Shown: positions 1 to 64,000 of the stretch, piece by piece
How positions within the stretch are numbered: position 1 is the first letter of the stretch
Layout of the letters: every line of letters starts with the position of its first letter
From: Halorubrum aquaticum
GTDB lineage: Archaea > Halobacteriota > Halobacteria > Halobacteriales > Haloferacaceae
Assembly: GCF_900113615.1 (NCBI RefSeq)
Contig: NZ_FOPZ01000004.1
Coordinates: 62,001-126,000 of the forward strand
DNA length: 64,000 nt
Direction: 5' to 3'
Notes under the pieces: model-generated
Seen by the model: only the letters and a program-made list of their open reading frames with translations
What the model was told of the DNA's origin: nothing
Databases searched by the model: none
Made by a program: the position numbers and the translations under genes

Positions 1-651
1 GGGGGCCCGCCCCGAGAGGTGCGCGAACAGCGCGTCCTCCGCGCCGAGCACCTGAACGGTCCCCGAGGGCTTCTTCGCCAGCGGCTCGAGCCCCCCGGCG
101 AGCGCGATCAGCCGCGCCGCGAGCTCCGGCCCGGCCATGTCGGCGAGGTTCGGCGCGACCGCGGGCGCGACCCGGTCGACGGTGGCCGACAGCTCGTCCC
201 GCTCGTCGGCGAGGTCGACCGCGCGCGCCGACAGCGAGACGACCCGTCGCTCGAGGTCGCCGTCGGGCTCCCGCGCGGCGATCTCGCGTGCGCCGGCGAT
301 CCCGAGCTCGGCGTCGTCGAAGCGGCTTCCCGCCCACTCGGCCGCCCGCTCGGCCAGTTCGTTCGCGACGCGCTCGCAGTCGTCCATCGCCCGGACGGCG
401 TGGATCAACTGCTGATCGTCGGCACGCTCACGTTCGCGTACTTCCTGCCGCGTCGCGTGTATCGTCGCCTCGTGGAGTCGGTCGTAGTACTCCTCCTCCG
501 AATCAGCATACCCGGACTCGACGGCGATCCGTGGCCAGTCCTCCGGCTCTTCGGCGCTTCCCCTGAGTATCTCCGCCTCCGCGGCATCGAGGTCCTCCGG
601 ATCGAGATCCGAAAACCACCCCGCGTTCGCGGCGTCCGGTTCGTTGGTCAT
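1..651 (-). CDS. Nop5/Nop56-family C/D box RNP core protein (3' end cut by window edge)
   Basis: This is the core protein of the archaeal C/D box RNP, which bridges the guide RNA-L7Ae unit to fibrillarin for 2'-O-methylation of rRNA and tRNA. The frame is open from an ATG at 649-651 down to base 1, giving 217 residues without a stop. The N-terminal part is acidic and helical. The last part carries the Nop-domain signature GPELAARLIALAGGLEPLAK followed by SGTVQVLGAE, which in the family contacts the kink-turn RNA. About 60-80 residues of the family's C-terminus should lie outside the window. In many archaea the fibrillarin gene follows directly, which would also be off the window. A weak TATA-like CATAAACG lies about 28 bases upstream of the ATG, so the message is probably leaderless. 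Confidence 0.9.
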   Translation of the reverse strand, partial: MTNEPDAANAGWFSDLDPEDLDAAEAEILRGSAEEPEDWPRIAVESGYADSEEEYYDRLHEATIHATRQEVRERERADDQQLIHAVRAMDDCERVANELAERAAEWAGSRFDDAELGIAGAREIAAREPDGDLERRVVSLSARAVDLADERDELSATVDRVAPAVAPNLADMAGPELAARLIALAGGLEPLAKKPSGTVQVLGAEDALFAHLSGRAP

Positions 652-893
652 TATTGGTCCATAGACGGCCTTCTCGTTTATGCGTTCCCGAACGGCCGGG
701 GCAAGACGCGGAACCGTCGTCCCGGGCGTGCGTCCGAACTCGGCCAGACACGAACGGATCGGTCGGACGGGTTCCTCCCGGTGACCGATCGAGGACGTGT
801 TTAAGCGGCGATCGATGGAAACGATTCGCTGTCGAGGGGACACCAAGATCGACTCTCCGAATTCGCGGGACGATCAAGTGCCGCTGACCGTGA

Positions 894-1604
894 TCAGCCG
901 GATTCCTTCCAGTCGTGCGGATCTCCTTCCCTGAACTCCCCTTTCGCTTCCCTGTCCCGAGGCCAGAGTACGATCATAACGGCTGTCGCGTAATAGAGAG
1001 CGATGACGGTCACGACGAGAGTTCCAGGGACGCCGGCGATCGTGGCCGTCGTCAGTGGGCTCTCGTTCGGCGCGAACGCCGTGATTCGGAACAGCCACGC
1101 GACGAGTAGGACAGCCAGAAGCGGGAGGTAGATCCGCTGAAGACGGTTCGCCGTGGCTTCCACCATCGACACTTTCAGCGTCGGCGTCCGATAGTCCCGA
1201 CTGAGTTTGCTTCGCCAGTCCTCGTGTTCGACGCCCGCTGACGGATCGAGCGCGTCCGCAAGCAAGTTCTGTTGGAAGAGGCGCACTCGTGAGCGATAGA
1301 CGTCGTAGTCACGATACCGCCGTGCCTCGATCAACAGGAAGAGAGAGACGGCGAGAATACCGACGAGGACGATGTAATGTGGATTGTCGGTACTGGAAAA
1401 CGCGAACGTGAGGATCGCAGCCACGACCGTCACACCCCAAGTAGTCGTCTGGTCAAGGCGTGATCGCCACGTCGTCTCCCGGTCCAGTTCTCCGCGATAG
1501 GCATCACCCAATATCGAACTCAGCTCCGTGCTGTGATCGGCGATCTCGCTGCCGAGTTCGGCTTCCTCTGCCGGTTCCGAGTCGTCCGGCGATTCATCGG
1601 TCAT
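894..1604 (-). CDS. DUF2270 family membrane protein
   Basis: A 236-residue protein of the haloarchaeal DUF2270 type; its biochemical role is unknown. The acidic N-terminus (MTDESPDDSEPAEEAELGSE) is followed by a conserved cytosolic stretch, two closely spaced membrane segments (WGVTVVAAILTFAF and YIVLVGILAVSLFLLIEARR), a charged central part containing YRSRVRLFQQN, and a further pair of membrane segments (LLAVLLVAWLFRITAF; GTLVVTVIALYYATAVMIVLW). The RR-YRDYDVYRSRVR block after the second segment is characteristic of the family. A longer frame begins at 1694, but those extra 30 residues are unlike the family, so I chose the ATG at 1602-1604. It lies downstream of a Bat-type regulator on the same strand, 61 bases away. 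Confidence 0.8.
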   Translation of the reverse strand: MTDESPDDSEPAEEAELGSEIADHSTELSSILGDAYRGELDRETTWRSRLDQTTTWGVTVVAAILTFAFSSTDNPHYIVLVGILAVSLFLLIEARRYRDYDVYRSRVRLFQQNLLADALDPSAGVEHEDWRSKLSRDYRTPTLKVSMVEATANRLQRIYLPLLAVLLVAWLFRITAFAPNESPLTTATIAGVPGTLVVTVIALYYATAVMIVLWPRDREAKGEFREGDPHDWKESG

Positions 1605-1665
1605 ACAGATGGAGACGAGACCAGCAATGATAGGGCTTCCACGGTCCGTTCCTCGTTGAAGGAGA

Positions 1666-2334
1666 TCACCTGCTGATTTCGGCCGGTTGATCATCCGCCA
1701 TCAACGTGTCCTGAACGAGGGCGTCGATGCCCCGTCGCAACCGTTCGGAGAGCGCCTGATGAGAGACGCCCAAGTCCGCAGCGACGTCGACGAGCTCGAC
1801 TCCCCGGGGGACCGTGTAGAACCCCTGCTTCCAAGCGGTCGTCAACGCCACGAACTGCGGGTCGGTGAGTCCGTACCGGCCCGCCGGTTGGCCGCTCATC
1901 TCGCGGATCGCGATCATCTCCAGATCGATGTCGTGCTCCTTACAGTGGGCCATCGTTTCGCTCACGCCGTCGTGGGTCGGGAACATGAGCCGTACGACCC
2001 AGCGCCCGTCGCTCGTCGTCGCCGTCAGGATCGTTGCCTGATTCGTCACGAGCGTCTCGAGCAGACCCTGAACGTCGTTGACCCATTTCATCCGATACAA
2101 CCACTGGTCGGCCTGATCCGAGAGTAACTCGACCTCCTCCGTCGTGGGATCGTCCAAGAGGGCCGTATCGAGGTGATCGTGGTCGCCGGCGCTCGCCCAG
2201 ATAAGGGGCATCACGCTGGTCTCGCACGTCTCGACCACCCCCTCGACCTCGAAGCTCGCGTTCGGAACCGACGACAACGTCTCCGTGAGAACGAACTTCT
2301 CCTGGGGAAGAGCGGCCGACAGTAGTGTGACCAT
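1666..2334 (-). CDS. Bat-type helix-turn-helix transcriptional regulator
   Basis: A 222-residue regulator of the bacterio-opsin activator (Bat) HTH_10 group. The N-terminal two thirds form the alpha/beta sensor-like part typical of these proteins (TLLSAALPQEKFVLTETLSS opening). The C-terminus holds the HTH: LTDPQFVALTTAWKQGFYTVPR, then VDVAADLGVSHQALSERLRRG as the recognition unit. No PAS or GAF domain is present, so the ligand is unknown. Upstream in-frame ATGs at 2355 and 2385 exist. I prefer 2334 because a TATA box (TTTTAATAT on the minus strand, 2361-2369) sits about 30 bases before it, fitting a leaderless transcript, and because the family opens at this point. Confidence 0.85.
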   Translation of the reverse strand: MVTLLSAALPQEKFVLTETLSSVPNASFEVEGVVETCETSVMPLIWASAGDHDHLDTALLDDPTTEEVELLSDQADQWLYRMKWVNDVQGLLETLVTNQATILTATTSDGRWVVRLMFPTHDGVSETMAHCKEHDIDLEMIAIREMSGQPAGRYGLTDPQFVALTTAWKQGFYTVPRGVELVDVAADLGVSHQALSERLRRGIDALVQDTLMADDQPAEISR

Positions 2335-2360
2335 GGCGGTCGCTCGCTTGTCCATCCCAC

Positions 2361-2369
2361 ATATTAAAA
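2361..2369 (-). promoter_or_regulatory. TATA box of the Bat-type regulator
   Basis: The minus strand reads TTTTAATAT, centred about 31 bases upstream of the ATG at 2334. This is the spacing expected of a leaderless haloarchaeal transcript, and it decides between three in-frame starts. Confidence 0.55.
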
Positions 2370-2677
2370 CCGGAGTATAGTTCACAATTAACTTTCGTTA
2401 TTAGTGTATTAATCCGGCACTACAGGAGCCGGTGAACCGACTCGGAGCTCGCATCCGCGGCATCTCACGTGTTCGTCGGGTACTTCGATCCGACAGCAGC
2501 CGGACGGAGCGAGGATCAACGGCGTGCCGACCCTCGCGTTCCCGTCCTCGAACTCGGTGGCGACATCCGAGTTCGGAGACGGTCAACCGACCGGTCGCGT
2601 CGTTTCGTCCAGTCCCCGGTCTCGGCACGGATGCCTCCTCTCACCGAGGTGCCGCCGTCCGGGGCATCGTACCGCGG

Positions 2678-2998
2678 TCAGTCCTCTTCGACCGCGACGA
2701 TCGCCTCCTCCGGGGCGCCACACGCCGGACAGGGGTCCGGCATTCCCCCCTCGAGGTCTCCCATCTCGCCGCACTCCGAACAGCGCCACATCAGGTACCC
2801 TTCACCGAACTCCTGTCCCGGAAGGCTCTCCGCGTCGTCCCCGCCGGTTGAGCCGCTCTCCGTGGTCGTGACCTCGAACCCGTCGGCGGTGTACTCGTGG
2901 ACCTGCCCGAGGACCCGTCCGTCCTCGTCGTACACCGTCTCGCCGGGAGTGATGGGTCCGTTCTCCGAGTCCGGCTCCGATCCCGCGTTCTCGCTCAT
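2678..2998 (-). CDS. Small zinc-ribbon (rubredoxin-like) protein
   Basis: A 106-residue acidic protein. The N-terminal half contains a short beta-rich segment (PGETVYDEDGRVLGQVHEYT, resembling a PRC-type barrel strand pattern). The C-terminal half carries two CxxC pairs, CSECGE and CPACGA, separated by about 17 residues, which form a rubredoxin-like zinc or iron site. Haloarchaeal genomes hold many such proteins with no known function. Its start overlaps the stop of the upstream gene in an ATGA arrangement (2995-2998), so the two are likely translated from one message. The longer frame starting at 3079 adds a proline/arginine-rich stretch typical of noncoding GC-rich DNA and was not used. Confidence 0.75.
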   Translation of the reverse strand: MSENAGSEPDSENGPITPGETVYDEDGRVLGQVHEYTADGFEVTTTESGSTGGDDAESLPGQEFGEGYLMWRCSECGEMGDLEGGMPDPCPACGAPEEAIVAVEED

Positions 2999-3216
2999 GC
3001 TTGACCCCTCGGTAGTCGCCCGATCCTCCGGTGGAGTCGGGTGAGGATGGAGGCGACCACGCCCAATCCCGGCACCCATTTCGACGCGACGGCCGCACCG
3101 AGCAGGAGGATCCCCGTCCGGATATCTCGGCGGGCGAACGCCGCAGCGGCGTCCAGCAGCGTCGATACGATTCCCAGTCTCCGTAACGTTCGTCCGCCGA
3201 GTATCGATCTGTTCAC
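2995..3216 (-). CDS. Small hydrophobic protein coupled to the zinc-ribbon gene
   Basis: A 73-residue basic, partly hydrophobic protein (SKWVPGLGVVASILTRLHRR; DIRTGILLLGAAV) with one or two possible membrane segments. I do not recognise a family. Its TGA at 2995-2997 overlaps the ATG of the following zinc-ribbon gene, and this coupling is the main reason for believing that it is expressed. Confidence 0.55.
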   Translation of the reverse strand: MNRSILGGRTLRRLGIVSTLLDAAAAFARRDIRTGILLLGAAVASKWVPGLGVVASILTRLHRRIGRLPRGQA

Positions 3217-3302
3217 GGGATGGTTACCGGGCCGACGTACAATAGGCCCGGGCTTGCGTTCGCAAGGACTTCTCGGTGGGGTCGATCCGCGAGCGGTCCC
3301 CC

Positions 3303-3842
3303 TCAGTCGGACGGGGACCGACCACCGGTGTACAGATACAGCCCGGCGTTGACGAGGACGCCGGCGACGAGAAGCCCCCAGTTGACGACGGGATCGTTGT
3401 ACCAGACGAGGTCGACGCCGATCGACCCGTGATAGACCGGCCAGAGCGGTTCGATGGAATCGGCGATGTCCGGCGCCGAGAGCATATCCGCGAAGACGTG
3501 GGCGAGTCCGGGTATCCAGACCGCCAGGAAGCCGAACCGGATGCCGTGGGCCGCCGCTTCGGGAGAGAACCAGTCAGTGCCACCGGCGACCCTCTCGACG
3601 ACCTTCCCGACGACGGGGCCGAGGATCGCGGCGAAGATCGTCACCGCGAGTACGGTGTGAAACACTCCGTGGTGCTTGACGGTCGGGAGAAGCCCCTCGA
3701 GGACGAGGTCGACGTCCGGCAACATTCCGAAGGGAACGCCCGAGACGACGAACGTTCCCGCCGTTCTCGGACCGTCGAGGAGGAACCACGCCGGCGCGAG
3801 CCAGAGCAGTGCCATGCCGAGGTGGCCGGTCACGTCTACCAT
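3303..3842 (-). CDS. Metal-dependent hydrolase-like membrane protein (YdjM/DUF457 type)
   Basis: A 179-residue integral membrane protein related to the YdjM/DUF457 family (predicted membrane-bound metal-dependent hydrolases). The characteristic residues are an N-terminal His (VTGHLGMALLW), a D-x-D type motif after the second helix (GMLPDVDLVLE), an HH-FHT motif (VKHHGVFHTVLAV) and a later H (LAHVFADML), all arranged as in the family, where they are thought to bind metal near the membrane. Four to five membrane helices are visible. The substrate is unknown. Two further proteins of this general type occur in tandem at about 28.9-30.3 kb. Confidence 0.75.
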   Translation of the reverse strand: MVDVTGHLGMALLWLAPAWFLLDGPRTAGTFVVSGVPFGMLPDVDLVLEGLLPTVKHHGVFHTVLAVTIFAAILGPVVGKVVERVAGGTDWFSPEAAAHGIRFGFLAVWIPGLAHVFADMLSAPDIADSIEPLWPVYHGSIGVDLVWYNDPVVNWGLLVAGVLVNAGLYLYTGGRSPSD

Positions 3843-4055
3843 ACGAGCGATGCCCCCGAGCCGGCCGGCTCGCGTGCGGAGCGTGACGCCGGTCGGGCGT
3901 CGACGACCCGAGTGCCCCCGGCGGAAGCGACTCCCATCCGCGTCTCGACCGCGACGACGGTGTCCATCGTTGATCGGGGATGCTGCCGGTCCATTAACGA
4001 CGTTGCCTGCGTGTGCGGGGGAAAGACCCTGCGTGTGCGGTCTCGGCCCTCGCCG

Positions 4056-5069
4056 TCACAGGGAGAAGGGCCCCGCTCCAGCGGTTCGCTGGGCGACCGT
4101 TGTGAGCCGGAGCATGTACGCGGTCAACACGAGAAACGGAGCCAGCGCGATCGTGAACACGGTCGCGACGAAGCTCATCAGGGGCGGGAGACCGAAGACC
4201 CACGCATCCGGCAGGAGCTCCGCGTTGATCGCGAGAATGGCCGACGCGGTGACGAGGATCGATGGCAGCGAGACCACGAGGAGCGTCCGCGACAGCTGGG
4301 ACACCTCCCGAGTGTAATACAGCGTTTTGAAGTACTCCTTGCCGGTCGCGAACAGCTGGAACGCCTGGATGAGGTCGTCCAGCCGTTCGTCGAACGTATC
4401 GGATAGTTCGCCCTCGTGGGAGCTCCGCAGCGTCCGCGAGCGATCCATGAACGTCCCGTACTCCGTCTCCAGACCGATCCAGAGGACACCGAACTCCGTG
4501 CCGGAGGCACTGTCGGCGTGGTCACCCAGCGGCTCGACCGTTTTGATGACCTCGTCGACGAACGTCTGTATATCCCGGGTTAGGTCCTCGTCGCTCCCCG
4601 TGGCGACCCCCTCGACGGCGTTCGCGCGGTCGTGAATGACCGATGCCATCAGATCGAGGAACGAGGCCGGATCCGTGGGGTTCTGTCCGCTCTCGGCCAG
4701 CCGACCGACGTCCCGTCGGAACTGCATGACTCCCTGGATACGGTTCCCCTGCGTCTCCACGGAGGTGATGTCGTGGGAGAGCACGGTCGAGTTGATCGAC
4801 ACCACGATCGACACGAGCAGGATGATGCCACTCAACAGCGAACTCAGGATGCTCTGGACCGCCGGCGTCTCCGTGAGGACCCTTTGCATCTCGAAGGGCC
4901 AGACCGACCCGATGAGCATGAGCGCCGAGAACATAAACGACAGCAACGCGCCGGTGACCGCGAGTCGATCGGCCTCCAGCAGGACCCATCGGATCAGGTT
5001 GAACCGCCCGTTTCGCTGCGGGACCGGGAACCAGTCGCGGAAGCTCCAGTAGTAGTCGACGACGCTCAT
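4056..5069 (-). CDS. Haloarchaeal multi-pass membrane protein, paralogue of the 11219-12196 gene
   Basis: A 337-residue protein of unknown function. Two membrane helices lie in the first 110 residues (LLSFMFSALMLIGSVW; ILSSLLSGIILLVSIVVSI) followed by the conserved SINSTVLSHDIT. A cytosolic helical domain of about 150 residues comes next (DVGRLAESGQNPTDPASFLDL...), then two or three C-terminal helices ending LRLTTVAQRTAGAGPFSL. The protein encoded at 11219-12196 has the same plan with SINQLVMSRVTG, then SPNDPAAFLSLIA, then LRVATVARRTVSVGPFIPP, so the two are clearly paralogues. The frame extends upstream to 5135 through an Arg-rich stretch; the ATG at 5067-5069 gives a natural start. Confidence 0.75.
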   Translation of the reverse strand: MSVVDYYWSFRDWFPVPQRNGRFNLIRWVLLEADRLAVTGALLSFMFSALMLIGSVWPFEMQRVLTETPAVQSILSSLLSGIILLVSIVVSINSTVLSHDITSVETQGNRIQGVMQFRRDVGRLAESGQNPTDPASFLDLMASVIHDRANAVEGVATGSDEDLTRDIQTFVDEVIKTVEPLGDHADSASGTEFGVLWIGLETEYGTFMDRSRTLRSSHEGELSDTFDERLDDLIQAFQLFATGKEYFKTLYYTREVSQLSRTLLVVSLPSILVTASAILAINAELLPDAWVFGLPPLMSFVATVFTIALAPFLVLTAYMLRLTTVAQRTAGAGPFSL

Positions 5070-5357
5070 GGCCGCGTCGCTTCGAACTCGACGACGAGCG
5101 CGTGCTCGACGCCGAACCGCCACCCGTCCCGACACGTCCTGCCGGAGGCGAACGAGGGCCGTCGAACGGGAGGCCCACAGCTCCCGTTTGCGGGATCGTG
5201 TCTCACGATCCTACACACCGGGTGTCCCCAAGTGCGTCGAACCGATCGGACCCACGAACGTCAGTTCCCGTCACGCCGAGGAGCGGGCTCATCGGGAACG
5301 CGATCAGTGTATCGACGATCGCCATGGGAGTCACGCGGCTCTGAGCGTGATAAGGTC

Positions 5358-5376
5358 GGGGCTTGCGAGCGCAACC
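5358..5376. repeat. Short GC palindrome (copy 2 of 3)
   Basis: The sequence gggcttgcgagcgcaaccc can form a hairpin with TTGCG/CGCAA arms. Closely similar elements lie at 3250-3267 and 10620-10638, each in an intergenic stretch. This copy sits in the gap after the permease gene stop at 5400. Confidence 0.4.
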
Positions 5377-5399
5377 CGAGACGGCCCGTGGCCTCGATC

Positions 5400-6668
5400 T
5401 CAACTCTCAGCCGGATCCGGGTCACGGTCGAGGTCGGAACCGGAATCGTCGTCCTGAGTGTCGTCCTGGGCGTCGTCCTGGGTGTCGTCCTGGGCGTCGT
5501 CTCGTTCGGCTCGCGCCTCCTGTGGATCCGTCCCGATCTCCTCCGCGACAGTCGCCTCGGGACGGAGTTGCTCCCCGCTGAGCAGTTCCGGGAGGACGAT
5601 CCGGATCGCCTCGAGGACGAGCACGAACAGGATCGGCATGAGGAAGAACCCGTACCAGCCGAACAGGATCGGTCCGATCAGGTAGGCGAACAACAGCAAG
5701 ATCGGATCGATCCGTCGCCCGGACAGGTAGGGCTGTAGGAAGGACTGTGGCAGGACGTCCAGAAGGAGCACGTAGGCCACGAGGACGACCCCGACGAAGA
5801 CGAGGCTTCCCTGGCTTTGATCGGTGCTGACGGCTTGGAAGCCGAGGGACGCGACGATGGGAATGTAGACGATCTTGCCGACGACGACGGGTATCAGGCT
5901 CGCGAGTCCGGTCAGGATCCCGGCCACGAGCACCATCGGTACTTGGAGTCCAGGCGGCGCCACGAGGTTCGTTACTGCGTACGTGACGGTCGCCAGGACG
6001 GACGAGGCGACGACGAACAGCAGGTTGCCGAAAAACACCGATTCCAAGTCGGCGTCGACCGCGACGGCGTACGCGTACGCCGTCGAATCGCGCCCCCCGA
6101 ACAGCTCGATCAGGCCCTCCGAGACGTCGGCGTCGTTGGCGAGCAGGAAGTACGCCAGCGTCGTGGCGAGTCCAAGCAGGAACAGCCCGCCCAGTACGCC
6201 TTGGAGCGCGGTCACGGCGGTCCCCACGTTGGACCAGAACGAGCCGCTCGCGTCGAGGGCCGACGAGGGGTTCGAAAGCAGCGACACCAGCTGATCACGT
6301 TGTCCCGTCGAGAGCGCACCGACACCCGTGATCCGGGAGATGAGCGTACCGACGAGTTCTCCGCCCTCGAACTGGCGCTGAACGGCCTGGAACAGACGGA
6401 GGCCGGCGAGCACGAACAGCAGCAGGATCGGGACCAGGACGGACAGCGCCGTAAGCATCGCCGCGAGGTGTCGGGAGCCCGTTACCGACCTAAGCCGGAC
6501 GCAGATCGGCCGAGTGGCGTAGTAGCCGAACAGCCCCAAGACGACGAGTCCGATGAAGGAGCCGACGACGTACGCGACTGCCGCGCCGAGGAGGAAGACG
6601 AACGCCCACCAACCGAGCCTGGCGCGGGGCGGCAATCGATCCGTGAGTTCGCTCTCGACTCGGTCCAT
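5400..6668 (-). CDS. AI-2E family permease-like membrane protein
   Basis: A 422-residue protein of the AI-2E transporter/PerM family (PF01594). Eight membrane segments are visible, with the family's paired N-terminal helices, the long periplasmic-type loop (about residues 110-170) and the conserved C-terminal block GPILFGWYGFFLMPILFVLVLE. In haloarchaea the substrate is unknown; some relatives move small solutes or sodium ions. The C-terminus is an unusual acidic tail with repeats of DDAQDDTQ, encoded by a near-perfect DNA repeat at about 5448-5503. The ATG at 6666-6668 follows the stop of a 66-codon frame by one base, so the two may form an operon. Confidence 0.85.
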   Translation of the reverse strand: MDRVESELTDRLPPRARLGWWAFVFLLGAAVAYVVGSFIGLVVLGLFGYYATRPICVRLRSVTGSRHLAAMLTALSVLVPILLLFVLAGLRLFQAVQRQFEGGELVGTLISRITGVGALSTGQRDQLVSLLSNPSSALDASGSFWSNVGTAVTALQGVLGGLFLLGLATTLAYFLLANDADVSEGLIELFGGRDSTAYAYAVAVDADLESVFFGNLLFVVASSVLATVTYAVTNLVAPPGLQVPMVLVAGILTGLASLIPVVVGKIVYIPIVASLGFQAVSTDQSQGSLVFVGVVLVAYVLLLDVLPQSFLQPYLSGRRIDPILLLFAYLIGPILFGWYGFFLMPILFVLVLEAIRIVLPELLSGEQLRPEATVAEEIGTDPQEARAERDDAQDDTQDDAQDDTQDDDSGSDLDRDPDPAES

Positions 6669-6669
6669 G

Positions 6670-6870
6670 TCACCACCCCTGTGACGGGAGCCGTCCCGGC
6701 GAGACGGACGACGGTTCCGGTCCGGTCGTCGTCGCGGGGACGCGCGGGAACGCGAGCGACCGCTCCGGGTCGCCGAACCGGACCGCCATCCGCACCGAGG
6801 GGAGTCCGGTCCCGTCCCGGCCGCCGATCCGGGCGGTCACCCAGCGGCGGTCGACGTCCGGATCGATCAT
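6670..6870 (-). CDS. Possible 66-residue protein ahead of the permease gene
   Basis: A short frame begins MIDPDVDRRWVTARIGGRDG and ends one base before the permease ATG (TGA-C-ATG). I recognise no family. Support comes from its position, from the tight junction with the next gene, and from a TATA-like TATTTAA on the minus strand at 6897-6903, about 30 bases before this ATG. The frame is open upstream to 6996, but the promoter would then lie inside the gene. It could be only the leader of the permease message. Confidence 0.4.
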   Translation of the reverse strand: MIDPDVDRRWVTARIGGRDGTGLPSVRMAVRFGDPERSLAFPRVPATTTGPEPSSVSPGRLPSQGW

Positions 6871-7255
6871 ACTGTGAAATGACACATCAACCATGTTAAA
6901 TAATGAACGCCAGTGTCCTTGAACCTTACGCGAGTACGGGTTACAGCCTACATTCGGGCCGAATCGCAATGACGTATCAATGCCTTGCGAGAGCAAGCCG
7001 ACAATACTTACACGGATCTCACATCCGGTATGACGTGATCACTCTCGTGACCACGAGGACGATCCCGACAACGACGACCGGCTCGACACCGCTCGCATCG
7101 GGACCGTCGAGGAGGACGGGGTTCGCCTGAACGGTAACACCGCCCACTGGACCTCCATCGGTTCGTCTCCCGCTGAGTTCTCGTTTTCAGTATGAGACAT
7201 CGGTGTGTTGACGCATGAACATCGGATTGCTGATGACTCAAAGAAACCAACTCAC
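6871..7255. other. Gene-free stretch with a start-less open frame
   Basis: This stretch of about 385 bases separates divergent genes. A frame open on the plus strand from 7034 to 7195 has strongly haloarchaeal codon use and reads RDHEDDPDNDDRLDTARIG..., ending FSFSV, but it has no ATG, GTG or TTG start and a stop lies directly before it. It looks like the 3' remnant of a lost gene. The rest shows no gene. Confidence 0.4.
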
Positions 7256-8005
7256 ATGAACGTTCGTCCTGCGGAGTCGACCGACCGAGAACGGATCAGA
7301 GCGATCGCGCGCGACTCGCTACGATCGTCGTACTCGCTCAGTCCGGAACAGATCGAGACGATGCTCGAGGAGGAGTTCGACGACGCGTCGCTGGCCGACC
7401 TGCTCGACGATGCGGAGACGGCGGTGTTGGTCGTCGAAGAGGAGGTCGACGGCACGGAAACCGTCCGCGGGTTCATCACCGTCGAGATCGGAACGAAAGC
7501 GACGATCCGGTGGCTCCACGTGGACCCGGCGGCACGGGGCGGGGGCATCGCCACGGCGCTGCTCGAGCGCGTTCGCGAGCGGTTCGCCGAGAAGCCGATC
7601 GCGGCGTGTATCCTCGACGAGGCCGTCGAGGGCGGCGAGTTCCTCGAGGGGTTCGGCCTCGAACAGGGCGATCACGAACGGATACTGATCGGCGGAGAGG
7701 AGTTCGCAGTCATCGTGTACACGGCGGGCCAATCGACGGAGACGTCGACCGAACCGACCGTCACGGTCCCCGAGGTCGTCGCCGTCGACGGGGGTGACCG
7801 ACCCGTCGATCACGACGACAGCGTTCCCGGCAGTATGGCCCCGTTCTTCACCGTGTACTCCGCGGACGACGAGGAGGACGCGTACGGATACTTCTGTTCG
7901 CAGTGTGGGGGTACGAACGTCTCCACCGACGGACAGGATAGGCTCGAGTGCGGGAACTGTGGCAACGTTCATCTGGCCGACGAGTGGGACGATGCGTACC
8001 TCTGA
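7256..8005 (+). CDS. GNAT-family N-acetyltransferase with C-terminal zinc ribbon
   Basis: A 249-residue two-domain protein. Residues 1-150 form a GNAT fold: MNVRPAESTDRERIRAIARD start, then IRWLHVDPAARGGGIATALLERV, which contains the acetyl-CoA pyrophosphate-binding R-G-G-G-I-A motif. After an acidic linker, the last 50 residues hold a zinc ribbon with CSQCGG and CGNCGN (the DUF5816-like tail seen in haloarchaeal GNATs). The acetyl acceptor is unknown. The frame is open upstream to 7205; the ATG at 7256 starts the family-like sequence. A second, unrelated gene is not linked to it on this strand. Confidence 0.85.
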   Translation: MNVRPAESTDRERIRAIARDSLRSSYSLSPEQIETMLEEEFDDASLADLLDDAETAVLVVEEEVDGTETVRGFITVEIGTKATIRWLHVDPAARGGGIATALLERVRERFAEKPIAACILDEAVEGGEFLEGFGLEQGDHERILIGGEEFAVIVYTAGQSTETSTEPTVTVPEVVAVDGGDRPVDHDDSVPGSMAPFFTVYSADDEEDAYGYFCSQCGGTNVSTDGQDRLECGNCGNVHLADEWDDAYL

Positions 8006-8160
8006 CACGGGCTAATGACGGACGGCGCTCGGCCAACGGGTCTCGAACCCTCGGAACGTGGGTCAGCTTCAGGACACGGAAGGGCGAGGTATACGAATGA
8101 GGGAGCGCTGAGATACTCGGGTCGATCTCTCAGCTCTTCGGACGGGAAGCACGGAGGACC

Positions 8161-8808
8161 TCAGAGGTACCGGTGAACGCATCCGTATCCGGTTCGCATG
8201 AGTTCGTCGACCCGTGAGTCGCGAACGTCCACCGAAACCGCTCCCTCCCGGATCGCCGTGACCACCGTTTCCGGCGTGAGTTCCGCCGCCTCGATCCGGG
8301 TCACCGTCCGCCCGACCTCGAAGGGATAGTGGGCGTCGCTCCCCCCGACGACCGGTATCCCGAGCGATTCGGAGAGCGCCCGCACACGCTCGGCGTTGTC
8401 GGGGTGCTTCCCGTTTATCTCGACGGCATCGAAGTCCGCGTCGCTCTCGCGAACGCGACTCCGCCGATACGGATGCGCGATGATCGCGGCACACCCGTTA
8501 CCGTGCGCCCGTGACACGACCTCCTCGGGGGTCGATTCACCGGGAACCGTTCGACGCGGCGGATCCGGTCCGACGACCAGGAGGTGGCCGACCGTCGTCG
8601 TGACTTCGATGCCCGGGATGAACTGTGGCTCCCCCGTCGCGCCGTCGAACGGGCTGTAGTAGTCGTGATTGGTCAATGCGATACCGTCGAGCCCGGATCG
8701 CCGCCCCCAGAGTGCCAACAGACGCGCTCCGACCGGATCGTAGGGGGTCGGTTCCCCCCGGAAGCCGTGGAAGAACCGGGTGTGCGCGTGGAGGTCTACG
8801 GTGAACAT
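8161..8808 (-). CDS. PHP-domain metal-dependent phosphoesterase-like protein
   Basis: A 215-residue protein of the PHP (polymerase and histidinol phosphatase) superfamily. The motifs are in order: DLHAHTRFFHG (motif I), LTNHDYYSPF (motif II), PGIEVTT (motif III), IAHPYRRSR (motif IV) and GGSDAHYPFEVGRTVT (C-terminal D-x-H). These ligate a two- or three-metal centre that hydrolyses phosphoesters; the substrate is unknown. The frame is open upstream to 9078, but the extra 90 residues are Arg/Ser/Thr-rich and overlap the next gene in antisense to its code, so the ATG at 8806-8808 is used. The neighbouring lipid kinase gene ends 52 bases upstream on the same strand. Confidence 0.85.
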   Translation of the reverse strand: MFTVDLHAHTRFFHGFRGEPTPYDPVGARLLALWGRRSGLDGIALTNHDYYSPFDGATGEPQFIPGIEVTTTVGHLLVVGPDPPRRTVPGESTPEEVVSRAHGNGCAAIIAHPYRRSRVRESDADFDAVEINGKHPDNAERVRALSESLGIPVVGGSDAHYPFEVGRTVTRIEAAELTPETVVTAIREGAVSVDVRDSRVDELMRTGYGCVHRYL

Positions 8809-8860
8809 CGGTCCCCCAGGTGACGAGTCGTTTCCCGGTCGCTCGCGGAACCGTTCCGTC

Positions 8861-9772
8861 TCATGTGTCCGTCGGGGCAGGGTCGTATCCCTCCCCGACG
8901 ACGAGCCGAAGCGTGTTCGGTCGAACGTCGACCACGAGGTCGTGCCGTTGGATGGTCTCCCCGTCCAAACTGAATCTGACGGGGTCCGACGAGTGGCTCC
9001 TGACGTCCAGCGACGAGGCTCGGAACCGGTCGATGTGTGCCGAGTCCTGTCCGAACAGGCGCTCGAGTACCCTCTCACTCATCAGATCGATCGCGGGCAC
9101 GTCCTTGACGATCACGACCTCGAAGAGACCGTCCTCCATGTCGGCCTGTGTCGTCCCGTCCGCCGCGAACTGACGGCCGTTCCCGACCACCACACAGAGC
9201 GCTTCACCGCTCCAAGTCGGCGCGTCGCCGTCACTCGTCCCGTCATCAACGGTAAGCCGTAGCGGCTCGAACTCCGTCACGGTCCGGAGCGTCGTGAGCA
9301 CGTATGCCAACCCACCGATGCGAGACTTCAACCCACCGGACGTCTCGCTAACTGACGTGGCCGTTAGTCCTGCGACACAGGAGTTCACGAAGGGCCGGTC
9401 GGTCGCCATCCCGATATCGATGGTACGCCTGACGCCGTCATCGAGGGCAGCGAACGCCGTTTCTAGATCGGTAATGCCGATCTGTTTCGCGAAGTTGTTG
9501 CCCGTTCCGAGGGGCAGGATGCCGAGCGTGACGTCGTCGAAGGCGTCAGCCCGATCGATCCCCTGAACGACTTCGTTGACCGTCCCGTCGCCACCGCCGG
9601 CCACGATCGTCGAGTATCCGGCCTCGACGGCCTCCCGCGCCAGCGTGACCGCTTCGCCGGCTCGTTCGGACCGTTCGACCGTATACTCATACAGGTCCGC
9701 TCGGGCACCGACCTCGTCGGCATGGGAGCCGCCCCCGCTCTGCGGATTGTAAATGATCACGGTTTCTGCCAT
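8861..9772 (-). CDS. Diacylglycerol kinase-family lipid kinase (YegS/LCB5 type)
   Basis: A 303-residue enzyme of the DAGK catalytic family (PF00781), which transfers phosphate to a lipid hydroxyl group. The N-terminus has the IIYNPQSGGGS nucleotide-binding element, followed by IVAGGGDGTVNEVVQGI (the GGDGT motif) and LGILPLGTGNNFAKQIG (the PLGTGN motif). The C-terminal half has the family's beta-sandwich with QADMEDGLFEVVIV. In haloarchaea these enzymes may act on archaeol-based lipids or on a sphingosine-like substrate; this is inference. Upstream in-frame ATGs at 9784 and 9817 add only a proline-rich stretch, so the ATG at 9770-9772 was chosen. Confidence 0.9.
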   Translation of the reverse strand: MAETVIIYNPQSGGGSHADEVGARADLYEYTVERSERAGEAVTLAREAVEAGYSTIVAGGGDGTVNEVVQGIDRADAFDDVTLGILPLGTGNNFAKQIGITDLETAFAALDDGVRRTIDIGMATDRPFVNSCVAGLTATSVSETSGGLKSRIGGLAYVLTTLRTVTEFEPLRLTVDDGTSDGDAPTWSGEALCVVVGNGRQFAADGTTQADMEDGLFEVVIVKDVPAIDLMSERVLERLFGQDSAHIDRFRASSLDVRSHSSDPVRFSLDGETIQRHDLVVDVRPNTLRLVVGEGYDPAPTDT

Positions 9773-10145
9773 ACTAGGCTCCATTGGACACGGTGGGGAC
9801 ACCGGTGGCGATGCCACGTTGGGCGCTTCCCCGCTCGATGTCCGATCGCGGAACGTAGTGTTCCGGGATCCTTTCGTCCGGAGCGATGGGGGGCGTTCGA
9901 GACATTACCTTCCGATCGCGCTGCTATCGGATTGTTAGGAAGTCCGCTATTCTTTAAGCAGAGGTTACTCTTCATGGGACTCACCGGGCGGGAAGATCCA
10001 CGAGCGAAACGCCACTGAGGAGAGATTCCGGATCGCGCAGGGTGCCGATCGGACCCGTTCCGGCCGGGTCGCCCGTACGGGCGTGTCCCTCCACCCGGCA
10101 GGGGCCGGGACAGTGGGTAAATGGCTTCGGAACGACTCTACGAGG
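9773..10145. other. Intergenic stretch between divergent genes
   Basis: I see no gene in these 373 bases. Around 9940-9965 there is a locally AT-rich segment (ctattctttaagc) that could be a promoter for the minus-strand kinase or for a plus-strand leader, but the distances to either start are long. Confidence 0.5.
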
Positions 10146-10466
10146 ATGACGACCGACCAGAACGACGACAGCCGCGAGCAGGGTGTGGAGCTCGGTCCCC
10201 TCGACGACGAACTCGACGACGAGGAGTACCCGATCGATCTGGAGACCTTACTGGAGCGGTACGGCGACCGTGAACTAGGGTTGGGAGACGACACGGTGAC
10301 GCTTCGGACGGTGGTGGAACCGCAGGGCGAGGCGACCTACGAATCCGCCGACGACGTGCGCCAGAACGTCATCGGGATGGTCAGTGACGAGGCGATCGGC
10401 CGGAAGAACTACTCGGACCGCGGCGGCAGCACGGACGTGGAGGGGGACAGCGAGGAGTCGGCGTAG
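10146..10466 (+). CDS. DUF5789 family protein (copy 1)
   Basis: A 106-residue acidic soluble protein of the haloarchaeal DUF5789 type. The core is EEYPIDLETLLERYGDRELG followed by LRTVVEPQGEATYESADDVRQNVIGMVSDEAIGR, the same plan as the protein at 43964-44296 (QEYPTTTNQLVEAYGDYDIE ... FVSADDVRNRILGLI). The function is unknown. The frame is open from 10083, but the ATG at 10146 begins the natural acidic N-terminus (MTTDQNDD). Confidence 0.75.
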   Translation: MTTDQNDDSREQGVELGPLDDELDDEEYPIDLETLLERYGDRELGLGDDTVTLRTVVEPQGEATYESADDVRQNVIGMVSDEAIGRKNYSDRGGSTDVEGDSEESA

Positions 10467-10570
10467 GCGGCTGGCCGCCCGTTTCGACCCCGTTCAACGG
10501 GAGCCACATCGACGGCGAGCCCTTCTCGATCCGAAGTTACGACTCGCCACGTTCTCGACCGCCCGGATAA

Positions 10571-10619
10571 CCGGAGGCTCGGGGCGAAAGCCCCACCCTT
10601 AGCGCGGGGAGGACTCCAA
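10571..10619 (+). mobile_element. Possible solitary right end of an IS200/IS605-type element
   Basis: The segment has a perfect GGGGC-GAAA-GCCCC hairpin (10581-10594) followed by acccttagcgcggggagg, ending near ggactccaag. Haloarchaeal IS1341/IS605 elements end in a similar hairpin plus GGGGAGGA block, which is also the 3' scaffold of the TnpB guide RNA. No transposase remnant is adjacent. The match is from memory and could be chance in GC-rich DNA. Confidence 0.3.
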
Positions 10620-10678
10620 GGGCTTGCGCTCGCATGCCGCCCGATTATGGTTCGTCCGGTCCTTCTCTCCGTTGAGTC

Positions 10679-10783
10679 ATGATCAAGCGCCTACTCAAGC
10701 TCGCGTATTACGCGTCCAGCGTCGTTACCACCCTCCACCTCCTCTGGAAACTGTTCCGGGCGGTCCGTGATCGATCCGACTGA
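10679..10783 (+). CDS. Possible 34-residue single-helix membrane peptide
   Basis: The short frame reads MIKRLLKLAYYASSVVTTLH then LLWKLFRAVRDRSD. It has a basic N-terminus and one amphipathic/hydrophobic helix. It follows a locally AT-richer segment (ccgattatgg). There is no family assignment, and expression is not shown. Confidence 0.3.
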   Translation: MIKRLLKLAYYASSVVTTLHLLWKLFRAVRDRSD

Positions 10784-11218
10784 CGGCGAGCGACTCGGGA
10801 CCGACCCCGTCAAGCGAGAGGAGGGGCCACTCGGGCCGGAACGGACCGGCGAACGGGACCGATCGACGCCGGGACGTCCAGGAACGGCAGCGCCGACCCG
10901 GCGTCGAGCAGCCGAGCGGCCGGACGGATCACCGAGATGACCGTAACGACGTCGGCACCCTCGACGGCGATGGCATCGACTCGGAGGAACCCCGCACGAC
11001 CCGCGACGGATCCACTTCTCGCGGCCGTCGACCGTCGGGTAACCGAACGCGACGGTCGACGCCGATTCGGGCTTGCGGACGTTGCTGGCGCTCGCTGTCG
11101 GTACCGGCGTGACGACCGCCACCGATCGGTGGGTACACGGACCCGTTTCACGCCGACTGGAGAGGATCGATCTCGCTACAGAGGAGAGAGACGTATCGCT
11201 TCAAGGTGCTGGTAGAAA
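10784..11218. other. Stretch with no confident gene
   Basis: Overlapping open frames exist on both strands here. A plus-strand piece at about 11073-11210 (RTLLALAVGTGVTTATDRWV) has plausible composition but runs into the start of the next gene. A minus-strand piece ending at 10810 (VDAIAVEGADVVTVISVIRP) also looks partly protein-like. Neither has convincing start signals, and the two conflict, so I call no gene. Either could be a remnant. Confidence 0.4.
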
Positions 11219-12196
11219 ATGGGTCCCGAGATCCGAACGGAGAGTTCCGTATACGAGAAAACCGCCCGGGAACGGGTGGCCGCATGGGTGCTTATCGAGG
11301 GGGATCGGCGCATCGTCGCGGGCGGCATCACCGTCGGTATCGCCGGGATCGTCGGCGTACTGATCTGGGGTGACGTCCTCGCTGTGGGACCGGACAGCTC
11401 CGTCGACTCGCTCTTTTCGAGCGGTCTTACTGCCGGCGTCATGACGATAATCACGATCACTCTATCGATAAATCAACTCGTCATGTCACGTGTGACGGGA
11501 ACCATCGACGCGCTGATGGAGCGTCTGGATGGGGCGCGTGAACTCCACGAGGACGTCGCAGACCTCGCGGGACGGCCATCGAGTCCGAACGACCCGGCTG
11601 CGTTTCTCTCACTCATCGCTCGGACGCTGAGCGAGCGGGCGTCAACCCTCCGTTCGATGAACGATTCCGGGGGTCGGGACCCGCCGAGTGAGGTGACGAA
11701 CGCGCTCCGTGACATCGGCGAGTACGGGGAGAACATCGACTCTCAGGTTGAAGACGACACTCGGGTAGGTCACGTGCTCAGCATCCTCTTGGGAACCGAA
11801 TATGCCGTGAATCTACGGGCGGTCCAACGTCTACGAAACGGATATTCCGAGTCACTCCCGGAGGAGGTTCAGGCGGAGTTTCGGGCGATCGAGAGGCTTC
11901 TCGAATCCATCGCCATCGTCCGTCAGTTCTACAAGACGATAGCCCTCCAACAGGACTTTGCGGAACTCTCGCGGATGATCGTCTACACCGGGTTGATAGC
12001 GTTCGTCACGACGATCGTGTTGACGCTCGTGTACCGGACGAACTCCGTTACGATCCCGCCCTCGACGCTTCCCGTCGTCGTCAGTCTCGGTATCGGCGTC
12101 GTCACCGTACCGCTGACGCTTTTCGTGTCGTATATCCTCAGGGTAGCAACGGTCGCCCGGCGAACTGTCTCGGTCGGTCCGTTCATTCCCCCTTAA
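11219..12196 (+). CDS. Haloarchaeal multi-pass membrane protein, paralogue of the 4056-5069 gene
   Basis: A 325-residue protein of unknown function. Two membrane segments occur near the N-terminus (ITVGIAGIVGVLIWGDVLAV; GLTAGVMTIITITLSINQLV), followed by a helical cytosolic domain of about 150 residues starting at the DALMERLDGARELHEDVADL stretch. Two or three C-terminal helices end LRVATVARRTVSVGPFIPP. Order of domains, the SINQLVMSRVTG motif after helix 2 and the C-terminal ending match the protein at 4056-5069. The start at 11219 is the first ATG of the frame. Confidence 0.75.
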   Translation: MGPEIRTESSVYEKTARERVAAWVLIEGDRRIVAGGITVGIAGIVGVLIWGDVLAVGPDSSVDSLFSSGLTAGVMTIITITLSINQLVMSRVTGTIDALMERLDGARELHEDVADLAGRPSSPNDPAAFLSLIARTLSERASTLRSMNDSGGRDPPSEVTNALRDIGEYGENIDSQVEDDTRVGHVLSILLGTEYAVNLRAVQRLRNGYSESLPEEVQAEFRAIERLLESIAIVRQFYKTIALQQDFAELSRMIVYTGLIAFVTTIVLTLVYRTNSVTIPPSTLPVVVSLGIGVVTVPLTLFVSYILRVATVARRTVSVGPFIPP

Positions 12197-12267
12197 CGGT
12201 CGAGGTGCTTCGGCCGACACCGCCACCTGCGTGAAGCCGCGGAGGGGTTCGATAGCCGCCGACCGCC

Positions 12268-12513
12268 TCAGGCGGCGGACCCGATCGATCCCGCGTCGTC
12301 CTCCTCCGAGTCCGCGTCGTCACCGGACCGAACGCTTCCGAAGAGATCGGAAGAGCCGGCTCTGATCTCGCCGACCGTCGCCCCGGCGAGGCCGCCGAGC
12401 GCGCCGCCGGTGCTCGCCGCGTTCCGGTTCACCAGTCCGCCGACGGCCGCGCCGATGGCCGCGCCGACGGCGGCGTACTTCGCCCGTGAGACCGCGGTTC
12501 TGATTCGTCCCAT
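12268..12513 (-). CDS. Small glycine-zipper protein
   Basis: An 81-residue protein with a central Gly/Ala-rich helical segment (YAAVGAAIGAAVGGLVNRNA; TGGALGGLAGATVGEI) with GxxxG spacing typical of glycine-zipper membrane peptides, and an acidic tail. The role is unknown. Comparable proteins are common in haloarchaea. It stands alone, convergent with the paralogous membrane protein gene upstream. Confidence 0.6.
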   Translation of the reverse strand: MGRIRTAVSRAKYAAVGAAIGAAVGGLVNRNAASTGGALGGLAGATVGEIRAGSSDLFGSVRSGDDADSEEDDAGSIGSAA

Positions 12514-12564
12514 GCCTAGAACTACTCGGTTCGTTTACAAAAAGGTGTCCGTCGGATCGCCGGG

Positions 12565-13761
12565 CTACTCGCGGGCGATCGGCGTCGTCATACAGTGGAG
12601 GCCGCCGGCCCCGTTCGTGAGCGCGGCCCGGGGGATCCCGACGTCGTCGGGGAGCACGGTCACGCCCCGGTCGCGGAGCGCCTCGATCGTGGGGTTGTCT
12701 TCGGGCCGGTACTCACCCTCCTCGTCGGGCTCGTAGAGCGGGATCACGGTTCCGTCGTCGATGGCGAGGAAGTTGGTCGGCCACCGCTCCCCGTCGGCGA
12801 CGTCGATCACGTCGAACCCCTTCTCGTCGCGCACGTACTCGAGCGTCGAGGTCGTGTGGCTGAGTTCGTAGGAATCGCCGCGACGCCGGTAGACGTCGAC
12901 GTCGGCCGCCTTCGCCAGGTCCGCGTCGAGCACGGCCAACCCCTCGGCGGCGATGTTGAACCAGCCGAGCAGGTGCATCACGCGGGATCCGAGCCCGCGG
13001 TCGACCCGCACCCGCCGGTCCGCCTCGAGGGGGGCACGGACGAGCCCGAACTCGTCGTACGAGACCGCACCCTCGTCCATCAGCCGCTCGCCCGCCTCGT
13101 AGCTCGTCCGGATGACGTGCTCCTCGCCGTCCACCTCGGCCGAGACGCCGAGCAGCGCGAACTCCCCGGCGGGCATGAACTCGCCACCCTCGAGCGGTTC
13201 GCCCGCCATCTCGTAACGGAGGTCCGCGCCGATCGACTCCCAGGCGCGCTTGACGATCGGCTCCTCCCGTCGCCGGATCGGCTTCGACATGTGACAGAGG
13301 ATCGGTCCCCGGTCCCCGACGATCGTCGTGTCACGCTGGAAGTAGACGTTCGAGATCGGCGCGTCGAGGGTCACCGACGCGCCGTCGGTTCCCCCGTCCG
13401 CCGTCGTCTCCGGCGTGAGGCTCGGCCGCGAGAGCACGATCTGGAGCTTCTCTCGAGGCGAGAACGTCGCGAGCACGTCGTCGATCCGGTCGACGCCGCC
13501 CGCCTCGAGTGCGTCCCGCGTCAGGTCGTCGAGCGCGCCCCCGGCCGCGAGGTCGTCGGCGAGTCGATGGACCTCGACGTGGGTCGACTTGAGCGTGTCG
13601 ACGAGCTGCTCGTGCTCGCGCCGCGCCTGTTCGGGGGGAACGTGGTCCTCGAACAGGTTCGCCTCGGGCGCGAGGCTCCCGGACCACAGTTCGAGCCCCG
13701 GCGTGTGTACCCTGACCGCCGAGAGCCGTTCCCACTCCGCACGGACCGAATACTCGGACAT
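12565..13761 (-). CDS. Arginine deiminase family protein
   Basis: A 398-residue protein of the arginine deiminase/amidinotransferase superfamily. Its members hydrolyse arginine to citrulline and ammonia, or act on related guanidino compounds. The sequence shows the early RVHTPG element, FQRDT (family form F-T/x-R-D), LEGGEF holding the substrate-binding Glu, and the C-terminal active-site motif NGAGGLHCMTTP with the nucleophilic Cys near residue 390. In halophilic archaea arginine fermentation uses arcABC; no arcB or arcC lies nearby, so the gene may instead serve arginine breakdown on its own. The length fits the family. The ATG at 13759-13761 gives a natural start. Confidence 0.85.
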   Translation of the reverse strand: MSEYSVRAEWERLSAVRVHTPGLELWSGSLAPEANLFEDHVPPEQARREHEQLVDTLKSTHVEVHRLADDLAAGGALDDLTRDALEAGGVDRIDDVLATFSPREKLQIVLSRPSLTPETTADGGTDGASVTLDAPISNVYFQRDTTIVGDRGPILCHMSKPIRRREEPIVKRAWESIGADLRYEMAGEPLEGGEFMPAGEFALLGVSAEVDGEEHVIRTSYEAGERLMDEGAVSYDEFGLVRAPLEADRRVRVDRGLGSRVMHLLGWFNIAAEGLAVLDADLAKAADVDVYRRRGDSYELSHTTSTLEYVRDEKGFDVIDVADGERWPTNFLAIDDGTVIPLYEPDEEGEYRPEDNPTIEALRDRGVTVLPDDVGIPRAALTNGAGGLHCMTTPIARE

Positions 13762-13804
13762 GTCTCCGACTCTCCGTCGGAGTCGAAAAAGCTCCCGGCC
13801 GCGG

Positions 13805-14587
13805 TCACTGGAGCCGCTTCGTCGTCTCGACGAGCGGGTGGCGCGCGTAATCCACCACCTCGATGTCGGCGATCGAGTCCAAGCCCTCCTTCTCCGCGGT
13901 CTTGGCCATCCCGAGGTCGACGGGGCTCCTCGTGACGATCACGTACGCGTCCATCGACTCGAGCCCCATCTCGTGGGCGGCCATCACGCGGTGGTGACCG
14001 TCCGCGAGGTGGAGGACGCCGCCGTTGTCGATGACGACGAGCGGCTCCGCGAGCCCGCGGTCCAGTTCGTACTGTCTCCCCTCCAGCTCGTCGGCGTACA
14101 CCCGCGCCTGCGTGGGCGTGAGGTCGTCGAGGCGGACGTCGCGACGCTCCTCGTCGAGCTCGACGCCGTGGATCTGCTCGAGGGTACGCATCAGTTTGCC
14201 GACCTTTCCCGGCGTCGCCCGCTCGATCTGTGAGCGGACGACGTCCGCGTTCGAGATGATGCCGACGAGGTTGTCGGCGTCGTCAACGACCGGGAGCTTC
14301 TGGATCCCCGACCGCAGTATCACGCGGGCGGCGTCGGTGACCTTCATGTCGGGGTGGGCGACGATCAAGTCCTCGGACATCACCGTGAACACGGGGGCGT
14401 CCTCGTCGGCCAGGAGCAGGTCGCCCGCGGAGACGAATCCCTCGACGGTTCGCCCCTGCGTGACGGGAAACCCCTTGTGGCCGGCCGTCTCGACCATTCG
14501 TTTCGCGACGGTCGCCACCGTGTCGTCGGGGCTGACGGTCTCGACGTCCCGGGTCATGTACTCGCCGACCGTCGGCTTTCCGGACAT
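13805..14587 (-). CDS. CBS-domain protein with ParB-like nuclease domain
   Basis: A 260-residue protein. Two CBS domains occupy about residues 1-125 (VGEYMTRDVETVSPDDTVAT; VFTVMSEDLIVAHPDMKVTD), which in general sense adenine nucleotides. The remainder is ParB/sulfiredoxin-like: DLTPTQARVYADELEGRQYE, then LVVIDNGGVLHLADGHHRVM with the catalytic-site-like ADGHHRVMAAHEMG. Such proteins are annotated as CBS-ParB partition-like proteins in archaea, but a kinase or regulatory role is equally possible. It lies 54 bases downstream of LonB on the same strand, so it may be read from the LonB promoter. Confidence 0.8.
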   Translation of the reverse strand: MSGKPTVGEYMTRDVETVSPDDTVATVAKRMVETAGHKGFPVTQGRTVEGFVSAGDLLLADEDAPVFTVMSEDLIVAHPDMKVTDAARVILRSGIQKLPVVDDADNLVGIISNADVVRSQIERATPGKVGKLMRTLEQIHGVELDEERRDVRLDDLTPTQARVYADELEGRQYELDRGLAEPLVVIDNGGVLHLADGHHRVMAAHEMGLESMDAYVIVTRSPVDLGMAKTAEKEGLDSIADIEVVDYARHPLVETTKRLQ

Positions 14588-14641
14588 GCGCTTCCGTACG
14601 GCCCCGACCGTACAAAAAGGGGGTGGGACCGGATCGGCAGC

Positions 14642-16936
14642 CTACTGCGGGCTCGGGCTGGAGGGACCGGAGACGCTCCCCTCCTTCAGCGTCGACCCCG
14701 TGATCGATTTCAGCCGGGAGACGAGCGAGTCCTTCTCGGTCTCGCCCTCGAGGGCGATGTCGAGGACCTCGCTGATGTGGCTCACCGGGATGACCTCGAT
14801 CATCTCCTCGTACTCCTCCTCGATCATCACGTCCTGCTCGTTCGCCTGCGGGATGATCACCCGGGTACAGCCGGCCTTCGCGGCCGCCTCGATCTTGTGG
14901 GTGACGCCGCCGACGGGGAGCACGTCCCCGCGCACCGACAGCGAGCCGGTCATCGCGAGGCTCTGGTCGACGCCGACGTTCTCCAGCGCGCTGATCACCG
15001 CGGTCGCGACCGTGATCGACGCGGAGTCGCCGTCGACGCCCTGCTGGCCCGCCTGGACGAACTGGATGTGGATGTCCATCTCGGAGATGTTCTCGTCGGA
15101 GAACTTCTTGATGATCGCCGAGACGTTCGAGACCGACTCCTGAGCCATCTCCTTGAGCTGGCCGGTGGCGATGACCTCGCCGGGCCCCTGCGAGGGCGCG
15201 ACCTCGGCCATGACGGGGAGCATGATACCGGAGTCCTCGCCCATGACGGCGAGCCCGTTGACGCGGCCGACGACGTAGCCGTCCGAGACCTGCAACTCGT
15301 AGTCCTTCCGGCGCTCGATGAAGTCGTCGGCGAGCTGCTGTTCGATGGAGCGGGAGCGCCCCTTCGCGGACAGCACGTGCTCGCGGGTGGTGAACTCGGC
15401 GTCCTCGCCGCGGGCGATGTCGCCGGCGACGCGGACGAGCCCGCCGAGGTTCCGGAAGTGAAGCGTCAGGTGACCCTTCCGCCCGGAGCGGCGTTTGGCC
15501 TCGAGGATGACCTCCTCGATCGCCTCCGACGTGAACTCCGGCAGACGGCCGTCCTTGGCGACCTCCTGGGCGATGAACCGCACGTACTGGCGGCGCATCT
15601 CGGGGGTGTCCTCGATGGTGTCCTCCATGTACACCTCGTAGCCGTACCCCTTGATCCGGCTCCGCAGCGCCGGGTGCATGTTCTCCATCGCGTCGAGGTT
15701 CCCCGCCGCGATCATGACGAAGTCCGTGGGGACGGGCTCGGTCTGGACCATCGCACCCGAGGAGCGCTCGGACTGGCCCGTGATCGAGAACTCGCCCTCC
15801 TGGATCGCCGTCATGAGGTGTTGCTGGCTCCGGATGTCGAGCGTGTTGATCTCGTCGATGAACAACACGCCCTTGTTCGCCTTGTGGATCGCGCCGGCCT
15901 CGACGCGGTCGTGGCTCGGCGTCTCCATCCCGCCGGACTGGAACGGGTCGTGTCGCACGTCGCCGAGCAGCGCGCCGGCGTGTGCGCCCGTCGAGTCGCG
16001 GAACGGCGCGGACTTGGTGTCCGCGTTGTTCACGAGCAGGTTCGGGATCATCGCGTCCGAGCCGCGGTTTAGGTAGCGGAAGACGAGGTAGACGACCCCG
16101 GCGGCGATGATGCCGACGAGGATCTGGCCGACGATGATGAGCGCGTAGCCCAACACGACGGCGATGATGATCCACATGAGAAGCGACCGCATCTGGTTGC
16201 GCTTGCGGGCCTCCTCCTTGTGGGCGTCGACGATCTGTTCGCCCTTGCCGGCCGGGACGGTCCGGACCTTCGGCTTGTTGCCGTCGTCGGGGTTGTGATA
16301 CACCAGGACGTCCTGAAGCTCCTCCTTGGGGAGGAGTTCGGACATCGCCTTCGCGAGCATCGACTTCCCGGTCCCCGGCGAGCCGATCATCATCACGTGG
16401 CGGCGCTGTTTGGCCGCCTTGATGATCACGTCGCGGGCGTGTTCCTGCCCGATCACCTGGTCGACGAGGCGGTCGGGGATCGAGATCTCGGAGGTGGTGT
16501 CGATCTTGAGTCCCCCGAGCAGGTCGTCCTCGTCGGGGTCCTCATCGATCTCCGCGCCCTCGACCTCGACGGTGCTGCCGAGGTCGTCGATCCCGCCGTC
16601 GTCGGGGTCGTCGACTTCGTCCTCGACGGACTCGAGTCCCCCGTCACCGGGATCGATCCCGTTCTCGTCGAGGTCGTCCCCGACGACCGAGGCGTCCCCG
16701 TCGGTCGGGTCCTCCTCGACCGGGGCGACCTCGGGCTCGCGGAACCCGTCGTCGATCGGCTCCGGTTCCGTGTGATCCGCCCCACCTCCGGAGCGGCCCC
16801 GACGCTCCTCGTCGGGGGCGTCCTCGCCGTTCTCGGTCGGACGCCGGACGTCCTCGTCCGCCTCCTCCGACGCGGAGTCGTCCGGGGGCGCGGCGTCCTC
16901 CTCCGGCGGGTCGTTCGTGTCCTTCTCGTTGCTCAT
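14642..16936 (-). CDS. lonB: Membrane-anchored ATP-dependent protease LonB
   Basis: A 764-residue archaeal Lon (LonB) that degrades damaged and regulatory proteins at the cytoplasmic face of the membrane. It is essential in Haloferax and controls carotenoid and membrane lipid synthesis there (known from the family). Visible parts: an acidic N-terminal extension (1-143), Walker A GSPGTGKS (185-192), two membrane helices inside the AAA domain (about 252-287), Walker B GVLFIDEIN (357-365), and the Ser-Lys dyad, Ser in GVDGDSAS at about residue 638 and Lys in GGVTHKIEAA at about 681. The start at 16934-16936 avoids an upstream extension to 16999. A TATA-like element (about 16976-16984) lies 40-48 bases upstream. 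Confidence 0.95.
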   Translation of the reverse strand: MSNEKDTNDPPEEDAAPPDDSASEEADEDVRRPTENGEDAPDEERRGRSGGGADHTEPEPIDDGFREPEVAPVEEDPTDGDASVVGDDLDENGIDPGDGGLESVEDEVDDPDDGGIDDLGSTVEVEGAEIDEDPDEDDLLGGLKIDTTSEISIPDRLVDQVIGQEHARDVIIKAAKQRRHVMMIGSPGTGKSMLAKAMSELLPKEELQDVLVYHNPDDGNKPKVRTVPAGKGEQIVDAHKEEARKRNQMRSLLMWIIIAVVLGYALIIVGQILVGIIAAGVVYLVFRYLNRGSDAMIPNLLVNNADTKSAPFRDSTGAHAGALLGDVRHDPFQSGGMETPSHDRVEAGAIHKANKGVLFIDEINTLDIRSQQHLMTAIQEGEFSITGQSERSSGAMVQTEPVPTDFVMIAAGNLDAMENMHPALRSRIKGYGYEVYMEDTIEDTPEMRRQYVRFIAQEVAKDGRLPEFTSEAIEEVILEAKRRSGRKGHLTLHFRNLGGLVRVAGDIARGEDAEFTTREHVLSAKGRSRSIEQQLADDFIERRKDYELQVSDGYVVGRVNGLAVMGEDSGIMLPVMAEVAPSQGPGEVIATGQLKEMAQESVSNVSAIIKKFSDENISEMDIHIQFVQAGQQGVDGDSASITVATAVISALENVGVDQSLAMTGSLSVRGDVLPVGGVTHKIEAAAKAGCTRVIIPQANEQDVMIEEEYEEMIEVIPVSHISEVLDIALEGETEKDSLVSRLKSITGSTLKEGSVSGPSSPSPQ

Positions 16937-17073
16937 AGAATCGATATCCGTTACCCGAACGGAAGGGTCGGCTACTGATATACTTTCTCCCCGCGACACT
17001 TGCCCCCTAACGCGTTAGACCTCCGATATCGGCATATAACGCCCGTATACGTCGGCGTTCGGGTCCCACTGGG

Positions 17074-17082
17074 TTTATAAAT
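17074..17082 (+). promoter_or_regulatory. TATA box of nadM
   Basis: TTTATAAAT lies 23-31 bases before the ATG at 17105. It is a strong match to the haloarchaeal box with leaderless spacing. Confidence 0.7.
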
Positions 17083-17104
17083 CCCGGCGTCACATCGTGT
17101 ACGC

Positions 17105-17635
17105 ATGCGGGGCTTTTACATCGGGCGGTACCAGCCGTTTCACGACGGCCACCGACACATGGTCGAGGAGATAGCCGAGGAGGTCGACGAGCTGGTGTTG
17201 GGGATCGGTTCCGCCGGCGACTCGCACACGACCCGCAACCCGTTCACCGCCGGAGAGCGGGTGATGATGGTCACGAAGGCCGTCCAGGACCTCGACGTCA
17301 CCACCTACGTCGTCCCCATCGAGGACCTCGACCGCAACTCCGTGTGGGTGAGCCACGTCCGGAGCATGACCCCGCGGTTCGACGTGGCCTACTCGAACAA
17401 CCCGCTCGTCGTCCGGCTCTTCGAGGAGGCCGGCGTCGAGGCGCGTCAGTCGCCGATGTTCCGCCGCGACGTGCTGGAGGGGACCGAGCTCCGCGAGCGC
17501 ATGATCCACGGCCGCGACTGGGACGCCCTCGTTCCCGACGCCGTCGCCGACGTGATTGACGAGGTCGGCGGCGTCGAGCGCATCCGCCGGATCGCCGAGA
17601 CCGACACGAACGGCGAGGAACCCTCGGACCAGTGA
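17105..17635 (+). CDS. nadM: Archaeal nicotinamide-nucleotide adenylyltransferase
   Basis: A 176-residue enzyme that joins NMN and ATP to NAD+, the last step of NAD synthesis. The nucleotidyltransferase signature GRYQPFHDGHRHMV has the HxGH-type element at residues 13-16. The ISSTxxR-type region is represented by ERMIHGRDW near the C-terminus. Length and plan match archaeal NadM. The stop overlaps the GTG start of the next gene (GTGA at 17632-17635), so the two genes are almost certainly co-translated. Confidence 0.93.
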   Translation: MRGFYIGRYQPFHDGHRHMVEEIAEEVDELVLGIGSAGDSHTTRNPFTAGERVMMVTKAVQDLDVTTYVVPIEDLDRNSVWVSHVRSMTPRFDVAYSNNPLVVRLFEEAGVEARQSPMFRRDVLEGTELRERMIHGRDWDALVPDAVADVIDEVGGVERIRRIAETDTNGEEPSDQ

Positions 17636-18471
17636 TCACGCTTACCTCCGATTTCGGCTCGCCGTACCCCGCCGCGATGAAAGGAGTCATCCGCCGGCAC
17701 ACGGACGCGGAGCTGATCGACATCGCCCACGACCTGCCTCGCGGCGACCCGCGGGCGGCCGCGTTCTGGCTCCGGTTCGTCCTCCCGGAGTTCCCGCCCG
17801 CCGTCCACTGCGCGGTCGTCGACCCCGGCGTGGGAACGGGCCGCGACGCGATCGTCGTCCGCGCCGGCTCTCACGTCCTCGTCGCGCCCGACAACGGGCT
17901 CGCGATGCCCCCGGCACGGGCGCTGGCGACGGACGACGCCGACATCGAGATATGGACCATCGCGGTCGACGACCCGGCGAGCGAGACCTTCCACGGCCGA
18001 GACGTGTTCGCGCCGACCGCCGCACGCATCCGGGCGGCGCTCGACGAATCAACGGACGGAACGTCGGGCGCGGCCGACTCCGAGGCGGTCGCCGACGCTC
18101 TCGACGCCATGGACGACCTCGAGCCCGCGAGCGACCCCGTGGATCTGGTCTTCCCGGAGCCGAGCGTCGAGCGCGACGACGACGGGGACGCCGCGGTCAT
18201 CGACGGCGAGGTGCTCGCGATCGACCGGTTCGGGAACGTGATAACCAACGTCCCCGGCGAACTGGTCCGCGGACGCGACTGGATCCGCGTCGACGGCGAC
18301 CTCACGCCGGTGGCGGAGACGTTCGGCGCGGTCGGACCCGGCGATCGGCTCGTCACCGTGGGGAGCCACGGCTACGCGGAGTGCGACGTCAACGACGGTC
18401 GGGGAGACGGCGCGTTCGACCTCCGACCGGGCGACTCGGTGCGGTTCGTCGCCGACAACGTCAGCCTGTGA
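17632..18471 (+). CDS. SAM hydrolase (SAM hydroxide adenosyltransferase, DUF62 family)
   Basis: A 279-residue protein of the fluorinase/SAM-hydroxide adenosyltransferase family. It converts S-adenosylmethionine and water to adenosine and methionine. The start is GTG, overlapping the nadM stop. Motifs are ITLTSDFGSPYPAAMKGVI (binding-site D and substrate contacts), DPGVGTGR and APDNGLAMP in the N-terminal domain, and DRFGNVITNVPG in the C-terminal barrel. An insertion of about 40 acidic residues (DESTDGTSGAADSEAVADAL...) lies between the domains; it is common in haloarchaeal versions. Pairing with nadM may link SAM recycling to nucleotide metabolism, but that is inference. Confidence 0.9.
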   Translation: MITLTSDFGSPYPAAMKGVIRRHTDAELIDIAHDLPRGDPRAAAFWLRFVLPEFPPAVHCAVVDPGVGTGRDAIVVRAGSHVLVAPDNGLAMPPARALATDDADIEIWTIAVDDPASETFHGRDVFAPTAARIRAALDESTDGTSGAADSEAVADALDAMDDLEPASDPVDLVFPEPSVERDDDGDAAVIDGEVLAIDRFGNVITNVPGELVRGRDWIRVDGDLTPVAETFGAVGPGDRLVTVGSHGYAECDVNDGRGDGAFDLRPGDSVRFVADNVSL

Positions 18472-18501
18472 CTCGGCGGTCGGAACCGTGATTTACCGGG
18501 T

Positions 18502-18969
18502 TCAAAGCTCGACGCCGGAGGGGATCAGGCTCTCGCCGCGAAGGAGGTTCCCCTCGTGGTCGTACACGAGGAACGTCTCCTTGTCGTAACTCACGATCCG
18601 CTCGCCGTCGAGGTCGATCTCGACGCGGTAGCGCGCGTCGTCGCCGTCGGTGGCGTCGACGGACTCGCGGGCGGCGCGGATGAAGGGGAGGACGTCGTCC
18701 GCGGTCTCGTTGAGCTCGAGGACGAAGTCACCCGTGAAGCGGTTCGTCACGCCCACGACGCCCTCGGCGTCGCCGCTCTCGAGCGGTTCGCGGAGTCGGA
18801 AGGCCACGTCGATCTCGCCCGCGGAGAGCAGGTCGCCGTCGGCGTCCGAGAGCCGGTCGCGTAAGAGGCCCTCCGGTCCGTGGAAGTCGATGCGGACCAG
18901 GGGGGTCGTCGGCTCGTCGGCGTCGTCTCCAACGCCCTCGACGGTCAACTCGAAGTAGTCACGCCGCAT
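18502..18969 (-). CDS. DUF5793 family protein
   Basis: A 155-residue acidic haloarchaeal protein with the family opening MRRDYFELTVEGV and the central VRIDFHGPEGLLRDRL. The C-terminal part has VEIDLDGERIVSYDKETFLV followed by YDHEGNLLRG. No membrane segments or metal motifs are visible. The function is unknown. It is convergent with the SAM hydrolase and divergent from pilB. Confidence 0.7.
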   Translation of the reverse strand: MRRDYFELTVEGVGDDADEPTTPLVRIDFHGPEGLLRDRLSDADGDLLSAGEIDVAFRLREPLESGDAEGVVGVTNRFTGDFVLELNETADDVLPFIRAARESVDATDGDDARYRVEIDLDGERIVSYDKETFLVYDHEGNLLRGESLIPSGVEL

Positions 18970-19063
18970 TTCCTATCTCGTGTTTAGCGGCCCGCCCGTA
19001 TGAACGTAACGGGCTCCGTCACGGCAGATCGCGTACTCGCGAGTTCGATAATCAGCGGGGGCC

Positions 19064-19069
19064 TTTTAA
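19064..19069 (+). promoter_or_regulatory. TATA-like element of the pilB-pilC operon
   Basis: The sequence gccttttaactc lies about 33-38 bases before the ATG at 19102, suggesting a very short leader. It supports that start over the longer frame from 19000. Confidence 0.5.
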
Positions 19070-19101
19070 CTCGGTGCCGCGTGTACACCGGTACGACAAC
19101 G

Positions 19102-20886
19102 ATGGCGGGGGACGCACCGACGGCGGAGAACGCACGTGCGGAGGGGGTCGAGGGCGCCGTCGGGGCGCTCCGTCGACGCCTCGAGCGCACGTGGGAGATG
19201 CTCCGGGGCTCGGAGCTCTCGGTCCGTCCGTTCAGACCCGGCGAGGACGGCCCGCTCGCGTCCTTCACCCTGCCGCCGGACGAGCGCGAGGTCGACCGCT
19301 ACTGGGTGAACGCCCCGTACGCGTACGTCGTGATCACCTACGACGAGGTCGAGAGCGAACACCGCTACTACGCGGTCGAGCCCGACCTCGACGACTTCGA
19401 GCGGGACCTGCTCGACCGCGTCGCCGACGACATCCGGGACCCGCTGCTGTACCGCGAGGGAACCGGCCGGACCGACGAGGAGACCCTGCGAACGGAACTG
19501 GAGTCGCTGCTCGAGGGGTACGGCGTCGAGGCGGGGATGGACACCTTTCACTCGCTCGCGTACTACCTCTACCGTGACTTCCGCGGGTACGGAAAGGTCG
19601 ACCCGCTGTTGAACGACGACCACATCGAGGACGTCTCCTGTGACGGGTACGACCTCCCGATCTTCGTCTACCACGACGAGTACACCGACGTCGAGACGAA
19701 CGTCTCGTTCCCGAAGGCGGAGCTCGACAACTACGTCATCCGGCTCGCCCAGCAGTCCGGCCGGCACGTCTCGGTCGGCGACCCGATGGTGGAGACCACG
19801 CTCCCGGACGGGTCGCGCGCCGAACTCGCGCTCGGCGAGGAGGTCACGCCGCGCGGGTCGGCGTTCACCATCCGACAGTACGCCGACGAGCCGTTCACCC
19901 CGATCGACCTGGTCGAGTACGGGACGTTCTCGGTCGAGCAGATGGCGTACTTCTGGCTCTGTATCGAGCACAACAAGAGCCTCATCTTCGCGGGCGGGAC
20001 CGCCTCCGGGAAGACCACCTCGATGAACGCGGTCTCGATGTTCATCCCGCCGCGCGCGAAGGTGCTCTCGATCGAGGACACCCGCGAGCTCTCCCTGTAT
20101 CACGACAACTGGCTCTCGTCGGTCACCCGCGAGCGACGACACGAGGGCAACGACATCGACATGTACGACCTGCTGCGGTCGGCGCTGCGGCACCGTCCGG
20201 AGTACATCATCGTCGGCGAAGTCCGCGGCGCGGAGGCGATCACGCTGTTCCAGGCGATGAACACGGGACACACCACGTTCTCGACGATGCACGCCGACTC
20301 GATAGAGACCGTGATCAACCGGCTCGAGAACGACCCGATCAACGTCCCGCGCGCGATGGTCCAGTCGCTCGACATGCTCTCGGTCCAGACGCTGACGCGC
20401 TCGGACGACCAGCGGGTCAGGCGGGCGAAGACCATCGGCGAGATCGGCGGGATCGACCAGCGGACCGGCGAGCTCGATTACTCCTCCGCGTTCGAGTGGC
20501 GGGCGGAGACGGACGAATTCCGACGCAACGACTCGGTGCTCCTCGAGGAGATACAGGAGGAGCGCGGCTGGACCCGCTCGGAGCTGCTCCGGGAGATCGA
20601 CCGCCGGGAGCGGTTCCTGGAACTGCTCTCCGGGCTCGGCGTGAACGGGTTCAGGCGGTTCACGGCGCTCGTCAACGAGTACTACGCGGACCCCGATCGG
20701 GTGATGGAGCAACTCGAGGAACGCGCAGACGGCGACGGCGGGAGCGCCGAACACGCCGACGACGAGAACGTCGAACGCGCAGACGACGACGGGCACGACG
20801 AAAACGTCGGACACGCTGACGGCGTCGAAATGGACGACGAAGACACCGAAACCGACGCCGATCGACCCGGGACCGACGGCGAATGA
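19102..20886 (+). CDS. Type IV pilus assembly ATPase (PilB/TadA type)
   Basis: A 594-residue secretion ATPase (PF00437 family) that powers pilin extraction and polymerisation in the cytoplasmic membrane. Evident features are the N-terminal domain binding the membrane platform, Walker A IFAGGTASGKTTS, the Asp box IEDTRELSLYHDNWL, Walker B IIVGEVRGAEAI, and the His box GHTTFSTMHADSIETVINR. The C-terminus is a strongly acidic repetitive tail (EHADDENVERADDDGHDENV) of no known function. ATGA overlap with the following platform protein gene shows an operon. The pilin(s) it assembles are not adjacent; a pilin gene exists at 59843-60334. Confidence 0.9.
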   Translation: MAGDAPTAENARAEGVEGAVGALRRRLERTWEMLRGSELSVRPFRPGEDGPLASFTLPPDEREVDRYWVNAPYAYVVITYDEVESEHRYYAVEPDLDDFERDLLDRVADDIRDPLLYREGTGRTDEETLRTELESLLEGYGVEAGMDTFHSLAYYLYRDFRGYGKVDPLLNDDHIEDVSCDGYDLPIFVYHDEYTDVETNVSFPKAELDNYVIRLAQQSGRHVSVGDPMVETTLPDGSRAELALGEEVTPRGSAFTIRQYADEPFTPIDLVEYGTFSVEQMAYFWLCIEHNKSLIFAGGTASGKTTSMNAVSMFIPPRAKVLSIEDTRELSLYHDNWLSSVTRERRHEGNDIDMYDLLRSALRHRPEYIIVGEVRGAEAITLFQAMNTGHTTFSTMHADSIETVINRLENDPINVPRAMVQSLDMLSVQTLTRSDDQRVRRAKTIGEIGGIDQRTGELDYSSAFEWRAETDEFRRNDSVLLEEIQEERGWTRSELLREIDRRERFLELLSGLGVNGFRRFTALVNEYYADPDRVMEQLEERADGDGGSAEHADDENVERADDDGHDENVGHADGVEMDDEDTETDADRPGTDGE

Positions 20887-23090
20887 TCGCGTACCTCCCG
20901 CTCGTCCTCGCGGTCGCCTGTTGTCTCGCGCTCGCGGCGTCCCGTGCGTCCCGGCGTGCGGATCTCGCGGTCACCAGACTGGCGCTGTCGTTCTTCGGCG
21001 ATTACGTCGCCGGTCGGGAACGCAAACAACGGGAACGTGACCTGATGCGTGCCGCCCACGTCGGTGGCACCCACCGAGAGTACGCCTCCCGTACCCTGCT
21101 TTACGCCGGCGTCCTTGGCGTCGCCGGGAGCGTGGTCGGCGTCTACCTCGCCGCCGCGGTCCTGACGGCGCTCGAGGTCGGTGGCGACCGCCTGAGCGAG
21201 GTCCTCCCGGCCCCGATCTCGTTTCTCGCCGGGCTGACGCGGCTGACGGAGGTCGGTCTCCTCGAGCTGTTCGTCCTCCTCGCGGTCGCCTCGGCCACCG
21301 TGGGCACGGCGCTTTCCGTCGGCGCGTACTACGCCCGCTGGGCGCTTTTGAGCCAGCGAGCGACCGCCCGTGCCGCGGAGATCGACGCCACGCTCCCGCG
21401 GACGGTCGCGTTCGTCTACGCGCTCTCGCGGTCGGGCATGGCGTTTCCCCGGGTGATGGACACGCTCGCCGAGAACGAGGCAGTGTACGGCGAGGCCGCC
21501 ACGGAACTGTCGGTCGCGGTCCGCGAGATGAACGCGTTCGGGACCGACGTGCTGACCGCGCTTCGACACACCGCGCGGCGGACGCCGAGCGACGACCTCT
21601 CCGAGTTCGCCGAGAACCTCGCGTCGGTCCTCGGGACGGGTCGGTCGCTGTCGGCGTTCCTAAACGACCAGTACGAGCGCTATCAGGAGGAGGCCGAGAC
21701 GAAACAGGAGCAGTACCTCGAACTGCTCTCGACGTTCGCGGAGGCGTACGTCACGACGCTCGTCGCCGGCCCGCTCTTTTTCATCACCATCCTCGTCGTG
21801 ATCGGGCTCGTCCTGGAGGACACGCTCCCGCTCCTGCGCGTCGTCGTCTACGTCGCGGTCCCGCTGGCGACGTTCGGGTTCGCGGTGTACGTCGACAGCA
21901 TCACGCAGGGGATCGGCGGCACCGAGCGCGTCCGGACGTCGGAGACGCCTCACGGCCGTACCATCAACCGAGGGGATGGTCGCGACGACGGCGGCCGCGA
22001 CGATGACCTCGACGACGGCGACGGCGATGGAAACGATGGGGACCGAACCCCGACGGGACCCGTCGCGACGGCGACGGCGTCCGCCCGTTCGGACGGCGGG
22101 GACGTCGCCGACCGCTGGCAGACGAGCCGCGAGCGGCTCCGGGCGTACGACCGGTTCCGCTCGGTCCGCGCGTGGGCGAGTTCGCCGGTCGAACACGTCC
22201 TGCGGTCGCCGGAGGCCGTCCTCGCGGTCGCCGTTCCGGTCGCGCTCGTCGGCGTCGTCGCGGCCGTTCATCCGCTCTCACTCGGCGGCCCGACGGAGGT
22301 CGCCGCGCAGGTCGACGCCCCGATCGTGGGCGCGTCCGCGTTCGTCCTCGCGGTCTACGCGGTCGTCTACGAGGTCAGGAAACGCCGTATCCGCCGGATC
22401 GAGGCGGCGATACCCGACTTCCTCGACCGGCTCGCCAGCGTCAACGAGGCGGGCACCTCGGTCGTCGCGAGCATTCGTCGGGTGGCCGAAACCGACCTCG
22501 AGGCGCTGACGACCGATCTCGAACGCACCCGTCGGGACATGGACTGGGGCGCGGACGTGACCTCGGCGCTCCATCGGCTGGAGCGGCGGGTCGCCTCGCC
22601 GATGACGTCGCGGGCGGTCGTGCTCGTGACGAACGCGATGCACGCGAGCGGCGACGTCGCGCCCGTCCTCCGGATCGCTGCCGACGAGGCGCGGGCGACG
22701 TGGACGCTCCGGCGGGAGCGCCGGCAGGTGATGTTGACGTACCTCATCGTCATCTACATCTCGTTTCTGGTGTTCCTCGGCGTGATCGCCGCGCTCTCGG
22801 TGTCGTTCATCCCGGCGATCGAGGAGGCGTCGATGGCGGGCACGGCCGCCGAAACCGGGACCGGAACCGGTGTCGGGACGGGAACGACCGGCGGGCTCGT
22901 CGGCGGGCTCGGCGACATCGACGCGACCGCCTACGAGCGGCTGTTCTTCCACGCGGCGGCGATCCAGGCGCTGTGTTCGGGGATCGTCGCCGGACAGCTC
23001 GGTGAAGGATCCGTCCGAGACGGGGCGAAACACGCCGCGATCCTGCTCGTTCTCACGCTCGTGGCCTTCGCGGCCATGGGCGGGTTGTGA
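20883..23090 (+). CDS. Type IV pilus platform protein (PilC/TadC, two T2SSF domains)
   Basis: A 735-residue inner-membrane platform protein that is the partner of the pilus ATPase. It contains two type II secretion F domains, each with a cytosolic helical bundle (e.g. EIDATLPRTVAFVYALSRSG and EAAIPDFLDRLASVNEAGTS) and membrane segments; at least seven hydrophobic stretches are present. A Gly/Asp/Arg-rich linker of about 50 residues separates the halves (DGRDDGGRDDDLDDGDGDGN). The start ATG overlaps the ATPase stop. Haloarchaeal pil loci typically carry this pair together. Confidence 0.88.
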   Translation: MIAYLPLVLAVACCLALAASRASRRADLAVTRLALSFFGDYVAGRERKQRERDLMRAAHVGGTHREYASRTLLYAGVLGVAGSVVGVYLAAAVLTALEVGGDRLSEVLPAPISFLAGLTRLTEVGLLELFVLLAVASATVGTALSVGAYYARWALLSQRATARAAEIDATLPRTVAFVYALSRSGMAFPRVMDTLAENEAVYGEAATELSVAVREMNAFGTDVLTALRHTARRTPSDDLSEFAENLASVLGTGRSLSAFLNDQYERYQEEAETKQEQYLELLSTFAEAYVTTLVAGPLFFITILVVIGLVLEDTLPLLRVVVYVAVPLATFGFAVYVDSITQGIGGTERVRTSETPHGRTINRGDGRDDGGRDDDLDDGDGDGNDGDRTPTGPVATATASARSDGGDVADRWQTSRERLRAYDRFRSVRAWASSPVEHVLRSPEAVLAVAVPVALVGVVAAVHPLSLGGPTEVAAQVDAPIVGASAFVLAVYAVVYEVRKRRIRRIEAAIPDFLDRLASVNEAGTSVVASIRRVAETDLEALTTDLERTRRDMDWGADVTSALHRLERRVASPMTSRAVVLVTNAMHASGDVAPVLRIAADEARATWTLRRERRQVMLTYLIVIYISFLVFLGVIAALSVSFIPAIEEASMAGTAAETGTGTGVGTGTTGGLVGGLGDIDATAYERLFFHAAAIQALCSGIVAGQLGEGSVRDGAKHAAILLVLTLVAFAAMGGL

Positions 23091-23191
23091 GCAAGCGCAG
23101 ACCGAACTGTGACCGGAACCGGGAACGAGACCGACCGACCCCTCCGAGCCGAGGTCACCGCACCTATGGTCGTCGCCCGCGATCGACGAGT

Positions 23192-23836
23192 ATGGACCCG
23201 CAGTCGACGTACGACCGGATCGCCGGGCACTTCTCGAAGACGCGGGAGTACGCCTGGCCGGAGGTCGAGTCCTTCCTCGAGGGACGAACCGGCGACCGCG
23301 CGCTCGACGTCGGTTGCGGGAACGGACGGCACACGGAGCCGTTGGCCGAGCGCGCGCGGAGTGCGGTCGGCGTCGATCTCAGCCGGGAGCTGCTCCGGGA
23401 GGCGATCCGGCGCGCTCACGACCGAGGGTTCGCCGACCGGGCGGCGTTCATCCACGGTGATGCTGTGGCCCTCCCGATCGCGACGAACACGGTCGACCTC
23501 GCGGTGTACGTCGCCACGATCCATCACCTCTCGCCGCGAGCCGCGCGGCTCCGGAGCCTGAACGAGCTCGCGCGGGTCCTCCGGCCGGGCGGCGTCGGGC
23601 TGGTGAGTGCGTGGAGCACGGCCCACGACCGGTTCGACCGCGAGGAGGGGTTCGACACGACCGTCGACTGGACGCTTCCCGGCGGCGAGACGGTCCCCCG
23701 CTACTACCACGTCTACGATCCCGAGGAGTTCACCGGAGACCTCGCGGAGAGCGACCTCGTCGCTGTCGACGTCGACGTCTCGAGCGGGAACTGCTACGGG
23801 ACCGTTCGCGCGCCGGAGACGGGCGACGGCGTCTGA
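23192..23836 (+). CDS. SAM-dependent methyltransferase, Trm9/ABH8-like
   Basis: A 214-residue class I methyltransferase. It opens STYDRIAGHFSKTREYAWPE and has the SAM-binding GNG motif ALDVGCGNGRHTEPLA, then VGVDLSRELLREA. The region VDLAVYVATIHHLS followed by ELARVLRPGGVGLVSAWS and RYYHVYDPEEF matches the plan of Trm9 and the ABH8 methyltransferase domain, which methylate carboxymethyl-type groups on the wobble uridine of tRNA. In archaea the substrate is unproved. The frame is open from 23087, overlapping pilC; the ATG at 23192 gives a natural start. Confidence 0.8.
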   Translation: MDPQSTYDRIAGHFSKTREYAWPEVESFLEGRTGDRALDVGCGNGRHTEPLAERARSAVGVDLSRELLREAIRRAHDRGFADRAAFIHGDAVALPIATNTVDLAVYVATIHHLSPRAARLRSLNELARVLRPGGVGLVSAWSTAHDRFDREEGFDTTVDWTLPGGETVPRYYHVYDPEEFTGDLAESDLVAVDVDVSSGNCYGTVRAPETGDGV

Positions 23837-23956
23837 GGTGATCGTCCGAGGTGGTCGTCCGGGATGGTCACCCGAGGTGATCGGTCGGGACGGTCGTCCA
23901 TGCCGGTCGTTCAGAGTGCGTGGAAAACGAGATCGAACGTCCGGGCCGACCTCGGC

Positions 23957-24247
23957 TCAGTCGGCCGCCACTTCCTTCCGGGCGGCCGTCTCCTCCGGCA
24001 TCGGCGTCACGAGCCTGTAGGCCGCGTACAGGCCGAGCACCGCGATGCCGGCGAGGACGAGCCCCGTCCGGAGCGTCGGGTCGATGAGCGGGGTCGCGAC
24101 GACCTCGCCCGCGTCGTTGGTTATCTGGACCGGGCTGTAGGGTTGGCCGGCGAGGATCTCGACCACGCCGAGCACGACGGTGCCCAACAGCATCAGTCCG
24201 GCGCTCAGTGCCATCGCCGCCCTGTCGATGATGTCCGGGTCGTTCAT
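23957..24247 (-). CDS. Small membrane protein next to DoxX
   Basis: A 96-residue protein with two membrane helices (AALSAGLMLLGTVVLGVVEI; TGLVLAGIAVLGLYAAYRLV) joined by an external loop with PYSPVQITNDAGEVVATP. It starts 13 bases after the DoxX gene stop on the same strand, so they form an operon. I have no family assignment beyond haloarchaeal membrane proteins found with DoxX. Confidence 0.7.
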   Translation of the reverse strand: MNDPDIIDRAAMALSAGLMLLGTVVLGVVEILAGQPYSPVQITNDAGEVVATPLIDPTLRTGLVLAGIAVLGLYAAYRLVTPMPEETAARKEVAAD

Positions 24248-24260
24248 TGGATGTCACCTC

Positions 24261-24785
24261 TCAACCGAGCAGGTACCGGAGCTTCGGGTGTCGTTCGACG
24301 AACTCGGTGCGCTCGAGGACCGCGTCGAGGCCGTAGTACCGGCCGGCCGCCAACACGATCACGGTCACGAACAACAGCAGACCCATCAGGTCGCCGTTGA
24401 CGAGGCCGTTGCCGAAGCCGGCGTTGCCGATCCAGAACAGGACCATGAATATGGCCCCGCCGAACGCGGCGAGCCGGGTGACCGCGCCGGCCATGAGCGC
24501 GAGCCCGATCAGCGTCTCGAACAGCGGGACGCCGGGCTCGATGAGCCACGCGAGGTTGTTCCCCATCCAGACCGGGATGGGTCCGAGCGCCGTGCCGGTC
24601 ATCTCCGACATGTATGCCGGGCCGTACGTGTAGGCCAGCCCGTCCTCGATGAGTTTCGTCACGCCGGCGTGGAAGAACCACCAGCCGGTGACGACGCGCA
24701 GGAACGCGACCCAATAGGCCGTCCACGGGCCGTCCAGCGCGAACTCGACGTCGGTCGTCAGGGGATTCCCCGTTTGATATGACAT
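24261..24785 (-). CDS. DoxX family membrane protein
   Basis: A 174-residue protein of the DoxX/SURF4-like family with four membrane helices. The helix 1 motif VAFLRVVTGWWFFHAGVTKL with the conserved F-H-A-G and the GLALMAGAVTRLAAFGGAIF segment are typical. Relatives include the quinone-reactive subunit of thiosulfate:quinone oxidoreductase (DoxD) and proteins linked to oxidative stress; which applies here is unknown. A GTG/ATG choice exists; the ATG at 24783-24785 is used. Confidence 0.85.
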   Translation of the reverse strand: MSYQTGNPLTTDVEFALDGPWTAYWVAFLRVVTGWWFFHAGVTKLIEDGLAYTYGPAYMSEMTGTALGPIPVWMGNNLAWLIEPGVPLFETLIGLALMAGAVTRLAAFGGAIFMVLFWIGNAGFGNGLVNGDLMGLLLFVTVIVLAAGRYYGLDAVLERTEFVERHPKLRYLLG

Positions 24786-24981
24786 GGGCGTCACCTCACG
24801 TGTGGACGTTGCGTCGGATCCGAGTTATACTCCGGCGACGAGTCCCGCTCGACGGGAAGCGTTCCGAGGGGGTGAGAACGCGAGATCGTCGAAGTCAACG
24901 GGTGATCACTTCGGTCGAACCCCAACGCGACCCGTCGATCGTTCGTGGTGGTTTCGGATCCGAGTAGTGTAATCGGAGAAC

Positions 24982-25392
24982 TTAGCGCTCGGGCCGCTGA
25001 GCGGTCTCGTATCGCTTGATATCGTCGGTCTTCTCTATTCGCTCGTAGATTTCTCGAAGCGTCTCCCGTGCTCGAAGGAGCATGTGATCGTCGAGGAACT
25101 CCCGACCAGCGTCACTGATGCCGTAGAACTTGTAGGGCATGTCGTTCCGCCGTTCGTCCTCCGGTAGAAACACTTCCTCGGCGATACCGGCATCGACGAG
25201 CTGCTGGAGGTGCTGGCGGATCGTCGTCCGGCTCTTACTCGGGTTGACGTAATCGAGTTCCTTCAGGGTCGGGAGTCCCGACGGATGGCCGAGGATGTCC
25301 TGGATCAGCGCGAACCGAGTCTCCTGTGTGACGACGCTGAGCTGCTCTCGAACCGATTCTAGATCGCTTGGCGGACGATCGGAGGTGCTCAT
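24982..25392 (-). CDS. Winged-helix transcriptional regulator (haloarchaeal, MarR/ArsR-like)
   Basis: A 136-residue DNA-binding protein. The N-terminal part has QETRFALIQDILGHPSGLPT, followed by the recognition region DYVNPSKSRTTIRQHLQQLVD and the wing segment with EVFLPEDERRNDMPYKFYGI. The C-terminal helix (RARETLREIYERIEKTDDIK) probably dimerises. An AT-rich TTAAATAC lies just upstream, at about 25430. The regulated genes are unknown. Confidence 0.75.
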   Translation of the reverse strand: MSTSDRPPSDLESVREQLSVVTQETRFALIQDILGHPSGLPTLKELDYVNPSKSRTTIRQHLQQLVDAGIAEEVFLPEDERRNDMPYKFYGISDAGREFLDDHMLLRARETLREIYERIEKTDDIKRYETAQRPER

Positions 25393-25556
25393 ACCCCGTT
25401 GTTTGAATGGTACGTCGAAGAGCGTTTCGCTTAAATACGAATTGGTTAAAAGCGAAGTAGAGTCTGTCGATTACTGAACTCGTAGGTACGCAGGGATCGA
25501 CATCGACGACGCCAAAGGGTAAACTCCTTATTCCGGCACCGAATTCAAACAAACGC

Positions 25557-25627
25557 GCGCCGGTGGTCTAGTGGTAGGACCTGAGCCTTCCAAGCTCATG
25601 GCCCGGGTTCAAATCCCGGCCGGCGCA
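25557..25627 (+). tRNA. tRNA-Gly (anticodon TCC)
   Basis: The 71-nt sequence folds as a cloverleaf: acceptor GCGCCGG/CCGGCGC, discriminator A, D-loop with AGTGGTA, anticodon stem TGAGC/GCTCA around loop CTTCCAA (anticodon TCC), T stem CCGGG/CCCGG with TTCAAAT loop. The CCA end is not encoded. There is no intron. Confidence 0.97.
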
Positions 25628-25674
25628 TTTCTCAGTCGATCTCGTCAGCCGCCAGATATTCCTCTCGCAACAGC

Positions 25675-26448
25675 CTACAGACTCGCTCCCCCGTCGACCC
25701 ACACCGTCTCGCCGGTCACGTAGCTCGCGCCCTCGGAAGCGAGGTAGAGGTACGCGTCACGCAGGTCTTCGGGAACGCCGGCTCGAGACGGGAGTCCGTC
25801 GGATCCCTTGACGGTGTCTCTCGCCTCTCCGGACCAGCCCTCCCGGATCTCGGTGGCGATCGGTCCCGGAGCGACCGCGTTCACTCGGATCCCGTGTCGG
25901 TCGAGTTCGAGCGCCGCGCTTCGGGTGAGCATCTGGACGCCGCCCTTCGTGGCCGCATAGTGGGAGTGGTTCCACTCCGCGCGTTCGGCCGTCGTCGAGG
26001 ACGTGTTCACGATCGTCCCCTCGACGCCGCGCTCGATCATGTCCCGCGCGGCCAGTTGTGTGCCGAAGAACGTACCTCTAAGATTGACGCCGTGGACGGC
26101 GTCGAAGTCCTCGGGAGTGACGTCGAGGAACTCGAGGCTGCGGTGAACGCCCGCGTTGTTCACCATCACGTCGACGCCGCCGAACTCGCGGGCCGCCTCG
26201 ATCACCGACGCGATCCGGCTCGGCTCGGAGACGTCCGTCTCGACGAAGACGGCGGTTCCCCCACGTTCCTCGATGGCCTCGTGCGTGGGAATGGCGGCGT
26301 CGGTGTCCTTCGGCGCTTCCCGGACGTCGGCGTTGATCACGGTCGCTCCCGCGTCGCCGAATCCGGTCGCGACCGCACGGCCGATCCCGCTCGATCCGCC
26401 CGTGACCACGACCGTCTCGCCGGAGAAGTCCGCGTCGAGGGTGCCCAT
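25675..26448 (-). CDS. SDR-family oxidoreductase
   Basis: A 257-residue classical short-chain dehydrogenase with the NAD(P)-binding TGGSSGIGRAVATGF motif, NNAG at VDVMVNNAGVHRS, catalytic Ser/Tyr/Lys as SSTTAERAEWNHSHYAATKGG, and the PGPIATEI loop after it. The C-terminus ends ETVWVDGGASL as in glucose 1-dehydrogenase/3-oxoacyl-ACP reductase-like SDRs. Substrate is unknown. It is a single gene between tRNA-Gly and a flavin oxidoreductase. Confidence 0.88.
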   Translation of the reverse strand: MGTLDADFSGETVVVTGGSSGIGRAVATGFGDAGATVINADVREAPKDTDAAIPTHEAIEERGGTAVFVETDVSEPSRIASVIEAAREFGGVDVMVNNAGVHRSLEFLDVTPEDFDAVHGVNLRGTFFGTQLAARDMIERGVEGTIVNTSSTTAERAEWNHSHYAATKGGVQMLTRSAALELDRHGIRVNAVAPGPIATEIREGWSGEARDTVKGSDGLPSRAGVPEDLRDAYLYLASEGASYVTGETVWVDGGASL

Positions 26449-26552
26449 ACGGACGGTCGATCACGGCGGATCAAAAAGGGTCGCCATCGCCGTTCGTCGA
26501 TCGGCTCGTCGACTCGGTCGGGAAGCCGTGAGGACCGGGCGACCGATCCGTC

Positions 26553-27626
26553 TCAGTCGTCGTCCGCGGCCGCCTCCGGCTCCGCCGCCGGCGACTCTCG
26601 CGGCCCGCCGGCGTGTCCCTCGTGGGCGACCGCGGTCGCCAGGAGTTCGGGGGAGATCGCGGGCACCTCGTCGTCGCTCACCGGCCCGTCGCGCGCGATG
26701 GCCTCCTTGGAGCGCGGGAACTCGCGGATCTCCTTGTGAATCGCGAGGCCGGCCTTCGCGCCCTGTCCCATCGCCACCGGGATCTGGTTGTGGCCGGGGG
26801 TCACGTCGCCGACCGCGAAGACGCCGTCGATGCTCGTGCGCCCGTGGTCGTCGACGCCGATCCGACCGTCGTCGGTCAGCTCACAGCCGAGCGACTCCGC
26901 GAGGGCGGTGTTGTAGTCGGAGCCGTACATCGGGAAGCCGCCGCGGTACTCCCGGCGGGTGCCGTCCTCGAACTCGAGGGCTTCGAGCCACCCCGAATCC
27001 GGATCGTTCTCGACGCCCGCGACCTCCTCGTGTATCACCTCGATCGGGTGTGCCTCGAGTTGGGCGGCGGTCTCGTCGCTCCACGTCGACTCCTCGCCGC
27101 GGGTCAAGAGGTCCACGTCGTCGGTGACGTTGAGCATGATCATCGCGACGTGGGCGGCCGCCTCGCCGTGGCCCATCACGTACACCGGCTCGTCGACGAA
27201 CATGTACGCGTCACAGTGGAGACAGTAGTGGAGGCCCTTGCCGGTTCGCGGCAGTGGCGGGTCCGGTCGCTTATCCGAGAAGCCCGTGGCGAGGACCACT
27301 CGCTTCGCGGTGAACTCGTCGTCGCCGGCGACGAGGCGGAACCGGCCGTCGTCGGTGTGCTCGACCGACTCGACGAACCCGCGTTCGAAGTCGCCGCCGT
27401 AGGAGGCCACCTGCTCGCGAGCGGTCGCGAGGAACTCGTTGCCGGAGGTCTCCTCCGTGACGCCGATCACGTTGTGCGTGTCGGCCATCATCGCCGCGCG
27501 GCCGCCGCCTCGGTCGATAAGCACCGTCTCGTGGCCGAGTCGCGCGCCGTACAGCGCCGTCGTCAGTCCGGCCGGACCGCCGCCCACGACCGCGACATCG
27601 TACCGCTGCTCGTCGGAAGCACTCAT
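26553..27626 (-). CDS. Thioredoxin reductase-like FAD/NAD(P)-dependent oxidoreductase
   Basis: A 357-residue flavoprotein of the thioredoxin reductase (TrxB-like) group. It has the N-terminal FAD dinucleotide-binding motif VAVVGGGPAGLTTALYGARL, the redox-active pair YCLHCDAY (CxxC) near residue 134, a central NAD(P)-binding region, and the FAD-contacting GVFAVGDVTPGHNQIPVAMG near the end. The C-terminal tail after GLAIHKEI is extended and acidic. No thioredoxin gene lies nearby; other electron acceptors are possible. Confidence 0.85.
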   Translation of the reverse strand: MSASDEQRYDVAVVGGGPAGLTTALYGARLGHETVLIDRGGGRAAMMADTHNVIGVTEETSGNEFLATAREQVASYGGDFERGFVESVEHTDDGRFRLVAGDDEFTAKRVVLATGFSDKRPDPPLPRTGKGLHYCLHCDAYMFVDEPVYVMGHGEAAAHVAMIMLNVTDDVDLLTRGEESTWSDETAAQLEAHPIEVIHEEVAGVENDPDSGWLEALEFEDGTRREYRGGFPMYGSDYNTALAESLGCELTDDGRIGVDDHGRTSIDGVFAVGDVTPGHNQIPVAMGQGAKAGLAIHKEIREFPRSKEAIARDGPVSDDEVPAISPELLATAVAHEGHAGGPRESPAAEPEAAADDD

Positions 27627-27734
27627 TGACGGTCATACGAATCGGATCGGGTTAAATGCCCATGAGGTGTGCGCGGCGATCGGCCAGCCGCGGGCAACGG
27701 GAACCGACAGGGATCACGGGCAGTCAGGGAGTTT

Positions 27735-28079
27735 ATGCGCGCCGGGCGCGTGCTCCCGGTCGTGTCTGGACGCCTCGTCGCCGCGCTCGTCCTCCTCGTC
27801 GTCGGCACCGTCGCAGACGTGTGGTCGACGTACCTCGCGATCTCGACCGGCGAGTTCGTGGAGGGCTCGCCCGTCGGCCGGACGTTCATCACGTGGCTCG
27901 GCCCGCTCCGCGGAATGCTCCTCACGAAGGCGGTCGGGATGGTCGTCATCGGCGTTCCCGTCGCGGTCGCGGGCGGGAGCCGCCGGCTCGTGGCCACGGT
28001 GATGTGTGCCGGCGTCGGCGCGATCTCCCTTCTCGCGGCCGTCCGAAACCTGCTTCTCGTCGCGGGCTACTGGCCCTGA
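27735..28079 (+). CDS. DUF5658-like membrane protein
   Basis: A 114-residue protein with about three membrane helices and the conserved TVADVWSTYLAISTGEFVEG segment that resembles DUF5658 proteins, which carry a D-x-x-T-T/S-type motif in helix 1. The function is unknown. A GTG start at 27669 would add 22 polar residues; the ATG at 27735 gives a normal membrane-protein start. It is divergent from the TrxB-like gene. Confidence 0.6.
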   Translation: MRAGRVLPVVSGRLVAALVLLVVGTVADVWSTYLAISTGEFVEGSPVGRTFITWLGPLRGMLLTKAVGMVVIGVPVAVAGGSRRLVATVMCAGVGAISLLAAVRNLLLVAGYWP

Positions 28080-28111
28080 CCGGTCGATCGGTTCTCTCCC
28101 TGTTCCCTCCA

Positions 28112-28810
28112 TCACTCGCCACGAGCCAGTCGCGTCGCGGTGCGCTCGGGCAGTCCCTCACGTTCGACCGCCTCGGCGACGCGGTCGACGTCGTATCCGA
28201 CCCGCCTGAGGTCGACCTCGCCGGCGTCGGTATCGAGCACCGCGTATGCGGCGTCGGGGTCGCCGTCGCGCGGCTGCCCGACGCTACCGGGGTTGACGAC
28301 CAGCCGGCCGTCGACCGACCGGGCCCCCTGGACGTGGGTGTGGCCGAGCACGAGCCCGGCGAGTGGACGGTCGGGATCCTCGTCAGCGATCTCGTCGAGT
28401 CGTCGGTCGAGCGCCGGAAACTCCTCGGGATAGACATATGCGTCCTCGCGTTCCGGTGCCGGATGCGAATGGGCGAGCAGGTACCGTCCGTCCACGAACC
28501 GCGTCGCTCGCGGCAGGTCGCGGAGCCACGCCAGTTGCTCCGCCGAGAGTTCGCGTTTCGCGTGTTCCAAGCCCGCTTCGGCCATCCGGTTGGCACGATA
28601 TCGTTCGGGCGTCTCGACGGTTCGATCGTGGTTCCCCCGGACGCACGCCGCAGCGACCTCGCGGACGCGATCGAGACACTCGGCGGGCCACGGGTTGTAG
28701 CCGACCACGTCGCCGGCACAGACGACCGTCTCGACCGGCGGCATGTCCTCGAGGACCGCCTCCAGTGCGGGCAGGTTCGCGTGGACGTCCGAGAGGAGTC
28801 CAACCTTCAT
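28112..28810 (-). CDS. Metallophosphoesterase (YfcE/MJ0936-type)
   Basis: A 232-residue calcineurin-like phosphoesterase. The metal-binding motifs are present in order: GLLSDVHANLPAL (D-x-H), VVCAGDVVGYNPWP (GD), RGNHDRTVE (GNHD), LLAHSHPAPE and LVLGHTHVQGARSV (GHTH). The enzyme probably acts on small phosphodiesters, but the substrate is unknown. The short C-terminal tail is Glu/Arg-rich. The start is the ATG at 28808-28810; the preceding codon is GTG. Confidence 0.88.
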   Translation of the reverse strand: MKVGLLSDVHANLPALEAVLEDMPPVETVVCAGDVVGYNPWPAECLDRVREVAAACVRGNHDRTVETPERYRANRMAEAGLEHAKRELSAEQLAWLRDLPRATRFVDGRYLLAHSHPAPEREDAYVYPEEFPALDRRLDEIADEDPDRPLAGLVLGHTHVQGARSVDGRLVVNPGSVGQPRDGDPDAAYAVLDTDAGEVDLRRVGYDVDRVAEAVEREGLPERTATRLARGE

Positions 28811-28929
28811 CACGTGCGGGTTCGAGAGCGAGGGCGGAATACCTTTTGTCGGCGTGTGTCGGGACCCGAACCCAACGCGCGCTCTCGCCCGCCAGAGCGC
28901 TTATCATCGCAGGACCGAAGGAACCGGTA

Positions 28930-29628
28930 ATGGCACCGACCCTTCTCAACGCCGCGCTCGGTGCGCTCCTCGCGGCGGCGCTTCTCGGGCCGGCGTTTGA
29001 CGGCCGAACGGTCGCCGTCGTCGTCGCGGCCGCCGTCCTGCCGAACCTCGACGCGGTCGCGAGCCTCGTGGTCACGGGTGCGACGAACACGCTCCTCCAC
29101 AACGTCTGGATCCCGCTCGTGCTCGTGGGACTCCTCTACTGGGACACGGCGCTCAGCGAGCGGTCCGCCCTCCGCGAACGCTACGGCTGGCGGGGCGTAC
29201 GGACCGCGTGGGTCGCGCTTGCGGGGTTCACGGCCGCCGGAGTCGCTCCGGATCTGTTCGGCACGCCGGGAGCGAACCTCCTGTACCCTCTCGAGGACGC
29301 GTACTACGTCGTCGACGGCCTCCTGCTGTTCTCGACGCAGGACGGGATCGTCCAGACCTTCGTCTCGGCGACCGCCGAGGGTCCGGGCGTCCTCCCATTC
29401 GAGAGCCTCGGAACGACGGAGACGCACTCGATCTCGACGTGGGTGAATCCCGACGGCCGCCCCGACCTCGCGCTCGGGAGCGAACGTGAGTTCGTCGTCG
29501 TCGATGCCGGCTGGCAGGCCGTCGTCGTTGCGAGCGCGCTCGCGTCGATCGCGATCCGGTTCCGACCGTGGGCGCGCGTGAGGACCGGGGACACGGCGGA
29601 GGACTCCGCGACGGAGGCGAGCCGATAG
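28930..29628 (+). CDS. Membrane-bound hydrolase-like protein (YdjM/DUF457-like), first of a tandem pair
   Basis: A 232-residue membrane protein: the family start (TLLNAALGALLAAALLGP), VLPNLDAVASLVV with the Asp of the family's metal motif, THxxH-like NTLLHNVWIPLVLVGLLYWD, and a later VAPDLFGTPGANLLYPLEDA. The His/Asp pattern is less complete than in the 3303-3842 protein, so catalytic activity is uncertain. The stop at 29628 abuts the ATG of the next gene directly, so the two are one operon. Confidence 0.7.
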   Translation: MAPTLLNAALGALLAAALLGPAFDGRTVAVVVAAAVLPNLDAVASLVVTGATNTLLHNVWIPLVLVGLLYWDTALSERSALRERYGWRGVRTAWVALAGFTAAGVAPDLFGTPGANLLYPLEDAYYVVDGLLLFSTQDGIVQTFVSATAEGPGVLPFESLGTTETHSISTWVNPDGRPDLALGSEREFVVVDAGWQAVVVASALASIAIRFRPWARVRTGDTAEDSATEASR

Positions 29629-30312
29629 ATGGTCTCCTCCATCGTCCACGCCGGGTTCGCGTTGGTGCTTGCGGCGGGACTGTTGAAGGGCTCGTACGAC
29701 CGCCGGGCGCTCGCCGTCGTCCTCGCGGTGGTTCTCCTTCCCGAGGCTGACTCCTTTCTGGGGCCGATCATGTCCGGCGCACACCGGACCGTCGGCCACA
29801 ACTTCGTGTTCCCGGCCGCGGCCGCGTTCCTGATCTACTACGACACCCGGATCCGCGAGGAGTCCGCCATCCGCGAACGCGTCGCCGACCGCGGCGTCCG
29901 GATCGCGTGGGTCGCGCTGTTCGTCCACCTCTTCGCGCATGTCTCGCTCGACTGGGCGCACCTCGATGGTGTGAACGTCCTGTGGCCGCTTCACGACTCG
30001 TTCTTCCGGCTGGAGGGCGAACTGCTGTGGTCCTCGGCCGACGGCCTCGTTCAGACGTTCGTCGATATCGATCTCAACCCGGAGACAGGCGATCGCCGGG
30101 TCGACGCCGGCAGCACGGGGACCACGCAGTCGGTCCACGTGAACAACCCGGTCGAACCGGACGACCCGGAAACCCTCGAAGGGGCGGAGACGATAGACCG
30201 GCGCTTCCCGGTCGCGGGACGCGGGTGGCGGCTCTACCTGCTCGGGCTCGGGGTCTTCACTGTCGTCGCCCGGCGGCTTCAGAGCGACCCGCCGGCGGAG
30301 TCGGCGGAGTGA
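29629..30312 (+). CDS. Membrane-bound hydrolase-like protein, second of the tandem pair
   Basis: A 227-residue membrane protein related to its upstream neighbour, sharing VVLLPEADSFLGPIMSGAHR, RTVGHNFVFPAAAAFLIYYD and FAHVSLDWAHLDGVNVLWPL (cf. GVAPDLFGTPGANLLYPLED). Here the three HxxxD/HxxxH-type sites are better kept than in the first copy. The ATG follows the upstream stop without a gap. Function is unknown. Confidence 0.72.
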   Translation: MVSSIVHAGFALVLAAGLLKGSYDRRALAVVLAVVLLPEADSFLGPIMSGAHRTVGHNFVFPAAAAFLIYYDTRIREESAIRERVADRGVRIAWVALFVHLFAHVSLDWAHLDGVNVLWPLHDSFFRLEGELLWSSADGLVQTFVDIDLNPETGDRRVDAGSTGTTQSVHVNNPVEPDDPETLEGAETIDRRFPVAGRGWRLYLLGLGVFTVVARRLQSDPPAESAE

Positions 30313-30559
30313 TCCGTCGGTTCTCGTCCGTGGCTCCAGTCGAAAAACCTGGAGGGAAAAAGCCGCCCCGCTGTCTTCGACGGTTCCGTCGGTAAGCCAC
30401 TCGATCTCTCGTTCAGTACAGGGGATTTTATTTCACATGATAATTTATGATATACATGGCGGCCTCCAAAAGAGGTTGGGGTCTCGGGAGCGTCTGAGGC
30501 CATCGCTCCCACTTTTCCCGAAAACAGCCGTCTCGATGTCAAAGAAAGACCCGCGTACC
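30313..30559. other. Convergent intergenic region with an AT-rich core
   Basis: The end of the plus-strand pair and the end of the oxidase gene face each other. An AT-rich core at 30427-30462 (ggattttatttcac, then gataatttatgatatac) contains T runs in both directions and probably terminates both transcripts. No gene is visible. Confidence 0.4.
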
Positions 30560-33058
30560 TCAGAAGAGGTAGAACAGCGGGAAGAGGAACACCCAGACGA
30601 TGTCGACGAAGTGCCAGTAGAGCCCGAAGTACTCGACCGGCCGCTCGTCCTCCAAGTACGCCCCGTGGTACGCCCGGTAGAACAGGAACCCGGCGATCAA
30701 CAGCCCGCCGACCACGTGGACGCCGTGGAGACCCGTCGTGACGTAGTAGATCGACGCCTGGACCGGGTCACCGTGGGAGTTCTCCGAGATCGTGACGCCG
30801 ACGTCGTAGATCTCGTGGTGCCACTCCCACATCTTGATCGCGAGGAACGTCAGCCCGAGGCCGATCGTCGCACCCAGCGACGCGAGCAGTCCCTTGCGGC
30901 TCTTGCGGTGTGCCGCCACCAGCGCGAGGATCACCGTGAACGAGGAGGTCAACAACACGAACGTGTTGATGAGCCCCGGCAGCGACTCGGTCAGCGGCGA
31001 CCACTCCTGCCAGCCGGCGTTGTACCGGATGAACACGGCCGCGGAGATGAACGCGCCGAAGACGATCACGTCGGAGGCGAGGAAGAACCACATCCCCAGT
31101 TTCACCTTCTCGACGCCGTTGAACGGCCAGCGCTCGGCGAACTCGGCGGGGGGCGCATAGAAGTCCTCGAAGCCCCACTTCACGCCGGAGTACACGAGCC
31201 CGAGCAGCCCGATGACGGTCAAGACCGGATAGATCGGGTTGCTGATCGTCACCGGCGTCGTCGCCAGCGAGTCGGCCGCCCCGATCGAGATCGAGTCGTT
31301 GAACCCGGAGAGTCCCAGGAACATGATGAGCGTCGCGAACGAGAGCGCGAACGGCCAGATGCTCGCGTGGCTGGGGTGTTTGTCCCAGTGTGCGTACTCG
31401 CGGATGTGGTCCGCGTGGCTGTCTCCGCCGTCGGTGGCGGCGTTGCCGTTCTCGTCGGCTTTCACCGCCGGGCCCCCGTCCGGGACGTAGTCCTTCACGA
31501 ACTCCAGTTTCCCGGAGGCGTAGGAGGGACGGTTCGGCCAGTTCTCTATCGGCGGCGGCGAGGGGATCGCCCACTCGGCCGTCCGTGAGTAGTCCCAGGG
31601 GTTCTCGCCCGCGTCGGGACCCGAGACGAAGGACTTCAGGAAGTTGTAGAACATGATGAAGAAGGAGAACCCGAGCAGGAACGCGCCGATCGTCCCGATC
31701 TGGTGGAAGATCTGGAACTCGGGGTTGTACTCGAACACCCGGCGGGGCGTCTCCCAGCCGATGAACATCGAGGCGTAGACGGCGTTGAAGCCGATGAAGA
31801 AGACGACGAAGTGGACCTTGCCGAGGAACTCGTCGTACATCTTCCCCGTCATCTTCGGGAACCAGTAGTAGGCCCCGCCGAACAGCGCGGTCGCCCCGCC
31901 GAACATCACGTAGTGGAAGTGTGCGACCACCCAGTAGGTGCCGCGGAACTCGTAGTCGAGGACGATCGCGCCGAGGAAGACGCCGGTGATGCCCCCGACG
32001 ATGAACAGCAACAGCGCGCCGAACGCGAACAGGAAGGGCGTCGTGAACTGGATGCGGCCCTTCATCAGCGTGTAGATGAGCGAGAAGACGACCAGGTCGA
32101 ACGGGAGTGAGATCCCGATGGTGGTCGCCATCATCAGCGTCTTGATCTCGAGGTTGATCGTCGTCAGGAACATGTGGTGCATCCACACGAGGAACGACTG
32201 AACGGAGATCAGACAGATGGCGATGATGACCCACTTCCGCCCGACGAGCCGGCGGCCGGAGAACGTCTGGAACAACTCGAGCATGACGCCGAGCGCCGGG
32301 AAGAAGACGATGTACACCTCTGGGTGTCCGAAGAACCAGAAGAGGTGTCCCCACAGCAAGGAGCCGCCCTCGGTCGCCGAGAAGTAGACGCTGCCGAGCA
32401 CGCGGTCGGACGCGAGAATGAGTCCGACTGCGAGCAGCGCGGCGAAGGCGAAAAGCATCATCCAGACCGTCGCGAGCATCGACCACGTGAACATCGGCAT
32501 GTCCATGATGCCCATCCCCTCCGCACGCGAGTGGTGGATGGAGGTGAGGAAGTTCACCGTCGAGGCGGTGATGCCGATGACGAACATCGCCAACGCGAGG
32601 ACCGCGCCGGTCGACCCAATGCTCGGCGTGTACATCGGGACGTTGAGCGGCGCGTACATCGTCCAGCCGGCGCTGAGGGTACCGCCCTGGAAGAAGCTGA
32701 TCCCGAGGAGGACCCCGGAGAGCAGGTACATCCAGTAGGAGAGCGCGTTCAACCGCGGGAACGCGAGGTCGTCAGCCCCGATCTGGAGCGGGACGAAGTA
32801 GTTCGCGAACCCGAATCCGAACGGCGAGAGGAACCAGAACACCATTATGAGGCCGTGAGCGGTGACCGCCTCGTTGTACGCCAGCCCGGAGAGGACCTGG
32901 TTCGCCGGGTCCCACAGCTGGACGCGGATCAGCAGCGCCAGAACCCCGCCGAAAAGCAGGAAGAACAGCGCCGTGATCATGTACAGGATCCCGATGTCCT
33001 TGTGGTTCGTCGTGACCAGCCAGCGACGGACGGAGGTCGTCGGCGGAAGCTCGCTCAT
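30560..33058 (-). CDS. Heme-copper oxidase subunit I+III fusion
   Basis: An 832-residue protein that joins cytochrome c/quinol oxidase subunit I (about residues 1-560) to subunit III (about 570-832). Subunit I has the heme ligands H68 (AVTAHGL) and VVAHFHY (H380, H382), the CuB His pair VWMHHMFL, and HPEVY at 245-249 with the cross-linked Tyr. The D-channel Asp is kept in IGADDLAFPRLN. The subunit III part has WPFNGVEKVKLGMWFFLASD and the EW-HHEIYDVG segment. An acidic extramembrane linker bearing HADHIREYAHWDKHP connects the halves. The start overlaps the stop of subunit II (ATGA). Confidence 0.95.
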   Translation of the reverse strand: MSELPPTTSVRRWLVTTNHKDIGILYMITALFFLLFGGVLALLIRVQLWDPANQVLSGLAYNEAVTAHGLIMVFWFLSPFGFGFANYFVPLQIGADDLAFPRLNALSYWMYLLSGVLLGISFFQGGTLSAGWTMYAPLNVPMYTPSIGSTGAVLALAMFVIGITASTVNFLTSIHHSRAEGMGIMDMPMFTWSMLATVWMMLFAFAALLAVGLILASDRVLGSVYFSATEGGSLLWGHLFWFFGHPEVYIVFFPALGVMLELFQTFSGRRLVGRKWVIIAICLISVQSFLVWMHHMFLTTINLEIKTLMMATTIGISLPFDLVVFSLIYTLMKGRIQFTTPFLFAFGALLLFIVGGITGVFLGAIVLDYEFRGTYWVVAHFHYVMFGGATALFGGAYYWFPKMTGKMYDEFLGKVHFVVFFIGFNAVYASMFIGWETPRRVFEYNPEFQIFHQIGTIGAFLLGFSFFIMFYNFLKSFVSGPDAGENPWDYSRTAEWAIPSPPPIENWPNRPSYASGKLEFVKDYVPDGGPAVKADENGNAATDGGDSHADHIREYAHWDKHPSHASIWPFALSFATLIMFLGLSGFNDSISIGAADSLATTPVTISNPIYPVLTVIGLLGLVYSGVKWGFEDFYAPPAEFAERWPFNGVEKVKLGMWFFLASDVIVFGAFISAAVFIRYNAGWQEWSPLTESLPGLINTFVLLTSSFTVILALVAAHRKSRKGLLASLGATIGLGLTFLAIKMWEWHHEIYDVGVTISENSHGDPVQASIYYVTTGLHGVHVVGGLLIAGFLFYRAYHGAYLEDERPVEYFGLYWHFVDIVWVFLFPLFYLF

Positions 33059-33852
33059 GCGGAGACACCTCCGACGGCCGACCCAGTAACGCTCGGGGTA
33101 CCGAGGTCGCTCTCGACGTTGGAGCTGTTGGCTCCCTCGGAGTCACCCTCGGTTCCCGCGTACCACTCCTCCCATTCGTCCTGTGGGATGACCGTTATCT
33201 GGCCTTTCATCGCCGAGTGGCCGGAGCCACACAGTTCGAAGCACTCGACGAGGTACGTCGCCTCGCCGCCCTGCTCTTGGACCTCCTCGGAACTCACGGT
33301 GAACCAGGTCTCGCTGGTCTCACCGGGGATGGCGTCGGACTTTATCCGTAAGTCCGAGGACCCGAAGTTATGCCACACGTCCCGTGAGGTTATCTTCAAG
33401 TCGATCCGCTGGTCCGCGGGGACGACCAGTTCGTTCATCTCCGAGTGGCCGTTGGGGTAGAAGTACTCCCAGCCGAACTGGTATCCCTCGACTGTGATCT
33501 CGATGTCGCCCTCGTCACCCGTGTCGGGACCGTCCTCGACGTAGAGGAGCAGTCCGTACGCGTACACGACGAGACTGATGACGACGATCGCGCTCAGTCC
33601 GAACGAGAGGAAGAGTTTCTTCGCCTTCGGGCCGCCCTGGCCGGTGGGCAGCTCGCCGACGACCGGCGCGTCGAAGTCCTCCGGCGCCTCGCTGCCGTCG
33701 TCGCGATACTTGTAGACGTTCCACAACGTGTACGAGACCACGATGATACCGATGACCGTCCCCAGCGTGAGGAAGACGAAGAAGATCTCGTCGAACACCT
33801 CCGCTTGTGCCCGCCAGTCGGTCCCTTGTTGTAGGGTTATTGGGTCTATCAT
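33055..33852 (-). CDS. Heme-copper oxidase subunit II with CuA site
   Basis: A 265-residue subunit II. Two membrane helices (VFLTLGTVIGIIVVSYTLWN; FLSFGLSAIVVISLVVYAYG) precede a cupredoxin domain outside the membrane. The CuA ligand set is complete: DVWHNFG (His) and CFELCGSGHSAM (C-x3-C-x3-H-x2-M with the bridging Glu). It delivers electrons, probably from halocyanin or a cytochrome, to subunit I. Overlap with the downstream subunit I+III gene is 4 bases. Confidence 0.93.
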   Translation of the reverse strand: MIDPITLQQGTDWRAQAEVFDEIFFVFLTLGTVIGIIVVSYTLWNVYKYRDDGSEAPEDFDAPVVGELPTGQGGPKAKKLFLSFGLSAIVVISLVVYAYGLLLYVEDGPDTGDEGDIEITVEGYQFGWEYFYPNGHSEMNELVVPADQRIDLKITSRDVWHNFGSSDLRIKSDAIPGETSETWFTVSSEEVQEQGGEATYLVECFELCGSGHSAMKGQITVIPQDEWEEWYAGTEGDSEGANSSNVESDLGTPSVTGSAVGGVSA

Positions 33853-33989
33853 GTTCGTCTCTCAGCTCTTATCGTTCCCTTGGTGATGGCGCACTTAGCT
33901 CTTGTGTACGCCGGCGTCCGCGCGGCCCGAGGGGGCGCATACGAAGGCTATTTGTACACGCGTCCGGACCGAGTAGTAACGAGGAAATC

Positions 33990-34442
33990 ATGGTTTCGCT
34001 TACCCTCTTGAGTACGGCGTTGATGGGCCTGCTCGTCCTGGCCACGTTCGTCGCCGCCGCTCGGATCGGCGGACAGCGCGCGCCGGGAGCCGACGAGACG
34101 GAAGACACGTATACCGCGCTCACCCGGCAGCTCGGTGGGATCGTTCGGACCCCGGCGGTGTGGTCCGTCGCGTTCGTCGTCGTCACGCTGGGTGTCGGCG
34201 CACTCGTCGTCCTCTCGGTCGGGAACTTCGCGTTCGTCGAGGGCTTCTCTGGCTCGCTCCTCAGCGCGCTGTACGCCGTCGTCGGACTGCTCGTCACCGG
34301 CTTCGTCTTCCTCGGGGCGTACTTCGGCGTGCGCGGACGGGGACTCGGAAACGCACACGGCGTCGCCGCCGGGTCGTTCGCGGCTGGACTGGTCTTTCTC
34401 GTGTTGATCGCGGTCCAACTGCTCGTCGGCGTGGTCGGCTAG
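33990..34442 (+). CDS. Small four-helix membrane protein divergent from the oxidase operon
   Basis: A 150-residue protein with four predicted membrane helices (LLSTALMGLLVLATFVAAAR; VWSVAFVVVTLGVGALVVLS; SALYAVVGLLVTGFVFLGAY; AAGSFAAGLVFLVLIAVQLL). A GAGG Shine-Dalgarno-like run precedes the ATG at 33990 by five bases. Haloarchaeal oxidase loci often carry such a gene, so a role in oxidase assembly is possible but unproved. Confidence 0.65.
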   Translation: MVSLTLLSTALMGLLVLATFVAAARIGGQRAPGADETEDTYTALTRQLGGIVRTPAVWSVAFVVVTLGVGALVVLSVGNFAFVEGFSGSLLSALYAVVGLLVTGFVFLGAYFGVRGRGLGNAHGVAAGSFAAGLVFLVLIAVQLLVGVVG

Positions 34443-34516
34443 CGGCGGAGGAGGGGGTGGAGGCCGGGGACGATCACGTTCTCCAAGACCGACCGCGTTC
34501 TCCGGGAGTACGGACC

Positions 34517-34717
34517 CTACGCGAGCGAGACGCCGTTACGGCAGAGATACGCGCTCGCGTTCTTGATCTCGATCGGGCTTCCGATGATCCGGCATCGACC
34601 GTCAGCCTCGATGATCGTCAGAGTGAACCGCTCTTCGAGCCCGTCGCGGAGTCCGTCGAGCGCGCAGGCGGGGACCAGGATCTGCGTGCTATCACGGAAC
34701 GTCGAGGCGTCTGGCAT
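34517..34717 (-). CDS. Small conserved haloarchaeal protein (VNG_1110C-like)
   Basis: A 66-residue protein: MPDASTFRDSTQILVPACAL, then ERFTLTIIEADGRCRIIGSP and IEIKNASAYLCRNGVSL. The CRIIGSP-x-EIK signature and length recall a small protein family that I know from haloarchaea as VNG_1110C; this name is from memory. The frame is open upstream to 34954, where it runs antisense to the DRG gene start, so the ATG at 34715-34717 is used. Confidence 0.6.
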   Translation of the reverse strand: MPDASTFRDSTQILVPACALDGLRDGLEERFTLTIIEADGRCRIIGSPIEIKNASAYLCRNGVSLA

Positions 34718-34846
34718 TCGTCGTGTGCCGCGAGGGCCGACTTCCGGATAACCGTGTCGAAATGTCTCTCCGGTAACGTGTCCGGTCGTGGCTGCCGGGG
34801 GAAACCGACGGCGGCCCACGCGTCCCGCCGGCTGCCGAAGGAACAC

Positions 34847-34852
34847 TTTTAA
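34847..34852 (+). promoter_or_regulatory. TATA-like element of the DRG gene
   Basis: The sequence cacttttaacg places TTTTAA 27-32 bases before the ATG at 34879, giving leaderless spacing. Confidence 0.5.
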
Positions 34853-34878
34853 CGAGTCGAGCGGCCGAGGTAGTACCG

Positions 34879-35988
34879 ATGGGACTGGAAGCAGAGATAG
34901 AGGAACTCCGCGAGGAGATCGCCGAGACGCCCTACAACAAGTCCACCGAGGCACACATCGGGCGGCTGAAGGCGAAGCTCGCGGAGAAAAAGGAGAAACT
35001 GGAGAACCAGTCCTCCGCCGGCGGCGGCCACGGCTACGCCGTCGAGAAGCACGGCGACGCCACCGTCGCGCTCGTCGGGTTCCCGAGCGTGGGCAAGTCC
35101 ACGCTGATCAACGCCCTCACCAACGCCGACAGCGAGGTCGGCTCCTACGAGTTCACGACCCTCGACGTCAACCCGGGCATGCTGAAGTATCGCGGCGCGA
35201 ACATCCAGATCCTCGACGTGCCGGGACTGATCGAGGGAGCGGCGGGCGGTCGCGGGGGCGGCAAGGAGGTGCTGTCGGTCGTCCGGACCGCGGACCTGGT
35301 GGTGTTCATGCTCTCGGTGTTCGAGATCGAACAGTACGACCGGCTGAGCGAGGAGCTGTACGCGACCAACATCCGGATCGACGCGGAGCCGCCGAACATC
35401 AACATCCGGAAGACCCACAAGGACGGGATCGGGGTGACGATGAGCGACGACGTGAGCCTCGACGAGGACACCGTCAAGCAGGTGCTCCGCGAGTACGGCT
35501 ACGTCAACGCCAAGGTGACGATCCCACACGACCTCACGATCGACGAGCTCGTCGACGCCGTGATGGACAACCGGGTCTATCTCCCGTCGATGGTCTCGGT
35601 GAACAAGGCCGACCTCATCGACAAGGACTACCTGCCGACCGTCAAGGGGGAGCTTCGCGAGCGCGGTCTCGATCCGGACGACGTGCTCTTCATCTCCGCC
35701 GAGGAGGAGCTCGGACTCGACGGGCTCAAAGAACGGCTCTGGGAGGAGCTCGGGCTCATTCGGATCTACATGGACAAGCCCGGACGCGGCGTCGACTACG
35801 AGGAACCGCTGATACTCTTCGAGGGCGACACCGTCGGCGACGCCTGTGAGAAGATCGGCGGCGAGTTCGACGAGCGGTTCAAGTTCGCGCGCGTGTCCGG
35901 TCCGAGCGCGAAACACGACGACCAGCAGGTCGGGAAGGGCCACGAGCTCGCCGACGAGGACGTGCTCCGGATCGTCGCTCGGAAGTAG
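34879..35988 (+). CDS. DRG-family GTPase
   Basis: A 369-residue developmentally-regulated GTP-binding protein (OBG/DRG clade), a ribosome-associated GTPase. It has the N-terminal helical region (EAEIEELREEIAETPYNKST), G1 GFPSVGKSTLI, G2 EFTTLDVNPG, G3 DVPGLIEGAAGGRGGGKEVL, the S5D2L insertion, G4 NKAD, and a C-terminal TGS domain (MDKPGRGVDYEEPLILFEGD...VGKGHELADEDVLRIV). The length matches archaeal DRG. Confidence 0.95.
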   Translation: MGLEAEIEELREEIAETPYNKSTEAHIGRLKAKLAEKKEKLENQSSAGGGHGYAVEKHGDATVALVGFPSVGKSTLINALTNADSEVGSYEFTTLDVNPGMLKYRGANIQILDVPGLIEGAAGGRGGGKEVLSVVRTADLVVFMLSVFEIEQYDRLSEELYATNIRIDAEPPNINIRKTHKDGIGVTMSDDVSLDEDTVKQVLREYGYVNAKVTIPHDLTIDELVDAVMDNRVYLPSMVSVNKADLIDKDYLPTVKGELRERGLDPDDVLFISAEEELGLDGLKERLWEELGLIRIYMDKPGRGVDYEEPLILFEGDTVGDACEKIGGEFDERFKFARVSGPSAKHDDQQVGKGHELADEDVLRIVARK

Positions 35989-36523
35989 CGAATAGACCGG
36001 ATTCGTGTGTCGTTGCTGACGCGGTTTTAGCTTTCGGAGCCCCAGCCGGGACCGTCCGAATCGAGACACAGGGTCTCGGTGAACACCAGCAAAGCCCCAG
36101 TCGTGAGGGCTCACGGCTTCGCCGTTCGCCAGTCGAGGGCTCCCTCCGGTCGCCCTCGCACGACTCGCGCGACTCGCTGCGCGCTTCAGTCGCTCACTTC
36201 GTTCGCTCCGTCCAGTGCTTACTTCGGCCGCCATCGTCCTCACGACTGCCCCTTTGAGTCCCACCCCACCCCGCGACCGCACCTCATGCCTCCCCAGCCT
36301 CGTCGCCGGACTACGTCCGGCTGCCAGAGGCGCGTAGCGCCTCGCTGCGACTCCCTTCGGTCGTCGCGTCCCTCGCGGGCCGGTCGCGGGCCGGTCGCGG
36401 GCCGAAGGCCCGCTCCCGGGCGCGCCACCGCGACAGAGAACCGAATCAGGTGTCGATGAGGACAGATGGGATCTCGAAGCGACCGACCGAAAGGCGCTTT
36501 TTACGCGGCCGCGACCCTCGCGT
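35989..36523. other. GC-rich spacer without genes
   Basis: About 535 bases separate the DRG and YchF genes. From about 36100 to 36230 the sequence is full of short inverted words (gctcacggcttcgccgttcg; cgcgcgactcgctgcgcgc) typical of haloarchaeal spacer DNA. At 36380-36412 there is a tandem repeat of an 11-base unit (ggtcgcgggcc), and the segment is followed by aaggcccgctcccgggcgcg. A TATA-like gctttttacg lies about 26 bases before the YchF ATG. No gene is called. Confidence 0.5.
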
Positions 36524-37711
36524 ATGATCACGGTCGCTCTGGCGGGGAAGCCGAACGCCGGCAAGTCCACCTTCTACACCGCCGCGACGATGGCCGACGT
36601 CGACGTCGCGAACTACCCGTTCACGACGATCGACGCCAACCGCGGGGTGACGGCCGTCCGAACCGAGTGCCCCTGTCTCGCCCGCGAGGAGCGCTGCGGG
36701 AACGAGCGCTGCCACGACGGGACGCGATACGTCCCGGTCGAACTCCTCGACGTGGCGGGGCTCGTCCCCGGCGCACACGAGGGGAAGGGACTCGGGAACC
36801 AGTTCCTCGACGAGTTGACGAACGCGGACGTCGTGTTGAACGTCGTCGACGCCTCCGGCGGCACGAACCGCGAGGGCGAGCCCGTCGAGGTCGGCAGCCA
36901 CGACCCGGTGGCGGACGTCGACTTCATCGAGGAGGAGATGGACCTCTGGCTCGCCGGCGTGATCGCCGACAACTGGGAGGGCGTCGAGCGGAAGTCGCGC
37001 GCACCGGACTTCGACCTCGACGAGACGCTCACCGAGATGCTCACCGGGGTGGGCGCGACGGAAGCTGACGTGGCAGCGGTGCTCCGTGGGTTGAAGTATC
37101 CCGACGACCCGAAACGCTGGAGCGACGCGGACCGCGAGGCGTTGGCCCGCGAGATCCGCCGGCGGACGAAACCGATGGTCGTCGTCGCGAACAAGGCGGA
37201 CATCGCGCCGCCCGAGAACCTCGACCGGCTCCGCGAGGCGACCGACAAGCCGGTCGTCCCGGCGACGGCCGACGGCGAGCTCGCGCTCCGGCGGGCCGCG
37301 GAGGCGGGCGCGGTGGATTACGATCCCGGCGATACCGACTTCGAGGTGACCGGCGACGTCTCCGACGAGCAGCGCGCCGGGCTCGAGGCGATCGGCGAGG
37401 TGATGGAGCGGTTCGGCGGGACCGGCGTCCAGACCGCGTTGAACGCGGCCGTCTACGACCTGCTCGACCGGATCACGGTCTACCCGGTCCAGGACGCCGG
37501 GAAGTGGACCGACGGGACCGGAAACGTCCTCCCCGACGCGTTCCTGCTGCCCGACGGGGCCACCCCGCCGGACCTCGCGTACGCGGTCCACTCCGACATC
37601 GGCGAGGGGTACCTCCACGCGGTCGATGCCCGATCGAACCGCCGGATCGGCGAGGACCACGCCCTCTCGGAGGGCGACGTGGTGAAGATCGTCTCGACGG
37701 CGGGACCCTGA
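36524..37711 (+). CDS. YchF/OLA1-like GTPase/ATPase
   Basis: A 395-residue translation-associated P-loop NTPase of the OBG/YchF clade. It has G1 GKPNAGKSTFYTAA, a Cys-containing insertion (TECPCLAREERCGNERCHDG) typical of the archaeal form, G3 LLDVAGLVPGAHEGKGLGNQ, G4 VVANKADIAPP, and a C-terminal TGS domain (LPDGATPPDLAYAVHSDIGE...GDVVKIV). Two of the four Cys pairs in the insertion are CPC and CGNERC, suggesting metal or redox binding. It stands alone. Confidence 0.92.
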   Translation: MITVALAGKPNAGKSTFYTAATMADVDVANYPFTTIDANRGVTAVRTECPCLAREERCGNERCHDGTRYVPVELLDVAGLVPGAHEGKGLGNQFLDELTNADVVLNVVDASGGTNREGEPVEVGSHDPVADVDFIEEEMDLWLAGVIADNWEGVERKSRAPDFDLDETLTEMLTGVGATEADVAAVLRGLKYPDDPKRWSDADREALAREIRRRTKPMVVVANKADIAPPENLDRLREATDKPVVPATADGELALRRAAEAGAVDYDPGDTDFEVTGDVSDEQRAGLEAIGEVMERFGGTGVQTALNAAVYDLLDRITVYPVQDAGKWTDGTGNVLPDAFLLPDGATPPDLAYAVHSDIGEGYLHAVDARSNRRIGEDHALSEGDVVKIVSTAGP

Positions 37712-37730
37712 ACGGGGACGGTCGGTCGTC

Positions 37731-39293
37731 CTACTCCGCGGAGATCACGTCGTCGATCCGGAGTATCATCGTCGCCGCCTCGGCGGCGGAATCGACCGCC
37801 TCGCGTTTCACCGCGGCGGGGTCGACGATCCCCTCCTCGAGCGGGTCGCCGACGCGAGCGGTCCGCCCGTCGGCGATGACGCCCGCCCGGCCCTCTCGGT
37901 CGTGGGTCGCCCGGAGGTCGACGAGGGTGTCGATCGGGTCCGCGCCGGCGTTCTCCGCCAGCGTGCGCGGGAGCGCGTCGACGGCGTCCGCGAACACCTC
38001 GATCGCGAGCTGTTTGCGGCCCTCGACCGACGCCGCCGCCCCGCGGAGGTGCGCGGCGATCGCGATCTCGGCCGCGCCGGCTCCGGGGACGGTCCCGCTC
38101 TCGCGGGCGGCGACGACGGCGTCGACCGCGTCGGACACCGCGCGCTCGAGCTCGTCGACGACGTGCTCGGTCGAGCCGCGGACGAGGAGGGTCACCGCGC
38201 GGCTCGCGTCGCCGCCCCGGACGAAGACGAGGTCGTCGCCGTCACTCTCGATCGAGACCGATTCGGCGTGGCCGAGATCGGCCTTCTCGATGTCTTCAAG
38301 AGTTCCGAGTCGCTTCGCGCCAGTCACACGGGCGACATCGGTCGCGTCGGAGGAGCTCACGCTCTCGAACGCGAGGACCCCGGCGTCGGCGAGGAGACCG
38401 GCCACGCGGTCGTCGATCGCCTTCCGACAGACGAGGACGTCGACGCCCGCCTCCGAGAGGGCGTCCGCGTAGCCGCGGAGCTCGTCGTCCTCCGCTTTTA
38501 GCGCCGCGTTGAGCCCGTCGACCGAGGAGATCGTGTACTCCGCGTCGACGTCGCCCTGACGCACCTCGAGTTTCGTCTCGAGGACCGCGACGGACGCGTC
38601 CTCCACGGTTCGGGGCATCCCGTCGTGGACGGATTCCTCCTCGATGACGACCCCGTCGACGAGCTCGGTCGCGGAGGAGCCGGCGCCGGTACGCGGGTGG
38701 ACGTGAATCGAATCGCGGTCGACACCGTCCTCCGTCGCGATACCCTCGACCGCCTCGACGACGAGCTCGGCCAGGTCGCGGGCGGCGACGTCGCCGGTCC
38801 CCTTGCCGGTCATCGACGACTCCGCGACCGACGCGAGGAGTTCCGCTTCCTCATCGACGTCGACCAGCTGCTCGTCGATCGCCTCGCCGGCCAGTCGGGC
38901 AGCCTCGGCGTATCCCTCGACGATCACGGTCGGATGGAGGTCGTCCTCGAGCAAGCTCTCCGCCCGCGAGAGCAGTTCGCCGAGGAGCACGGCCGCGGTG
39001 GTAGTCCCGTCACCCACGGACTCCTCCTGTGATTCCGCCACCTCGACGATCATCTGGGCCGCGGGGTGATCGATGTCCATCCGATCGAGGATCGTCGCGC
39101 CGTCGTTGGTGACGACGACGGTGCCCGTCGAGTCGACGAGCATCTTGTCCATCCCGCGGGGCCCGAGCGTCGTGCGGACGGCCTCGGCGACGGCCTTCCC
39201 CGCGGCGACGTTGGACTCCTGCGCGGCGCGGCCGCGCGTTCGTTCGCTGTCCTCCGAGAGCACGTACAGGGGTTGGTGAGTACGGGATGCCAT
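37731..39293 (-). CDS. Thermosome (group II chaperonin) subunit without GGM tail
   Basis: A 520-residue chaperonin subunit that folds proteins with ATP hydrolysis in a two-ring cage. Conserved parts are [17 protein letters not shown] and [20 protein letters not shown] near the start, [15 protein letters not shown] (nucleotide binding), and [20 protein letters not shown] and [19 protein letters not shown] in the later half. It ends at [13 protein letters not shown] without the Gly-Gly-Met-rich tail of the main subunits, so it resembles the third, divergent haloarchaeal subunit (CCT3-type in Haloferax). The upstream frame to 39518 is intergenic. Confidence 0.93.
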
Positions 39294-39320
39294 ACGTCGC
39301 GGATATTCGGTCAGCGGTTC

Positions 39321-39330
39321 TATATATACG
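39321..39330 (-). promoter_or_regulatory. Strong TATA box of the thermosome gene
   Basis: The segment tatatatacg lies 28-37 bases upstream of the thermosome ATG (minus strand). It is an unusually consensus-like box in this GC-rich DNA. The same region also lies upstream of the divergent amidohydrolase gene. Confidence 0.6.
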
Positions 39331-39439
39331 TATCGCTCTGATCCAGACGAGATCGCCCGAAGGGAACGGGATAGCGCTCGAACACCGATCTCGTCTGCGA
39401 CCGACAGGCACATGCGACACGCGTGGGATACACACGCGA

Positions 39440-40270
39440 ATGCTCGGGTTGGAACACGACTTCCGGATCGTCGACACCCACGCCTCGCTGGACCCGGACG
39501 AGGCCTCCGTCGCCGCACACGGCCGGGACATCACGCCCGAGCGCCTCGAACGCGAGATGCACCAGGCGGGGATCGTCCGGGCGGTCGCGAGCCCCGGCCG
39601 CCGCGCCTCCGGTCGGAGCTACCTCCGCGCCAACAACGCCGTCGCGCGGCTCTCCGTCGACCGGCCGTTCGTCGCGTTCGCCCGGCTCAACGGCCCGCGT
39701 GACCCCGGGAGCGGTCCCGTCTCCACCGTCCGGAACCTCAGAGCCGAGCGAGACGACCACCACGCCCGCCCCGACGACGTCGAGCAGTACTCCTACGACG
39801 ACCGGTTTCACGGGTTCACGCTCGTGCCGCCGTACGACGGGCTGCCGAACGCGGACGTGCTCGAGCGGTTGGAGGCGGCCGACCTCCCCGTGTTCGTCCA
39901 CGGCGGGAAGCGCTTCCCCCCGGACGCGGTCGAGCGCGAACTGCTCGGCTACGACTTCCCCGTCGTGCTCGCCGGTTTCGGTGGCTATCCGCTCGACACC
40001 GGCCTGATGAACCGGACGCTCGACCTCCTCAGCGAGTACGACCGGCTCTACGTCGACACGAGCGCCGTGCGCTACCGCGAGATCCTCGAACGCGGGGTGT
40101 TGGAACACCCCGACCGCGTGGTGTTCGGCTCCGGCGCGCCCCACGTCCACCCGAACGTCGGCGTGATGGAGGTGTTGACCCTCGACGTCTCCGAGGACCT
40201 GATGCGACGCGTCTTCGCGAAGAACCCGGTCCGGCTCGTCCCCGCGCTCGCCGAGGGCGCTGACGTTTGA
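39440..40270 (+). CDS. Amidohydrolase family protein (TIM-barrel)
   Basis: A 276-residue protein of the amidohydrolase 2 family (PF04909-like). It begins FRIVDTHASLDPD (family D-x-H, with Thr/His), then a barrel with HGFTLVPPYDG, LPVFVHGGKRFPP (the FVHGG site), LYVDTSAVRYREILERGV and VVFGSGAPHVHPN (the D/GSGAP-H region). The metal ligand set is partial, as in decarboxylase-like members. The substrate is unknown. The ATG at 39440 was chosen over a long 5' extension through the intergenic promoter region. Confidence 0.75.
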   Translation: MLGLEHDFRIVDTHASLDPDEASVAAHGRDITPERLEREMHQAGIVRAVASPGRRASGRSYLRANNAVARLSVDRPFVAFARLNGPRDPGSGPVSTVRNLRAERDDHHARPDDVEQYSYDDRFHGFTLVPPYDGLPNADVLERLEAADLPVFVHGGKRFPPDAVERELLGYDFPVVLAGFGGYPLDTGLMNRTLDLLSEYDRLYVDTSAVRYREILERGVLEHPDRVVFGSGAPHVHPNVGVMEVLTLDVSEDLMRRVFAKNPVRLVPALAEGADV

Positions 40271-40336
40271 GGAGGCCGTGACGCGCCGCCGCCCGAAGCG
40301 ACGGCCACTTGTCGCGCCGCCGCCGACCCGACGAGC

Positions 40337-40828
40337 ATGAGCGACGCCGAGTCCGAGCAAGACGCTGATCCGGACGACCACCCAAGCGGGGACGAATCGC
40401 TCGTCGAGATCGTCCACGCGCGCGGCCACGAGAACGTCACCGCCAAACACGCCAGCACCTTCGAGTTCACCGGCGACGACTGGCTTACGCCCGCGGGCGA
40501 CTGTATCGTCGGGGTCGATGCCGACCGAACGCCGCGGGACTTCTCGGCGGAGTTCCGGGAGGCGTGTCAGGACCCGAACGCGACGGTCACGGCGACGATC
40601 ACAGTCGAGGGCGACGGAGGGACCCACACGGAGACGATCGTCGGCCGTGGCGATCCCGGTCTCGCCCTCGTCGACGACCGGTCGATGGTCGGGCGGACGA
40701 GCGAATACACCGACGACGAGCGGACGATCCTGGTCGACGCCGAGACGGCCGCCGCCGGTCTCGACCGAGAACTCGTGGCCGCGCTCGCCGGCGGCGCGGA
40801 CGTGGAGCTACGCTTGGAGGTCCATTGA
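40337..40828 (+). CDS. DUF371 family protein
   Basis: A 163-residue protein of archaeal DUF371: the signature ARGHENVTAKHASTFEFTGD is followed by LTPAGDCIVGVDADRTPRD. The N-terminus is acidic (MSDAESEQDADPDDHPSGDE). The family is archaeal and has no known function. It is convergent with the ThDP-dependent enzyme gene 31 bases away. Confidence 0.85.
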   Translation: MSDAESEQDADPDDHPSGDESLVEIVHARGHENVTAKHASTFEFTGDDWLTPAGDCIVGVDADRTPRDFSAEFREACQDPNATVTATITVEGDGGTHTETIVGRGDPGLALVDDRSMVGRTSEYTDDERTILVDAETAAAGLDRELVAALAGGADVELRLEVH

Positions 40829-40858
40829 CGTCCTCGTCACGCTCATCGGTAGCGGATC

Positions 40859-42439
40859 TCACTCGACGGCCACTTCGACGAGCGACATCTCGTCTCGTGT
40901 GGCGCTCCGGAGCGCCGTGCGGAGCTCCGAAAGCGAGGTGGGTCGATAGCTCTCGATCCCGAAGCTGTCGGCGAACGCGACGAAATCGGGGTTCGTCAGC
41001 TCGGTTCCGAACGAGTCGCCGGTGTGGGCGACCTGTTTCTCCGAGATGAGTCCGTAGTCGTCGTCGGTGAACAGCAGTATCGTGAACGAACAGCCCATGC
41101 GCGTCGCCGTCTCGATCTCGGCGGCGTTCATCAGGAATCCCCCGTCACCCGTCGCCGCAACGACGTTCGAGTCGACCGCGAGGTCGGCCGCGACACCGCC
41201 CGGGACGGCGATCCCCATCGAGGCGAACCCGTTCGAGACGAGACACGTGTTGGGCTCGTAGGTCGGGTAGTTCGCCGCGATGGCCATCTTATGGCTGCCG
41301 ACGTCCGAGACGAGCACGTCTTCGGGCGCCATCACCTCCCGTAACACCGGAAGCACCGACCGGACGGTGAACGGCGGGTCGGCGGTCAGCTCGCGGTCGA
41401 CGTCCGCGGCGATCCGATCGCGGTACTCCCGATACCAGCCGGAGTCGAACGAGAGGTCCTCGTCGCGATACCAGTCGAGGAGGGACCCGAGCGTCCGTTC
41501 GATGTCCGCGACGACTTCGATGTCGGGGTCGTACGCCTCGTACACCTCCGCGGGTTCGCTGTCGACGTGGACGAGCGGGGTTCCGTCGCCGTGCCAAGCG
41601 CCGGGGTCGTGTTCGGCGATGTCGTAGCCGACGGTGACGACGAGGTCGGACGCCGCGATCGCCCGGGTCGGTTCGTCGTTCGACCCCGAATCGAGCGTCA
41701 TCAGCGAGCGCTCGTCCGCGTCGGAGACCGCGCCCTTCCCCATGTACGTCGACACGACCGGGACGTCGGTGGCGTCGACGAACTCCCTGAGCCGCGTCGA
41801 GGCGTGCGTGCGGACGGCGCCGTTGCCGGCGACGAGTATCGGCCTGTCCGCGTCCCGGAGCGCCGCTTTCACCCGATCGAGCGTGTCCGGGTTGGGTGCG
41901 GCGAACGGCACCCGCTCACCGGGGTCCATCGGTCGCGTCGCGGTCTCCGCTGCCGCCACGTCCTCGGGGAGTTCGAGGTGCGTGGCGCCGGGCTTCTCGT
42001 ACTGTGCGATCTTGAACGCCTTCCTGACCGACTCGTGGACGATGTCCGGGCTGTCGAGCTGGGTGTTCCACTTGGTCACGGGATCGAACATCCGGAGGAC
42101 GTCGATCGCCTGATGGCTCTCCTGGTGGAGCCGCTCGAGCCCGCCCTGTGCGGTGATCGCCACCAGCGGGCTCTTGTCGAGGTGGGCGTCGGCGACGCCG
42201 GTCAGGAGGTTCGTCGCGCCGGGACCGAGCGTGGCGAGACAGACCCCCGCGTCCCCCGTGAGCCGTCCGTGGACGTCGGCCATGAACGCCGCACCCTGTT
42301 CGTGGCGGACGGGGACGAACGTGACCGACGAGTCGCGCAACGAGAACAGCAGGTCCTCCATCTCCTCGCCGGGCAGCCCGTAGACGCGTTCGACGCCCTC
42401 CCGTTCGAGACAGGCGACGAGCAGGTCGGCGACCTTCAT
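40859..42439 (-). CDS. Acetolactate synthase-like ThDP-dependent enzyme
   Basis: A 526-residue thiamine-diphosphate enzyme of the acetolactate synthase large subunit/pyruvate oxidase superfamily. The N-terminal domain has YGLPGEEMEDLLFSL and RHEQGAAFMADVHGRLTG with the catalytic Glu; the C-terminal domain has VVAATGDGGFLMNAAEIETA followed by LFTDDDYGLISE. The usual GDG-x26-NN motif has Asp in place of Asn, as in some decarboxylase/oxidase-like members. It is one base from the upstream aldehyde dehydrogenase (TGATG overlap), so the pair may decarboxylate an acyl group and oxidise the aldehyde. Chain reaction is inference. Confidence 0.88.
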   Translation of the reverse strand: MKVADLLVACLEREGVERVYGLPGEEMEDLLFSLRDSSVTFVPVRHEQGAAFMADVHGRLTGDAGVCLATLGPGATNLLTGVADAHLDKSPLVAITAQGGLERLHQESHQAIDVLRMFDPVTKWNTQLDSPDIVHESVRKAFKIAQYEKPGATHLELPEDVAAAETATRPMDPGERVPFAAPNPDTLDRVKAALRDADRPILVAGNGAVRTHASTRLREFVDATDVPVVSTYMGKGAVSDADERSLMTLDSGSNDEPTRAIAASDLVVTVGYDIAEHDPGAWHGDGTPLVHVDSEPAEVYEAYDPDIEVVADIERTLGSLLDWYRDEDLSFDSGWYREYRDRIAADVDRELTADPPFTVRSVLPVLREVMAPEDVLVSDVGSHKMAIAANYPTYEPNTCLVSNGFASMGIAVPGGVAADLAVDSNVVAATGDGGFLMNAAEIETATRMGCSFTILLFTDDDYGLISEKQVAHTGDSFGTELTNPDFVAFADSFGIESYRPTSLSELRTALRSATRDEMSLVEVAVE

Positions 42440-43800
42440 CACTCCACCCACACCGTCTTGCGGTTGACGAACTCGCGGATGCCGGCGCCGGCGAGCTCGC
42501 GGCCGTACCCCGAGTCGTTGACGCCGCCGAAGGGGACCCGCGGGTCGGACTTGACGAGCTGGTTGACGTACACGCAGCCCGCGTCGATCCGGCCGGCGAC
42601 GCGTTCGCCCCGGTCGCGGTCCTCGGTCCAGACGCTCGCACCCAACCCGAACTCGGTGTCGTTCGCGAGTTCGACCGCGCTCGACTCGTCGGCGACCTCG
42701 TACACCGCCGCGACGGGACCGAACGTCTCCTCGCTGTCGACCGGACATCCCTCGGGCACGTCGGTCAGTATCGTCGGCGGGTAGAACGCCCCCGCACGGT
42801 CGAGCGGTTCGCCGCCGGTGACGACCGTCGCCCCCGCGTCGACGCTCGCCGTGACCTGGTCGTGGAGGTCCGACAGCAACTCCGGCCGCGCCTGCGGGCC
42901 GAGGTCGGTTCCGTCGTCCATCGGGTCACCGACGACGAGCGACTCGAACTCGTCAGTGAAGCGACGGAGGAACTCGTCGTAGACGTCCGTGTGGACGACG
43001 AACCGCTTGGCCGCGATACAGGACTGGCCGCCGTTCTGGTTGCGCGCCCACGCGCCGGTCTCGGCCGCGGCGGCGACGTCGGCGTCGTCGAGGACGACGA
43101 ACGGGTCGCTCCCGCCGAGTTCGAGGACCGTCTTCTTGAGGTGGTCGCCGGCGGTCGCCGCGACCGCTCGACCCGCCGGACCGCTCCCGGTCACCGTCGC
43201 CGCTCGAACGCGGTCGTCGGCGAGGACGGGTTCGACGCGCTCGGAGGGGATCAGAAGCGACTGGAACACGCCCTCGGGGTAGCCCGCGTCGCGGAACACC
43301 GACTCGATCGCGAGCGCGCACCCCGGCACGTTCGACGCGTGTTTGAGCAGTCCGACGTTGCCGGCCGTGAGGGACGGCGCGGCGAACCGGAACACCTGCC
43401 AGAACGGGAAGTTCCAGGGCATGACCGCCAGTACCGGCCCCAGCGGCTCGTGGACCGTCTTCGCGGACGACCCCGGCGGACTGGGGTGGTGGTCGGCCCC
43501 CAGGTAGGCGCTCGCGTGTTCGGCGTAGTGGTCACAGCACAGCGCGCACTTCTCGACCTCCGCGACCGCCTGCTCGACCGGTTTCCCCATCTCACGAGTC
43601 ATCGTCTCGGCGTACTCGCCCTCGTTTTCCCGGAGGGTATCGGCCACGGACTCCAGAAGCCGTTCCCGGTCGCGCATCGGTCGTTCGCGCCAGTCCTCGA
43701 AGTCGACGCTCGCCCGTTCGAGGGCGTCGTCGACCTCGTGTTCCGTGTGCGCATCGTAGGAGTCGACCCGCTCGCCCGTCGCGGGATTGACGGCGTCCAT
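42439..43800 (-). CDS. Aldehyde dehydrogenase (succinate-semialdehyde dehydrogenase-like)
   Basis: A 453-residue NAD(P)-dependent aldehyde dehydrogenase. Motifs: VMPWNFPFWQVFRFAAP, the GNVGLLKHASN cofactor loop, TVTGSGPAGRAVA, VLELGGSDPFVVLDDAD (general-base Glu) and NQNGGQSCIAAKRFVVH (catalytic Cys). The sequence most resembles GabD-type succinate-semialdehyde dehydrogenases. The start at 43798-43800 is the ATG of MDAVNPATGERVDSYDAHTE; the frame upstream is not part of the family. It overlaps the ThDP gene by one base. Confidence 0.9.
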   Translation of the reverse strand: MDAVNPATGERVDSYDAHTEHEVDDALERASVDFEDWRERPMRDRERLLESVADTLRENEGEYAETMTREMGKPVEQAVAEVEKCALCCDHYAEHASAYLGADHHPSPPGSSAKTVHEPLGPVLAVMPWNFPFWQVFRFAAPSLTAGNVGLLKHASNVPGCALAIESVFRDAGYPEGVFQSLLIPSERVEPVLADDRVRAATVTGSGPAGRAVAATAGDHLKKTVLELGGSDPFVVLDDADVAAAAETGAWARNQNGGQSCIAAKRFVVHTDVYDEFLRRFTDEFESLVVGDPMDDGTDLGPQARPELLSDLHDQVTASVDAGATVVTGGEPLDRAGAFYPPTILTDVPEGCPVDSEETFGPVAAVYEVADESSAVELANDTEFGLGASVWTEDRDRGERVAGRIDAGCVYVNQLVKSDPRVPFGGVNDSGYGRELAGAGIREFVNRKTVWVE

Positions 43801-43963
43801 GGCTCCGATACGAGGAAGCGACCTATAGTTAGGTGTCTGATATTCCGTCTCCGGCTTCGAAGCGGGCAGTTCTCGGGACGCGTCCGCTCGTTCGACGGTG
43901 ACGGTCAGGAGTATACCCAGGAGCAACCACACCGTTATCCGAGTCGATCTCCTATTAGGATAT

Positions 43964-44296
43964 ATGACAGATGACGGACAGAGTTTGGACGAGAACACGG
44001 ATGATGAAGGGGGACGCCAGCCGGACCGGAAGCGAGAGGAGGAACGTGACCGCGACCGTGAAGACGAGCCAGTAGCCGGCGATCCCGATAGGCGGCTCGG
44101 TGAACTCGATGCTGGGCTCGAAACCCAGGAATATCCGACCACGACGAACCAGTTGGTCGAGGCCTATGGCGACTACGATATCGAAACACGGGACGGGACG
44201 AGATCTCTCAATGGAGTGCTTGCCTCGAGTGACGACCAAACGTTCGTCTCCGCCGATGACGTTCGCAACCGGATACTGGGACTGATACATCGGTGA
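43964..44296 (+). CDS. DUF5789 family protein (copy 2)
   Basis: A 110-residue protein sharing the family core QEYPTTTNQLVEAYGDYDIE and TFVSADDVRNRILGLIHR with the gene at 10146-10466. The N-terminal third is a highly charged Arg/Asp/Glu tract (REEERDRDREDEPVAGDPDR). An AT-rich ttaggatat precedes the ATG closely. Function unknown. Confidence 0.75.
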   Translation: MTDDGQSLDENTDDEGGRQPDRKREEERDRDREDEPVAGDPDRRLGELDAGLETQEYPTTTNQLVEAYGDYDIETRDGTRSLNGVLASSDDQTFVSADDVRNRILGLIHR

Positions 44297-44427
44297 GATG
44301 CGTTCCAGTGACGAACTGGAGCGTTTCGATCATCGGACTACTTTGAGGAGATCTCGGGAACCTCGACGGTACGTGATCGGTTTCGGATCGAGGTGTTCGT
44401 GAAACGTCGACTGATCGATGCGATCAG

Positions 44428-44709
44428 TTACTCCACGTCCATGTCCTGGGCGTGTAGTCGTGCGCCTTTGAGGACCTGTTCGGCCGCCATGTCCAACGTG
44501 ACGTCGTCGCCATCCGCGTTCTCATAGAGGTACCGGATCGGAACCGATCCGAGGGTCGAATGAGACACTTCGAAAGACCTGTCGCCGGAGTAGTGCCTGT
44601 ATGAATACTCGCCGGAGGAAGTGCGGGTAATCAACATGAATTCGTCTTTAGCACCCAACGACTCCAGGTCAGCAAGCGCACTCTCTTTCGATGACTCGAA
44701 TTCGGACAT
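44428..44709 (-). CDS. Small haloarchaeal protein of unknown function
   Basis: A 93-residue soluble protein: MSEFESSKESALADLESLGA, then EFMLITRTSSGEYSYRHYSG and VPIRYLYENADGDDVTLDMA. The predicted alpha/beta pattern with an acidic surface is haloarchaeal, but I do not recognise a domain. A GTG at 44727 is in frame; the ATG is preferred. Confidence 0.55.
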   Translation of the reverse strand: MSEFESSKESALADLESLGAKDEFMLITRTSSGEYSYRHYSGDRSFEVSHSTLGSVPIRYLYENADGDDVTLDMAAEQVLKGARLHAQDMDVE

Positions 44710-44967
44710 GTCAGTACCGTTAGTCACCGCGTGATTTCATTCTGCCGCTGAGTTCCGCGAGACGTGGACCCCGATCGACCTCGCGATGAAGATCCCGACG
44801 ATCGGCGACATCAGTGACGATCGCCCGACTGCGTCGACCCGCCTTCGGGGTCGGCAAGAACTATGTTTTCAGATGGGACTTCGGCGACCCCCGATTTGCC
44901 CGTGAGTACGCCGAAGAGCGTTTCTACTGTGTGTTTGTGAAAACCCGGTACGACGGAGGAGTCGGAA

Positions 44968-45039
44968 TGGACTCGCGGGGATTTGAACCCCGGGCCTTCC
45001 CCGTGCCAGGGGGATGATCTACCACTGATCTACGAGCCC
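44968..45039 (-). tRNA. tRNA-Ala (anticodon GGC)
   Basis: The minus strand folds as a 72-nt cloverleaf: acceptor GGGCTCG/CGAGTCC including the G3-U70 pair that identifies alanine tRNA, D-loop AGTGGTA, anticodon stem TCCCC/GGGGA with loop CTGGCAC (anticodon GGC), T stem CGGGG/CCCCG with TTCAAAT, discriminator A. CCA is not encoded. Confidence 0.97.
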
Positions 45040-45126
45040 TCGTACGCATCCACCAGTTCCCCGTTGCGTATATTAAGGCCTTCGACTCGGGAATCAGGAT
45101 GGGGGCCGAGCCGCGCCGGCGACGAC

Positions 45127-45663
45127 TCAGATCCGGTCGGAGTCGACGTACACCTCGAGATCGACGTCCCGAGTCGACTCCTCCAAGTCCCGTACCGCCC
45201 GCTCGACCACCCGTTCGGCCTCGCCCCGGATGAGCGGGATCGCCTTCTTCAACACCCAGTCGAAGGAGACGAGCCGCGGGAGGTCGAGCGCGTCCGGGCT
45301 CGCCGACCCCGGATCGAACTCGACCTCGAGGGAGACCTCACATCTCGATCCGTCGTCCGCGTCCCCGTCAGCCTCCTCGCTCGGCGTCACTCGCCAGCAC
45401 CCGCCCGCGTCGATGTCCTTCGTGATCTCCCAGTCGATCCGCTCGGGCGGCTCGACGCCGGTCACCTCCGAGTGGGCGGTGTAGGTGAGCTTCCACCACG
45501 CGAACGTGAGCGCGTAACGGGTACCCGGACCGCCGTCACCCGATACCGTCCGGACCTCCCGGAGGTACTCAGAGTAGTGGGCGTAGCCCCGAAAGTCCAG
45601 CAGGAACTCGTAAACGGTCTCGGGATCGGCATACACCTCGGTGCGCACGACGAGTTCGTCCAC
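45127..45663 (-). CDS. SRPBCC (START/Coq10-like) family protein
   Basis: A 178-residue protein of the polyketide cyclase/Coq10-like SRPBCC fold. It opens MDELVVRTEVYADPETVYEF and has LLDFRGYAHYSEYLREVRTV, as typical for the first helix and grip pocket, then a beta-rich core (YALTFAWWKLTYTAHSEVTG). It ends with a long C-terminal helix (LKKAIPLIRGEAERVVERAV). The ligand is unknown. Confidence 0.8.
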   Translation of the reverse strand: MDELVVRTEVYADPETVYEFLLDFRGYAHYSEYLREVRTVSGDGGPGTRYALTFAWWKLTYTAHSEVTGVEPPERIDWEITKDIDAGGCWRVTPSEEADGDADDGSRCEVSLEVEFDPGSASPDALDLPRLVSFDWVLKKAIPLIRGEAERVVERAVRDLEESTRDVDLEVYVDSDRI

Positions 45664-45896
45664 GCCGAAGGGTTCGGCCGGCGCGTATTAAGCAGTCCGC
45701 CGGGCGGCGGGAGAGGGGAGTCGGAAGAATAGCGGAAGAGAGCAAGACCAATGAGAGTTCCGTTGAAACGGCTTTGTTGAAATCCTCAGAAGTTGATAGT
45801 TTCACACCCCCAATCGCTCAGTACAGGATGTCCGGAATCTGGTGTCCGATTCGGTAACCCCAAACACTATTACTTAATACACAAATTATGAATTAT

Positions 45897-46478
45897 ATGT
45901 CGAAGGCAGCTGGAGACCCTGAACGCGCCGTCAACGGTCTATTGTCAGTAGCACAACTACTGGAAGAACCACGACTGGCGCGGCTCTACACCTTCGTTCT
46001 CCGGGAAGATGAGGTCACTATCGACGATATTGTTAATGAACTGGATATCCCCCGGACGACCGCGTATTCGGATGCCGGCTCGCTCGTTGAACTGGAGGTT
46101 CTCACTCGAGATGAGGGCCAGAAAACACACACGTATTCGGCAGTTCCGATCACTCTCTCAACAAATCTCGGGGGAGACGAGTATACAATCACACCGACGC
46201 TCATCGAAGCGTTCGGCCGATCGCCCCGAGATCAGGACCTTAATCTCCTCATCGATAGATACGGCCTCGGAAAGCTCGCTGCCGCCCTGACGTATGCGGT
46301 CCCGTACGCCGACGGAGAGATGTCAGAGCGAGTTGCAGCCCGGGAACTCGACCTTCAGCACGCGTTCGCAATTGCCGTGTTACAGGCGCTGCGAGATGTC
46401 GTCCTCGATATGGAATCGATCGATCCCTACTTTGACGAGATTCGGGACGCCAACGAGAATCCGACGGTCGAAGGCTAA
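45897..46478 (+). CDS. Winged-helix protein, putative antitoxin/regulator of the PIN gene
   Basis: A 193-residue protein with an N-terminal winged helix: LLEEPRLARLYTFVLREDEV, then TIDDIVNELDIPRTTAYSDA (recognition helix) and LVELEVLTRDEGQKTHTYSA (wing). The C-terminal half is a helical/beta region of unknown fold. The gene is 11 bases upstream of a PIN-domain gene and lies in lower-GC DNA than its surroundings. Start: the ATG at 45897; another ATG at 45888 adds three residues. A TATA-like tacttaataca lies about 20 bases upstream. Confidence 0.7.
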   Translation: MSKAAGDPERAVNGLLSVAQLLEEPRLARLYTFVLREDEVTIDDIVNELDIPRTTAYSDAGSLVELEVLTRDEGQKTHTYSAVPITLSTNLGGDEYTITPTLIEAFGRSPRDQDLNLLIDRYGLGKLAAALTYAVPYADGEMSERVAARELDLQHAFAIAVLQALRDVVLDMESIDPYFDEIRDANENPTVEG

Positions 46479-46489
46479 CTACGAGAGCG

Positions 46490-47017
46490 ATGAGTGAGCC
46501 CTTCGACCCGTTACAGGATTCGGTGGCGTGGATAGCAGATACAGGGTTGTTCATCGCGTGTGGTCGCCAGCAGAACAACAAGTACACCGCTCTCGAACGC
46601 TTTGCTCGACGGAACGACCTCACGTTCGTCGTTCCGCAGCGGGTTTACGACGAGCTCGGTGGTGCGCCGGAGCGAAGTACGCCGGGTCAGACTCCGATCA
46701 ACAGCGCTATCGACGCGGGTTGGGTCGCGGTCGCCGACGAACCCGATTACACGAACGGCACGGTATCACGAGTGATGGACGACGTTCGATCGTATATCGC
46801 TCGATCCTCGAACAGGAGCGAGGATCGGATCGAAAAGGCCGACACCGCGCTTGCTGCGGTCGCGGTTGAACGGCTCGAATCGGAAAGCGGTCAGATCTGT
46901 ATCGTGACGACCGATATCGACGCCGGCGAGGCGATCGTCGTGACACTCAACGCCCACGGGTTCGAGAATCGTGTACAATTCAAAAACGGGTTCGAGTTGA
47001 TCGACGAGATCACGTAA
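46490..47017 (+). CDS. PIN-domain protein, putative RNase toxin
   Basis: A 175-residue PIN-fold protein: VAWIADTGLFIACGRQQNNK (first acidic residue), VVPQRVYDELGG (Glu), then IEKADTALAAVAVERLESES (Asp) and CIVTTDIDAGEAIVVTLNAH (final Asp pair). These four acidic positions are the metal-binding quartet of PIN ribonucleases. It is longer than typical VapC (about 130 residues). With its winged-helix neighbour it makes a two-gene module of toxin-antitoxin shape; toxicity is not shown. Confidence 0.72.
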   Translation: MSEPFDPLQDSVAWIADTGLFIACGRQQNNKYTALERFARRNDLTFVVPQRVYDELGGAPERSTPGQTPINSAIDAGWVAVADEPDYTNGTVSRVMDDVRSYIARSSNRSEDRIEKADTALAAVAVERLESESGQICIVTTDIDAGEAIVVTLNAHGFENRVQFKNGFELIDEIT

Positions 47018-47192
47018 CGGAGAATAATCCGTTCTATTAATCCGCCAGTATTGAGCGTGTCATAGAGAGACGCTCACGGTTGTACGAACAACGGGCGCTA
47101 TGTGTTGATTAGAGTCGGATCAAAACGCATCTCCATCCGAGGATTCCTACGGATCCGGACGAGAGAAAATGAAGAAGGGGACCCCCGCCGAC

Positions 47193-50100
47193 TCAGTCGT
47201 CGCTCGAGACCTGTTCGGTCGCGTCGCTGGCGGCGTCGGGAACGGCGTCGGCGGGCGCGGGTGGCTCCTCGCGCACGTCGGTGCCCGTCCCCTCGGCGAT
47301 CACGTCGGCGTACGCGTCGGGGAAGACGCGCACGAAGTCATCGAGGGAGGCCTCCCAGTCGTCGAGCAGCTCGGCGGCGCGGTCGCTGTCGGTGTACGCC
47401 CGGTGGTTCTCGACGAGCCGGCGGAGCATCGCCTCGTCGCTGGCGTCGAGGTCGGACGAGAGCGACACCATCCCGCGGTTGAGCCGCTCTCCGAGCCGGT
47501 CGTCGGGGTCGTAGACGTAGGCGACGCCGCCGGACATCCCCGCCGCGAAGTTGCGGCCGGTGTCGCCGAGCACGGCGACGACGCCGCCGGTCATGTACTC
47601 ACAGCCGTGGTCGCCGACGCCCTCGACGACCGCCTTGACGCCCGAGTTGCGGACGCCGAAGCGCTCGCCGACGACGCCGTTGACGTACGTCTCGCCCGCG
47701 GTCGCGCCGTACAGACAGACGTTGCCGGCGACGACGTTCTCGGCCGGGTCGTAGCCCGCGTCCTCGGGCGTCGAGATCACGATCCGGCCGCCGGAGAGCC
47801 CCTTGCCGACGTAGTCGTTGGCCGCGCCGGCGAGCTCCATCGTGATCCCCCGCGCGAGGAATGCGCCGAAGCTCTGTCCGGCATGGCCGTCGAACCGACA
47901 GGTGACGGTGTCGTCCGCGAGCCCCTCGCCGCCGTGAGCGGAGACGACCCGGTTCGAGAGGGTCGCGCCCACCGCGCGGTCGACGTTGTCGATGTCGCGG
48001 GTGAGCGCGACGGGCGTGCCGTCCTCGATGGCGGGTGACGCCTCCTCGATCAGGTCCCAGTCGAGCAGCTCCTCGATGCCGGCGTGGGCCTGCGCGCGGG
48101 TCTTGGTCCGGGAGTCGCCGGCGGGGTCGGCGATCACCGCCGAGAGGTCGAGGTGGCTCGCCTTCTCGTGGTCGGTCTCGCGCTGGCTCAACAGATCCGG
48201 CCGGCCGATGAACTCCTCGAGATCCGTGAACCCCAGCTCGGCCATGAGCTCGCGTAGCTCCTGGGCGATGAACGTCATGTAGTTGATGACGTGGTCGGGT
48301 TGGCCGGGAAAGCGCTGGCGGAGGTCCTCGCGCTGGGTGGCGACGCCCACCGGGCACGTGTTCTCGTGACACTGCCGGGCCATCACGCAGCCGGAGGTGA
48401 CGAGCGAGGCGGTGCCGAAGACGTACTCCTCCGCGCCGAGTGCCGCGGCGACGGCCACGTCGCGGCCGGTCTTGAGCCCGCCGTCGGCGGTCACGCGGAT
48501 CCGATCGCGCAGTCCGGTCGCGCGAAGCATCTGATTCGCCTCCGCGAGCCCGAGCTCCCACGGGAGCCCCGCGTTCTTAATCGACGTCTTCGGCGACGCC
48601 CCCGTTCCGCCGGAGTGACCGGAGATGTGGACCACGTCAGCGTTCGCCTTCGCGACGCCCGCTGCGATGGTGCCGATCCCGGCCTCCGAGACGAGCTTCA
48701 CGTTGACGTCGGCCGAGGGGTTCGCGGCCTTCAGATCGAAGATGAGCTGTTTGAGGTCCTCGATCGAGTAGATGTCGTGTTGCGGGGGCGGGGAGATGAG
48801 CCCCACGCCGGGCGTGGAACACCGGACGTGGGCGATCATCTCGTTGACCTTCTCGCCGGGCAGGTGGCCGCCCTCACCGGGTTTTGACCCCTGTGCCATC
48901 TTGATCTGGAGTTCGTCGGCGTTCGCGAGGTACTCTGCGGTGACGCCGAAGCGGCCGGAGGCGACCTGCTTGACGTTGCACTCCTTTTCGGTGTCGAACC
49001 GCTCGGGCGGCTCGCCGCCCTCGCCGGTGTTGGATTTCGCGCCGAGGCGGTTCATCGCGATCGCGTTGTTCTCGTGGGCCTCCGGCGAGAGGCTCCCGAG
49101 GCTCATCGCGGCCGTCGAGAAGCGCTCGACGATCGACTCGACGGGCTCCACTTCCTCGAGCGGGACCGGGTCGCGGTCGGAGTCGAACTCGAGGAGTCCC
49201 CGCAGCGTCTGAAGCGTCTCGGACTGGTCGTTGACCAGTTCGGCGAACTCCCCGTACTGCTCGTAGTCGCCGCTCCGTACCGCCTGCTGGAGCGTCCCGA
49301 CCGTCTGGGGGTTCCAGCCGTGGTGGACGCCCGACGAGCGGTTCTCGTACTCGCCGACCGTCTCGAGTTCGGGGTCGACGCCGAAGGCCATCGCGTGACG
49401 GGTCCGGAGGTCGTCTTCGATCTCCTCGATCCCGATCCCCTCGGTGCGGATCTCGGTGCCCTCGAAGAACTCGGCGACGAGCCCGGAGTCGAGCCCGACC
49501 GCCTCGAAGATCTGTGCGCCCTGATAGGACTCGACCGTCGAGATCCCCATCTTCGCCATCGTCTTCAGGAGGCCGTCCTCCAACGCGCCCCGGTAGGCGG
49601 CGAGCGCGTCCGCCTCGTCCGCGCCGTCGGGGCCCGCGACCACGTCGGCGATGGAGGCGTACGCGAGGTACGGGTCGACCGCGTCCGCGCCGTACCCGAC
49701 CAGCGTGGCGAGGTGATGGACCTCGTGGGGCTCGCCGGACTCGATGACGAGGCCCGCGCGGTTGCGCAGTCCGTTGCGAACGAGGTGGTGATGGACCGCG
49801 CCGGTCGCGAGCAGGCTCGGGACCGCGAGTCGGGCGGACCCGATCGCCCGGTCCGAGAGGACGACTACGTCCGCGCCGCCCTCGATCGCGTCGGTCGCCT
49901 CACTCCGGATCCGGGTGACCGCGTCGGTGAGCGACGTGCTCCGGTCATAGGTGGTGTCGACGGTCTCGGCGGAGAATCCGGAATCGCCATCGAGTTCCTT
50001 CAGCGCGGCTGCCTCGGTATCGGAGAGCACCGGGGAGTCGGCGACGATCTGGCGGGCGTGTTCGGGCGTCTCCGCGAGCAGGTTGCGCTGGTTGCCGATC

Positions 50101-51821
50101 CGCGACTCGAGGGAGGTGACGAGCTCCTCGCGGATGTAGTCGATCGGTGGGTTCGACACCTGCGCGAACAGCTGTTTGAAGTAGGTGAAAAGCGGCCGGT
50201 CGACGTCGGCGAGCACCGACAGCGGGGTGTCGTCGCCCATCGACCCAACGGGGTCTTTCCCCGCCTCTGCCATCGGCTCCACGAGGTGGTTCAGCGAGTC
50301 CGTGGTGTAGCCGAAGGCGGCTTGGTGGGCCCGGACGGTGTACTCTGTCTCGTCGTCAGACCGTCCATCGAGCTCGTCGAACTCCGAATTCCCGTCGACG
50401 AGGGCGTCGAGTTCGACCTGCCCGTCGTCGACCCACTCGCCGTACTTCTCGTCGGTGAGCTCGTCAAACACCTCGTCGTCGGGGACGATCCGCCCCTCTT
50501 CGGGGTCGGCGACGAAGATCTCGCCGGGTTGGAGGCGGCCGCGGCGCGTCACGTCGGCGGCGTCGGTCGGGAGCGCGCCGACCTCGCTACCGACGACGAG
50601 CCGGTTGTCGGTCGTGACCTCATACCGGCACGGACGGAGGCCGTTGCGGTCGAGCACGCCCGCGACGCGGTCGCCGTCGAAGCCGATGACGAGGGCGGGG
50701 CCGTCCCATGGCTCGACGAGCGAGGCGTGGTAGTCGTAGAAGTCCGCGCGTTCCTCGGCCATGAGGTCGTCGTCACGGAACGCCTCGGGAACGAGCATCC
50801 GCAGGACGTGCGGGAGGTCGCGCCCGGTCTGCAAGAGGAGCTCGATCGCGTTGTCGAGACTGGCGGTGTCGGACTGGTTCGGATCGTCGATCACCGGCCG
50901 GATCGTCTCGAGCTCCGCGCCGAATGCCGGGTGGTCCAGGTCGTTCTCGCGGGCGCGCATCCAGTTGACGTTCCCGCGGATCGTGTTGAACTCGCCGTTG
51001 TGGACCACGTTGCGGTACGGGTGCGCGAGGTGCCACGCGCCGAGCGTGTTCGTCGAGAAGCGCGCGTGGACCAACGCGACGTGGCTCGCGAACCGCTCGT
51101 CCTCGAGGTCGGGGTAGTACCCGGAAAGCTGTGAACCCTTGAGCAGCCCCTTGTACACGACGCGCTGGCGGTCGAACGAGCAGACGTAAAAGCGCCCCGC
51201 GCCGTCGACGTCGCTCACGACGTTCTCGATCTCGCGACGGGCGGCGTACAGCGCGCGGTCGAACCCGAGCAGTTCGGGGTCGGCGTCGGGATCCGCCGAG
51301 GGGTCGGTGAACCGCTCGGCGAGGCCGGCTCCCTCGACGGGGGCGACGAACAGCTGGGCGACGTGGGGTTCCGACTCGACGGCGGTCTCGCCGAGGTCGT
51401 CGTTGTCGGTCGGGACCGACCGCCAGGCGAGCACTTCCAGGCCGTAGACGGAGAGCACCTCGGCGATGACGTCGTGGATCTCCGCGCGGACGCCGGGTTC
51501 CGGCGGCATGAAGACGGAGCCGACGGCGTACTCCTCTGGAAGGTCGGCGTCGACGACCGCCTCGAAGAACTCGTCGGGCCGCGCGACCATGATCCCGGCC
51601 CCGTCGCCAGTGTTCTCTTCCGCACCGGTCGTTCCACGGTGTTCGAGATTCTCTAAGAGTCGAACGGCGTCGCGTACCGTGTCGTGTGCGGGCGTGCCGT
51701 CGAGGTCGATGACGCCGCCGATCCCGCAGTTCGAGCGGTCATCGGTCGGGGAGGCGAGCCCCGCGTCGCGGCCGTCCCGGGCCGTCTCCAGCTCGGGGAT
51801 GGTACTACGTGACTTGGTCAT
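47193..51821 (-). CDS. gltB: Glutamate synthase large subunit
   Basis: A 1542-residue full-length glutamate synthase, which transfers the glutamine amide to 2-oxoglutarate to give two glutamates. The mature N-terminal nucleophile is probably Cys32 (SNCGIGGVIDLDG) after a short propeptide; the GATase2 domain, the central domain, the FMN-binding synthase domain with GGTGASPKTSIKNAGLPWEL, the [3Fe-4S] Cys cluster CVMARQCHENTCPVG, and the C-terminal beta-helix (GGRIVISTPEDAGYDPAEN) follow in order. A strong Shine-Dalgarno AGGAGGTG (minus strand, 51823-51830) precedes the ATG. No small subunit gene is adjacent, so ferredoxin may be the electron donor. Confidence 0.95.
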   Translation of the reverse strand: MTKSRSTIPELETARDGRDAGLASPTDDRSNCGIGGVIDLDGTPAHDTVRDAVRLLENLEHRGTTGAEENTGDGAGIMVARPDEFFEAVVDADLPEEYAVGSVFMPPEPGVRAEIHDVIAEVLSVYGLEVLAWRSVPTDNDDLGETAVESEPHVAQLFVAPVEGAGLAERFTDPSADPDADPELLGFDRALYAARREIENVVSDVDGAGRFYVCSFDRQRVVYKGLLKGSQLSGYYPDLEDERFASHVALVHARFSTNTLGAWHLAHPYRNVVHNGEFNTIRGNVNWMRARENDLDHPAFGAELETIRPVIDDPNQSDTASLDNAIELLLQTGRDLPHVLRMLVPEAFRDDDLMAEERADFYDYHASLVEPWDGPALVIGFDGDRVAGVLDRNGLRPCRYEVTTDNRLVVGSEVGALPTDAADVTRRGRLQPGEIFVADPEEGRIVPDDEVFDELTDEKYGEWVDDGQVELDALVDGNSEFDELDGRSDDETEYTVRAHQAAFGYTTDSLNHLVEPMAEAGKDPVGSMGDDTPLSVLADVDRPLFTYFKQLFAQVSNPPIDYIREELVTSLESRIGNQRNLLAETPEHARQIVADSPVLSDTEAAALKELDGDSGFSAETVDTTYDRSTSLTDAVTRIRSEATDAIEGGADVVVLSDRAIGSARLAVPSLLATGAVHHHLVRNGLRNRAGLVIESGEPHEVHHLATLVGYGADAVDPYLAYASIADVVAGPDGADEADALAAYRGALEDGLLKTMAKMGISTVESYQGAQIFEAVGLDSGLVAEFFEGTEIRTEGIGIEEIEDDLRTRHAMAFGVDPELETVGEYENRSSGVHHGWNPQTVGTLQQAVRSGDYEQYGEFAELVNDQSETLQTLRGLLEFDSDRDPVPLEEVEPVESIVERFSTAAMSLGSLSPEAHENNAIAMNRLGAKSNTGEGGEPPERFDTEKECNVKQVASGRFGVTAEYLANADELQIKMAQGSKPGEGGHLPGEKVNEMIAHVRCSTPGVGLISPPPQHDIYSIEDLKQLIFDLKAANPSADVNVKLVSEAGIGTIAAGVAKANADVVHISGHSGGTGASPKTSIKNAGLPWELGLAEANQMLRATGLRDRIRVTADGGLKTGRDVAVAAALGAEEYVFGTASLVTSGCVMARQCHENTCPVGVATQREDLRQRFPGQPDHVINYMTFIAQELRELMAELGFTDLEEFIGRPDLLSQRETDHEKASHLDLSAVIADPAGDSRTKTRAQAHAGIEELLDWDLIEEASPAIEDGTPVALTRDIDNVDRAVGATLSNRVVSAHGGEGLADDTVTCRFDGHAGQSFGAFLARGITMELAGAANDYVGKGLSGGRIVISTPEDAGYDPAENVVAGNVCLYGATAGETYVNGVVGERFGVRNSGVKAVVEGVGDHGCEYMTGGVVAVLGDTGRNFAAGMSGGVAYVYDPDDRLGERLNRGMVSLSSDLDASDEAMLRRLVENHRAYTDSDRAAELLDDWEASLDDFVRVFPDAYADVIAEGTGTDVREEPPAPADAVPDAASDATEQVSSDD

Positions 51822-51822
51822 A

Positions 51823-51830
51823 CACCTCCT
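51823..51830 (-). promoter_or_regulatory. Strong Shine-Dalgarno of gltB
   Basis: AGGAGGTG lies immediately before the ATG on the minus strand. Most transcripts here look leaderless, so this leadered start stands out. The AT-rich stretch upstream (about 51840-51960) probably holds the promoter. Confidence 0.6.
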
Positions 51831-52042
51831 CTCGAATCATGAGTTAAAGGAATAACCCTGATATGGGTAGGATCCATCGTACACACATTAGGGAATATAA
51901 GGTAATTATCTATCAGGGATTGATACGGTTTATCACTATCTACGATTGATCAGTTAGTTATCCCATATGTGCGGATAGATTGGACATATATCCTCGAACA
52001 TGACTCAAAAACGGGTTGAATAGAGTAGGTTGCGGACGTTCG

Positions 52043-52213
52043 TCAATTCTCTTCGAAGGGTGCGTACGTTCCGTTGACGTCCCAGTCGTGGATACAGTAG
52101 ACGTCGCCGGGCTCCCCGTCGATGCGCCACCCCTCCGTGTCGGCGTCCCAGCGCTCGGCGCGGCCGCATAGTTCGCAGGTCCGTTCGGTCGGGGGAGAGA
52201 TCGTGACACTCAT
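52043..52213 (-). CDS. HEWD family small zinc-binding protein
   Basis: A 56-residue haloarchaeal HEWD-family protein: CELCGRAERWDADTEGWRID is followed by VYCIHDWDVNGTYAPFEEN, where CIHDWDVNG is the family's namesake site (HEWDINGxY). The CELC pair and the later Cys-x-His are potential zinc ligands. The upstream frame to 52240 adds residues not seen in the family. Confidence 0.8.
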   Translation of the reverse strand: MSVTISPPTERTCELCGRAERWDADTEGWRIDGEPGDVYCIHDWDVNGTYAPFEEN

Positions 52214-52340
52214 GATCGGCGACAGGCGTCGCATCAGCAAAAGGATACCGTCCAGCCAACCACGAGAAAGAAAGTCAACTACCCCACCCTACTTCGCTCA
52301 GGCAGGTGATCGGGGAGGCTTCCGCTTGCTGTCGGTCAGT

Positions 52341-53165
52341 TCACACCACGACAGAGACGATCCCACCACCCACGATTGCGAGCGCGCCGAGGCCGAAACA
52401 GACGGCCCAAAATGGAATCCGCTCGACGACCCGCATTAGCGCGTCGATCGTGATGTAGCCGACGACGGCACTCACCACGAGCGCGACGGCGGCCGAAGTG
52501 GGTTCGATCCCGGGCAGTCCCCCAGCATCGAGCAGTGTCAGGACCGCCGCTCCGAGACTCGCGGGGATCGAGAGCAGGAACGAGAGTCGGAACGCCGCCG
52601 GCGGGTCGTAACTCCGGAACAACAGTGCGCTCGTCGTCACTCCCGAACGCGAGATCCCCGGGAGGATCGCAACGCCTTGGACCGCCCCAACGAGTAGTGA
52701 ATCGACGAGGGTCGGCTCCGTGCTCCCCCCCATGGACACCGCCTCGGAGGCGTACGTCAAGACGCCAGTCGCGACCAACAGAACGCCGATGACGGCGATG
52801 AATACGCCGCCGGTGAGCCGGCCAGCCAGATCGACGGCGAAGACGTACAGCGGGATCCCAACGAGGCCAGTCATCGCGCTGGCGAGGACGATATATGAAA
52901 CGAGCGCGTTATCACCGTCGTACGCTCCGGCAGGTCGCCAGCCGGGCGTCGCGCGCAGCGCGGTCAGGATCTCCGTGCGATAGTACGTTGCCGCCGAAAG
53001 CGTCGTCCCGACCTGTAAGAAGAGCGCGAGCTGTAAGGCGGCGTCCGGCTCCGTGCCGACGAACGTGAGAAACAGTGCGAGGTTTCCCTGACTCGAGACC
53101 GGCAGCCACTCCACGACGCCTTGGACGATCCCGGCAAGGACCGCGATCAGGAGGGTGTCCGTCAC
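52341..53165 (-). CDS. Undecaprenyl-diphosphatase-like (UppP/BacA) membrane enzyme
   Basis: A 274-residue integral membrane phosphatase of the BacA/UppP family. It has the two active-site motifs: GVVEWLPVSSQGNLALF near the N-terminus and AILPGISRSGVTTSALLF in the middle, with the conserved Glu and Arg residues. In archaea it probably recycles dolichyl diphosphate used in S-layer and glycan assembly. About eight membrane helices are visible. Confidence 0.88.
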   Translation of the reverse strand: MTDTLLIAVLAGIVQGVVEWLPVSSQGNLALFLTFVGTEPDAALQLALFLQVGTTLSAATYYRTEILTALRATPGWRPAGAYDGDNALVSYIVLASAMTGLVGIPLYVFAVDLAGRLTGGVFIAVIGVLLVATGVLTYASEAVSMGGSTEPTLVDSLLVGAVQGVAILPGISRSGVTTSALLFRSYDPPAAFRLSFLLSIPASLGAAVLTLLDAGGLPGIEPTSAAVALVVSAVVGYITIDALMRVVERIPFWAVCFGLGALAIVGGGIVSVVV

Positions 53166-53302
53166 GTCTCACACTGGCGCGATCCGGGTACTTAAGAAGC
53201 GCCGATTCGGTCTACATGTGGTTGGTACCAATACACATGGTGTGGTGGGTCCGGTGACTACGCGAACGGCTGCCGGATCGGATCGTATGAGTCGAACAGC
53301 GA

Positions 53303-54142
53303 TCAGGATCGATCGTCGTCTCGAGTCGATTCCGATTTCGTGTTATCCGATGAGTCCACAGAGTCATCCGGGAACAACGTCGACTCCGTGTCGTCCGAAG
53401 GATCACTCGGGTCGTCCGGAAAGAGCGTTGGCTCCGGATCGTCGGCTGTTGTGGCGGCGTCATCGGTGACGGGGTCCGATTCCGCGTCGCTCGACGAGGC
53501 GTCACGCTCCGTCAAACTGGGTCCGTCAGGGTCGGAAGACTCAGAGGAAACAACGGAACCATCCGAAGCAGCCGATCCATCGGCCCCCTCCGGAGGAGCC
53601 GGCGGCTCGAGTGCGCGGATGAGAAGTTCGACGACGCGCGTGTCGCGGAGTTCTCCCCAGCTCCGCCGGTCGCGCAGCCCCACGGCACCGACCGTGGAGA
53701 CGACGAGCGCGCCCACCAGAAGCGTCGTCGAGACGGCGTCGCCGGCGACCGTGACGAGGAAGAGTGCCAGTCCTGCGAGAAGCGTGAACCCGCCACCGAC
53801 ACGCAGCGGCGTTTCTCGAGTTTGACTCACTGCAGCTCCGGCCGCCTTCGCAAAGATCGAACCCCCCATGGCACCGATCAGGAAATCGATGACCCAGTCG
53901 AGGATCTTGAGGAAGGGGCCAACCGTCCACGTCTCGCGGAGGTCGATAACGATCACCTCCGGATCCGGCTCGGCCGTGAGCCAGGCGTAGATCGCGGAGC
54001 TGCGGACCCAGGCGGCGACGTGACTCCCGACGGTTCGCATTGCCGAGACGATCGTCGATCCAGCGATCGCGGCCGGCTCGTCGCCGTTCGACGATCCGCC
54101 CGAGCGAGTGTGACCGGACCCGTCCGTTGAGCGCGTGGTCAC
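53303..54142 (-). CDS. Haloarchaeal membrane protein with acidic repeat tail
   Basis: A 279-residue protein: a cytosolic N-terminus with EVIVIDLRETWTVGPFLKIL, then four membrane helices (FLIGAMGGSIFAKAAGAAV; LRVGGGFTLLAGLALFLVTV; AVSTTLLVGALVVSTVGAVG). The C-terminal third is a Ser/Asp-rich tail with repeats of the type PTLFPDDPSDPSDDTESTLF. It is upstream-linked (85 bases) to the DUF4330 gene on the same strand. No family is recognised; surface-envelope function is inferred from its neighbours. Confidence 0.65.
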   Translation of the reverse strand: MTTRSTDGSGHTRSGGSSNGDEPAAIAGSTIVSAMRTVGSHVAAWVRSSAIYAWLTAEPDPEVIVIDLRETWTVGPFLKILDWVIDFLIGAMGGSIFAKAAGAAVSQTRETPLRVGGGFTLLAGLALFLVTVAGDAVSTTLLVGALVVSTVGAVGLRDRRSWGELRDTRVVELLIRALEPPAPPEGADGSAASDGSVVSSESSDPDGPSLTERDASSSDAESDPVTDDAATTADDPEPTLFPDDPSDPSDDTESTLFPDDSVDSSDNTKSESTRDDDRS

Positions 54143-54227
54143 GCGGCGGACACCTCCGAGGGACGGCCGCGTGGAGAGCGGGCGCTCGAGGACTGTGGGC
54201 GGACGCGTGGACCGTGACGACCACGGA

Positions 54228-55325
54228 TCATCCGGCGACGCTCACCACCTCCGCGTCGATGACGACCGTCCCGAGGTCGAGCGTGACCGTCGACCCGCTA
54301 CGCAGGGATTCACCCTTGAACTGGACGCCGGTCGTCGTTTCGCGAACCTGGAACTCCGCGGTGATCGTCACGTCGCGGTTGACGGGATGGTCGACGACGT
54401 TGACGCTCCCGTTCTCGCCGGTCGCGATGATGATCGACGGCTCCGTCTCGACGGCAACGATCTCGGCGACGGGGTCGCTCACGGATCCCTCGCGCATCCC
54501 CGGGCGGATCGCGTCGGCCATGTCCTGACGAACCTCGTCCATCCGGATGGTGACCGTGCGGGTCGTAGTCTCGCCCAACTGGAGGTCGCCGTTGACGCGC
54601 TCAATCGTCCCGTCGACAGTGTAGTCGTCGGCAGGCAGGGTGAGCGGTTGTCCGCGGCGGAGGGGAACGCCACCGAAGCGAGTCCGACCGTCCTCGCGGT
54701 GGGCATCAAGCGTTGTCTCGAGGAACACCCGGCTCTGAGACGGGTCGCCCGTCGCGTACGTCGTGACGTCCTCGACGGTCGCGACGGTGCGGCCGGCCAG
54801 GCGTACCTCGTCGCCGGCGGCGATATCGGCCGCAGTCTCGCTATCGAGCGTGTCGCGGACGATCACGGTAGTCTCCTCGCGCTCGAGCGCGTCGCCGTCG
54901 CTGACGCCGCGGATCTGTCCGCTCACCTCGTAGCGAGAGGTCGCGAGCGTGAGGCTCCGGCCGAGTCGTGGCGGGGCGTCCCCGTAGGCGATAGAATCAC
55001 CGTCGAGTTCACCCTCGAGTTCGACTCGGAGAGTGACGCCGATGTCGTCTCCACGTGGCGTGAGGTGGACATCGGTGACGGTCATCGTCGAGACATCGTT
55101 CGGGCTGTAGGTGTCGCCCTCGTTTATCGCGTCGACGATGTAGGTCGGCTGTGTACCCATATCAAGGGTTGCGTACGTGGTGTCAGTATCGGGTTCAGGC
55201 GCGGGGTCATCGGAGAATACGAGCGCGATACCGGCGACGCCGACCGCGAGGACCAACAGCACGACGAGCGCGTCGACGACGTTGACGACGCCAAAGAGGT
55301 CGCCGTCGTCGTCGATCAGTTCCAT
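54228..55325 (-). CDS. DUF4330 domain protein
   Basis: A 365-residue protein anchored by an N-terminal helix (VVDALVVLLVLAVGVAGIAL) with an extracytoplasmic domain. The DUF4330-type beta-rich repeats include TRYEVSGQIRGVSDGD and VTIRMDEVRQDMADAIRPGM, with the repeated strand pattern GxxVRLAGRTVATVEDVTTY. DUF4330 proteins often lie in polysaccharide or envelope loci; here UppP and a tailed membrane protein follow. The molecular role is unknown. Confidence 0.75.
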   Translation of the reverse strand: MELIDDDGDLFGVVNVVDALVVLLVLAVGVAGIALVFSDDPAPEPDTDTTYATLDMGTQPTYIVDAINEGDTYSPNDVSTMTVTDVHLTPRGDDIGVTLRVELEGELDGDSIAYGDAPPRLGRSLTLATSRYEVSGQIRGVSDGDALEREETTVIVRDTLDSETAADIAAGDEVRLAGRTVATVEDVTTYATGDPSQSRVFLETTLDAHREDGRTRFGGVPLRRGQPLTLPADDYTVDGTIERVNGDLQLGETTTRTVTIRMDEVRQDMADAIRPGMREGSVSDPVAEIVAVETEPSIIIATGENGSVNVVDHPVNRDVTITAEFQVRETTTGVQFKGESLRSGSTVTLDLGTVVIDAEVVSVAG

Positions 55326-55493
55326 GAGGGACCACCCGTGAATCGCATTATCCCATGGGTATTAGGCGGGGAGTAAAACGGTTCCCCTTTCGAAGGCGTT
55401 CGGATTCGGACGCCAGGGCGTCTGTAGATCGTTGAGAAGGAGATGTACGTCCGAGATGAGGTCCTTCGAGAAATGGCACGTCGCTCGAGAAGT

Positions 55494-55649
55494 GAGAGAG
55501 TACGTTTCGTCTGTCCAGGTTGCCATCCGTCTCGACGTGTCGTGGAGGAGACGGAGAGTACATTTCTTCTGTCTCGACAAGTAACTCCGAACGCCACGTG
55601 TCGAGCTGGTACTGAGAGAACGATACTGAGAGAGTACGTTTCGTCTGTC
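55494..55649 (-). repeat. Origin-recognition-box-like repeats, group A (downstream of orc1)
   Basis: Three copies of an approximately 22-base element lie at 55494-55515, 55554-55575 and 55628-55649. The first and third are identical (gagtacgtttcgtctgtc as the shared core); the second differs at two positions. Read on the minus strand they are GACAGACGAAACGTACTC. They are the mirror orientation of the group at 57011-57295. Confidence 0.75.
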
Positions 55650-55681
55650 TTACTCGGAAGAGTGGAGGGGCTGTCCTGACA

Positions 55682-56884
55682 TCAACGGGGATCGCGCTCC
55701 GTTTCGATCTCCCGTCTGATGTCGAGAACAATCTCGGGATCGAGATCCAGACTGTACTCGTAGTACCTTCCGCCACTCTCACCGTGATTCTGGCCACTTC
55801 GCTGGAGGAATCCGAGCATGTGGAGATCCGAGAGATGGTTCTGAATACTCTTGAGCGTCGTGAGCGGATCGGCCGCGTGAGACGCAGCGACGTCTTCGTA
55901 CCGAGTTTTGATCGTCTTCGAACGAGTCGGTGTATCCCCTCGCTGCTCGATGTACGCGAGGGTTTCCAAGAGGAGTTGGGCGTGCTGGGTCTGGTCTCGG
56001 ATCCGATTTCGTAACCGTCCACGTTGAACGAGTTCCTGTGCCTCAACGATGTGTGAATCGTCGACGTGATCGTCGCCCCGCTTTTTGGCCACTTCTCCAC
56101 CGACCCGAAGGAGATCGATCGCCTGTCGTGCGTTACCCCGATCCTTCGCTGCGATCGCCGCTGCTCTCGCGATTGCCGAGTCGTCACAGACGCCGTCAAC
56201 GAACGCACGGTCGATGCGGTCGTCGAGTATCGCTCGTAGTTCGCTCGCGTCGTACGGGCTAAAGGAGATCTCAGATTCCATCAGCGTGTCTTTGACCTTC
56301 GGAGAGAGACTCCGTCTGAAAGTGTAGTTGTTACTGATCCCGATGATGCCGATCTTCGAGTTCGTGATGTGACCGATCGATCTCGCACGAGGCAGTTCAT
56401 ACAGGAGCGTATCGACGTCATCGAGGTGATCGATCTCGTCGAAGACGACGAGGTGTGTTCCGCCGAGCCGATCGAGTTGAGCGTAGAGTTCCTCGAACGC
56501 GTCGGACGTACTCAATCCACGTTTCGGAAACACGCTCGCAGTCTCCGGAAGTAGTTCGTTGACGAGCGTACGGACGACGGAGTAGACGGTCTTCCCGTTA
56601 CAGTTCAACTCGTGGACGTGTAACTCGTCGGCGTCCGGCCGTTCCGTGATCTCGTCTCGGAGTGCTTCCATCATGTATTTCGTGACGGCGGTTTTCCCGA
56701 GGCCCGCCTTCCCGTACAACATGACGTTCTGTGGAGTCCGACCGAAGAGAACGTCCTGGAGCGCGTGGCGATACTCGTCGATCTCCTCGTCACGCTCAAG
56801 GATCTTATCGGGTTGATGATCCTCTGAGAGGACCTCTTTGGCAGCAAATATCGATCGCTCGATGTCGCTGAACGGCCCGGCCAT
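55682..56884 (-). CDS. Orc1/Cdc6 replication initiator
   Basis: A 400-residue archaeal origin-binding AAA+ protein that recognises origin boxes and loads the MCM helicase. It has Walker A YGKAGLGKTAVT (58-69), Walker B LVVFDEIDHL (145-154), sensor 1 GIIGISNNYTFR, sensor 2 region NARQAIDLLR and a C-terminal winged helix (DPLTTLKSIQNHLSDLHMLG) that contacts DNA. The TATA-like ttatatttaaaac lies about 31 bases upstream of the ATG at 56882-56884; the frame extends to 56962 but the extension is promoter DNA. Repeats of ORB type flank both sides of the gene. Confidence 0.95.
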   Translation of the reverse strand: MAGPFSDIERSIFAAKEVLSEDHQPDKILERDEEIDEYRHALQDVLFGRTPQNVMLYGKAGLGKTAVTKYMMEALRDEITERPDADELHVHELNCNGKTVYSVVRTLVNELLPETASVFPKRGLSTSDAFEELYAQLDRLGGTHLVVFDEIDHLDDVDTLLYELPRARSIGHITNSKIGIIGISNNYTFRRSLSPKVKDTLMESEISFSPYDASELRAILDDRIDRAFVDGVCDDSAIARAAAIAAKDRGNARQAIDLLRVGGEVAKKRGDDHVDDSHIVEAQELVQRGRLRNRIRDQTQHAQLLLETLAYIEQRGDTPTRSKTIKTRYEDVAASHAADPLTTLKSIQNHLSDLHMLGFLQRSGQNHGESGGRYYEYSLDLDPEIVLDIRREIETERDPR

Positions 56885-56885
56885 T

Positions 56886-56940
56886 GGTCTATTAGCTAAC
56901 ACTGCCCAATTATATTTAAAACCTGCTTTTGTTAGTCTCG
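56886..56940. other. AT-rich segment, candidate duplex-unwinding element and orc1 promoter
   Basis: Between the orc1 start and the first group-B-side repeats lies a markedly AT-rich segment (actgcccaattatatttaaa and cctgcttttgttag). It contains the orc1 TATA box at about 56910-56920 and a short inverted pair ctaaca/tgttag at about 56896 and 56930. In archaeal origins such a segment is where strands open; this role is inferred. Confidence 0.55.
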
Positions 56941-57010
56941 TTTGTCTTTGTCGTGCGTCCACCCGTCTCGATGGTTTTCCACGTCACACGGGCGCAACGG
57001 TTCCCACGAA

Positions 57011-57295
57011 GACAGACGAAAGCCACTCTCCGTGTGAGCCACGACGACCGTGTTCACCGGTGAACGCCACGCAACGAATCCAAGACACACGAAACGAACT
57101 CTCTCCCAGTGAAGCACACGCTCCCAAGAATCGAAACGCCGAACGACGGCACAGGACACTACGTGTGAGAGCCACCCACACAGCGGACGCTCGTCGACCG
57201 AGCCGTTCGACAACGTCGAAGACAGACGAAATATACCGTCCGTGTATCGCTTCCGGCCATGATTCCGACCACAAGACAGACGAAACGTACTCTCC
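57011..57295 (+). repeat. Origin-recognition-box-like repeats, group A (upstream of orc1)
   Basis: Four related elements on the plus strand: 57011-57031 (gacagacgaaagccactctc), 57083-57107 (agacacacgaaacgaactct), 57221-57241 (gacagacgaaatataccgtc) and 57274-57295 (gacagacgaaacgtactctc). They share GACAGACGAAA plus CTCTCC with the group at 55494-55649 but point the other way, so the orc1 gene and the AT-rich segment lie between opposed arrays. I take them as binding sites for the Orc1 protein encoded here. Confidence 0.7.
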
Positions 57296-57344
57296 CATCG
57301 AGGGAAACGACGACTTAGCAAATCGGTTCGTAGGAAACCGCCGA

Positions 57345-57905
57345 GACACCGAACTTCGGTCGATCCTCACGACGTGAGTCGAGAAAGCGTTGATCGAGGA
57401 TGCGTGGGACGATTCGGCGATCAAACTCGCTGCGGCCAACGCAGCAAAGGACACTGGAAGCGCACGGCAAGCCATCGACCTGCTCCGAGAGGGTGGCGAC
57501 GTTGCCGAGGAGAACGGTGCCAGCGAGGTCACGGATGAACACATCGAGGTCGCGGTCGATCGCGTTCAGCGCGGTCGTGTCGAGAACAAGCTGCGTGATC
57601 AGACCATGCACGGTCAATTGATCCTCGAAGCACTCGCGAAACTCGAAGTCAGCGGATCGACGCCCGCCAAGTCGAAGGAAGTACAGCAGGCATACGTTCG
57701 CGTAGCTGAAGGGAGACAGCAAGACCCGCTCACCACGCTCAAGAGTATCCAAAATCATCTCGCCGATCTCACCATGCTCGGGTTTCTCGAACGAACTGAA
57801 CACAACGAGGGACGCGCAGGTGGCGCCCACTACCAGTACGAGCTGGCACTCGATCCGACCATCGTCCTCGAAACGCGGGATGCGATCGAAGCCGAGTCGA
57901 CGTGA
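57345..57905 (+). pseudogene. Degenerate second orc1/cdc6 copy (5' truncated, nonsense mutation)
   Basis: The reading frame matches residues about 213-400 of the intact Orc1 in this window: DTELRSILTT here versus DASELRAILDD there, then DDSAIKLAAANAAKDTGSAR versus DDSAIARAAAIAAKDRGNAR, and DPLTTLKSIQNHLADLTMLG versus DPLTTLKSIQNHLSDLHMLG. The AAA+ domain is missing upstream, and an in-frame TGA at 57375-57377 interrupts the piece where the homologue has a normal residue (a CGA to TGA change would explain it). The winged-helix part is otherwise intact and could be translated from a TTG at 57390, but I take it as a remnant. Confidence 0.85.
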
Positions 57906-57923
57906 AGCCCTCTTTTGGGAGGC

Positions 57924-58042
57924 AGAACAGACGAAACGAGGGGTGTGTCCGGTAGACCTTCGAGACCATGGGCCGTGACGATACGTCGTGAAACGAGTGG
58001 AGGGTGTTCAACTGGAGAAGAACAGACGAAACGAGGGGTGTG
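57924..58042 (+). repeat. Origin-box-like repeats, group B (beside the orc1 remnant)
   Basis: Two identical 24-base copies, at 57924-57947 and 58019-58042, share acagacgaaacgaggggtg. A degenerate third copy (gtgaaacgagtggagggtg) lies between them at about 57988-58006. The ACGAAACGAGGGG form is closer to the published haloarchaeal ORB with its G-string end than group A is. They are probably the binding sites of the lost second Orc1. Confidence 0.65.
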
Positions 58043-58142
58043 GGTTCGAACCATGTGTTCGAATTCGACGAATCGTACGGGGTCTATGCCCTTCTCGGGA
58101 GGATAGAAGGGCTTCATATCGAGAGATCGGATTTATCGGAGA

Positions 58143-58244
58143 TCACTTGGGCCGAGGCATCTCTTCGAGTTTGGTGATCCCACTGGTCTTCTCGATGCGG
58201 GGGTACTGGCGTCGCCATACGTCCACCGGACCATCCGTCGACAT
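58143..58244 (-). CDS. Possible 33-residue protein or 3' gene remnant
   Basis: The minus frame reads MSTDGPVDVWRRQYPRIEKT then SGITKLEEMPRPK and stops. Composition is protein-like with good codon bias, but it is very short and may be the tail of a lost gene. No family recognised. Confidence 0.3.
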   Translation of the reverse strand: MSTDGPVDVWRRQYPRIEKTSGITKLEEMPRPK

Positions 58245-58336
58245 CGCGGGTCGAGTGGGTCATGCGTACTCGAGGAGCGTCAGTGGCAGGTGTGTTCCCT
58301 GTTGACATTCTCGGGCGTGGGGCTTTGTTCACATCT

Positions 58337-58549
58337 TCAGCAGATGATACGTTCTAAATTAGCTTCAGTCAGTACAGAAGAAGGTCGCATATTTGGATCA
58401 AAGGCATAGTAGACGACAGCCATTGTGATTCCCATCATTACTGGTCCAAAACTTCCATCACCCGGCAGTAAGAGCCTAACAGCAAATACACCCACTGCGG
58501 AGACGAGACCAACGAGAAGAGCGTAGGAAACACGGAATAGGCCACACAC
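58337..58549 (-). CDS. Small membrane protein
   Basis: A 70-residue protein with two hydrophobic helices (VSYALLVGLVSAVGVFAVRL; SFGPVMMGITMAVVYYAFDP) and a polar tail. It sits in lower-GC DNA. No family is recognised and no clear promoter is visible. Confidence 0.45.
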   Translation of the reverse strand: MCGLFRVSYALLVGLVSAVGVFAVRLLLPGDGSFGPVMMGITMAVVYYAFDPNMRPSSVLTEANLERIIC

Positions 58550-58884
58550 AATCGTCTAGCTGCCGGTACAGACCTTGAAAAGTGTCCAGATGTACAATCA
58601 CCATACGTAGGTCAATGTGTCTTTCGTTGGAAATACAGTCTTCAGCAAACAGTTGTTTCAGACGATAACCTATCTGAAGAAGAGGATTTCAATAGAATTG
58701 TGGTACTTGACCGCCATTGTGACGAGACGGAGGTTCCCGAGTTCGGTGACGCCGATCCCCAGACTGTCGGCAACGCGCTCCCTCTGGAGTGATCGGCTAG
58801 CCAGATCCGGGGTGTCCTGCTCTCGGCGGACGGCACAATCGGCCGGACCACGGGTTTCAAGCCGCTTCTCGGCCATTTCCAGGT
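58550..58884. other. Low-GC stretch with no confident gene
   Basis: A plus-strand frame is open from about 58543 to 58792 (for example RIVVLDRHCDETEVPEFGDA) but has no start codon until a GTG at 58703. A minus-strand frame at 58670-58876 (VADSLGIGVTELGNLRLVTM) is an alternative. Both look like degraded coding DNA. I call no gene. Confidence 0.4.
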
Positions 58885-59127
58885 ATGGGAATTGTTCGGG
58901 ATCGCGAGCACAGGGACGGTGCGTCGACCATCGAGGAGACGGGGATCCGCGTTAAAGACATCGCGTCAGCGTACGAACACAGCAGGTACAGCCCTGACGA
59001 GATCACATAACTATACCCCGATCTCACTCTCAGCGACGTCCACCGGGCACTCGCGTACTACTACGACCACACTCACGACTTTCTGACCTCATCTTCCGAA
59101 TCCACCTCCGCATGGTGCGGCCACTAG
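58885..59127 (+). pseudogene. DUF433-family (antitoxin-like) gene with nonsense mutation
   Basis: From ATG 58885 the frame reads MGIVRDREHRDGASTIEETG, then IRVKDIASAYEHSRYSPDEI, a TAA stop at the next codon but one (atc aca taa), and continues LYPDLTLSDVHRALAYYYDH to a TAG at 59125-59127. The whole matches DUF433 proteins (an HTH antitoxin-like family often beside a nuclease toxin) apart from the internal stop, where relatives have a Q/D-type residue. A CAA to TAA change would explain it. No intact toxin gene follows. Confidence 0.75.
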
Positions 59128-59463
59128 AATTCGACGCAGACAGGCTCGTCTGGCTTGTACTCATCGGGGCCGCCACCCCCTCGCTCGCCGAGAAAGACGA
59201 TGGCATCGAGTTGATCGCGCGTGAAACCCGCCGGAAGGGGGTTCTCGAGGCGACCCCGTGGGGTTCGACGTGGATGTATTCACGAACCGCGATCTATGTA
59301 CTTCGATGGTCCTCGAAGACGACCGAAGTACATAGAAATCGGTTGGGTTGCGGGTGGCCGTCGTCGAGATCGTGGTCGGTCGGTCGGTGCCACTTCAACG
59401 CGGACCCGTTCAGTCACTCCAGAACGACGGGATCGCGACCCCCGTACATACGGAGGTATATGA
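59128..59463. other. Gene-free stretch with a perfect inverted repeat
   Basis: A plus frame (RLVWLVLIGAATPSLAEKDD...) is open but unlike any family I know and may be a toxin-gene remnant after DUF433. At 59292-59303 and 59322-59333 lies a perfect 12-base inverted repeat (ctatgtacttcg / cgaagtacatag). A Shine-Dalgarno-like ggaggt at 59452-59457 precedes the next frame. Confidence 0.5.
59292..59333. repeat. Perfect 12-bp inverted repeat with 18-base spacer
   Basis: Arms ctatgtacttcg (59292-59303) and cgaagtacatag (59322-59333) are fully complementary. The spacer also contains tcctcgaaga. It could be an operator, a hairpin terminator or a mobile-element end. Confidence 0.6.
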
Positions 59464-59720
59464 ATGAGCCGTCGAACTAGCCTGAAACTCACCGACGAAC
59501 GCGAGTGGCAGCTCGAAAAGGCGAGCGAAATTGTCGCGAGCGGTCCCGACGACGATCCGCGATGAGCGTGGTAATTGATGCCGCGCTCGCACACCTCATT
59601 CAGTCAGAGGAGAACATCCGGAACGCCCGCGATGAACTGAATCCGGTGACGATCCAGCGGTTCAATACCGATGTGCTTGGGTTGCGGTACAGGACACGAG
59701 TCGAAAGCCGGTGGCGGTGA
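59464..59720 (+). pseudogene. Ribbon-helix-helix-like small gene split by a frameshift (DUF7386-like)
   Basis: The first part, from ATG 59464, reads MSRRTSLKLTDEREWQLEKA SEIVASG-PDDDPR and stops at 59563-59565. A second frame begins with the overlapping ATG at 59562 (SVVIDAALAHLIQSEENIRN) and ends VLGLRYRTRVESRWR at 59720. Together they make one haloarchaeal protein of about 85 residues with an N-terminal MetJ/Arc-type ribbon (RTSLKLTDE) that I recall as DUF7386. A one-base loss near 59560 explains the split. Coupled expression of both halves through the ATGA overlap cannot be excluded. A ggaggt precedes the first ATG. Confidence 0.65.
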
Positions 59721-59842
59721 ATGATTAAGAACAGGAACAAAGCGAATCGGATGTATTGACCATCTCAGATATGATCGTCGATAAAGTCTATCATACGATT
59801 ACGGCCTTCGTTGAGAATAAAAAAAACCGGCGGAAGTAGGGT

Positions 59843-60334
59843 CTAACTTAGATCAAATATACCCATCTCAAAGCTCTGATCTGCCTGGAAGGTCTCCTCA
59901 AGTATGATAGACTCACTGGGCACGTGAATAACTCTCACACGGTAGTTTTCACCACTGGCAACATCAACAGTAGGGGCATCACCTGCCGCAATGCTTGCAT
60001 TCTGACCAGAGACGGATTCTCCGACGGAGAATCCACTACTAACTTCTCCCACAGTAACGCTCTCATCATTTGTCACATCAGTGAAAATCACTTCCATTTC
60101 TCCACCAGGAATTGGATCCCCACCGCCGTGTTCAATGGTAATTCCTTGGTTGGTCTCGTCAACGTCAGAAGTCAATTGTGCGCTCGGCTGATTGTCTCCG
60201 AGCGAGTCACCGAGTCCGAGCACGAACGTCCCGATGACGGCAGCCAGGATGACGGTGATTGCGACCATCAATATGACGCCGATCACGGGACTCACAGCAC
60301 GGTCGTCTGTGTTGAACAGTTTGTTTGGTTTCAT
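59843..60334 (-). CDS. Type IV pilin-like protein
   Basis: A 163-residue haloarchaeal pilin with a class III signal peptide. The N-terminus [20 protein letters not shown] has the prepilin-peptidase cleavage context [10 protein letters not shown], followed by the hydrophobic assembly helix [20 protein letters not shown]. The extracellular part has beta-rich sequence ([20 protein letters not shown]). It would be assembled by a PilB/PilC pair such as that at 19-23 kb. GC content is lower than in most of the window. The upstream frame to 60454 is non-coding AT-rich DNA. Confidence 0.88.
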
Positions 60335-60507
60335 AGTTGAACCCAGCTGTTCACCGATTCGAGCGGACGAACATATCTTTCGACCCCTCGACCGGTTGCT
60401 GGTTAATAGAAGATAAGGGAACCCTGTATAAGTATTTGCTGGCACGAATATCACGGATGAAAATTAGTTCAATAGAGTGAAAACGTCTAACGTATAAGAT
60501 GTGCTTA

Positions 60508-61284
60508 ATGGAGCCCACGCCCCAAGCCCTCGCGCGAACGTACACCGATCGGGTGTATCCCGATCCGTGGGAGAAGGTCCTCGATTACCGTCGCGTCCAG
60601 GAGTACGCAGCCGAACACCCGAAGGCCGGACGAGTCCGCGTCGGCCGAGCGCTCGAACTCCCTGCCAGTCGGGTCCGCGGATGGCTCGACGACGGTGTTC
60701 CTGATCCGGTTCGTGCGATCAACACGGCGATCGATCACGGATGGCTCGAGCCCGAACCCGACAACGAGGTGGCCGCCGGTCTCGTCGATCTCCTCGCGCA
60801 CGTCCTCGCAGGCGGCAGTATCTCGAAAAAATGGTTCACTCCGGCCGTCGCTCCCGGCCGACGTGTTGATCTCGACGAGATACGACACGCCTTCAAGCGG
60901 GTCGGAGTCGAGACGACGACCCGCAACGCCGATGCCGACAGTCGCGCGACCGAGCTCGTCCCGAAGGAGGACGCCTCAGTACTCGGTCGGTGCCTCGTCA
61001 CGATGGGGGCGGCTCACGGGGACAAGACGACGCTCGAGCGGCTTCCACCGGTCGTGTGGGAAGTACCGGCCCCCGCCCGCCGGTCGTTCGCACAGATCTA
61101 CGTTCGTCACCGCGGATTGAACTACGATGACAAGTCGACGAAACGCATCCAAGTCAACCGACCGGCGTCGTTCATCCAAGACCTTCGATACCTCCTCGAC
61201 GACGTGGTAGACGGCTCGGTGACTGTCGATGACGGTGGAATCACGATCCCGGCCGACACGGTGCGGGAACTCCGAGCTGCGTAG
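60508..61284 (+). CDS. Predicted helix-turn-helix DNA-binding protein
   Basis: A 258-residue protein. The N-terminal 90 residues contain a clear HTH-like segment: RVQEYAAEHPKAGRVRVGRA then LELPASRVRGWLDDGVPDPV. The rest (PVAPGRRVDLDEIRHAFKRV..., FIQDLRYLLDDVVDGSVTV) has no recognised domain. Similar proteins occur on haloarchaeal plasmids and in accessory regions, judged from memory. An ATG at 60499 adds three residues. The stop lies 16 bases before a minus-strand remnant. Confidence 0.6.
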   Translation: MEPTPQALARTYTDRVYPDPWEKVLDYRRVQEYAAEHPKAGRVRVGRALELPASRVRGWLDDGVPDPVRAINTAIDHGWLEPEPDNEVAAGLVDLLAHVLAGGSISKKWFTPAVAPGRRVDLDEIRHAFKRVGVETTTRNADADSRATELVPKEDASVLGRCLVTMGAAHGDKTTLERLPPVVWEVPAPARRSFAQIYVRHRGLNYDDKSTKRIQVNRPASFIQDLRYLLDDVVDGSVTVDDGGITIPADTVRELRAA

Positions 61285-61300
61285 AGGTTTGGGTCGGCAA

Positions 61301-61498
61301 TTACTCGAGTTCGTCTGCGTCGATGTCGCCGGAGAGATACGACTGCCCTCGCTCGGTCAGTTCGTAATAGCCATCGTCGTCCTTCCGTAGTAGATCCCGG
61401 TCCTCCAGTTCACGCACCCGTCCGCGGATCGTCGAATATCCGACTTCGTGCCCGTGTCGCGTGAGGTTCCGATACAGGGGTTTCGGGGCGAGTTCGAG
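61301..61498 (-). pseudogene. 5'-truncated winged-helix regulator
   Basis: The minus frame ends at 61301-61303 and reads LAPKPLYRNLTRHGHEVGYS, TIRGRVRELEDRDLLRKDDD and GYYELTERGQSYLSGDIDAD. This is a haloarchaeal winged-helix domain (recognition helix TIRGRVRELED, wing YYELTERG). A stop lies just upstream of LELAPK (about 61499-61501) and no start codon is present, so the beginning of the gene is missing where the next gene starts in the opposite direction. Confidence 0.6.
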
Positions 61499-62239
61499 TC
61501 AGCGCTCGAGGAAGCCAACAGTAGCGATACATACCGGGACGTGTTCTGGCCGTACCACGAGCGGGTTAGTGACGCCCTTGACGAGGCGGCGCGATCAGAT
61601 GGCTGGAGTTTTCTCGAGGATATGATCGATGCGCACGATCCGACTGTCGATGACGAGATTCCGCTTGTGACGCCCACGATCGCGAATGCCGTGGGACGGA
61701 ATGTGATCCGCACGCGGTTGACCGATGGCGTGTCGGCGATTCCAGTTGCGGCGCTCGAGTACCTCGATGGCGTCGCAGTCACTGCCGCCGATACGGCTGA
61801 TACTGCGCGGGAGGAAGTCCACGCATACGGGTGGGGAATCGGCCATCCCGACTACTCGGTGGTCGACCATCTCCGCGCCCGCGCCTCGGAAGACATCTTC
61901 TCCGTCAACCCGACGCTCGAACACGCGTTCTACGCTGACCAGTACGCGGCGGTCGATCTGCTCGAAACGTTGGTGAGAGATCAGTCGATCGACGGGACGC
62001 TCCCTCGCATCACCCGTGACGATATGCCGTATCGTCGCTACCTTCTCGATTGCGTCTACGGGCTGAAGACGGACGACCACTGGCCGGGGATGCCGCAGTA
62101 CTACGACTGGGACGAGGAATTCGACTACACGTTCGAGCTGGACGAAACAGTCGAACAGCGCATCCGTGATCTCGTCGAAGAGGCCGGCTTCGACGCAAAC
62201 CTGCCGAACGACTGGACGTTCCGCGATCTCGGTATCTGA
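61490..62239 (+). pseudogene. 5'-truncated conserved haloarchaeal protein
   Basis: The frame is open from about 61448 to 62239. Its first dozen codons are antisense to the winged-helix remnant; clear protein-like sequence begins at EFESALEEANSSDTYRDVFW and continues ERVSDALDEAARSDGWSFLE ... DANLPNDWTFRDLGI. No domain is recognised. It leads, after 47 bases, to the next gene. The missing start suggests that a deletion or recombination removed the 5' part, though a GTG at 61448 could still allow a shifted product. Confidence 0.5.
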
Positions 62240-62286
62240 GCGAACCACCCTCACGCTTTACCTGTCTCCCGACGATACACCCGGTA

Positions 62287-63288
62287 ATGCCGTTCAGCGT
62301 CACATGGCACACGCTCCTCGACGAGTGCGAGGGTCTCGCCGCGGATGCGACTCTGCTCACACCACTCTCTCAGGATCGTTTCCAGATCACCGACGTACAG
62401 GAACACCGAATCGTCGTCGAATTTCTCGACCGTGACGTGGACGAGACACGGCCGCTCCAGCGCGACCAGTTCGAGACGCTCTACGAGCGCATCAGTGACG
62501 CTTCCGATGGATTCGATCTTTCGCGGCTCCCGCCCGATGCCGATCCGTATCCCGCCGTGTTGAGTCTGCATCCCCGATTCGAGGTCGGCGAGAGCGCGGG
62601 TGTGATCCGCGAAACCGACGAACCGACCGGAAGCCAGATCATCACGGGAGCAGACGACACCGAATCAGCGGAGGAAGCCACCGAGCGCACGGAGCCCGAC
62701 GTGGATGTCTACAGCGATGCGCTCCTTCTCATCGATGCGCTAGAGCGGAACGATCTCTCCTCGCTCAAGGCGCTCGATACGCCCGCCCTCATCAATCTCT
62801 ACACCTTGCTCTCGGACATTCAGCGCGATGCCAACGACCTGCGCCAGAACGTGACCAACGTGTTGTTGGATCGGCTGCACCACGACCAGCCCGTTCACGG
62901 CCAGTTCGGCTCCGTGCAACGAACGGCGCGTCGCAACCGAGACCTCAGAGACGACGAGGAGGTACTGGCTACGCTGGAGGACGCGGGCATCGACCGCGAG
63001 CGCGTGTTGAGCGTCGACCGCGACAAGGTCGATTCCGCTCTCGACGTGACGGAACTCTCCGAATCGGACGTGTACGACATCGAGGAGACGGAGTACGTCC
63101 GGAAGGCCGAAGTGGATGAGGAACAGCGAGAAACGCGACTACAAGGACTGAAAGATCGGCTCGCCACGAGCGACGACCCCGAGGCCACGGAACTTCGCGA
63201 GGAGATCGAAGAACTGGAGAGCCGGATCGAAGAGTTGACGCAGTTTAAGACCGGACGAGAGTATCACACCCAGTCGAGAGCAGAATGA
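62287..63288 (+). CDS. Conserved haloarchaeal accessory-region protein with C-terminal coiled coil
   Basis: A 333-residue protein of unknown function. The N-terminal 100 residues contain SQDRFQITDVQEHRIVVEFL and PLQRDQFETLYERI; a middle linker is acidic; residues about 240-330 form a long helical coiled coil (RDKVDSALDVTELSESDVYD ... ELREEIEELESRIEELTQFK). From memory, similar proteins occur on haloarchaeal plasmids. Its TGA overlaps the ATG of the next gene (ATGA at 63285). Confidence 0.6.
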   Translation: MPFSVTWHTLLDECEGLAADATLLTPLSQDRFQITDVQEHRIVVEFLDRDVDETRPLQRDQFETLYERISDASDGFDLSRLPPDADPYPAVLSLHPRFEVGESAGVIRETDEPTGSQIITGADDTESAEEATERTEPDVDVYSDALLLIDALERNDLSSLKALDTPALINLYTLLSDIQRDANDLRQNVTNVLLDRLHHDQPVHGQFGSVQRTARRNRDLRDDEEVLATLEDAGIDRERVLSVDRDKVDSALDVTELSESDVYDIEETEYVRKAEVDEEQRETRLQGLKDRLATSDDPEATELREEIEELESRIEELTQFKTGREYHTQSRAE

Positions 63289-63522
63289 TCAGCGGACTCC
63301 CCGACCGGCCGCTCTTGGCTAGCGAGACACTCACATTGTCCCACGAGCGTGACAACCTACTCGTGATACCGACGACTCCGGACAGTCTTGTCGGAGACGA
63401 CGGAACGCTTGGCGGCATTCGGGACATCCTCGTGTTCACGGCGAACGTCGTGGCGTCTCTCGCATACACCGACGCGGACGGCTGGACAGTCGTGGCAAAG
63501 GCTACTGATCCATCAAAATTTG
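63285..63522 (+). pseudogene. Gene interrupted by the IS5-family element
   Basis: The frame begins MISGLPDRPLLASETLTLSH and continues LVIPTTPDSLVGDDGTLGGI RDILVFTANVVASLAYTDAD with good coding character up to about SKF, where the sequence changes to that of the insertion element. Translation would run on into the element until 63638. It is translationally coupled to the upstream coiled-coil gene. Function unknown. Confidence 0.65.
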
Positions 63523-64000
63523 GGCTCTGTAGTTTCGCTAGACGTGAAGCCGACGACTCCGTTATCTGGGTAGAAAGCGAAGAGACAGATCGGTGTGAGA
63601 TCCGAAATCCGTCTCTTCACGCGTGTTACGGTGGCTAAGGCTAAATCAGTTGTCGCTAATCCGGACGAACCCGCCGACCCCGAAGGGGGAGGCGGGTTCG
63701 CAGAGTGGGCGATGCTCACCGTGCATGCACTCCGCATCGAGCTGGGCAAATCCTACCGCGTTGCGGTGGATTTGCTCTCAGAAATGCCCGGCGTACTTGA
63801 AGAGATCGGACTCACCAAACTTCCACACTACACGGTGCTTCGCACGTGGTTTGAGCGGATTCCGACCAAGACGTGGCGTGCGTTTCTCGGCGCGTCAGCC
63901 GAGAAACGCACCGGCCACGCTGCTATCGATTCGACTGGCTTTGACCGTGATCAGCCCAGCCGCCACTACGCTAACCGCACGAACTACCGCGTTCGAGCGC
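63523..64000 (+). mobile_element. IS5-family insertion sequence (left end; runs off the window)
   Basis: The left terminus appears to lie at about 63523 (ggctctgtagtttcgcta), just inside the interrupted gene, and the transposase frame follows. The right end and the target-site duplication lie beyond the window, so the exact border is not certain. Confidence 0.7.
63595..64000 (+). CDS. IS5-family transposase (3' end cut by window edge)
   Basis: From a GTG at 63595 the frame reads VRSEIRLFTRVTVAKAKSVV, then GFAEWAMLTVHALRIELGKS and YRVAVDLLSEMPGVLEEIGL, and continues HYTVLRTWFERIPTKTWRAF to AAIDSTGFDRDQPSRHYANR. The last part contains the first catalytic Asp (AIDSTGF) of the DDE triad of IS5-type transposases. 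At least 135 residues are inside the window; the remaining two catalytic residues lie outside. Confidence 0.9.
   Translation, partial: MRSEIRLFTRVTVAKAKSVVANPDEPADPEGGGGFAEWAMLTVHALRIELGKSYRVAVDLLSEMPGVLEEIGLTKLPHYTVLRTWFERIPTKTWRAFLGASAEKRTGHAAIDSTGFDRDQPSRHYANRTNYRVRA

Follow-up and report, generated by a model that had tools for sequence, protein, structure and literature searches.

The locus described here, in a 64,000-nucleotide stretch of Halorubrum aquaticum DNA (the window), is probably a replicator-initiator module built on an orc1/cdc6 gene, of a haloarchaeal family in which the boxes carry a terminal pyrimidine tail (TACTCTC), and it appears to have replaced an older origin in place. 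It is most likely a chromosomal origin module that displaced its predecessor, and the window keeps traces of one origin replacing another. Directly readable in the DNA are an intact initiator gene, boxes pointing outward on both of its flanks, a box and tail found throughout a clade, half-boxes at the promoter, and a resident initiator gene whose 5′ half has been replaced. The G-string has been described as a signature of ORBs (PMC7776575) and is essential in oriC1 of Haloarcula hispanica (PMC3936714), and surveys retained only repeats with a G-string as a selection criterion (PMC3528665, PMC4595724). Boxes with a pyrimidine tail would not have passed such a filter; of 154 haloarchaeal orc genes in one survey, about a third were assigned no origin (PMC3528665). 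Given a class that lacks the G-string, haloarchaeal origin counts are probably too low. Orc1 genes with adjacent boxes, boxes on two flanks and origin turnover are already known (PMC3528665, PMC3936714, PMC4441112). No pyrimidine-tailed class linked with an Orc1 clade and with an altered initiator-specific motif was found in the literature searched, which included the main text of the surveys.

The initiator gene, its promoter and its boxes

The preliminary description of the window claimed an intact orc1/cdc6 gene, and this is confirmed by profile, Pfam and PDB matches. The predicted protein matches TIGR02928 (E=2e-122) and PDB entry 2v1u (E=6e-53), contains the Pfam domains AAA_16, Cdc6_lid and Cdc6_C, and is an AAA+ protein with Walker motifs, the initiator-specific motif FPK-R122-GLST, a lid and a winged helix. 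The AAA+ ATPase, lid and C-terminal winged helix that define an archaeal Orc1/Cdc6 initiator are all intact. The same architecture of AAA+ plus winged helix is found over the full length of Aeropyrum pernix ORC1 (2v1u) and Sulfolobus solfataricus Orc1-1 (2qby_A), although in their motif, PFTG-LS, a Thr stands where the window protein has Arg122.

All seven repeat copies reported earlier around this gene lie where they had been placed, three on the minus strand downstream and four on the plus strand upstream (Table 1), and both arrays read outward from the gene. The count of seven was incomplete, however, in that two further boxes (57926 and 58021) and a truncated orc1 gene (57350-57905) had been overlooked. 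At least two ORB-like repeats in inverted orientation stand beside the intact gene, as in orc1/cdc6-adjacent haloarchaeal origins; judged by its boxes, the locus is a variant rather than a classical G-string member of that group. It shares with the G-string ORB origins (oriC1 and other families, PMC3528665) a cognate Orc1 gene, inverted arrays and an AT-rich stretch, but its tail is TACTCTC, and a G-string is present in 0/7 of the boxes around the intact gene.

Table 1. Features of the orc1/cdc6 locus, with positions in the window.
Feature	Position	Strand	Sequence or remark
Downstream box 1	55494..55515	-	GACAGACGAAACGTACTCTCTC; 13-base core 55503-55515 exact
Putative incoming origin cassette	55516..57349		edges where homology to syntenic congeners stops and resumes
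Downstream box 2	55553..55573	-	GACAGAAGAAATGTACTCTCC; core 55561-55573, 2 mismatches in 13-base core
Downstream box 3	55628..55649	-	GACAGACGAAACGTACTCTCTC; core 55637-55649 exact
Intact orc1/cdc6, 400 aa	55682..56884	-	ATG at 56884, a start common to homologues
TATA-like element of orc1 promoter	56912..56921	-	TTTTAAATAT; conserved in 9 relatives in upstream alignment
Tandem 9-bp half-boxes	56929..56946	-	GACAAACGA/GACTAACAA; abut promoter
Upstream box 1	57011..57030	+	GACAGACGAAAGCCACTCTC; core with 2 mismatches
Upstream box 2	57084..57105	+	GACACACGAAACGAACTCTCTC; core with 1 mismatch
Upstream box 3	57221..57240	+	GACAGACGAAATATACCGTC; core with 2 mismatches, tail degenerate
Upstream box 4	57275..57295	+	GACAGACGAAACGTACTCTCC; core exact
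Remnant of resident G-string-type orc1	57350..57905	+	last ~183 of 392 codons
Resident box A with G-string	57926..57947	+	AACAGACGAAACGAGGGGTGTG; downstream of remnant
Resident box B with G-string	58021..58042	+	AACAGACGAAACGAGGGGTGTG

The half-boxes at the promoter are oriented opposite to the upstream array. Close relatives show strong conservation of them near -45 to -62 and have in common upstream of orc1 the string AAGACA.ACGAGACAAACAAAAGCAGGTTTTAAATAT, made up of two half-boxes and the abutting TATA-like element; a 9-bp tandem is also seen near -50/-60 upstream of orc1 in distant relatives. The segment 56886-56940 is 64% AT, compared with about 40-49% in the gaps between boxes. The AT richness noted earlier beside the gene start is therefore real, but the segment includes the conserved orc1 promoter. 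Because it is the least stable stretch locally and adjoins the inverted boxes, it may be an unwinding site; as it also contains the promoter, this role is possible but unproven.

Predicted function of the locus

In the proposed arrangement, the upstream boxes, half-boxes and AT-rich stretch would form an origin and an autoregulated promoter, with Orc1 binding at the half-boxes coupling initiation and autoregulation, and the downstream array would either take part in the origin or titrate the initiator, the role proposed for Haloarcula hispanica oriC2D. In that species oriC2-cdc6E has boxes on both sides of its cdc6 gene and a downstream titrating region, oriC2D, whose array restrains its origin, probably by titration (PMC3936714). 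By analogy with these two-flank boxes, a titration role for the downstream array here is plausible. The array here has three boxes, compared with eleven there. Despite the similar layout, the window Orc1 is unlikely to belong to the oriC2-cdc6E family, for which the criterion is an Orc1 at least 80% identical (PMC3528665). That family is apparently a different one: its probable homologue among our loci (L083, a stand-in for the named Cdc6E) is 42% identical and has a TTG motif and GTGG tails. In Natrinema J7, whose cdc6 may lie outside the pyrimidine-tail clade, fragments with predicted origins on both sides of the gene replicate autonomously (PMC5350488).

Decay is seen in several genes of the pyrimidine-tail clade (L093, L098 and L112-L115), and some such origins are therefore dispensable. 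Among relatives, pyrimidine-tail orc1 genes are often decayed or truncated, with another case at 3.3-4.1 kb of L036, which suggests a fast turnover of this origin type. The boxes might serve autoregulation only, with the initiator controlling its own promoter at a dormant or lost origin that does not fire. Such a reading is unlikely, but it has several points in its favor: the tandem half-boxes abut a conserved TATA-like element, the genus has many decayed genes of the clade, Haloferax mediterranei provides a documented case of dormant haloarchaeal origins (PMC4595724), and GC skew gives no origin signal (no origin signature was seen along the window's contig or at the loci of three relatives, and the measure is uninformative here). 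Multi-box arrays on both flanks, conserved across families, are nevertheless more than a promoter operator needs, and the cassette described below kept the gene together with both arrays through transfer.

Two classes of box tail

About 90 related orc1 loci from named genomes, congeners, plasmids and the order were compared. Within 32 of these loci, 171 boxes read ...ACGAAA-C/T-G-TACTCTC, the pyrimidine tail occupying the place of the AGGGGTGTG of a sister clade. Their consensus is [A/G]CA[C/G]ACGAAA[C/T]GTACTCTC, and the accompanying orc1 genes, at least 67% identical to the window Orc1, come from Haloferacaceae, Haloarculaceae, Natrialbaceae, Halococcaceae and Halobacteriaceae, among others. 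The sister clade, with 58-60% identity to the window Orc1, has boxes of the form ACAGACGAAACGAGGGGTGTG; GGG occurs in the tail of 73/86 boxes there (14 loci) and of 6/171 in the pyrimidine-tail clade (32 loci). The core ACAGACGAAAC is identical in both classes and the informative tail positions, +12 to +19, coincide, so that the tails replace each other in register. Downstream arrays are common in the pyrimidine-tail clade. The gene-bracketing arrays and the CTCTC end, which the preliminary description took for local peculiarities, thus prove to be clade-wide features of the relatives' loci, and its proposal of an Orc1 gene with its own origin boxes gains strong support from the conservation of these boxes beside orthologous genes in several haloarchaeal families.

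Phylogenetic trees set the pyrimidine-tail and G-string clades apart with full support, the former, with the window gene, at 100/98. Pyrimidine tails also accompany the L078 gene, which comes from a different genus of the same family, and distant plasmid relatives in Halorussus, Haloferax mediterranei (pHME132), Halocatena and Haladaptatus; orc genes at a still greater distance have G-strings. The tree places the G-string clade inside a set of pyrimidine-tail lineages with modest support (95/88 in one tree, 82 in another), and this nesting suggests that the G-string was regained there.

Some loci depart from the common pattern. Two Haladaptatus plasmid loci (L120 and L121) have C-run tails (TACCCCC) and downstream arrays of ten or more boxes; read on the other strand, such a tail is a G-run pointing the wrong way. 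Pyrimidine-tail boxes, single or in twos, were seen at the edges of intact G-string-type orc1 loci (L108 at 9.76 kb, L110 at 10.51 kb, L104 at 8.93 kb and L107 at 9.6-9.7 kb). No pyrimidine-tail orc1 was detectable at these four loci, and the edge boxes may be relics of earlier origins or sites of cross-talk. One chromosome carries both orc1 types intact, about 7 kb apart (L089, G030:C2, at 4766-5941 and 13013-14209).

Residue 122 and the tail

The clearest difference between the clades near known DNA contacts lies at residues 121-122, where FPK[KR]GL goes with pyrimidine tails and FPETGL or FPETGH with G-strings; distant G-string Orc1s have TTG or ETG at the motif. Residue 122 is Thr in 25/26 G-string loci and Lys or Arg in 58/58 scored pyrimidine-tail loci. 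The rule, first seen in a smaller set and borne out by loci fetched afterwards, holds in 83/84 scored loci, but the tree has only three tail changes, so few independent changes lie behind the link and relatedness explains most of this count. An independent-pairs test of residue 122 against the tail had too few changes, and hence no power, for significance. One locus (L137) combines FPKTG with a G-string and singles out residue 122. The exception (L092_6228, in L092 of G022, orc at about 11.6-12.8 kb) is a distant Orc1 with Arg before the motif Gly and boxes that end GGTGGGGT. From these alignments, the tracking of the box tail by residue 122 is a strong lead, not proof.

The Gly-Leu after residue 122 belongs to the initiator-specific motif mutated in Saccharolobus Orc1-2, and the motif is reported to contact the G-track (PMC9738581). 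The window Orc1 is predicted to bind its boxes with the winged helix on the shared core and the altered initiator-specific motif, Lys-Arg for x-Thr, on the tail. The two sister clades have the box core in common but not the tail, and the most visible change in their proteins affects two residues of the motif touching that tail; they amount to a natural specificity-swap experiment on DNA reading by Orc1.

Neutral drift of a linker, with the boxes read through the shared core ACAGACGAAAC alone, could also produce two kinds of tail. The identity of the core in both classes fits such drift, as do the few boxes of the other class held by L032, L034, L073 and L074, but it is improbable in view of the information in most tail positions (0.7-1.4 bits in both classes), their common register, and the match between tails and a change in the very motif for which contacts to this stretch of the box are reported. 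A broader reading, for which belief and doubt are evenly balanced, is that chromosomal origins of a second kind, with an in-register pyrimidine tail (TACTCTC; TACCCCC in some plasmids), are widespread in haloarchaea and are read by a motif in which Lys/Arg takes the place of Thr beside the Gly-Leu turn, that one nested clade or more probably regained both G-string and Thr, and that the two classes can replace each other at a chromosomal site.

Traces of the resident origin

Four congeners (L108, L109, L110 and L111) have an intact G-string-type orc1 at exactly this place, and L108-L110 align with the window through gltB, uppP and DUF4330 (49.8-55.4 kb). Homology to L108 stops at 55515 and resumes at 57350, at codon ~210 of the resident gene. 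The intervening cassette of 1834 bp carries the new gene, which runs opposite to the resident orc1, together with its boxes; the segment that it replaced, about 1.1 kb, comprised the boxes upstream of the resident gene and its initial ~209 codons. Downstream box 1, whose inner edge is 55515, marks the left edge of the cassette, since it is also present in the G-string-type congeners L108 and L110.

What is left of the resident gene covers part of the lid and the winged helix (Pfam Cdc6_C); the Walker motifs and the initiator-specific motif are lost. It has an in-frame TGA (57375-57377), and its longest ORF (57390-57905) starts with TTG. The region 57350-58074 has 93% nucleotide identity to the intact gene region of L108, and both synteny and tree placement (100/99) put the remnant among the syntenic G-string Halorubrum genes. 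Resident boxes A and B have the same core as the other seven, with the classical end AGGGGTGTG, and occupy the same place and flank in L108, L110 and L111. No second close relative of the lost initiator was found in this genome (99.5% complete), and the two boxes are therefore orphans. The dN/dS of the remnant is about 0.03, as low as between intact genes; either the loss was recent or the fragment is still constrained, two cases that dN/dS does not separate.

The closest relatives of the incoming gene are from Halobellus, Halobacterium, Haloarcula and Halorubrum, and from this conflict between gene tree and taxonomy it follows that transfer occurred. The cassette probably came from another haloarchaeon and would have recombined at the matching box already present at the left edge. 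Box-box recombination is the natural guess for that junction because the box is shared with the congeners there; no such box homology was found to explain the right junction (57349/57350). The turnover of Haloarcula origins in variable regions (oriC3-cdc6D, PMC4441112) is similar in that chromosomal origins are gained, lost and disrupted. There, however, the disruptor is a transposase or the origin a separate gain, whereas here one origin module replaced the 5′ half of another initiator gene along with its upstream boxes.

The resident G-string clade might have been taken for oriC2-cdc6E, since G030 has three boxes downstream of that clade's gene, the number reported for oriC2D of Halorubrum lacusprofundi. 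This identification was dropped, as Haloarcula-like genomes seem to be without close members of the clade and in L083 the downstream boxes number about seven to nine and have GTGG tails.

Earlier the locus had been assigned to accessory DNA and its origin taken as perhaps integrated. The first assignment stands only for the low-GC accessory DNA just beyond, the locus itself being a conserved gltB-uppP-DUF4330 region in which congeners have an intact, different orc1. As to the second, an integrated plasmid or provirus that brought its own origin into the chromosome is very improbable. The evidence of transfer from the gene tree and the start of low-GC accessory DNA next to the locus would agree with it, but the inserted segment is only 1.8 kb with orc1 as its sole gene, no integrase or plasmid backbone genes were seen within it, it has no PLSDB plasmid match at ≥60% identity and no phage match whatever, and the left flank is conserved chromosome. 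Replacement of a chromosomal origin by a small initiator cassette remains our preferred account.

Distribution of the boxes and neighboring DNA

Matches to the core with at most two mismatches number nine in the whole 64 kb window, every one within 55503-58033 (Poisson P 6e-13, from a shuffled rate of 4.71 per 64 kb). Scattering over unrelated sites, named in the preliminary description as evidence against an origin, is not what is found: the tail-bearing 15-mer ACGAAACGTACTCTC, with at most two mismatches, has 8 sites in the 3.18 Mb genome, 5 of them at the orc1 locus, and is nearly confined to it, compared with 0 sites for the reversed 15-mer. One more exact copy of the 12-mer, at C9:21848, lacks both kinds of tail and was taken as chance. 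That the boxes arose by chance, or belong to a mobile or CRISPR-like family with no role in replication, can be practically discounted, since the shortness of the 13-mer core is the sole point in favor and such readings are already refuted by the clustering, the near-confinement to one locus and the conservation of the boxes beside orthologous orc1 genes.

About 18 kb beside the locus, from window 59.2 kb to C4:139.5 kb (L084, L085), is absent from L110 and L111; besides many unknown genes, it encodes a DDE transposase and a protein with a VWD domain. The low-GC DNA extends to about C4:205 kb. A type IV pilin gene (Pilin_N, 59846-60454) lies near the orphan G-string boxes. Finally, window 62423-63522 is 97% identical over 1.1 kb to positions 1-1100 of L098, a locus from another Halorubrum with a broken pyrimidine-tail orc1, and on this identity the shared segment is a recently exchanged element.
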